DNA from: Trichlorobacter lovleyi
Lineage (GTDB): Bacteria; Desulfobacterota; Desulfuromonadia; Geobacterales; Pseudopelobacteraceae
Reading direction: 5' to 3'
Assembly (NCBI GenBank): GCA_020721175.1
Contig: DYNH01000003.1
Span: forward strand, 1 to 32,290
DNA: 32,290 bases
Positions 1-32,290 of the stretch are shown in pieces; positions within the stretch are counted from its first letter, which is position 1, and each line of letters begins with the position of its first letter. Both the position numbers and the translations under genes were made by a program. The notes under the pieces were generated by a model. That model ran no database searches. It was not told the DNA's origin and saw only the letters and a program-made list of their open reading frames with translations.

Positions 1-2
1 TA

Positions 3-200
3 CCACATATTCATGCCTCATTTGGAGATGATGACGCTATTTTCTCTATAGAAGATGGCGAAATCCTTGATGGGAAACTACCCATAAACAAGCGAAAACT
101 GGTTGAGGCCTGGATTGAAATTCACAAAGATGACCTTGTGACTGATTGGCGTCTTGCTGTTAGCGGGCAAAACCCAATACCGATTAAACCATTGGAGTGA
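3..200 (+). CDS. DUF4160-like protein, C-terminal part (5' end outside window)
   Basis: Open frame from the window edge: PHIHASFGDDDAIFSIEDGEILDGKLPINKRKLVEAWIEIHKDDLVTDWRLAVSGQNPIPIKPLE*. It has the PHxHA(x)YG-like motif and the W...H.D.L..NW pattern, and sits just upstream of a DUF2442-like gene. Confidence 0.7.
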   Translation, partial: PHIHASFGDDDAIFSIEDGEILDGKLPINKRKLVEAWIEIHKDDLVTDWRLAVSGQNPIPIKPLE

Positions 201-202
201 TT

Positions 203-436
203 ATGAAAAAAATAATAAGTGTTTCCCCTCTTGAAGGGAAAAAAGTAGCGGTCGTTTTTTCAGACGGTATTTCCGGTGTTTTTGACGTTGCTCCATATAT
301 CCGAAGCGAGTTTTTTAAGCGACTTGAAGATGACTCCTATTTCAATCAAGTACGCCTTTTCTTTTCTGGAATAGGCTGGCCAGATGGGCAGGATCTTGGC
401 CCCGATACAATTGAAGCTGATTTGCAGACGACTTGA
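203..436 (+). CDS. DUF2442-like protein
   Basis: 77-79 aa ORF MKKIISVSPLEGKKVAVVFSDGISGVFDVAPYI...GIGWPDGQDLGPDTIEADLQTT. The V.F.DG..G..D..P and W..G.D..PD.L motifs are typical of DUF2442. Confidence 0.75.
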   Translation: MKKIISVSPLEGKKVAVVFSDGISGVFDVAPYIRSEFFKRLEDDSYFNQVRLFFSGIGWPDGQDLGPDTIEADLQTT

Positions 437-445
437 TTTGTTTTG

Positions 446-487
446 TAGAAGGAATAACAGGATATGGGACTTTTGAAAGAGGCTCAA
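446..487. repeat. Half copy (right end) of the GCCTCTTTCAAAAG MITE-like repeat
   Basis: gaaggaataacaggatatgggacttttgaaagaggctca matches the right end of the 6862-6989 element (ggcaatgacaggatttgggacttctgaaagaggcat). Confidence 0.6.
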
Positions 488-515
488 ATGTCTCAATTAT
501 TCAAAGGAGCAACAT

Positions 516-1997
516 TTGACGCACTTCAATAAACGCACTCAACTGATCGCCGCAAGTTTTGTCGCAGCAGTCCTGGTGGCCGGATGTAATGGTAGCAACA
601 TTAGCGTTTCCAGCACGCCTGAATCTCCTACCCTGGTATGGGCCTCCTGCTCTGAAGAGAGCTTGCAAGGCTTGGAGTGTGCAACGCTAATCGTTCCAAA
701 GGACTACAACAACCTTACTAAGGGAAACTTCTCCTTGGCGGTGGTCCGCGCAAAGTCTACCGGGTCGGCTACCGAGCGGATCGGTACCCTCTTTTTTAAC
801 CCAGGCGGCCCCGGCGAATCCGGCGTCAGCCTTGCCAAAGTTGTGGCTGCTGCCCTTCCTCAGGAACTTCACACACACTTTGATTTCGTCACGTGGGACC
901 CACGAGGAGTGGCTCGTTCCTCTGGACTCTCAGAGTGCACCGATGGGAGCTACACGCTACCGACCACCGGACCGGTGAATTGGGCCGCTGTCGTAGACCA
1001 GATGAGAAACTCCGAAAAAGTCGCCAATGAAGCCTGCGCCGAACGCTACGCCGATATCGTCCCCTATATCAGCACAAATGCTACTGTTCGTGACCTCGAC
1101 CAGCTTCGCCAGGCAGTGGGAGATCCGAAGCTTACCTACTGGGGCACCAGTTACGGCACTCGCATCGGCTACGTCTACGCCCACAATTACCCTGACCGTG
1201 TGCGGGCGATGCTGCTGACTTCGCCGATCTCTCCCAATGCCACCTGGCCAAGCTTCGCACTCGGGGCCGGCACTGCACCCGACGACGCGCTGGGCTTCTT
1301 CTTTGGGAAACAATCAGTGGCCAAGCAGAACTACGACAGCGTGATTACATCACTCAACGATCAGGCGCTCACCCTCCCTTCCGGGGCTCAGGTGACGCAC
1401 TGGGACATTCAGGGAACGGTGGCAAGCGAAGTCAGGAGTCAGAGCAGTTACCTGTCTGCAACCAGTCTGCTCGCCACCGTTAACACGGCACTAAACGGCA
1501 CCACGTCCGAAAAGGCCCAAGCCAGGGCAACCCTCGACTCGATGGAGTGGCCGACCTCCTACTCTATACACGGCGGGGCGACGGCGTTCATCGGCTGTCT
1601 GGACTATCCCCAGCGCTTGACCCGCGACGAACAGGCCATACTCGCCGAACAGCTCCGCACTCAGGCGCCAATTTTCGGCTTCGGTGCCAGCCAGGGCCTC
1701 TTCTACTGCGAAGGAGTCAACGTGCGACCGGATCCGGTGCCGGTGAACTTCACAAACACGCAGACGAATATGCTTATCATGGGCAGTACCCACGATGCCC
1801 TCACGCCGTACAGTTGGGCCACCGAACTCTCACACAACTTCCTCAACAGCCGTGTGGTAACCTACGACGGTACTCAGCACACGCCATTCCTTTCTACCGG
1901 CTCCACCTGCGTGGACAAGCTGGGGATAGATTATTTAGTCCGGCTGAATCGACCGAACAACAACGTCAGTTGCCCGTACGTCGCCCCACCACAGTGA
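516..1997 (+). CDS. Secreted or lipoprotein alpha/beta hydrolase, S33 tripeptidyl-aminopeptidase-like (TAP C-terminal domain)
   Basis: 493 aa with a TTG start preceded by aaaggagc. Lipobox-like LVAGC, nucleophile elbow GTSYG, FNPGGPGESG oxyanion region, and a C-terminal TAP-like MGSTHDALTP...YDGTQHTPF. Confidence 0.85.
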   Translation: MTHFNKRTQLIAASFVAAVLVAGCNGSNISVSSTPESPTLVWASCSEESLQGLECATLIVPKDYNNLTKGNFSLAVVRAKSTGSATERIGTLFFNPGGPGESGVSLAKVVAAALPQELHTHFDFVTWDPRGVARSSGLSECTDGSYTLPTTGPVNWAAVVDQMRNSEKVANEACAERYADIVPYISTNATVRDLDQLRQAVGDPKLTYWGTSYGTRIGYVYAHNYPDRVRAMLLTSPISPNATWPSFALGAGTAPDDALGFFFGKQSVAKQNYDSVITSLNDQALTLPSGAQVTHWDIQGTVASEVRSQSSYLSATSLLATVNTALNGTTSEKAQARATLDSMEWPTSYSIHGGATAFIGCLDYPQRLTRDEQAILAEQLRTQAPIFGFGASQGLFYCEGVNVRPDPVPVNFTNTQTNMLIMGSTHDALTPYSWATELSHNFLNSRVVTYDGTQHTPFLSTGSTCVDKLGIDYLVRLNRPNNNVSCPYVAPPQ

Positions 1998-2129
1998 GGC
2001 AATCGTGTTAAAGTGAGATATACTTTGCACGGAGTTAAAATGCGTATCCCCATGCTTTCGTTCCCACGCGCTGCACCCTGTATATGAGGCATTACATTAG
2101 TGCTTCGCCCTTACTGCCACGACTAAGGC

Positions 2130-2158
2130 GGGCAAAGCAGATGAAACATGCTTTGCCC
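2130..2158. other. Perfect 10-bp inverted repeat (hairpin) in a convergent intergenic region
   Basis: gggcaaagca-gatgaaaca-tgctttgccc. No U-tract follows on either strand. Confidence 0.7.
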
Positions 2159-2196
2159 CACATAAACCGCATCAAGATGCTATTCGCAGTATAGTT

Positions 2197-4803
2197 TTAT
2201 TCTGTTTTTACAGATATGGCACCATCTTCATATACAACTTTCAAGACTCCTCCGTCCAAAACCTGACCGGAGATAATTGCCCTTGCTACCCTGGTCTCAA
2301 GCTCTCTCTGCAGATAGCGTTTCAAGGGACGTGCCCCATAGACTGGATCATATCCTGCCAGGGCCATCTGTCTGAGTACCTCATCACTTATTTCCAGAGT
2401 GATCCTACGTTCCTTAAGCCTTTCAACAAGCTGTCTGGCCAGCAGACCGGCTATCTTTGTTACTTCATCCAGATGTAGCGGCTTAAACAGCACAATATCA
2501 TCGACCCTGTTCAAAAATTCCGGACGGAAGGCATGTTTAAGCTCATTCATAACCGCAATTCTGGCACTTTCACTAATTTCGCCGTCCGGGGTAATACCTT
2601 CAAGCAGATGTGGAGCTCCTATATTTGAAGTCATTATTATTACAGTATTTTTAAAGTTTACAGTTCGTCCGTGACTATCTGTCACCCTGCCATCATCCAG
2701 AATCTGCAAAAGTATATTAAAAACATCAGGATGGGCCTTTTCAATCTCATCAAACAGCAGCACACAGTAAGGTTTGCGACGTACTGCTTCGGACAACTGC
2801 CCCCCTTCTTCATACCCCACATAGCCTGGAGGCGCTCCAATCAGACGTGATACTGCAAACTTCTCCATATATTCAGACATATCTATACGTACTATATTTT
2901 CTTCAGAATCAAATAGCGATTCCGCCAGGGTGCGGGCCAGTTCAGTCTTGCCAACCCCTGTAGGTCCCATAAATATAAATGAACCGATTGGCCGTTTGGG
3001 GTCTTTTATTCCAGAGCGGGCGCGCAGAACAGCATCAGCCACTAACTGCACTGCCTCATCCTGACCAATAACTCTCTGATGCAGAATTTCGTCAAGCTTT
3101 AACAGTTTATCCCGCTCGGTCTCAACCAGCCGGGTAATCGGTATACCTGTCCATCTTGAAACAATTTCTGCTATCTCGTCCTCCGTCACCTCTTCTCGCA
3201 GTAATTTCTGCCCACCCTGTTTATGATTAAGGGCTTCCTCTTCATTTTTAAGGGCATTTTCAAGACCAGGCAATTCTGAATATTTGAGTTTTGAAGCCTG
3301 TTCCAGATTATAGGAACGTTCAGCCTGTTCTATCTCCCGTCTAGTTTTTTCGATCTGTTCACGCAACCCCTGTACACGCTGGATAGCAACCTTCTCATTA
3401 TCATACTGCGCCCTCATGCTGGTTGCCTTTTCCCTCTCATCAACCAGCTCCTTGCGCAAACTGTCCAATCTATCCCGACTGGCCTGATCCTTCTCTTTTT
3501 TAAGCGCCTGTTCTTCAATCTCAAGCTGCATCACCCTGCGACTGATTGTGTCCAGCTCAGATGGAAGCGAATCTATTTCAGTGCGCAACATGGCGCAGGC
3601 CTCATCAACAAGATCAATAGCCTTATCCGGTAAAAAACGTTCTGTGATATAACGATGAGAAAGGTTTGCTGAGGCTACCAACGCATTATCCTGAATCTTG
3701 ACACCATGGTGGACTTCAAAACGTTCCTTAAGCCCCCGAAGGATCGAAACCGTATCTTCAACAGTCGGCTGTTCCACCAGCACTGGTTGAAAACGCCGTT
3801 CAAGCGCTGCATCTTTTTCTATGTTCTTGCGGTATTCATCCAGTGTGGTTGCGCCGATACAATGCAGTTCACCACGAGCCAGCATCGGTTTCAACATGTT
3901 ACCGGCATCCATGGCCCCTTCTGCCTTACCTGCGCCAACAATGGTGTGTAACTCATCAATAAACAGTATGATTCTACCTTCAGCCTGCTTGATTTCATTT
4001 AACACCGCCTTAAGACGATCTTCAAACTCGCCACGATACTTGGCGCCGGCAATCAGGGAACCCATGTCAAGTGCAAAAACCGTCTTGTTCTTAAGGCCTT
4101 CCGGCACATCACCTTTTACAATCCGCTGGGCCAGCCCTTCAACAACTGCGGTCTTGCCAACACCCGGTTCACCAATCAAAACAGGATTATTCTTGGTCTT
4201 GCGGGAGAGTATCCGGATTACCCTGCGAATTTCTTCATCACGCCCGATCACCGGATCCAGCTTGTCAGTGCGAGCCATCTTGACCAGATCGCGACCGTAC
4301 TTATCAAGCGCCTCGTAGGTTTCCTCCGGGTTTGCAGATGTTACCCTCTGATTGCCTCTCACCTCTGTTAATGCCGCCAACAAACGGTCGTGGGTAACAT
4401 TAAACTGTTTAAGTATCTTGCCGGCACCACTACCCTCCCCCTCAGATATCAAGGCCATCAGCAGATGTTCAACTGATACATACTCATCTTTAAGCCGCTT
4501 TGCCTCAGCCTCAGCAGCCACCAGCAGGCGGGAAAATCGCTGTGATACATATATCTTGCCAGGTTCAGCCCCTGGGCCTGAGATGCGGGCACGACGATCC
4601 AGCTCTGCCTCAACAGCCTTGCCAATCAACGGGAGAGCAACATCCATCTTGGCCAGGATACGGGGAACAAGTCCATTATCCTGATTAAGCAATGCCCACA
4701 GCAGATGTTCACCATCTACTTCAACGTGACCATAACTGGTTGCCTTGGTCTGGGCTGCTGCAAGGGCTTCCTGGGATTTTTGAGTTAAACGATTTATATC
4801 CAT
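2197..4803 (-). CDS. clpB: ATP-dependent chaperone ClpB
   Basis: Two AAA+ modules ([16 protein letters not shown]), Clp N-domain, ClpB middle coiled coil, and a conserved N-terminus [14 protein letters not shown] starting at 4803 (the 4890 ORF start is probably upstream read-through). Confidence 0.97.
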
Positions 4804-4876
4804 TTTTTCCTCCGTCAGGGAGCGGTTGTGGTTAACTGTCAAGTTTTGCTCCCTTGATATTGAGTTAATCACCACT

Positions 4877-4890
4877 TTGACATAAGTCAA
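4877..4890. promoter_or_regulatory. Palindrome upstream of clpB (possible regulator site)
   Basis: TTGACATAAGTCAA: perfect 5-bp arms TTGAC/GTCAA with a 4-nt spacer, about 75 bp upstream of the ClpB ATG. Confidence 0.4.
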
Positions 4891-5220
4891 GACAGACGAC
4901 TAAAAAACAGCGCCCCTTTGTCAGGATCGCGTGGCAGCCTCACCTATCTATGTCAAAACAACCCGGGAGATGTAGGAAGAAAACCTGTGGTCACTGGCTC
5001 ACTGTGCCAGGCACAAATGGAGCAGATATTAAATGCGAGTGCCGCTGAAATAACTGATAAACCTTATCTATTCGTAACTGTTAAACACTGCCTGAAAAAC
5101 AGTCCAAAGTATCATCCAGAACAGAGTGAAGGATATGTTTTCAAGTTTTTGAAGCAAAAAAGCCACATCATATCCTTCGTTGTTACTCAGGATTACAGCA
5201 ATCTTGAATATGCTGAATAA

Positions 5221-5802
5221 TTAAGTTATTCCTTTTTTCAAAGGGTTATCACATAGAGGGCAGACAAGATATCTGACCGGAATGACAGTGTCACAAGGAA
5301 TATGTTCCTGGTCCAGTGCATCTTCAGGAAAAATCCAGACGGACCCTATCTTCAGTCTGGCGCAGATACTGCATCGAAATACAGTAGATGGGTTTGTTAC
5401 GACTGCAGGACTAAAGGAGATCGGTTGCTCAAAGCTTTCCACCCGCTCCAGGGTATGCTCAACCCTTACAACTCCATCAGGTTCTGGTATAAGCAGCATC
5501 TGCATATAACGTTTGAGTTCAGGCGAATCACAACGGTATTTACGAGACGGCGAATGACCAAGAATACGTGCCTGCTGTAATAATACCTGCATATACATGC
5601 GAGTTGAATCTCCCAAAATAAAGGAAAAGATATTATGCCCTATTACGCTGTCAGCCAATGTATTTTTGTCTGCATTGTTACTGATTGCAAAGCTGTTCCA
5701 TGCCTGGCTCACCTCTATAATAATATCATCCCGGTCCAGCAGATAGGTTATTAACCCGCGTTCTTTAACCTGTCCTTCTTTAACCATGCTGATATCAGAC
5801 AT
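5221..5802 (-). CDS. PAS-like sensor protein with C-terminal CxxC motifs
   Basis: 193 aa. N-terminal PAS-like ITYLLDRDDIIIEVSQAWNSFAISN...IGHNIFSFI, C-terminal CSIC and CPLC pairs suggesting metal binding. Confidence 0.55.
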   Translation of the reverse strand: MSDISMVKEGQVKERGLITYLLDRDDIIIEVSQAWNSFAISNNADKNTLADSVIGHNIFSFILGDSTRMYMQVLLQQARILGHSPSRKYRCDSPELKRYMQMLLIPEPDGVVRVEHTLERVESFEQPISFSPAVVTNPSTVFRCSICARLKIGSVWIFPEDALDQEHIPCDTVIPVRYLVCPLCDNPLKKGIT

Positions 5803-5844
5803 TGCCGTCCTCTGTAACCAAAGTGATAAGTTATTAAAAGGCCT

Positions 5845-6771
5845 CTATTTTATCCGTAACTGTAAAGCCTGATGATTAGTCCGCCACTCATCCAGGGCAG
5901 TTGAAATTGCATCAAGGGAAGAGAAGAAGCGGATTTCAGGACAAGCCTGCGCCAAATCTTGAATATGACCTCCGCCGGACCAGATTGAAACCCCAGGTGG
6001 CAGCTCTTTGCTGAGAGCCATCAAGGCCTGCTGCGCCCGCTTAAGAGGGAAAAGTGTGCTAAAGGAGAGCGCTATAATATCAGGGCAGAAATGGATGGTT
6101 GCCGCAACAATTTCACTGTTTGGCAGTTGCGGGCCCAGGAAGATCGCATCAGCATGTTCAAGTTTCATGGCAATCAGAGCCAGCAGCAGACCAAGATAAT
6201 GTTGCTCTCCGCTAAGAGTAGTCAGCAGTATTCGGGGAGGTTGCGTTGTAACAGACAGCAAACTCTGCGCCCTATCCAGCAACGTTTCAATTTTGCTCGA
6301 GTAGCAATGCTCATGGAACACATTCAGCTCACCACGAAACCATGCATCTCCAATAGCCTGATTCATCGGAGCAGCTACCCTGAAAACGAATTGCTCCAGT
6401 CCCTGGGTAATCATTACGTTGTTCAATAAACTGCTGAATGCATCAAGGTCACCTGTTTTCAACAGATTGATAGCCTGGTTGATAGTTTCTGTATCACCTG
6501 TTGTTGTTTTGGGCTGAAGACTAGCTGCCAAAGTATTCAACTCTTCTTCAGACAGCATCACTATCTTGCCAGGACGAAGTCCGTTGTCCAGCAGTTTTTT
6601 GATGGTCTTAAGCCGCTCAAGATCGGAAACAGAATATTCACGTTCATCATTATCACTGCGAAACGGTGTAGGAAAACCGTAGCGCCTTTCCCAGGTTCTC
6701 AGCAAATCTTTGGAAAGCCCTGTTACCCTTTCAACAATTCCGATGGATATTTTTTCTTCATTAAGTGGCAT
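5845..6771 (-). CDS. MerR-family regulator with cobalamin-binding domain (CarH/LitR-like)
   Basis: N-terminal MerR HTH (IGIVERVTGLSKDLLRTWERRYGFP). C-terminal B12-binding fold with GEQHYLG, and WFRGELNVFHEH = W-x9-EH as in CarH AdoCbl photoreceptors. Start placed at MPLNEEK (6771). Confidence 0.88.
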   Translation of the reverse strand: MPLNEEKISIGIVERVTGLSKDLLRTWERRYGFPTPFRSDNDEREYSVSDLERLKTIKKLLDNGLRPGKIVMLSEEELNTLAASLQPKTTTGDTETINQAINLLKTGDLDAFSSLLNNVMITQGLEQFVFRVAAPMNQAIGDAWFRGELNVFHEHCYSSKIETLLDRAQSLLSVTTQPPRILLTTLSGEQHYLGLLLALIAMKLEHADAIFLGPQLPNSEIVAATIHFCPDIIALSFSTLFPLKRAQQALMALSKELPPGVSIWSGGGHIQDLAQACPEIRFFSSLDAISTALDEWRTNHQALQLRIK

Positions 6772-6782
6772 AATGAAAAGAA

Positions 6783-6798
6783 TGTAACATACTTTACA
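6783..6798. promoter_or_regulatory. Candidate operator dyad for the CarH-like regulator
   Basis: TGTAA-CATACT-TTACA perfect inverted repeat just upstream of the 6771 start codon. Confidence 0.4.
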
Positions 6799-6861
6799 GC
6801 TCTTTGCCATACAGTTGAACCCATTTCAAAATATGCCCTTAATGATTGAATTCATATCAAA

Positions 6862-6989
6862 TGAGGCTCTTTCAAAAAGATTGTCATCCCTAATGCTTCT
6901 ATCGGGGATATGTGGTTTCAGGCGGTTACAAACCAGATTCCCGATTACCCCTCGGCAATGACAGGATTTGGGACTTCTGAAAGAGGCAT
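6862..6989. repeat. MITE-like element, about 128 bp
   Basis: Terminal inverted repeats TGAGGCTCTTTCAAAAAG / CTTCTGAAAGAGGCATA, with internal GTCATCCC...GGGGAT and ATTCCCGAT...GGCAATGACA palindromic segments. Confidence 0.75.
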
Positions 6990-7071
6990 AACCATCCGGA
7001 TAATACTGGTTTGCACTAAGCTGAAATGCATACTATACTGATCATCATCAATAAAAAGGAGTATAGCCCAA

Positions 7072-7554
7072 ATGACTACTTGTCCATGCGGCAGCACCAG
7101 AAGTTATTCAGATTGTTGCGAACCGATCATCAATGGGACCAATCCAGCCAGGACAGCAGAAGAGTTAATGAGAGCCAGGTATTCAGCCTATACCAGGGTT
7201 GAGATGGATTTTATTCTGGAGAGTACACACCCTGATCATCGTCAAGGTTATGATCCGGCAGGAACCAGGGCATGGGCTGAAAATTCGGAATGGTTGGGTC
7301 TTGAGATTATCGGTACCAAAGAAGGAACCAGTGAAGATTCTTCAGGAGATGTAGAATTTATCGCCCGTTTCAGGGAAAATGGCAATTTGCGCGAACACCA
7401 TGAAAATGCCATGTTTAAAAAGAAAAATGAAACCTGGTACTTCTGTGATGGCAGGATTATCAAGCCCAAACCAATTTCTGTTACCAAGATTGGTCGTAAT
7501 GATATATGCCCTTGCGGCAGCGGATTAAAATACAAAAAGTGTTGTGGAAAATAA
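7072..7554 (+). CDS. YchJ family protein with two SEC-C metal-binding motifs
   Basis: [13 protein letters not shown] near the N-terminus, [15 protein letters not shown] at the C-terminus, and YchJ core [27 protein letters not shown]. Confidence 0.93.
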
Positions 7555-7581
7555 CATCAAAAAGATATCCCCTTTCAAACA

Positions 7582-7678
7582 TGCCTCTTTCAAAAGATTG
7601 TCATCCCCGAATAACTTTATAGGGGAGCCATTCGTTTAAGTCAGTTAAATCTGGATTCCTGACTTTTGATAGAGGCTC
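7582..7678. repeat. MITE-like element, about 97 bp, second copy
   Basis: TIRs tgcctctttcaaaag / cttttgatagaggctca. Left end ttgtcatcccc matches the 6862 copy. Confidence 0.7.
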
Positions 7679-7689
7679 AGCTATTCCAA

Positions 7690-8781
7690 TCAACCTCCTT
7701 TAAACCTGACCAGAAACAGCTCCTTAAGATATATTTCTGCCAACTGTTTCTCTTCAGAAGAAAGAATTGTCTCTCTGACAGGCTTTAAAAACCGGCGCAG
7801 GAATCTTTTTGCCTGACTGTCCAGTGGTCGGTTTGCGTGGCCAAGACGGTCAATCGGTGTTGCCGCCACAAGGTGCAATCCTGAAACAGCCACCCTTAGC
7901 GCCGGATTAAGCAGCAGAAAGGATTCCTTTGATTTAGATGCTAAACCTTTGCAGTCACGTCCCAGATAGCAGATGATATTGGCACGGGGCTGTCGGCAAC
8001 GATTCAGCTCCCTTAAACGGATAATCTCTTTTTCAGGATCAGCCAGTGCGTCAAGATGTGTAAACAGCAACGGTTTCAGTCCGCTCTGTCCTGCCAGTTC
8101 CATAAACTCATCAATCCGGTAGGTTTTAACATTGGGATGCAGAAAAAGGTCGGCCAGTCCGGAATCGGTTTTGGCCTCCCAGGAAGATTCGACGTAGCTC
8201 CTTAACCTGCTTTCTGGCACGGCCTTACGAAGCATCTGCCTGATACTTGCGACATCACGCACCTTAAGCAACCGCATCGCTCGCCTGACAGATTCAGCCT
8301 CCTGTCTGGCATAACGACCATAGACCATCACCCTCAACACGCCACCTGGCAACAGACGTTGTTCCAATGCCCGCAGACCTGCCGCCGGATCATCCAGATG
8401 ATGCAACACCCCGAACGCCTCGATAAAGTGGTAAGGTCCCGGTGTTACCTGTTGATCAAGAAAATCTCCCTTTAACAGTCTGAGATTGAATCTGCCGTGT
8501 AAAAGACAGTGCAGGCGCGCACGCCTGATATTATTTGCAGCAAGATCAACGCCGGTAATTTCAGCCTTTGGATTGGAAAGCGACATCGGGTAAGGGGCAA
8601 AGGCACCACAGCCAGCCAACAGAATTTTACCTTCCTTTTCAGACAGGAATTCTCCGTTAAACCTGGCCCAGATGGCGGTCAGGTTCATGGCGTAGGTGTC
8701 GTATCTTTTTACTGAAGCAATGAGTGGGTAATGGGGGTATGGATTACGCTCGTAATGTCCTGTTACTTCACTGAAAGACAT
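7690..8781 (-). CDS. Class I SAM-dependent methyltransferase
   Basis: 363 aa with motif I ILLAGCGAFAPYPMSLSNPKAEITGVDLA and FIEAFGVLHHLDDPAAGLRALEQRLLPGGVLRVMVY. Confidence 0.88.
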   Translation of the reverse strand: MSFSEVTGHYERNPYPHYPLIASVKRYDTYAMNLTAIWARFNGEFLSEKEGKILLAGCGAFAPYPMSLSNPKAEITGVDLAANNIRRARLHCLLHGRFNLRLLKGDFLDQQVTPGPYHFIEAFGVLHHLDDPAAGLRALEQRLLPGGVLRVMVYGRYARQEAESVRRAMRLLKVRDVASIRQMLRKAVPESRLRSYVESSWEAKTDSGLADLFLHPNVKTYRIDEFMELAGQSGLKPLLFTHLDALADPEKEIIRLRELNRCRQPRANIICYLGRDCKGLASKSKESFLLLNPALRVAVSGLHLVAATPIDRLGHANRPLDSQAKRFLRRFLKPVRETILSSEEKQLAEIYLKELFLVRFKGG

Positions 8782-9281
8782 CTTGACTCCAGTCTGCCGG
8801 AAATTGCGGATTCTGGACGCATATAGGCCAGAAAGCGCTCCTCAAGCAGCTCTGCTGTGTCATAATGACCTTTAGCACGTAGTATTTGAATCACACATTC
8901 AGCAGTACAGAGTCCTGATTTCTTCTGGTTTTTTCTCAGATTATAACGAGACTCTTCAGAGGGTTTAAGGTTAATACGGCGAGCTTTAAGAAGATATGGG
9001 CTTCGCTGGTGTATCCTGCGTGCCTCATGCCATGTACCATCAATAATGATAAACTGACTGATGCCGGTCAAATCGTCTGTTTCTTCGCCTCCAGCACCAG
9101 GATATACCAAGACAACTCCCCCCTTTTCAATCTCTTCCACTATATTGTTTGGGGGATTCATTCGGTTCCAGCAGATCTGTTCTGCTGCTTCACCAAGCAG
9201 ATCAAGCACCAAACGTCCGGTATTGGATTTTTTTGGGATTTCTTTAAAGTGGGTTAACAGATATATTTTAAACGAAAGCAT
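8763..9281 (-). CDS. DTW domain protein (tRNA-uridine aminocarboxypropyltransferase-like), short N-terminus
   Basis: LLTHFKEIPKKSNTGRLV...IIIDGTWHEARRI...LRKNQKKSGLCTAE. The usual N-terminal Cys cluster is not present in this ORF. Confidence 0.8.
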   Translation of the reverse strand: MLSFKIYLLTHFKEIPKKSNTGRLVLDLLGEAAEQICWNRMNPPNNIVEEIEKGGVVLVYPGAGGEETDDLTGISQFIIIDGTWHEARRIHQRSPYLLKARRINLKPSEESRYNLRKNQKKSGLCTAECVIQILRAKGHYDTAELLEERFLAYMRPESAISGRLESRCLSVK

Positions 9282-9332
9282 CTTGAGAAATTTCCCTTTA
9301 AGCCGGACAGAAAACTGAGCCTGGCCAGTCCA

Positions 9333-10307
9333 TCAGATGCCTGACATCATATTATGTTTCAGAAACCATTGATATGCATCAACAATCCCATCCTCAAGAT
9401 CGATCCGATGTTTCCATCCAAGATTATAAAGGCGTGAGGAATCCGCCAGTTTACGGGGAGTGCCATCAGGTTTGGATATATCAAAGACGATCTCTCCATG
9501 ATAATCAATGACCTTTTTAAGCATTTCTGCAAGCCCGGCAATGCTGATTTCCTGACCTGAACCAATATTGATCAGGGCTGGCGCTTCACTAAAAGACAGC
9601 AATTCATTATAACGAATTTCATCCAGGTTCATCAGAAAAAGGGCTGCATCCGCCAGGTCGTCCACATGCATAAACTCACGCAGAGGGGTGCCTGTACCCC
9701 AGACAACAACGGATGATGCCCCTGTCTCCTTTGCTTCATGGATCTTCCGAATCAGGGCAGGCAGTACGTGAGAGCCTGTCAGATCGAAGTTGTCACCCGG
9801 ACCGTAAAGATTATTCGGCATGGCTGAAAGAAACCTGGTTCCGTACTGCTCGTTATAAGAGCGACACTGGGTAACTCCGGCAATCTTGGCAATTGCATAT
9901 GCATCATTGGTCTCTTCAATCTGTGAGGTGAGCAGGTATTCTTCCCTGATCGGCTGCGGGGCAAACTTGGGGTAGATACAGGTGCTTCCCAGAAACAAAA
10001 GGCGTTTGACCTTGTTTTTCCATGCCTCATGGATACAGTTGGTCTGGATCAAAAGGTTATCGTAGATAAACTCGGCCTTGCGAGTGCTGTTGGCGATGAT
10101 CCCCCCTACCCTTGCGGCTGCCAGAAAAACAAAGTCCGGCTGTTCTTTTGCAAAAAAACAGGCTACATCGGCCTGATTACGAAGTTCCAATTCTCTGGAA
10201 CTTTTCAGGATCAGGTTTTGAAATCCGGATTGATTAAGCCTTCTGACAATAGCAGAACCGACCATTCCATGATGACCGGCTACATAAATTTTCGCTTCAG
10301 GTTGCAT
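9333..10307 (-). CDS. fcl: GDP-L-fucose synthase
   Basis: VAGHHGMVGSAIVRRL, AAARVGGIIANSTRKAEFIYDNL, LFLGSTCIYPKFAPQPI, YAIAKIAG, NNLYGPGDNFD, HVLPALIRK. Confidence 0.95.
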   Translation of the reverse strand: MQPEAKIYVAGHHGMVGSAIVRRLNQSGFQNLILKSSRELELRNQADVACFFAKEQPDFVFLAAARVGGIIANSTRKAEFIYDNLLIQTNCIHEAWKNKVKRLLFLGSTCIYPKFAPQPIREEYLLTSQIEETNDAYAIAKIAGVTQCRSYNEQYGTRFLSAMPNNLYGPGDNFDLTGSHVLPALIRKIHEAKETGASSVVVWGTGTPLREFMHVDDLADAALFLMNLDEIRYNELLSFSEAPALINIGSGQEISIAGLAEMLKKVIDYHGEIVFDISKPDGTPRKLADSSRLYNLGWKHRIDLEDGIVDAYQWFLKHNMMSGI

Positions 10308-10923
10308 CTCTGTTCTCCAGAAAAACTGCCGGTACAGTTATTGACGAAGGTTCTGTCCCGAGATCAATCAACGCCCGCTGCAATTCAGCGGCACGGTTAC
10401 GTGAGCCAATAACTACCCGATGCAGCCCCCCCAGCATGGCATGGGCCAGGGAAACCACCGGCTTACCCATAAAAACAGTTCCAATATTTTTATTGTCCAT
10501 AACCGTCACAACCTCTATACCTGCCTGATACAGAGCAATCCAGGCAAGCACTGAAATACTGTCAACGCCGCATAGAGAGACACGTTCTACTCCGTCATCC
10601 TGCAAAAGTTTGCAGATAGGTTGGTATTCATTAACAATTACAGGTATAAGCCTGTCAAGATACCGCGAATGCTTGAGTGATAACAGCTTCAGTTCGGAAG
10701 TCCCTTTTGCTGTCAAGTGATAGGTACAGCGATTTGGTGGCACCTCCCTGATTTTGATCCACGCATTGGCCGTTGCAGTCTTTAAATAACTGTTAACCAG
10801 TCCCAATGCACAGCCAAGGCGTTTGGCAAGCTCCCGCTGGGAACAGGCAGATTCCGATTCCAGCTCGCATAGCAGGCGGAATAGCGTATATTCGTCAAGT
10901 GATTGAGTTGCTTTATCGTTCAT
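10297..10923 (-). CDS. EPS-associated winged-HTH (MarR-like) protein with C-terminal Rossmann-like domain
   Basis: N-terminal wHTH CSQRELAKRLGCALGLVNSYLKTATANAWIKIRE. C-terminal VERVSLCGVDSISVLAWIALYQAGIEVVTVMDNKNIGTVFMGKPVVSL resembles nucleotide-binding sugar-enzyme N-domains. Start placed at 10923. Confidence 0.75.
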   Translation of the reverse strand: MNDKATQSLDEYTLFRLLCELESESACSQRELAKRLGCALGLVNSYLKTATANAWIKIREVPPNRCTYHLTAKGTSELKLLSLKHSRYLDRLIPVIVNEYQPICKLLQDDGVERVSLCGVDSISVLAWIALYQAGIEVVTVMDNKNIGTVFMGKPVVSLAHAMLGGLHRVVIGSRNRAAELQRALIDLGTEPSSITVPAVFLENRDAT

Positions 10924-10948
10924 GGCCTGAACCGTAACCCAAGTTCTG

Positions 10949-12220
10949 TTATTTTTCAACTGTCAACATCTGTTGATAGATTGATTCCAGCTCTGTAACC
11001 CTGATATCCCAGCCATGCATTTCCACAGCCCTTCTGCGCAAGCGGCGTCCCCTCTGTCTTGTATCCTCACGATTGCAAAGCATATCTGACATCTTTGTTG
11101 CAAGGTCCAATGCATTGCCAGGCTCTGCATATATACCATCATCTCCCAATATTTCCCTGTTTACAGGCGTATCAAAGGCAACTACCGGCAACCCGCAGGA
11201 TATATAATTAAGCAGTTTACCATTGGCTTCAGTATCAGATATCTTGGGAGAAACGGCCAGGTCTCCGGCGGCAAGAAACTTTGGCGCATCAGCGTAATCA
11301 ATCTTGCCAGTAAAGATAACAAAACTAGATATATTAAGTTGTTCTGCCTTCTGCCGATAACCCTGTTCCGGATATCCCATAATAACCATACGAAAACTTC
11401 TTCCCTGGTGAATCAGCAGTTTTGCCGATTCCAAAAGCAGATCAATCCCCTGATAATGATTCAGAAGTCCAAGATACATGATTACAGGATAATTATCATC
11501 AATCCCCAGTCTATCAAGGGCCTCCAAGCGGGAGTAATGACGGAATACGTTTGTATCAACTCCATCCGGAAAAACAGCAACCTTGTCAGCCCGTATCTTG
11601 CCAGAATCTTTCAACTCCTTAACTCCGCAACTTGAGCTTGTAACAATAAAATCAGCAAGTCTGTTGATTCTGTACTCAATCCATCTGAACAGTTTATACA
11701 ACAGGGAGTCGCTCTTGAAAAAACCATGGTTGACTGATTCACCACTCAGACTGCCCTGATAGTCAAAAAGTATCGGAATACCGAAAATTCTGGATACTGG
11801 CCAGCCAGCTAACACGCCTTCATGCAGGTGGGCATGGATAAGACAAGGTTTATATCTTCTGGTAACGCCAAAAACCTTTAACATTAAAAACAGATCAAGG
11901 TAGACCTTGTGCCATGATGGGCCTGCCTCATGCTTTTTGTACCAGGGCAGGCAAAAGATTCGTTCTGTAGGAACAGGTTCAAGATCACGCCCCAGATGAT
12001 ATGTAACAATCCTGACCTGATGCCCCCTGGCAACAAGCGCTCTTGCCTCCTCAAAGATTCTGACATGACATCCGCGATCAGAAAAATAAGGGGTTGGGGC
12101 GATCATCAGGATTTTAAGAGGGTTGTTGGACAAGGTACAAGGCGCAGATATTTTGCTGCCTGCCTCTTCGCCCAATCCAGCGCTTGCCCCCTGGCCATGC
12201 AGCTTATCATTCCGGCTCAT
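10949..12220 (-). CDS. Glycosyltransferase family 4 protein
   Basis: 423 aa: ILMIAPTPYFSDRGCHVRIFEEARALVARGHQVRIVTY, FPDGVDTNVF, MYLGLLNHYQGIDLLLES, E7-like ISDTEANGKLLNYISCGLPVVAFD. Confidence 0.93.
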   Translation of the reverse strand: MSRNDKLHGQGASAGLGEEAGSKISAPCTLSNNPLKILMIAPTPYFSDRGCHVRIFEEARALVARGHQVRIVTYHLGRDLEPVPTERIFCLPWYKKHEAGPSWHKVYLDLFLMLKVFGVTRRYKPCLIHAHLHEGVLAGWPVSRIFGIPILFDYQGSLSGESVNHGFFKSDSLLYKLFRWIEYRINRLADFIVTSSSCGVKELKDSGKIRADKVAVFPDGVDTNVFRHYSRLEALDRLGIDDNYPVIMYLGLLNHYQGIDLLLESAKLLIHQGRSFRMVIMGYPEQGYRQKAEQLNISSFVIFTGKIDYADAPKFLAAGDLAVSPKISDTEANGKLLNYISCGLPVVAFDTPVNREILGDDGIYAEPGNALDLATKMSDMLCNREDTRQRGRRLRRRAVEMHGWDIRVTELESIYQQMLTVEK

Positions 12221-13154
12221 TCAAACGCTCTCGGACAGAATATATCGGCTTACCCTGGGATTCGTAATAGATGCGTGCATTCAACTCTCCCAGTAGCCCC
12301 AGGGTTATAAACTGAACCCCCATAAACAACAGAAAAGCAGTCAGGATTAGTAGTGGGTTACGATTCATACTTGTATTGGCAAACAGCTTCATATAAATCG
12401 TGGTACCACCGGTTATACAGGAAAGCATAATGGAGTAGACACCCCATTTTCCGAATAACTGGATCGGCTTGGTTGCATATGAAAGTAAAAATTTTACTGT
12501 AAGCAGATCCAGTACAACACGCATTGTACGTGAGATACCATATTTGCTAACCCCATGCAGCCTGGGATGATGCTGTACCGGCAACTCAGTTACCTTTGCG
12601 CCAATCCGCGAAGCAAGGGCCGGTACAAAACGATGCATCTCACCATACAGGCCGATTCCTTCCAGTACCTCTCGCCGATAAGCCTTGAGTGTGCAGCCAT
12701 AGTCGTGCAGATGAACATCAGTAAAGCGGGATATTATGCCGTTAGCAATACGTGATGGAAGGGTACGGCTGATAAATGTGTCACGTCGGTCTTTGCGCCA
12801 GCCTGATACAACATCGAACCCTTCATGAATCTTGTCCAGCAAGAGCCTGATATCAGAAGGGTCATTCTGCAAATCTCCATCCATTGGAACGATTACAGCC
12901 CCGCGTGCAGCCTCAAAACCGGCTGCCATGGCAGCGGTCTGACCGAAGTTACGTCTGAATCGAATGACTCTGAAGCGTAAGTCCGTGGCTGCAATATCCT
13001 TAAGGACTCCAAATGAATTATCTCCTGAGCCGTCATCGACACAAATAATCTCATAATCAAGCCCCAACGGGTCAATGGCGGCAGTTACGGCTGCATACAA
13101 TGGCCTGATATTCTCCTCTTCAAAATATATAGGTACCACTACAGACAAGTCCAT
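12207..13154 (-). CDS. Glycosyltransferase family 2 (polyprenyl-phosphate sugar transferase type, two C-terminal TM segments)
   Basis: MDLSVVVPIYFEEENIRPLY, CVDDGSGDNSF, VPMDGDLQNDP, C-terminal hydrophobic helices. Start at 13154. Confidence 0.93.
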   Translation of the reverse strand: MDLSVVVPIYFEEENIRPLYAAVTAAIDPLGLDYEIICVDDGSGDNSFGVLKDIAATDLRFRVIRFRRNFGQTAAMAAGFEAARGAVIVPMDGDLQNDPSDIRLLLDKIHEGFDVVSGWRKDRRDTFISRTLPSRIANGIISRFTDVHLHDYGCTLKAYRREVLEGIGLYGEMHRFVPALASRIGAKVTELPVQHHPRLHGVSKYGISRTMRVVLDLLTVKFLLSYATKPIQLFGKWGVYSIMLSCITGGTTIYMKLFANTSMNRNPLLILTAFLLFMGVQFITLGLLGELNARIYYESQGKPIYSVRERLNEPE

Positions 13155-13219
13155 CGGACCACTCCGGAATGAAACAGGATATAGCTTAAGTAGATACGGT
13201 AAACGGTGAAAACATAACT

Positions 13220-13320
13220 GATGCGTTCGCAAAAGCTCAAAAATCGCCTGTTTTTAGCCTAGTAACATACTGATATTACTGAAGTTCAAAAACTAAAAAT
13301 CGAGAATTTGCGAGGGCATC
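13220..13320. mobile_element. 101-bp MITE with terminal inverted repeats and 6-bp target-site duplication
   Basis: Ends GATGCGTTCGCAAAAGCTC and (reverse complement of right end) GATGCCCTCGCAAATTCTC match at 15/19 positions. Flanked on both sides by ATAACT. Interior pairs GTTTTTAG..CTAAAAA(C) and AGTAA..TTACT. Confidence 0.85.
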
Positions 13321-13395
13321 ATAACTAGATTCTCTACGAGTTGAAGTGGAGTCTGTTGATGGCATGATTATTCTGGCGTTTGCCTGATGAAATTT

Positions 13396-14163
13396 TTAAC
13401 CATGCTGTCTCAATCTTTTTTTTACAGGTTGCTCCCTGTTTTTAGCCCGTGGCGGTGCATCCAGGGCATCTGCTTCAGCCTTGGTAAGCAGCCGGTATTC
13501 CCCTGGCTGAAGGCCGCCAAGTGTCAGGTTACCGTATCGGATTCTCCTCAGCCTGACAACATACAACCCCACAGCCGAACACATTCTCCTGACCTGACGA
13601 TTACGTCCCTCACGAATGGTGACAGAAAGCCAGTCATTGCTCTGATCACTTTTCAGCATACGGACTGTTGCGCCAGCAGTTGGGCCGTCATCAAGTTCAA
13701 CCCCTTCAGAAAGCCTCCGAATCTGCTGCGGATCGATCTTGCCACGCACCCTAACATGGTACTCTTTATCCACCTGATGCCTGGGGTGCATCAGGCGATT
13801 GGCCCATGCGCCATCGTTAGTCAGCAACAGCAGTCCTTCCGAATTATAGTCAAGTCTGCCAACCGGAAAAAGCCGTTCCCCAACATCCTTAACCAGCTCT
13901 GTTACAAGTTGTCGCCCCTGTGGATCCTTCAGGGAAGTGACATAACCGGCAGGTTTATGCAACAGCACATAATAGAGCATTTCAGCAGGTTTAACCGGTT
14001 GCCCGTCCAGGCTTATGACATCTTTTTCAGGGTCTGCCTTGCTGCCCAGTTCAGTCACTATAGTTCCATTAACAGCAACCCTGCCTGTCAGTATCATCTC
14101 TTCAGAGGCACGTCGGGACATAATTCCGGCTGCTGATATTATTTTCTGCAATCTCTCGTTCAT
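13396..14163 (-). CDS. rluB: 23S rRNA pseudouridine synthase RluB/RsuA family
   Basis: S4 domain MNERLQKIISAAGIMSRRASEEMILTGRVAVNG, catalytic GRLDYNSEGLLLLTNDG, REGRNRQVRRMCSAVG. Confidence 0.93.
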   Translation of the reverse strand: MNERLQKIISAAGIMSRRASEEMILTGRVAVNGTIVTELGSKADPEKDVISLDGQPVKPAEMLYYVLLHKPAGYVTSLKDPQGRQLVTELVKDVGERLFPVGRLDYNSEGLLLLTNDGAWANRLMHPRHQVDKEYHVRVRGKIDPQQIRRLSEGVELDDGPTAGATVRMLKSDQSNDWLSVTIREGRNRQVRRMCSAVGLYVVRLRRIRYGNLTLGGLQPGEYRLLTKAEADALDAPPRAKNREQPVKKRLRQHG

Positions 14164-14372
14164 GGCTTGTCCTTATCTCTTTCGGATTTCTGTTCACCAG
14201 GCATCAAGGCAAGAAACAAACCAGCTCCTGCACCATACAGCGCCCCTGACCAGGGGTTGCTCATCATGGCTCATGCACCGCCACCAGCACAACGTGATAT
14301 CCATCCAAGTGCCCCACCTGCAATTGCCCCCCCGCAAATCAGGATGACAAATTTCAAAACCTGTAATTTCAT
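14160..14372 (-). CDS. Candidate selenoprotein: 70-aa DUF6132-like small membrane protein, Sec34 encoded by in-frame TGA at 14271-14273
   Basis: Read through TGA: MKLQVLKFVILICGGAIAGGALGWISRCAGGGA-U-AMMSNPWSGALYGAGAGLFLALMPGEQKSERDKDKP*. ATG overlaps the upstream gene stop (ATGA, 14372-14369) and its final TGA overlaps the rluB start (ATGA, 14163-14160). UAMMSNPWSGALYGA aligns with the CPxTSNPWxxxLYGA pattern I recall for DUF6132. A SECIS-like hairpin follows the TGA. Confidence 0.75.
14232..14270 (-). promoter_or_regulatory. Candidate bacterial SECIS element
   Basis: Minus strand after UGA: GCCAU GAUG AGC AA CCCCU GGUC AGGGG C GCU GU AUGGU. Upper stem CCCCU/AGGGG, apical loop GGUC beginning 19 nt after UGA, lower stems AGC/GCU and GCCAU/AUGGU. 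Confidence 0.7.
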
Positions 14373-14752
14373 AGCTTCTCCAGTCTGGTTGGCAATTTGG
14401 CAAGATAACAGGTTAGTATTACAGCCAAAAGCATAAGAAATACTTTTATCCAAATTGGTTTTACCAGTATCGTTGATAAAGTTAATGTTATCCATACCAG
14501 GGTAATAGCAATACATTTACTTTTAAACGGAATTCCTTTGCCGTCAAGGTATCCCTTAACCATTGGGCCAAGTCGTTTGTGCTGTAACAGCCAGTTGTAA
14601 AAAACTTCCGAGCTGCGGGCAAAACAGGCTGCGGCCAGAAGCAGAAACGGAGTGGTTGGCAGCAAAGGCAGAAAGATACCTGCTACTCCCAAAAAAGTGC
14701 AACAAACTCCAATTGAAATCAGTAACCAGCGGAGAAAAAGTGATGTGACCAT
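14369..14752 (-). CDS. DUF454 (YbaN-like) inner membrane protein
   Basis: 127 aa: GVAGIFLPLLPTTPFLLLAAACFARSSEVFYNWLLQHKRLGPMVKGYLDGKGIP. Confidence 0.92.
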   Translation of the reverse strand: MVTSLFLRWLLISIGVCCTFLGVAGIFLPLLPTTPFLLLAAACFARSSEVFYNWLLQHKRLGPMVKGYLDGKGIPFKSKCIAITLVWITLTLSTILVKPIWIKVFLMLLAVILTCYLAKLPTRLEKL

Positions 14753-14763
14753 AGAAAAGCAGT

Positions 14764-15771
14764 TTACGTGAGGTTTATTGATTGAACAAGCAATACTGTG
14801 CTGCCGATACCAATCCTGTCACCCTGTTTAATTTCCATCTGGCTAACAGGTTCATTATTTATCGTAGTACCGTGAGTGCTTTGAAGGTCAATCAGCAGAA
14901 GTCTGCCGTTAATTATCTGTATAGCTGCGTGGCGGTCAGAGGCAAGTGGATCATCAATCAGTATATCGGAATTTTTTTTGCCCAGAACAGAGGGAATGGC
15001 CCCCCCGAGGCAGATCCCGCACCGGGCCCCTTCCAACACCTTAAGTACCAGTTGATCATCAGGATTTACTGATTGACTGCCTTCTGTGCCAATCTGCTCT
15101 TTCTCATCCTCCACCATAAAAAGCCTGACCAGCCCTTCAAGTGTCAAGCTGAATGCATCTGGCGATTCCATGGCGTTTAATTGCTGATAAACAAGTGCCA
15201 ATATCCGACAAGAAGCTTCGCCTGATGTATAAGACAACATCTGCTTGTCAACCGAAAAATCTGCCTGACGTTTAAACTGGGGGTCAGACCAGTAATCTGA
15301 AATCTTTGTTCCCCTGTAAAAATAAAAGAAATTACAGTAGCCACAATTTTCCAGCATTATCATGGCATCAGAACCATCTGAACAGATACTTGACAGCCTG
15401 TCCTTCAAATCAATCGTATTGACTGGCCCATGGATATATGGCCTGTTCTGCACCATTACCAGCAGACTTTTCAAAAGTACAGGGTCTGTCTCGTGCAGAG
15501 AAATAAGACCAGAGCCATGACTTACATCTGCAAGGCGTGAACAGAAATTTGTAATTGTAAGTGGAGAAATTTTTTTACCCAATAACAGACCGGCTGCAAA
15601 TGGTTGCCCCTGAAAAATAAAAAGCAGAAGCAGCAGGTCTCCGGTGGATATTTTCAGGTAACCGGTAAACAATGAACCTGAAGCGCCAGAAAGCAGCTTA
15701 ACCAGGGTATCACGGCTGTAAGCAGCTTCTTCAGAATATGTATTTCCTTTAGGCAGGTTAAGGTATGACAT
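14764..15771 (-). CDS. DUF4388-like / FHA domain protein
   Basis: C-terminal FHA: LGKKNSDILIDDPLASDRHAAIQIINGRLLLIDLQSTHGTTINNEPV. N-terminal SLFTGYLKIS...LLLFIFQGQPFAAGL resembles DUF4388. Upstream Met at 15807 also possible. Confidence 0.75.
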   Translation of the reverse strand: MSYLNLPKGNTYSEEAAYSRDTLVKLLSGASGSLFTGYLKISTGDLLLLLFIFQGQPFAAGLLLGKKISPLTITNFCSRLADVSHGSGLISLHETDPVLLKSLLVMVQNRPYIHGPVNTIDLKDRLSSICSDGSDAMIMLENCGYCNFFYFYRGTKISDYWSDPQFKRQADFSVDKQMLSYTSGEASCRILALVYQQLNAMESPDAFSLTLEGLVRLFMVEDEKEQIGTEGSQSVNPDDQLVLKVLEGARCGICLGGAIPSVLGKKNSDILIDDPLASDRHAAIQIINGRLLLIDLQSTHGTTINNEPVSQMEIKQGDRIGIGSTVLLVQSINLT

Positions 15772-15886
15772 GGAAAGAACTATAAAGCCTGGTTGTTTCT
15801 CTGTCAAGTTGCCGGTTTTTCTTGCCCTGGACTTGATGCAATGTTAATCTTCAGAATCCGATCAAACTGCTGGAGATAATTTTTAT

Positions 15887-17065
15887 ATGCGTTATATAAC
15901 AGCCGGCGAATCACACGGCCCACAGTTGACTGCCATCATTGAAGGACTGCCCGCAGGACTTGAGATATTGCCCACAGCAATCGATCAGCAGCTTGCCCGT
16001 CGTCAACATGGCTATGGCCGTGGTGGCCGCATGAAGATCGAACAAGACAGGTCAGATATACTATCCGGTGTCCGCTGGGGTAAAACCATGGGATCTCCGG
16101 TAACCATCACAATTAAGAATCGTGACTGGGAAAACTGGCTGGAAAAGATGTCCCCATTGCCGGAATTTGATGGCATGGCTGAAGCGGTAACCCGTCCGCG
16201 TCCAGGCCACGCCGATCTGGCAGGTGCCATGAAGTATGCACACCGTGATGTCCGTAATATACTGGAGCGTTCAAGCGCAAGAGAAACTGCCGCTCGAGTG
16301 GCAGTAGGTGCAGTGGCCAGAGTTCTGCTTGAGACGCTGGGTATCCGTATCGGGGGTGTGGTTACAGAGATTGGCGGGATTGTGTCCAGTTCTGTTTCTG
16401 TTTCATACCCACAACAGTGGGATGATGCCGCTGCATCAGAACTGTACTGTTGTGATCCGTCAGTTGAGGCTGAGATAAAAAATCTGATTGATCGTGCAAA
16501 GACCTCCGGTGACACCCTGGGTGGTGTGGTTGAGGTACATGTGTTGGGATTACCGCCTGGCCTGGGCAGTTGTATGCAGTGGGACCGCAAGCTTGATGCC
16601 AGGTTGGCTATGGCCATGATGAGTATCCAGGCTATCAAGGGTGTGGAAATTGGTTTGGGGTTTGAAGTAGCGCGTCTTCCTGGCTCAAAGGTACATGACG
16701 AAATCATCTGGAATCCAGAAAGATTACAGGATGGCAACAGCACAGCTTATCAACGTATTACAAACAACGCGGGAGGCATTGAAGGTGGCATGACCAATGG
16801 CGAGCCCCTGGTGATCAGGGCTGCAATGAAACCTATACCTACACTCTACACCCCCCTTCGTTCAGTGGATATAATTTCTCACGAGCCTTTTCAGGCATCG
16901 GTTGAACGTTCCGACACATGTGCAGTTCCGGCAGCCCTGGTCGTGGCTGAAGCGGTTGTGGCGATTGAGCTGGCTCAAGCCATGCTGGAAAAATTTGGCG
17001 GTGACTCTATGGCTGAAATCATCAAAAACAGGGATAACTATCTGGCCAGTCTGCGTGACTTCTGA
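15887..17065 (+). CDS. aroC: Chorismate synthase
   Basis: [84 protein letters not shown]. Confidence 0.98.
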
Positions 17066-17592
17066 TGCGACAATCAATTATTCTAACCGGCCCGATGGGA
17101 AGTGGAAAAACCAGTGTGGGGAAGTTACTTGCAAAAAAACTGGGGTTTCATTTTAATGACCTTGACGAGATGATCTGTTCACAGACTAAAAAAACCATTA
17201 GCCAACTGTTTTGTGACTATGGTGAAGACGCCTTCAGGGATATTGAATCTAACATACTTGCAACTACGGTTAAAGACGATGGGATGGTGCTTTCAACCGG
17301 TGGAGGTGTTGTCTTGAGGGAGCAGAATCGTTTGCTGCTTCAAAAATCAGGACTTATTGTCAATCTTAAGGCATCTCTGGAGGAGCTATCCAGACGTCTT
17401 GCCCTTGCCGAAGATCGGCCCCTTCTCAAAGGTAATGAGCCTTTAGAGACTCTTATTTCAAGGATGATAACCGATCGGGAGCTGTTTTACGCGGATGCAG
17501 ACATAAGAATTGACACCACAATGAAAACATTGGAAGATGTCTCCACTGAAATCCTTCAATTCTACTCCAAAAGGCAGCAGGGAAAACTGTGA
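17065..17592 (+). CDS. aroK: Shikimate kinase
   Basis: IILTGPMGSGKTSVGKLLAKKLGFHFNDLDEMI, STGGGVVLREQN, AEDRPLL. Start overlaps the aroC stop. Confidence 0.95.
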   Translation: MRQSIILTGPMGSGKTSVGKLLAKKLGFHFNDLDEMICSQTKKTISQLFCDYGEDAFRDIESNILATTVKDDGMVLSTGGGVVLREQNRLLLQKSGLIVNLKASLEELSRRLALAEDRPLLKGNEPLETLISRMITDRELFYADADIRIDTTMKTLEDVSTEILQFYSKRQQGKL

Positions 17593-18668
17593 AAACCATT
17601 ACTATCAATCTTGGACTGCATTCATATGATATAGCTATCGGTGAAGGTCTTCTGCCAGGTATAGGTTCTGCCTGCAAGGCTATGGGGCTTGGCAGTAATG
17701 TTGCCGTAGTCACTAATCCAACGGTTTCAACCCTCTATTCCGATGTTGTTATATCAGCTCTAAAAGATGCCGGATTTTCTCCTTTTGTGATAGAAATCCA
17801 AGATGGGGAAGAGTACAAAAACTGCTCTACTCTGCAACGGATTTACGATTGTCTGATTGATGCCGGTATGGATCGCCGTTCCTTTATCATAGCACTGGGT
17901 GGTGGTGTGGTAGGTGATATTGCCGGTTTTGCATCGGCTACTTTTTTGAGAGGCATACCTTTTATCCAGATTCCTACAACCCTGCTGGCACAGGTTGACA
18001 GCAGTGTCGGTGGTAAAACCGGTATAGACCATCCTTCCGGTAAAAATTTGATTGGTGCCTTTTATCAGCCCCATCTTGTCTTTTCAGATACAGGTACACT
18101 GAAAACTCTGGAGAAAAGACATTATCTGGCAGGATTAGCAGAAGTGGTAAAGTATGGTGTAGTGCTTGATGCCGATCTCTTTTTACTGCTTGAAGCCGAA
18201 GTAGAGGGCCTGCTTAAACGTGATTCCGACTTGCTTGCCAGGATTATTGCCCGCTGTTGCGAGATAAAGGCAGCAGTGGTTGAAGAAGATGAAAAAGAGT
18301 CTGGATTACGAGCTGTTTTAAATTATGGTCATACACTAGGCCATGCATTTGAAACCATTTCAGGATATCAAGGCATGGTACATGGTGAGGCTGTTGCATC
18401 CGGGATGGTCCAAGCCGCTGTACTTTCAGCTTCTGAGGGTTATTGCACTGAAACGGATGTGCAGAGAATAACTCTGCTTTTACAGAGCCTGAAACTGCCT
18501 GTAACAGCCCCGCAGGCCACGTTTGATGAACTGGTTAATGCAATTTCCAAAGACAAGAAAAACAGATCAGGCTCTATCAAATTTGTATGTAACCAAGGCA
18601 TCGGTTCACACAGCTTCCATTATTTTACCCCGGCACGTTTGGCCGAAGTCTGTTGCTCAGGGAGGTAG
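17589..18668 (+). CDS. aroB: 3-dehydroquinate synthase
   Basis: ALGGGVVGDIAGFASATFLRGIPFIQIPTTLLAQVDSSVGGKTGIDHPSGKNLIGAFYQP, LNYGHTLGHAFE. Confidence 0.97.
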   Translation: MKTITINLGLHSYDIAIGEGLLPGIGSACKAMGLGSNVAVVTNPTVSTLYSDVVISALKDAGFSPFVIEIQDGEEYKNCSTLQRIYDCLIDAGMDRRSFIIALGGGVVGDIAGFASATFLRGIPFIQIPTTLLAQVDSSVGGKTGIDHPSGKNLIGAFYQPHLVFSDTGTLKTLEKRHYLAGLAEVVKYGVVLDADLFLLLEAEVEGLLKRDSDLLARIIARCCEIKAAVVEEDEKESGLRAVLNYGHTLGHAFETISGYQGMVHGEAVASGMVQAAVLSASEGYCTETDVQRITLLLQSLKLPVTAPQATFDELVNAISKDKKNRSGSIKFVCNQGIGSHSFHYFTPARLAEVCCSGR

Positions 18669-18676
18669 ATGCGTTT

Positions 18677-20164
18677 ATGCAGCTATCAACGGAATCCTTC
18701 TGGAGTGAGATTAAGGTACTTGAGGATCGGCTGAAGAGTACCCCTGATTCTTACTGTTTTGCCCAGCTTGCGGACGTCTATCTGCGCGCCGGTCTTCTCG
18801 ATGACGCACTTTCGGTTTCCCGTTCAGGTGTGGCCAGGTATCCAGGTTTTGTGGCAGGTCAATTGTCTCTAGCAAGGACATGCCATCAAAAAGGGCTGAT
18901 TGACGAATGCCGCAAGGCTCTTGAAGTTGTCACAACAGCGGTACCTGATCATGCCGAGGCACAGAGAATGCTTGCTCGCCTTTACTCCGAATCAGGCCGA
19001 GGACAAGAGGCGATACATGCTCTTCAGGTACTGCTTGATTTAAATCCTGAAGATATATCTGCCAGACATGAGCTAGATGCATTGCAGCGAAGATTTCAGA
19101 ATATTATTCTGGAAGATGAACTTGAGCTGATTGAATTTACAGAAGCTGATATTGTTGAAGAGATTGATGAACAACAGGATTCACATGCAGAACCGCTTAA
19201 AAAGAGCGAGGATGCTATAGCACATCCATATCCGGATATCACTGAACAACCAGAGATAATGCAAACGGGATCAGGATGTACAGATGAAAAAGAGATTACC
19301 GAATCTGCTGAAGTTGGTCTTTCGCCAGATTTGGGTGCCGTCTGGGCAAGTCAGGAACAGGAACTGCTTGAACCTGCAACTGTTCAGCCGACTTTGGTTG
19401 AGACTCCGCCTGATCTTGATTCCATCTGGGGACCATCTGAACACGAAATTGCAGAACCTGCCGGGTTTGGACTGTCAACAGATTCAGGTTCTGTCTGGAC
19501 AAGTACGGAACAGGAACTGCCCGAACCTGCAACTGTTCAGCCGGTTATGGTTGAAGCACCACCTGACCTTGATTCCATCTGGGCACCGCCTGAACAAGAA
19601 ATTACAGAACCTGCCGGGTTTGGACTGTCAACAGATTCAGGTTCTGTCTGGGCAAGTACGGAACAGGAACTGCCCGAACCTGCAACTGTTCAGTCAACTT
19701 TGGTTGAGACACCAACTGATCTTGATTCCATCTGGGCACCGCCTGAACAAGAGACTGCCGAACCTGCTGTCACCTTACCAGAACCCGGTGTTATGCTTTC
19801 CAATTATACAGAAGTTGAAAAGGCTGCTGAAAAACCGGAGGAAGCCCCAATCGGTAATGAAAAAGATCCGTTGGTTACATCAACAATGGCAGAACTTTAC
19901 GCTTCTCAGGGGCACGTTGACAAGGCTATATTTATTTACCGCAACATTATTGCAAACACACCTTCTGACCAGACAGCATCTGCGAGACTGACTGAACTGG
20001 AACAATCCTTGCGCCCTGTTGAAATTGCAAGAGTGCCTGATTCAATGTTTGATCTTGCTTCAGAACCTGTCATGGTTCCAGCAGTCGGTATTTCAGATCA
20101 GGCAAAAGTCATTATTCTTGAAGGCTGGCTTGATAACATCCGGAGGTTACGTAAATGCCGATAA
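18677..20164 (+). CDS. TPR protein with acidic, Trp-containing tandem repeats
   Basis: N-terminal TPRs (FAQLADVYLRAGLLDDALSVSRSGVARYPGF...ARTCHQKGLIDECRKALE), C-terminal TPR (TMAELYASQGHVDKAIFIYRNI), and 51-aa repeats in between. Start likely at 18677 after ggagg. Confidence 0.85.
   Translation: MQLSTESFWSEIKVLEDRLKSTPDSYCFAQLADVYLRAGLLDDALSVSRSGVARYPGFVAGQLSLARTCHQKGLIDECRKALEVVTTAVPDHAEAQRMLARLYSESGRGQEAIHALQVLLDLNPEDISARHELDALQRRFQNIILEDELELIEFTEADIVEEIDEQQDSHAEPLKKSEDAIAHPYPDITEQPEIMQTGSGCTDEKEITESAEVGLSPDLGAVWASQEQELLEPATVQPTLVETPPDLDSIWGPSEHEIAEPAGFGLSTDSGSVWTSTEQELPEPATVQPVMVEAPPDLDSIWAPPEQEITEPAGFGLSTDSGSVWASTEQELPEPATVQSTLVETPTDLDSIWAPPEQETAEPAVTLPEPGVMLSNYTEVEKAAEKPEEAPIGNEKDPLVTSTMAELYASQGHVDKAIFIYRNIIANTPSDQTASARLTELEQSLRPVEIARVPDSMFDLASEPVMVPAVGISDQAKVIILEGWLDNIRRLRKCR
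19301..19755 (+). repeat. Tandem coding repeat, about 3 x 153 bp (51 aa), each unit a divergent internal duplication
   Basis: (A/T)EPAGFGLSTDSGSVWxSTEQELPEPATVQPxxVExPPDLDSIWAPPEQEI. gcagaacctgccgggtttgg at 19451 recurs as acagaacctgccgggtttgg at 19604 (153-bp spacing). Six W-x-x-E-(Q/H)-E motifs in total. Confidence 0.9.
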
Positions 20165-20517
20165 GAGAAAAACTAAGGGCAATGCTTGGACAGGTTGAAG
20201 GCGCATTTGCTGTAACTTTAATGGGCTATGATTGTATTGCCATTGATGAGGTAAAAAATGGCGATGCAGGATTTGATGTACATGCAATGACTGTTGAATT
20301 TGGCACCGTTGTAAAAGAATTACGTCATACTATTAATGTGGTTGGTGCTGGTAAAATGGAGGAAATCATCATTACCACAGGATCTGCACGTGTGATTATA
20401 AGGATTTTAAACGACGAATTTTTTGCTGCTTTTGCGCTACCCAGAGAAGCAAGCCTGGGTAAGGCACGCTACACATTAAGGGTCAACGCATTATCTCTTA
20501 TAGAGGCATTGTCCTGA
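20155..20517 (+). CDS. Roadblock/LC7 domain protein (MglB-like)
   Basis: 120 aa: [24 protein letters not shown]...[63 protein letters not shown]. Confidence 0.9.
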
Positions 20518-20519
20518 TC

Positions 20520-20954
20520 ATGAGAATACTTGTGATTCATGGACCTAATCTTAACCTTCTGGGTAAACGTGAACCTGAAATATACGGGACACTTTCCTTG
20601 AATGATATAAATCAGGCACTGGAGACCCTGGGGGCAGAATTCGGGTGCAGCCTGAGGTTTTTTCAGTCAAATAACGAAGGGTTACTGGTGGATGAAATCC
20701 AGCAGGCCCCTGAAAATTATGACGCTATTCTCATTAATCCAGCCGCTTATACCCATACCAGCATTGCACTGCGGGACTCACTTTCTGCAATAGGACTTCC
20801 CTTTGTGGAGGTTCATCTCTCAAATATCCATCGCCGCGAAGAATTCAGACATCACAGCTACCTGGCACCACTGGCCCTGGGGCAGATCTCCGGTTTTGGA
20901 CTGGACAGCTACCTGCTTGGCTTAAGGGCTCTTTTCAATTACATAAAAAACTAG
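20520..20954 (+). CDS. aroQ: Type II 3-dehydroquinate dehydratase
   Basis: [71 protein letters not shown]. Confidence 0.97.
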
Positions 20955-21016
20955 TTTACAACAGAACAAAAAAATATCTGATTTTAAAGAATTATGTTGA
21001 GGAGATCTTTTTAGTT

Positions 21017-22087
21017 ATGCTAAAAAGCAGACGCCAAAAACTGCTGCCGTTCTTTGAAAAACATAAACTGGACATACTTTTGATAGAACACAACGTAAAT
21101 TTACGTTATCTGTCAGGATTCAGTGGTTCTGAAGGTGCCTTGCTGCTTAAGCCGGATTGTAGTGGCTGGTTTGTCTGTGATTCACGTTACACCATACAGG
21201 CAACTGATGAGGTGAGTGACCTGAAAGTTATAGAACAGGTACAGCGTCAAAAAGGGATAGCTGATCTGATTATTCATTCAGGTGCCGTCAGGGCAGGATA
21301 CGAATCTTCCCATACATCTGTAAGCAAACATCATGGGCTGCAGAATCTTTTGCCTAAGGTAGCTCTGGTTCCAATAGATCAGGAACTGGACACAATACGT
21401 AACTGCAAGGATGACTACGAAATTAAGCAAATGGCTGAAGTGGCCGGGTTAGCCTCTGCATCGCTTGAAGCAACTCTTCCGCTGTTACGTCCCGGGATAG
21501 CAGAATCCTGGTTTGCACTGCAACTGGAGTTTGAAATGCGACGTCGTGGAGCAGAAGGGCGTGGCTTTGATTTTATCGTAGCCTCTGGAACAAGGGGGGC
21601 TATGCCGCACGGAAAGGCATCTGAAAAGCTTGTTCTTTCTGGCGAACTGGTTACCATTGATTTTGGAGCTGTAAAAAACGGTTACTATTCTGATGAAACC
21701 GTTACAGTGGCAATCGGAACCATAAACGAAAGACAAAGGCAGATATACCAGACCGTGCTTGATGCACATGATCTTGCTGTTTCCGTTGTTAAACCAGGAA
21801 TTTCATGCAGGGATGTTGATGCTGTAGCCCGTGATTATATTAAAAATCAGGGCTTTGGCAATTACTTTGGCCACGGACTCGGACATGGAGTTGGTCTGGA
21901 TGTACATGAAAAACCGGTGATATCTCCGCGCAGTGATTCAGTGGTAGAAGAAGGGATGATCTTTACCATCGAACCTGGCATTTACATACCGGAATTTGGC
22001 GGCGTAAGGATAGAAGACACAATAGTCGTTACAGCAGACGGTTGCAGACTGCTAACTAACTGTCCAAAACATCTGATTGAATTGTAA
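21017..22087 (+). CDS. pepP: Xaa-Pro aminopeptidase (M24B family)
   Basis: VASGTRGAMPHGKAS, VTIDFGAVKNGYYSDETVTVAIG, GHGLGHGVGLDVHEKPVISPRSDSVVEEGMIFTIEPGIY, GGVRIEDTIVVT. Confidence 0.93.
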   Translation: MLKSRRQKLLPFFEKHKLDILLIEHNVNLRYLSGFSGSEGALLLKPDCSGWFVCDSRYTIQATDEVSDLKVIEQVQRQKGIADLIIHSGAVRAGYESSHTSVSKHHGLQNLLPKVALVPIDQELDTIRNCKDDYEIKQMAEVAGLASASLEATLPLLRPGIAESWFALQLEFEMRRRGAEGRGFDFIVASGTRGAMPHGKASEKLVLSGELVTIDFGAVKNGYYSDETVTVAIGTINERQRQIYQTVLDAHDLAVSVVKPGISCRDVDAVARDYIKNQGFGNYFGHGLGHGVGLDVHEKPVISPRSDSVVEEGMIFTIEPGIYIPEFGGVRIEDTIVVTADGCRLLTNCPKHLIEL

Positions 22088-22111
22088 ATCAGGCAAGGAG
22101 AAATTTACCAA

Positions 22112-22996
22112 GTGCAATACCAGGAAACAGAAGTTGATGACTTTTCAGCGACGGTTGTACTGAAAAGTTCTGAATATTCCCCTAACAGGTGTGCCTACGA
22201 TAATAAGAAGGCAGGTGTTTGGCTTTTTCAAGCAGATTGTATTGAATTTATGGACGCACTGATTAAACAATATCCGTTTGGTAAATTTGATATGATTTTT
22301 GCAGATCCGCCATATTTTCTCTCAAACGGTGGTATAACATGTCATGCTGGCAAAATGGTTAAAGTTGATAAGGGTAAATGGGACAAATCAAATGGTCCAG
22401 AATTAAATCATCAGTTTATTTTAGACTGGCTTTCCAGATGCCAGAAGATATTAAAGCCAAATGGCACAATCTGGGTTTCAGGTACGCATCATGTTATCTA
22501 TTCCGTAGGTTATGCCATGCAGCAACTTGGAATGAAGATACTTAACGACATAACATGGGAAAAACCAAATCCACCTCCCAATTTATCATGCAGATACTTT
22601 ACCCATTCTGCCGAAACGGTAATATGGGCGGCAAAAAATGAAAAGTCCAAGCATTGCTTCAATTACGAAAAAATGCGAGAAGCCAACAATGACAAACAGA
22701 TGAAAACAGTCTGGAACATCAAGGCCCCTGCTGGCAATGAAAAGGTATTCGGTAAACATCCTACTCAAAAGCCTTTACAACTGCTTGAAAGAATTATTCT
22801 GGCAAGCACAAATGAAGACAATCTGGTATTTGATCCGTTTTCTGGAAGTTCTACAACAGGTATCGCAGCCATAAAAAACAAAAGAAAATTTGTCGGATGT
22901 GAACTTGAAACTGATTTTATAGCGTTATCGTTAAAACGCCTCGAAATGGTAATAAATAAAATGTCAGAAAATCCGGATTCATCCAGAGAGATATAA
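22112..22996 (+). CDS. Site-specific DNA adenine methyltransferase (N6_N4 MTase family, R-M associated)
   Basis: FADPPYFLSNGGITCHAGKMVKVDKGKWDKS (motif IV DPPY), FDPFSGSSTTGIAAIKNKRKFVGCEL (motif I). Confidence 0.93.
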   Translation: MQYQETEVDDFSATVVLKSSEYSPNRCAYDNKKAGVWLFQADCIEFMDALIKQYPFGKFDMIFADPPYFLSNGGITCHAGKMVKVDKGKWDKSNGPELNHQFILDWLSRCQKILKPNGTIWVSGTHHVIYSVGYAMQQLGMKILNDITWEKPNPPPNLSCRYFTHSAETVIWAAKNEKSKHCFNYEKMREANNDKQMKTVWNIKAPAGNEKVFGKHPTQKPLQLLERIILASTNEDNLVFDPFSGSSTTGIAAIKNKRKFVGCELETDFIALSLKRLEMVINKMSENPDSSREI

Positions 22997-23544
22997 TGAA
23001 AACTGGCGGTTATGGTGGAGGCAATACTATTACCGGACTTAATTTTGAAGCAAAAGTGGACTTGCAGAAATTGCTTTCTGTGCTTCCTGGCTACAAAATT
23101 AATAAAAATGTCAACAAGGCAGGTGTAAATGTTTATTTTGAAGGCATACCTGTAGCCAGATGCTTCAGAAAACATGACTTTTATGTTTTTTTGAATGAAT
23201 CAGGCATTGACTGGAAACAGATAATTTCAAAAAGACTACTGCCAGATGATGCAATGCTGGTATCTAACATAAAAACTTTATTCATAATAGAAGTAAAATA
23301 TCAACAGGTTGCAGGCTCTGTTGATGAAAAATTGCAGACGTCTGATTTCAAAAGAAAACAGTATCTAAAACTGGTTGCTTCATTGGGATTGACAGTAGAA
23401 TACGTTTATGTACTGAACGACTGGTTTAAAAAACCGGAATACAAAGACGTGCTGGATTATATTAACAGCGTTAATTGTCATTATAAATTCAGTGAACTTC
23501 CTTTATATTGGCTTGGTTTACCTGTAAAAAGATTTGAGGAATAA
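22996..23544 (+). CDS. Putative Type II restriction endonuclease, PD-(D/E)XK-like
   Basis: 182 aa, start overlaps the methyltransferase stop (taATGa). PDDAMLVSNIKTLFIIEVKYQQVAGSVDEKLQTSDFKRKQY fits a PD...ExK core. Pairing with the MTase supports the call. Confidence 0.8.
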   Translation: MKTGGYGGGNTITGLNFEAKVDLQKLLSVLPGYKINKNVNKAGVNVYFEGIPVARCFRKHDFYVFLNESGIDWKQIISKRLLPDDAMLVSNIKTLFIIEVKYQQVAGSVDEKLQTSDFKRKQYLKLVASLGLTVEYVYVLNDWFKKPEYKDVLDYINSVNCHYKFSELPLYWLGLPVKRFEE

Positions 23545-23555
23545 GGACTAAACCT

Positions 23556-23570
23556 TTATAGTCACTATAA
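23556..23570. other. AT-rich palindrome plus T-run after the restriction endonuclease gene
   Basis: TTATAGT-C-ACTATAA (perfect 7-bp arms) followed by ttttttt. Confidence 0.5.
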
Positions 23571-23679
23571 TTTTTTTATACTAGCCCCGCAGCATTGCCC
23601 CAGATTGCTGTTCCGCCATCAAAACAAATCGTCCCGAAGGGGCGTGGGTTGCCTAAATTTATTAAAAAGGAGAACTAAT

Positions 23680-24135
23680 GTGGAAGTAAAAGACCTTAAA
23701 CTGTTGATAAAAATGATTACCGAAACTGATATTACCGAATTTGCCATGGATAATGCCGAAGAAAAAATAGTGATTAAACGTGGCCAGAAACCAGAGTATG
23801 TACAGATGGCTGCTCCTGCCTATCTAACGCCGGCACCTGGTCCGGCTACAACTGCTGCCGCAACAGCACCTCCTGTTGTGCCTGCCTCCAAAACCGGCGA
23901 AACGATCAATTCACCAATAGTAGGAACTTTTTACCGTGCAGCTTCACCTGAGGCTGCCCCTTTTGTTGAAATTGGTCAAATAGTTGAAAAAGGCCAGACA
24001 CTCTGTCTTGTTGAGGCAATGAAACTGTTCAACGAGATTGAATCAGAGTATAAATGCAAAATTCTTCAAATCTGCATCGAAAACGCACAGCCGGTTGAAT
24101 TCGGACAACCCCTTTTCATTGTAGAAAAGATTTAG
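23680..24135 (+). CDS. accB: Acetyl-CoA carboxylase biotin carboxyl carrier protein
   Basis: VEVKDLKLLIKMITETDITEFAMDNAEEKIVIKRG, biotinyl site LVEAMKLFNEIE, Ala/Pro linker. GTG start at 23680 preceded by aaaaaggag. Confidence 0.95.
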   Translation: MEVKDLKLLIKMITETDITEFAMDNAEEKIVIKRGQKPEYVQMAAPAYLTPAPGPATTAAATAPPVVPASKTGETINSPIVGTFYRAASPEAAPFVEIGQIVEKGQTLCLVEAMKLFNEIESEYKCKILQICIENAQPVEFGQPLFIVEKI

Positions 24136-24144
24136 GAGCCGGTA

Positions 24145-25485
24145 ATGTTTCATAAAATATTAATAGCCAATCGAGGCGAGATAGCCATAAGGGTTATCCG
24201 TGCCTGTAAAGAGCTGGGAATCAAGACCGTTGCGGTCTATTCAACGGCCGACACCGAGTCTCTGCATGTAAAACTGGCTGATGAATCGGTCTGTATCGGA
24301 CCACCACCTAGCATCCATAGTTATCTGAATATCAATGCAATCATCAGCGCCGCCGAGTTAACCGATGCCGAAGCCATTCATCCCGGCTATGGCTTTCTGT
24401 CAGAAAACGCCAGATTTGCAGAGGTCTGCGAGCAGTGCGGTATAACCTTTATCGGCCCATCTGCTGAAAGTATGAGGGTGATGGGAGATAAGATATCAGC
24501 ACGTCAGGCAGTTATAGAGCATGGTGTTCCGATTCTGCCTGGCACCAAAGACAACGTGAAATCTGTAGATGAAGCGTTGAAAATAGCCAAGGAAATCGGC
24601 TTTCCTGTAATTATAAAGGCCACAGCCGGCGGTGGGGGACGTGGCATGAAGATAGTTCATTCTCAGGCCACGCTGGCAAACGCGTTTGCAACCGCAAGAG
24701 CAGAGGCACTGGCAGGTTTTGGTAATGCAGAAGTCTACATAGAAAAATACTGTATAGAACCGCGCCACGTAGAGATTCAGATACTGGCTGACAAGCACGG
24801 TAACTGTATCCATCTGGGAGAGAGGGACTGTTCCATACAGCGCAGACACCAGAAAATAATTGAAGAGGCTCCCTGTCCGATTCTAACACCGGAAACCCGC
24901 AAGGCAATGGGGGACGCTGCTATCAAGGCGGCAAAGGCTGTAAACTATTCAAGCGTCGGCACAGTTGAATTTTTGCTGGATAAAAGCGGAGAATTCTTTT
25001 TTATGGAGATGAACACTAGGATACAGGTGGAACATCCGGTAACAGAGATGATCACCGGAGTCGATCTTGTCAGAGAGCAGATCCGTTCCGCTGCTGGACT
25101 CCCTCTACGCTACAAGCAAAAGGATATCAAGATTAACGGTCATGCTATTGAATGTAGAATCAATGCCGAGGATCCCTTTAAATTCACCCCCTGCCCAGGC
25201 AAGATTACCGCTTATCATCAGCCTGGCGGACTTGGAATACGGGTTGATTCATTTGTCTATGACCAATATAATGTTTTACCACATTACGATTCCATGATAG
25301 GCAAGCTGATTGTACATGCAGACACTCGTGAAGATGCCATCCGCCGTATGGCCCGCGCCCTGGATGAGTATATTATTGAGGGTATCAAGACCACTATCTT
25401 CTTTCATAAACGTATAATGACCAATAAAGACTTTATTGAAGGCAATGTTGATACATCTTTTCTTGAAAGGATTGTAGTTGAGTGA
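24145..25485 (+). CDS. accC: Acetyl-CoA carboxylase biotin carboxylase subunit
   Basis: [85 protein letters not shown]. Confidence 0.98.
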
Positions 25486-25488
25486 TTT

Positions 25489-25878
25489 ATGAAATTTCCT
25501 GAAGAACTGAAATATACAAAAGAACATGTCTGGCTGAGGATTGACGGAAACCATGCTGTTGTAGGGATAACTGATTTTGCTCAGGAAAAATTAGGTGTTA
25601 TTGCTGCGGTAGAGCTTCCTGCTGAAGGGGATGTTGTGGATCAGGAAGATTCAATGGGGACTATCGAGGCTCGCAAGACAGTGGCTGAACTGTATGCACC
25701 GATTACTGGCACGGTGCTGACTGTTAATGAAGAAGTTGCTGACAATCCATTACTGATTAATGATGATCCATATGATGAAGGATGGTTGCTGGAACTGGAA
25801 ATTGATGACAGAGATGAACTGAAGTCACTTATGACATCGGATGATTATGCAGAGTATGTTGAAGACAAGGAACTGTAA
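25489..25878 (+). CDS. gcvH: Glycine cleavage system H-like lipoyl carrier protein
   Basis: LKYTKEHVWLRIDGNHAVVGITDFAQEKLGVIAAVELPAEGD...GTIEARKTVAELYAPITGTVLTVNEEVADNPLLINDDPYDEGWLLEL. Confidence 0.93.
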   Translation: MKFPEELKYTKEHVWLRIDGNHAVVGITDFAQEKLGVIAAVELPAEGDVVDQEDSMGTIEARKTVAELYAPITGTVLTVNEEVADNPLLINDDPYDEGWLLELEIDDRDELKSLMTSDDYAEYVEDKEL

Positions 25879-25900
25879 ATTATCCCCTGGCTGTGCTATA

Positions 25901-25936
25901 AAAAAGGGCGGGATGAAAATCCCGCCCTTTTTTATT
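25901..25936 (+). terminator. Rho-independent terminator after gcvH
   Basis: aaaaagggcgggatgaaaatcccgccctttttta: GGGCGGGAT..ATCCCGCCC stem with U-tract; A-tract 5' suggests a bidirectional structure. Confidence 0.92.
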
Positions 25937-26059
25937 ATCAAAATTGATTCAAATTTGTAATGGTTTCACATTTTCTTTGTTATGGCAGGTTAGTGGACCA
26001 AACCCTTCATGGATGACATGAAAAATTTGTGCAATTATCAATTTATACAGGGGTGTTAT

Positions 26060-27553
26060 GTGCGTATTTTTCTGATTTTACTGTTCATATCTTTTGCTGC
26101 AACAACTTCTGATCTTTATGCAGCTCCGCTTCGTATAACTCTGGCAGAAGCTATCAGAACTGCTGTGGAAAAAAATCTTGATTTAAGGGCGGAACTCTAC
26201 AACCCTGCAATGCAGGAGGCTGAATATCAGAAAAGCAGGGGAATCTACGATCCGTTACTTACGCTACAGGCAAACTACAATGATTCAACCACCTATTCTA
26301 CAGTCATGCTATCCAGTAAATACTGGAACCAGACCACCGTATTAAATTCAGGTGTTACGCAACTGTTTTCAACCGGCGCCACTGCAAACCTGGGTTTTAA
26401 TAACAGCTACTTTTCTGCTGATCAGTCAGATCGTTCAAATGGGCTTTCATCGTATTGGCAATCAAGTCTGGGATTGACCTTAACCCAGCCTCTCCTCAAA
26501 AACATGGGAAGAGAGATTACTGAATTCACTATTGACAGTGCCAGACTTAATAAAGAAGTCTCGCTTGAAAAATTAAGCGCCAGGTTGAACACCCTGGTGT
26601 CACAGGTACGCACAGAGTATTACAAACTGTACAGTCTGCGTGAGGAGCTGGATGTAAGAAAGGTCTCACTGGAGCTTGCCAAAAGGGTATTGCATGAAAC
26701 ACGAGCCAGGGTAAAAACCGGGGTTATGCCTGCCATGGAGATACTAAACGCAGAATTTGGCGTATCAAGTCGTGAGAAAGAATGGATTGATGCTGAAAAG
26801 GCGCTCTCTGATCAGACGGATCTGTTTGCCCAACTACTTCAGATAACACCTGGTACCACGATAGAGACCATTGATCTACCTTCGAGTGAATACCTTAAGA
26901 TATCTGAACAGTCTGAGATAAAACGTGCGATGAATAACCGTCCGGAACTGAAAGAATTAAAGCGAAATCTTGAGCTGCTTGAGCTTCAGACAAGGGTAGC
27001 AGACAATAAAACCCGCCCGGACCTTTCGCTTTCAGCCTCTGCCGCAACCGGTGGATTGGGAGACACCTATCCTCGCAACATGGACAGGCTGGCTTCCGGA
27101 AATTATCCGGCTTGGGGGGTGGGGCTTACGTTCAGTTACCCGCTGGGTAACCAGGCAGCCGAAAATGAGTATCGCAAAAATCGTATGAAGTACGACCAGG
27201 CGGTAATTCAGTTACGCAACCAGGAGGATTTGATTGCTAACGAAGTCCGTTCGGCTGTAAGGTCCATTGAAGCCAACTACAAGCAGATTGATGTAGCGGA
27301 CCGTGGCAGGGCCTTTGCAGAGGAGAGATTAAGAGCATGGGTACGCAAGGTTGAAGTGGGGCTTGCCACAAACAAGGATCTGCTTGATGTTGAAAAGGAT
27401 CTGTCCACTGCCAAGCACAATCAGATCAAGGCCCATGTCTCATATGTTAATTCAATTACACAACTCTGGAAGGCAACAGGCGTCATTCTGGCCAAAGAGA
27501 AGATCAGTCTTCTGACCCTTGAACATGACGCACTTTATAAAGGAGTGAAGTAA
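26060..27553 (+). CDS. TolC-family outer membrane efflux protein
   Basis: Two OEP repeats (LRITLAEAIRTAVEKNLDLRAE..., ...KVEVGLATNKDLLDVEKDLSTAKHNQIKAHVSYVNSITQLWKATG). A GTG start at 26060 gives a clean signal peptide VRIFLILLFISFAATTSDLYA; the ORF track start is 26009. Confidence 0.85.
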   Translation: MRIFLILLFISFAATTSDLYAAPLRITLAEAIRTAVEKNLDLRAELYNPAMQEAEYQKSRGIYDPLLTLQANYNDSTTYSTVMLSSKYWNQTTVLNSGVTQLFSTGATANLGFNNSYFSADQSDRSNGLSSYWQSSLGLTLTQPLLKNMGREITEFTIDSARLNKEVSLEKLSARLNTLVSQVRTEYYKLYSLREELDVRKVSLELAKRVLHETRARVKTGVMPAMEILNAEFGVSSREKEWIDAEKALSDQTDLFAQLLQITPGTTIETIDLPSSEYLKISEQSEIKRAMNNRPELKELKRNLELLELQTRVADNKTRPDLSLSASAATGGLGDTYPRNMDRLASGNYPAWGVGLTFSYPLGNQAAENEYRKNRMKYDQAVIQLRNQEDLIANEVRSAVRSIEANYKQIDVADRGRAFAEERLRAWVRKVEVGLATNKDLLDVEKDLSTAKHNQIKAHVSYVNSITQLWKATGVILAKEKISLLTLEHDALYKGVK

Positions 27554-28389
27554 TGTTAAGGATTGGAAGGATTGATTATGCCAACTGTACCCCCATATTC
27601 ATGCAGATTGAAAAACAAATTTCAAAAGAGACAAGCAGTATAGTGCATGGTGTTCCGGCAGAACTGAACGCTAGTCTGGCCAGAGGTGAGATAGATATCT
27701 GCATATCTTCTTCAATCGAATTCACCAGACATGCATCTGAATACGCCATAATGCCAGGATATTGTATCGGTTCTGACGGTCCGGTAAAAAGCGTGCTGCT
27801 GTTTACAACCCGTCCGGTAGAGGAAATGGAAGGTGAAGATATGCTTGTAACCAGCGAATCAGCAACATCTGTTGTGCTACTTCAGATTTTGATGAACAAA
27901 CGCTGGGGGCTTAAAAATTTCACATTAACTGCTTCATCACTTCCATGGCAGGATGCATTGCAGCGATCACCAGCCCTGCTATTGATAGGGGATCGGGCCT
28001 TACAGGCAGCTTCACACAAAACAGATGGCTACTGTTATGACTTGGGTCAAGAATGGAAGATACTGACAGGCCTGCCATTTGTATATGCCCTCTGGTTGGT
28101 AAACCGTAAATCTGCATCCGGAAAAAAAAAGGCATTGTCTCATTTCAGGCAATTATTGGAAGAGGCGACTGATACGATTGCAACAAGAGCGGAACAGTTG
28201 GCAGAAAATGCACCGGAGTCTGAATGGATAGAAGTTAAGCAACTGGCGGACTACTGGCGTAATTGCATTACCTACAGGCTAGATGCTGCCCACCTGTCCG
28301 GTCTTGCTAAATTTTATCAGTTTGCCGCTGAAATCGGTATGATTAAATCTGCCACGCAACCTTTTTTTCTTGATCTGAAGTTTCTGTGA
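27553..28389 (+). CDS. mqnA: Menaquinone biosynthesis protein MqnA (chorismate dehydratase, futalosine pathway)
   Basis: MLRIGRIDYANCTPIFMQIEKQ...GVPAELNASLARGEIDICISSSIEFTRHASEYAIMPGYCIGSDGPVKSVLLF. Start overlaps the TolC-like gene stop. Confidence 0.85.
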   Translation: MLRIGRIDYANCTPIFMQIEKQISKETSSIVHGVPAELNASLARGEIDICISSSIEFTRHASEYAIMPGYCIGSDGPVKSVLLFTTRPVEEMEGEDMLVTSESATSVVLLQILMNKRWGLKNFTLTASSLPWQDALQRSPALLLIGDRALQAASHKTDGYCYDLGQEWKILTGLPFVYALWLVNRKSASGKKKALSHFRQLLEEATDTIATRAEQLAENAPESEWIEVKQLADYWRNCITYRLDAAHLSGLAKFYQFAAEIGMIKSATQPFFLDLKFL

Positions 28390-28460
28390 GATGTGTTAAA
28401 ACTTAGAGATATAATAAGAACTCAGCTCTAATTTATTTCAGATTTATCATCCCTGCCAGA

Positions 28461-28901
28461 TCAGTCTTTAAGTCTCAAATAGTCACCAAGTATCTTGGCA
28501 TGGTCAAAACAAAGCGATTTCGGAAGTTCCTGCGGAAAAAACAGCCCCAAATCCTCTGCATCATCATCAGCCTTTGGTATGCCTGTTGCCTGGGCGATAA
28601 AAACCGTGCTTATGGTGTGCATTCTCTCATCTCTGTCTGGATCAGAGTAGCAGCCCAGAAGTTTAAGGTTATGGACAGACAGACCTGTCTCTTCTCTGGC
28701 CTCTCTGTACGCAGCAGCCTCCAGAGATTCACCATAATCAACAAATCCACCTGGCAACGCCCACCCTGTTGGAGGGTTTTTACGTTTAACAAGGACAATC
28801 TTCTCCCCAAACTCAATGATAACATCTACCGTAGGAAAAGGATTAAGATACTGTTTGATTGTAGCACCACAGGAAGGACAGGTAAGTGTTTCAAAGGCCA
28901 T
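28461..28901 (-). CDS. NUDIX hydrolase with N-terminal CxxC
   Basis: Nudix box [25 protein letters not shown]-terminal CPSC. Confidence 0.93.
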
Positions 28902-28942
28902 ATCTGATTCCTCTGTTAAAAATCAATCATAAACATTCAGTC

Positions 28943-28973
28943 AAAAAAAGGGAGCAAGCTCCCCCTTTTTTTG
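28943..28973 (-). terminator. Rho-independent terminator downstream of the PxxKW gene (bidirectional sequence)
   Basis: aaaaaaagggagcaagctcccccttttttt hairpin with A/T tracts on both sides. Confidence 0.8.
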
Positions 28974-29005
28974 ATCTGATATTAATGATGTTGCATATCT
29001 CCGGA

Positions 29006-29296
29006 TTATTTCTTCTTGCCGCCAGATGCCTTTTTGGATGCCTTAAGCGGGTTAACCTTGATATCCTCCACTTTAAGCTCAACCTTGACGTGGGTTGCAT
29101 AATTACATATCCCGTTAGCCCATTTTTTAGATGGGTAAGGATATGCTCCACAAACCTTGCCAATGCTTCCTTCAACAATTTTTTCACAACCTTCGCAATT
29201 ATCAACCACGGCCTGGCATGAGCCTTCTGGTAAAACACAACCATTCTTTGCCATAAAGGTACACTCAGTACCGGGAAGCACTGTTTGACACTGCAT
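29006..29296 (-). CDS. PxxKW family cysteine-rich protein
   Basis: 96 aa, Cys-rich (C..C...C..C..CEGC..C), YPYPSKKWANGICNYATHV, Lys-rich tail, RBS acggaggt upstream. Confidence 0.85.
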   Translation of the reverse strand: MQCQTVLPGTECTFMAKNGCVLPEGSCQAVVDNCEGCEKIVEGSIGKVCGAYPYPSKKWANGICNYATHVKVELKVEDIKVNPLKASKKASGGKKK

Positions 29297-29477
29297 GTTT
29301 ACAACCTCCGTAATAATGATTCAGATGTAATAAGATTTAAAGTCATTTAAACTGTAACAATTCTGAAAAGAGAAAGTCAATACCAAAAACTACTTAAACT
29401 GTCCATATTTTTTTGTATCAGACGGATAAACTTCAGAACGTTCTTTGTGTCTTTACAGTTAAGATGATTTTTACAGG

Positions 29478-30761
29478 TTAAAAATACCAGCGTAACCGCA
29501 GCTCAATTCTGGCATCATTAGGCTTCTCACCGAATTCGCTGAGGCTTGAACCTATAATGGCAGTCCCCTTCAGGCGCAGTTCCAGATTGGTAATGCCGGT
29601 ATAGAGCAGTTCAGGCGACAGGGAAAGACTCTGATCCTGCAGGTTAGCTATTGTTGTAACTGCGGGTGTAAAGTACAGGATATCAAAAGGCTCTTTCTGG
29701 CTGACCCTGACGTACAGGTAATCTCGCATTACTGCAGGTCTTTTGTATGTCTGATTCTGACCAAGCAGTTGAAGTTTTGTCGGGTTGCTGTTTTGCTGCC
29801 ATGCTGACCACCCCTGCTCTATCTGCCGATAAAATATCTCCATCTCATCTTTGGAATAACCGGTGCCGTTGTGGTAGTACTCAACAATATATGTAGTATC
29901 CTGCTCGGTCAGATAACGTAACCCTAAAAGCCAGCTAAAGGCATTGCCTGTGACAGTGGCAGGTTGGCCGTTGGCAGTCAGTACCTGGCGCTGGTGGTTG
30001 ACATCCCAGGCCAGTTCACCATGCAGCTCAAAATTGGTTTTCAGGTTACGTGAGAAATCAAGGCCATATCCAGCATTTCTGCTTCCGCTTCCCCTTATAA
30101 TCAGGTCTATATCGGTATCATACAGCAGAAGATAGAGTTTGCCACCCCAGTTGATGCTATCCTGTGTACCAAAATCACTGTTCAGATCATGATCCCGGGG
30201 CAGTATCAGCGGCGTGATGGCAATGGTCTTCAGAGGTCCGTCAAAACTCTGGACATAATCTGCCATTGCCAGCCAGTACCCTTCCAGGTTCAGTTCAGGA
30301 TCATCTGGATCCTTGGGACGATCAAAGAATGCCACCGGAGTCCAGGCATACCCCTTGCCCCACTTGAGTGATTTCTTTCCGGCCAGCAGCCTGATCTTCT
30401 CATTTGGCTTGGCCTGTAGCCAGGCCTCGTACCAACTGAGTCTTAGATAGTTGTTGAGGCGGGTATTTGTATAATCAAGACTGGGCTGAAGATAGAGTTT
30501 TGCCCAGTCCTTTTCGAGACTACCCTCCAAAAGCAGCTTGCCGTTAAAATCAGCCAGCGTGCTGTCAACATGCCTGCCGTAGTATCTGAGTCTGGTCTGG
30601 GCTGCATCCGGATCAAGCAGATTAAGACCTGGTCTGGCCTCAAGATATCCGCCCAGATGCCATAACTTTTTCTCTATCTCTGATTCATCAAATGTAAAAT
30701 CTTCCGCTCCGGCCCGGGCAGATACAATCATTAGCAGTAGTATTAACAGCAGGAGTTGCAT
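29478..30761 (-). CDS. Outer membrane beta-barrel (porin-like) protein
   Basis: Signal peptide MQLLLLILLLMIVSARAGA, alternating amphipathic strands, C-terminal aromatic ...RIELRLRWYF. Confidence 0.75.
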   Translation of the reverse strand: MQLLLLILLLMIVSARAGAEDFTFDESEIEKKLWHLGGYLEARPGLNLLDPDAAQTRLRYYGRHVDSTLADFNGKLLLEGSLEKDWAKLYLQPSLDYTNTRLNNYLRLSWYEAWLQAKPNEKIRLLAGKKSLKWGKGYAWTPVAFFDRPKDPDDPELNLEGYWLAMADYVQSFDGPLKTIAITPLILPRDHDLNSDFGTQDSINWGGKLYLLLYDTDIDLIIRGSGSRNAGYGLDFSRNLKTNFELHGELAWDVNHQRQVLTANGQPATVTGNAFSWLLGLRYLTEQDTTYIVEYYHNGTGYSKDEMEIFYRQIEQGWSAWQQNSNPTKLQLLGQNQTYKRPAVMRDYLYVRVSQKEPFDILYFTPAVTTIANLQDQSLSLSPELLYTGITNLELRLKGTAIIGSSLSEFGEKPNDARIELRLRWYF

Positions 30762-31505
30762 CTAACGCAGCGAGTCAATACTGCCCATGCCATTAAGGGT
30801 AAAGAGCTCATCCTTGAAGCTCCGTTTCTTTAGTTTTGCATAGAGCATGACTGACTTGTAGCCTTTGTAGAGTGGAGAATCTGTCTCTACTGTGGCAGGG
30901 CGCAATATGCCGCCAAAATTTTTGATGTCCTTGAAATGGAGCGTCTTGATCAGCATACCGGCTTCGGTCAGGCACTCTATCAAACGGGGCAGCATTTTGG
31001 CCTTGTCTGCCAGGATACGTACCCTGTCATATGCCACAGTCCTGTTTTTTGCCTTTAGATGCAGCAGGTAGTCGTTTCCTTTTTCCTCTACCTTTTCAAC
31101 GTTGTATTCAGCATTGTAATCCAACTGCAGGATGTCAGAGTTATTGAAGATACCACCCACAACAGACTGAAGCGAGGTAATCCGCACTGGCTTGCCCACG
31201 TTGGGTATCAACAGCCACATATTCTCACCTAATCGCAGCGTGGTGCGCCCCTTGTCACTGGCCGGGGCAAGAAAAAGTGAAGCCACCTTGTCTGTACCCT
31301 TTTTAACCGTGTAGAGGGTAAACTCTTTCCTCTTTCCGTCTGGTTCAATGTTGATCAGCTTGCGGTAGGATTCGTAACTTTCAGGGTTAAGGTTACGGTC
31401 AATCTGCTTGAGTAGTTGCTGGCCATCCAGGGCATATGCCGGAAGTGCCAGCAACAGCGCCAACACCACAATGCCTGCTATCCGCATTACAAACTCCCCT
31501 TTCAT
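30762..31505 (-). CDS. LolA-like outer membrane lipoprotein-sorting protein
   Basis: Signal peptide IAGIVVLALLLALPAYALDGQQLLKQIDRNLNPESYESY..., and LGENMWLLIPNVGKPVRITSLQSVVGGIFNNSDIL. Confidence 0.8.
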   Translation of the reverse strand: MKGEFVMRIAGIVVLALLLALPAYALDGQQLLKQIDRNLNPESYESYRKLINIEPDGKRKEFTLYTVKKGTDKVASLFLAPASDKGRTTLRLGENMWLLIPNVGKPVRITSLQSVVGGIFNNSDILQLDYNAEYNVEKVEEKGNDYLLHLKAKNRTVAYDRVRILADKAKMLPRLIECLTEAGMLIKTLHFKDIKNFGGILRPATVETDSPLYKGYKSVMLYAKLKKRSFKDELFTLNGMGSIDSLR

Positions 31506-31882
31506 TGCAACGCCTTTTTCACAGCGTCTGCAACAGTTCCCTTAAACTCCAGATACCTGATCCCCCTGGACTGCATACCCCTGACCATCTTTTGACCAAA
31601 GGCCCCGGCAACCACAACACTTGCCCCTTTGCCGGAAAGAAAGCCGACCACCTGAGAGCCTGCGCCTCCTGATGCTTTACTGTACGGGTTTTCTATACTT
31701 TCCAGCAATGTCCCGTTGCTGTCAAACAAGAGGAAGTAAGGGCATCTGGCGGCAATGGCGCTTACCTGTGACGATTGTGATACTCCTTCTGATGAAATAG
31801 CGATCTTCGGCGTCCCGGCAGCATGAACGGCTAACGAGAAAAACAAAAGAATCAGCGGGATAATAAAGAGTACTCGTTTCAT
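31502..31882 (-). CDS. Secreted NifX/NifB-family (dinitrogenase iron-molybdenum cofactor biosynthesis-like) protein
   Basis: Signal peptide MKRVLFIIPLILLFFSLAVHAAG, then KIAISSEG...SQVSAIAARCPYFLLFDSNGTLLESIENPYSKASGGAGSQVVGFLSGKGASVVVAGAFGQKMVRGMQSRGIRYLEFKGTVADAVKKAL. Confidence 0.82.
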   Translation of the reverse strand: MKRVLFIIPLILLFFSLAVHAAGTPKIAISSEGVSQSSQVSAIAARCPYFLLFDSNGTLLESIENPYSKASGGAGSQVVGFLSGKGASVVVAGAFGQKMVRGMQSRGIRYLEFKGTVADAVKKALQ

Positions 31883-31892
31883 GACAAACCCC

Positions 31893-32288
31893 CTATACAT
31901 GTCTTAGCGCCTTGATCGGCTCCATTCTGGATGCCTTGAAGGCGGGTTGCAGGCTGGCGATAACCGATATGGCGATAACGATCAGCGACAGCGTCAGTAC
32001 ATCCAAAAGGTTAATCCCGGCCTGAAGGATCAGCCCCTGTTGCCTGCCAAAGTTGTATGACAGCTTTAGCATGTTCAGCATGACAATCAGTACCGTACCC
32101 ATCAGACTCCCCACAACTGCGCCACAGATGCCGAGGCTCAAGCCCTCCAGCAGAAACATCGAAAGGATTCTTGAGGGCGGCGTTCCGATGGCCGCCATGG
32201 TTCCTATCTCCCGTATCCGCTCATAAACCGCCATAATCATCACGTTCATGATGCTCACCAGCACCACGGCGATCAGCATCAGCTTCAT
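31893..32288 (-). CDS. ABC transporter permease, FtsX/LolE-like C-terminal part (5' end outside window)
   Basis: NVMIMAVYERIREIGTMAAIGTPPSRILSMFLLEGLSLGICGAVVGSLMG...AFKASRMEPIKALRHV. Confidence 0.88.
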   Translation of the reverse strand: MKLMLIAVVLVSIMNVMIMAVYERIREIGTMAAIGTPPSRILSMFLLEGLSLGICGAVVGSLMGTVLIVMLNMLKLSYNFGRQQGLILQAGINLLDVLTLSLIVIAISVIASLQPAFKASRMEPIKALRHV

Positions 32289-32290
32289 GA

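Follow-up and report, generated by a model that had tools for sequence, protein, structure and literature searches.

An exported NifX-fold protein encoded within a LolCDE-like transporter cassette of Trichlorobacter lovleyi and other members of its phylum

The Lol systems (LolCDE/LolF-LolA) combine a LolF/LolE-type permease, a type VII ABC protein, with an ATPase (LolD) and a LolA-fold periplasmic carrier, and many bacteria lack LolB, the canonical receiver. The closest described arrangement to the locus reported here is the Borrelia BBJ23-29 cluster with an ATPase, a homodimeric MacB/LolE-like permease, a LolA-like carrier and an Omp85 barrel, for which the cargo is proposed to be non-polar (PMC13078400). 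In AmeABCD of Castellaniella, an RND pump is grouped with DUF1329 and DUF1302 proteins and linked to apolar compounds (PMC6394551). For the NifX/NafY/ORP family (PF02579), the NifEN-NifX structure shows that H35 of NifX ligates the apex of NifB-co; NifX keeps its cargo in a pocket of strongly positive charge before handing it over, and NifY and NafX, which do not have that His, are described as being without a cofactor-binding residue (PMC13128457).

We report that one end of a T. lovleyi contig (referred to as the window, i.e., the whole stretch of 32,290 nucleotides that was analysed) carries a cassette that resembles the Borrelia cluster in having genes for an ATPase, a permease, a LolA-like carrier and an outer-membrane barrel together, and AmeABCD in grouping an inner-membrane pump with a LolA-superfamily periplasmic protein and an outer-membrane protein. 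It differs from the former in having an AlgE/porin-like barrel instead of one of the Omp85 superfamily, and a NifX-fold protein where the Borrelia cluster has TPR chaperones, and from AmeABCD in that the latter is RND-driven and has neither an ABC ATPase nor NifX. The NifX-fold protein shares fold and sequence family with NifX, NafY and ORP but is predicted to be exported rather than cytoplasmic, and lacks the cluster-binding His. In the openly available full-text literature we found neither a secreted NifX nor a cassette of this kind described.

The window is one entire contig of a draft genome and, in agreement with the initial annotation, has four minus-strand genes at its end. The contig ends inside a permease gene, of which the C-terminal, FtsX part is present (31893-32288, 131 aa; PF02687, 63 bits versus a cut-off of 25.5), and this is followed by genes for the exported NifX-fold protein (31502-31900, mature protein ~106 aa; PF02579, 54.2 bits versus 26.3), the LolA_like periplasmic carrier (30762-31505; PF17131, 123 bits versus 30) and a 427 aa outer-membrane beta barrel (29478-30761), recognised by its barrel features and predicted structure. 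The tight packing noted at the outset is borne out, since the NifX open reading frame overlaps the permease stop by 8 bases and the LolA gene by 4 bases, and the barrel ATG directly adjoins the LolA stop. Judging from the sequence, the likely true start of NifX is at 31879 (MKRVLF..., with AGGGGG before the start), and the predicted leader is MKRVLFIIPLILLFFSLAVHA-A; for LolA_like the likely true start is at 31487 (MRIAGIVVLALLLALPAYALDG). Just downstream of the barrel gene (29006-29296) lies a gene for a PxxKW family cysteine-rich protein (DUF6811), and elsewhere in the window a TPR-like protein gene (18653-20164) contains a 153-base in-frame tandem repeat (2.9 copies, 19326-19767).

The last 55 bases of the window (32236-32290) are identical to the end of another contig of the same genome, C90, and on this contig we found the remaining ~283 aa of the permease together with an ATPase gene (L003:7886-9476). 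After joining the contigs via this overlap, the permease is a single open frame of 414 aa, preceded and overlapped by the 237-aa ATPase gene; the ATPase that the initial annotation expected beyond position 32290 is thus present. The join is more than an assembly guess because UBA2189 (L027/L034) and MAG37 (L033) have the same five genes on single contigs. The full cassette is accordingly predicted to encode a LolD-like ATPase, a LolF/LolE-like permease of the type VII ABC class, the exported NifX-fold protein, the LolA_like protein and the outer-membrane barrel.

A permease profile built from 16 relatives gave LolF (9w35, 4.6e-26) and LolE (3e-24) as the nearest solved structures and aligned with both across most of the periplasmic and membrane part. 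Compared with LolF and LolE, the permease lacks five residues in one loop that connects two periplasmic strands, the loop that bears the Hook in LolC. Its two parts score 62.5 and 63 bits against NCBIfam TIGR02212 (LolCE/LolF), so that even the summed scores stay far under the cut-off of 362, and for the ATPase the best family is LolD (TIGR02211, 221 bits), under the cut-off of 307.75. In the inner membrane the permease probably forms a homodimer. The same genome encodes a canonical LolCE elsewhere (TIGR02212, 455 bits) and two LolA proteins (PF03548) on other contigs, which rules out that the cassette is the housekeeping Lol system and makes it an additional route. It is probably a second, dedicated LolCDE-like route for lipids or lipoproteins, in line with the export system that had been proposed from the window alone, and it departs from the Lol systems also in having a dedicated barrel in place of LolB and the NifX-fold protein as an extra subunit.

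The carrier belongs to PF17131 (LolA_like) and falls outside PF03548 (LolA), and with a profile of 24 members the nearest PDB entry was 3BUU (NE2245, 8.8e-32). The predicted structure of the barrel has about 18 strands (mean pLDDT 83), and the best fold match was AlgE (TM about 0.56), with porins also matching; these TM-scores are low and only "outer-membrane barrel" is therefore safe as an assignment. In none of 24 barrel members did a Pfam family score above chance, and no PDB entry was matched as a sequence relative.

Membership of the NifX-fold protein in PF02579 (NifX-like, Nitro_FeMo-Co) is supported by both profile and fold. Specifically, all 21 secreted relatives match the family, the sequence matches include TM1290, MTH1175, TM1816 and ORP, and the AlphaFold model (pLDDT 90) retrieved TM1816 (E 6e-9), ORP and NifX of the NifEN-NifX complex using Foldseek. 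Each of the 21 has a hydrophobic N-terminal leader with the features of a Sec leader, i.e., a positive n-region, a hydrophobic core and an AxA-like site, and cytoplasmic relatives in the same order are without it. Moreover, a natural leader swap has occurred in one draft genome (G526; L170:1339-2187), where, compared with the sister L121, 295 bases have been deleted, so that the leader and first strand of NifX continue in frame into mature LolA, which has lost its own leader. Since LolA function requires a periplasmic location, the NifX leader probably exports LolA in this genome, and looks functional; this and the leaders in the 21 relatives uphold the view that a NifX-fold protein with an export leader is encoded inside a LolA/permease/barrel operon. 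Between close pairs dN/dS varies between 0.07 and 0.35, showing that the protein is under purifying selection. In one genome two secreted NifX genes lie in tandem, the second being very divergent with an insertion of ~32 residues (L116:7225-8136), and another member of the phylum has several cytoplasmic NifX-like genes in tandem (L124:13542-14995).

The occurrence of the cassette was studied in a phylum sample of 395 genomes, most of which are draft assemblies. A genome-wide scan with a single protein of the window as query gave only two cassettes; a phylum search with three NifX proteins identified a distinct secreted clade (at least 88 bits) in 11 further genomes, and a LolA search within the class added 14 cassettes. 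After reading the surroundings, NifX-bearing cassettes numbered 20, and NifX is positioned between the permease and LolA in 19 of these and just upstream of the ATPase in the remaining one (L115). In three close relatives of the same order (G126, G137 and G073), NifX is absent and the genes for the ATPase, permease, LolA and barrel are present. The LolA subfamily, as defined by the 24-member profile with a sharp score gap below, is present in about 52 of the 395 genomes, and the 29 loci read from this search repeat the permease-LolA arrangement, nearly all with the barrel and mostly without NifX. The same gene order is thus seen in more than 45 loci, with the ATPase, the FtsX/MacB permease, the LolA-fold carrier and the outer-membrane barrel found together as one operon, and chance association of the genes is ruled out by this synteny across the phylum. 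Among 12 genomes with a secreted NifX, 11 have this LolA subfamily compared to 1.6 expected if the two were independent (uncorrected for relatedness), and in the remaining genome (G446) the contig breaks off within NifX. The co-occurrence that the initial annotation had proposed to check is thus borne out across the phylum, with the qualification that NifX is optional and that cassettes made up of just the remaining four genes are found as well; this pattern indicates a core four-gene exporter with NifX as a recurring optional fifth member. The ATPase, one LolF/LolE-type permease, the LolA_like carrier and the barrel travel together alongside a separate canonical Lol system.

Plasmids yielded no close relatives, and clustering of the flanking genes revealed no conserved cargo gene beside the cassette, such as the initial annotation had proposed to seek beyond position 32290. 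Apart from an ABC-2 transporter and Metal_resist genes, in four cases each, nothing emerged from the clustering. The ABC-2 (DrrA/DrrB-like) transporter adjoins the cassette at L003:6016-7751 and in the L027, L113 and L126 flanks, upstream in some and downstream in MAG37. The Metal_resist (ZraP/CnrX-type) or Metal_resist-like genes are located upstream of the cassette or of NifX (L112:463-1514, L113:2078-2617, L116:10611-11108 and L119:7872-8393).

On the permease, LolA and barrel trees the presence or absence of NifX changes at least 11 to 14 times, and the shared operon position suggests that it is an old operon member that has been lost repeatedly, though the trees themselves do not discriminate between gains and losses. 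In its main groups the NifX tree agrees with that of the permease. In the genus of the window, the ATPase and permease of NifX-bearing genomes are closer to those of MAG37 than to those of their NifX-free sisters (permease identity 76-85% versus 62-67%), and LolA and the barrel resemble those of the NifX-free sisters. Six related genomes are united in the LolA tree (100) and the barrel tree (98), and for the permease, the window and UBA2189 belong to a different, well-supported clade. Holding the four same-genus permeases together was rejected (p-AU 1e-5) and holding all six permeases together was not (p-AU 0.135), in a comparison that comprises six genomes and groups named after the identities had been seen. 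NifX, the permease and the ATPase group apart from the NifX-free relatives, and LolA and the barrel group with them, and NifX hence moves with the inner-membrane half. Our data suggest that ATPase, permease and NifX were exchanged as a block and that NifX works together with the inner-membrane half.

We consider it about an even chance (roughly 0.5) that the cassette is a self-contained LolCDE-like exporter of lipophilic cargo in which NifX serves in the periplasm as an accessory subunit that belongs with the ATPase and permease. The ATPase-permease would pull the cargo, which may be a lipid, a lipidated molecule or a lipoprotein, from the inner membrane, LolA_like would shield it through the periplasm, and the barrel would take it up at the outer membrane. 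NifX would dock on the permease from the periplasm and tune or aid the hand-off to LolA_like, the same class of job as that of NifX docking on NifEN, minus the metal cluster, and would be dispensable in many lineages; given the many genomes without NifX, it cannot be essential to transport. More tentatively, a NifX-family hand-off protein may have been redirected to the periplasm and, after losing the metal ligand, have become a cargo-binding or gating subunit of a phylum-widespread ABC/LolA/barrel lipid exporter.

The initial annotation had instead suggested a periplasmic metal-cluster or redox chaperone serving the export system. The fold is shared with NifX, NafY and ORP, which bind metal clusters (PMC13128457), and Metal_resist genes adjoin four cassettes or NifX genes. 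The motif around the ligand points the other way. A cytoplasmic relative, PH0822 and TM1816 have HFGR at the motif position, and H35 of NifX is in our reading the His of this HFG motif; in the secreted clade the motif is xAAR (in some xxGR), with the His replaced in 21 of 21 members. C53 (open reading frame numbering), the sole Cys in the window protein, lies just after the motif, at a position that is Cys in just 4 of the 21 members, and no column of the mature alignment exceeds 5 of 21 for Cys or His, leaving neither the motif His nor another Cys/His as a conserved ligand. Clusters of the ORP type are bound mostly without ligands from side chains, which would favour such a chaperone, but for the secreted NifX a cluster bound in this way is unsupported. 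NifY and NafX, likewise without the His, are described as having no cofactor-binding residue (PMC13128457). With the ligand residue not conserved, the metal-chaperone role is ruled out as the leading reading and we regard it as unlikely; the secreted NifX probably acts as an accessory component of the pump and not as a metal carrier.

Of the readings that keep NifX or the cassette in transport, one is lipoprotein sorting proper, i.e., a second Lol system that delivers a particular class of lipoproteins to the surface. The permease being nearest LolF and LolE in the PDB, the ATPase nearest LolD and the carrier with its LolA fold argue for this, as does the comparable Borrelia cluster, for which transport of lipoproteins or of some other non-polar ligand has been proposed (PMC13078400), but the permease and ATPase scores under the Lol equivalog cut-offs, the PF17131 carrier, the absence nearby of both LolB and a conserved lipoprotein gene, and the canonical LolCE and LolA already in the genome make it possible rather than probable. 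It is more doubtful that NifX is a ligand-binding carrier or selector, with the former cluster pocket as a putative binding site for an anionic part of the cargo (e.g. a head group) that is then presented to the permease or LolA_like. The positive pocket through which NifX holds and hands over its cargo (PMC13128457), the motif Arg (R52 of the window open reading frame), which is kept in almost all secreted members, and the tie to one permease clade in the genus of the window, as expected of a cargo-specificity factor, are consistent with such a role. Against it, NifX has been lost in a scattered fashion (11-14 changes on the trees), which shows that the exporter can function in its absence as well. 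Finally, NifX could be a passenger, a relic in the operon without a role in the transporter, given how often it is absent and its decay by fusion in L170; the purifying selection, the operon position retained over deep divergence, the tandem duplication in L116 and the tree shared with the permease make this very unlikely. The reading of NifX as an accessory subunit of a LolCDE-like exporter agrees with a NifX-fold protein that, as far as sequences tell, is exported, conserved and co-inherited with the transporter, without the metal ligand of its family.

NifX-like proteins have so far been described as cytoplasmic metal-cluster chaperones, and the existence of a conserved branch that is exported and lacks the metal ligand suggests another job for the fold, tied to an envelope transporter. 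Being present in about one in seven of the sampled genomes of the phylum, the cassette is a compact candidate for a complete route from the inner to the outer membrane, including the outer-membrane receiver, and the natural presence and absence of NifX among close relatives provide a ready-made test of its role.
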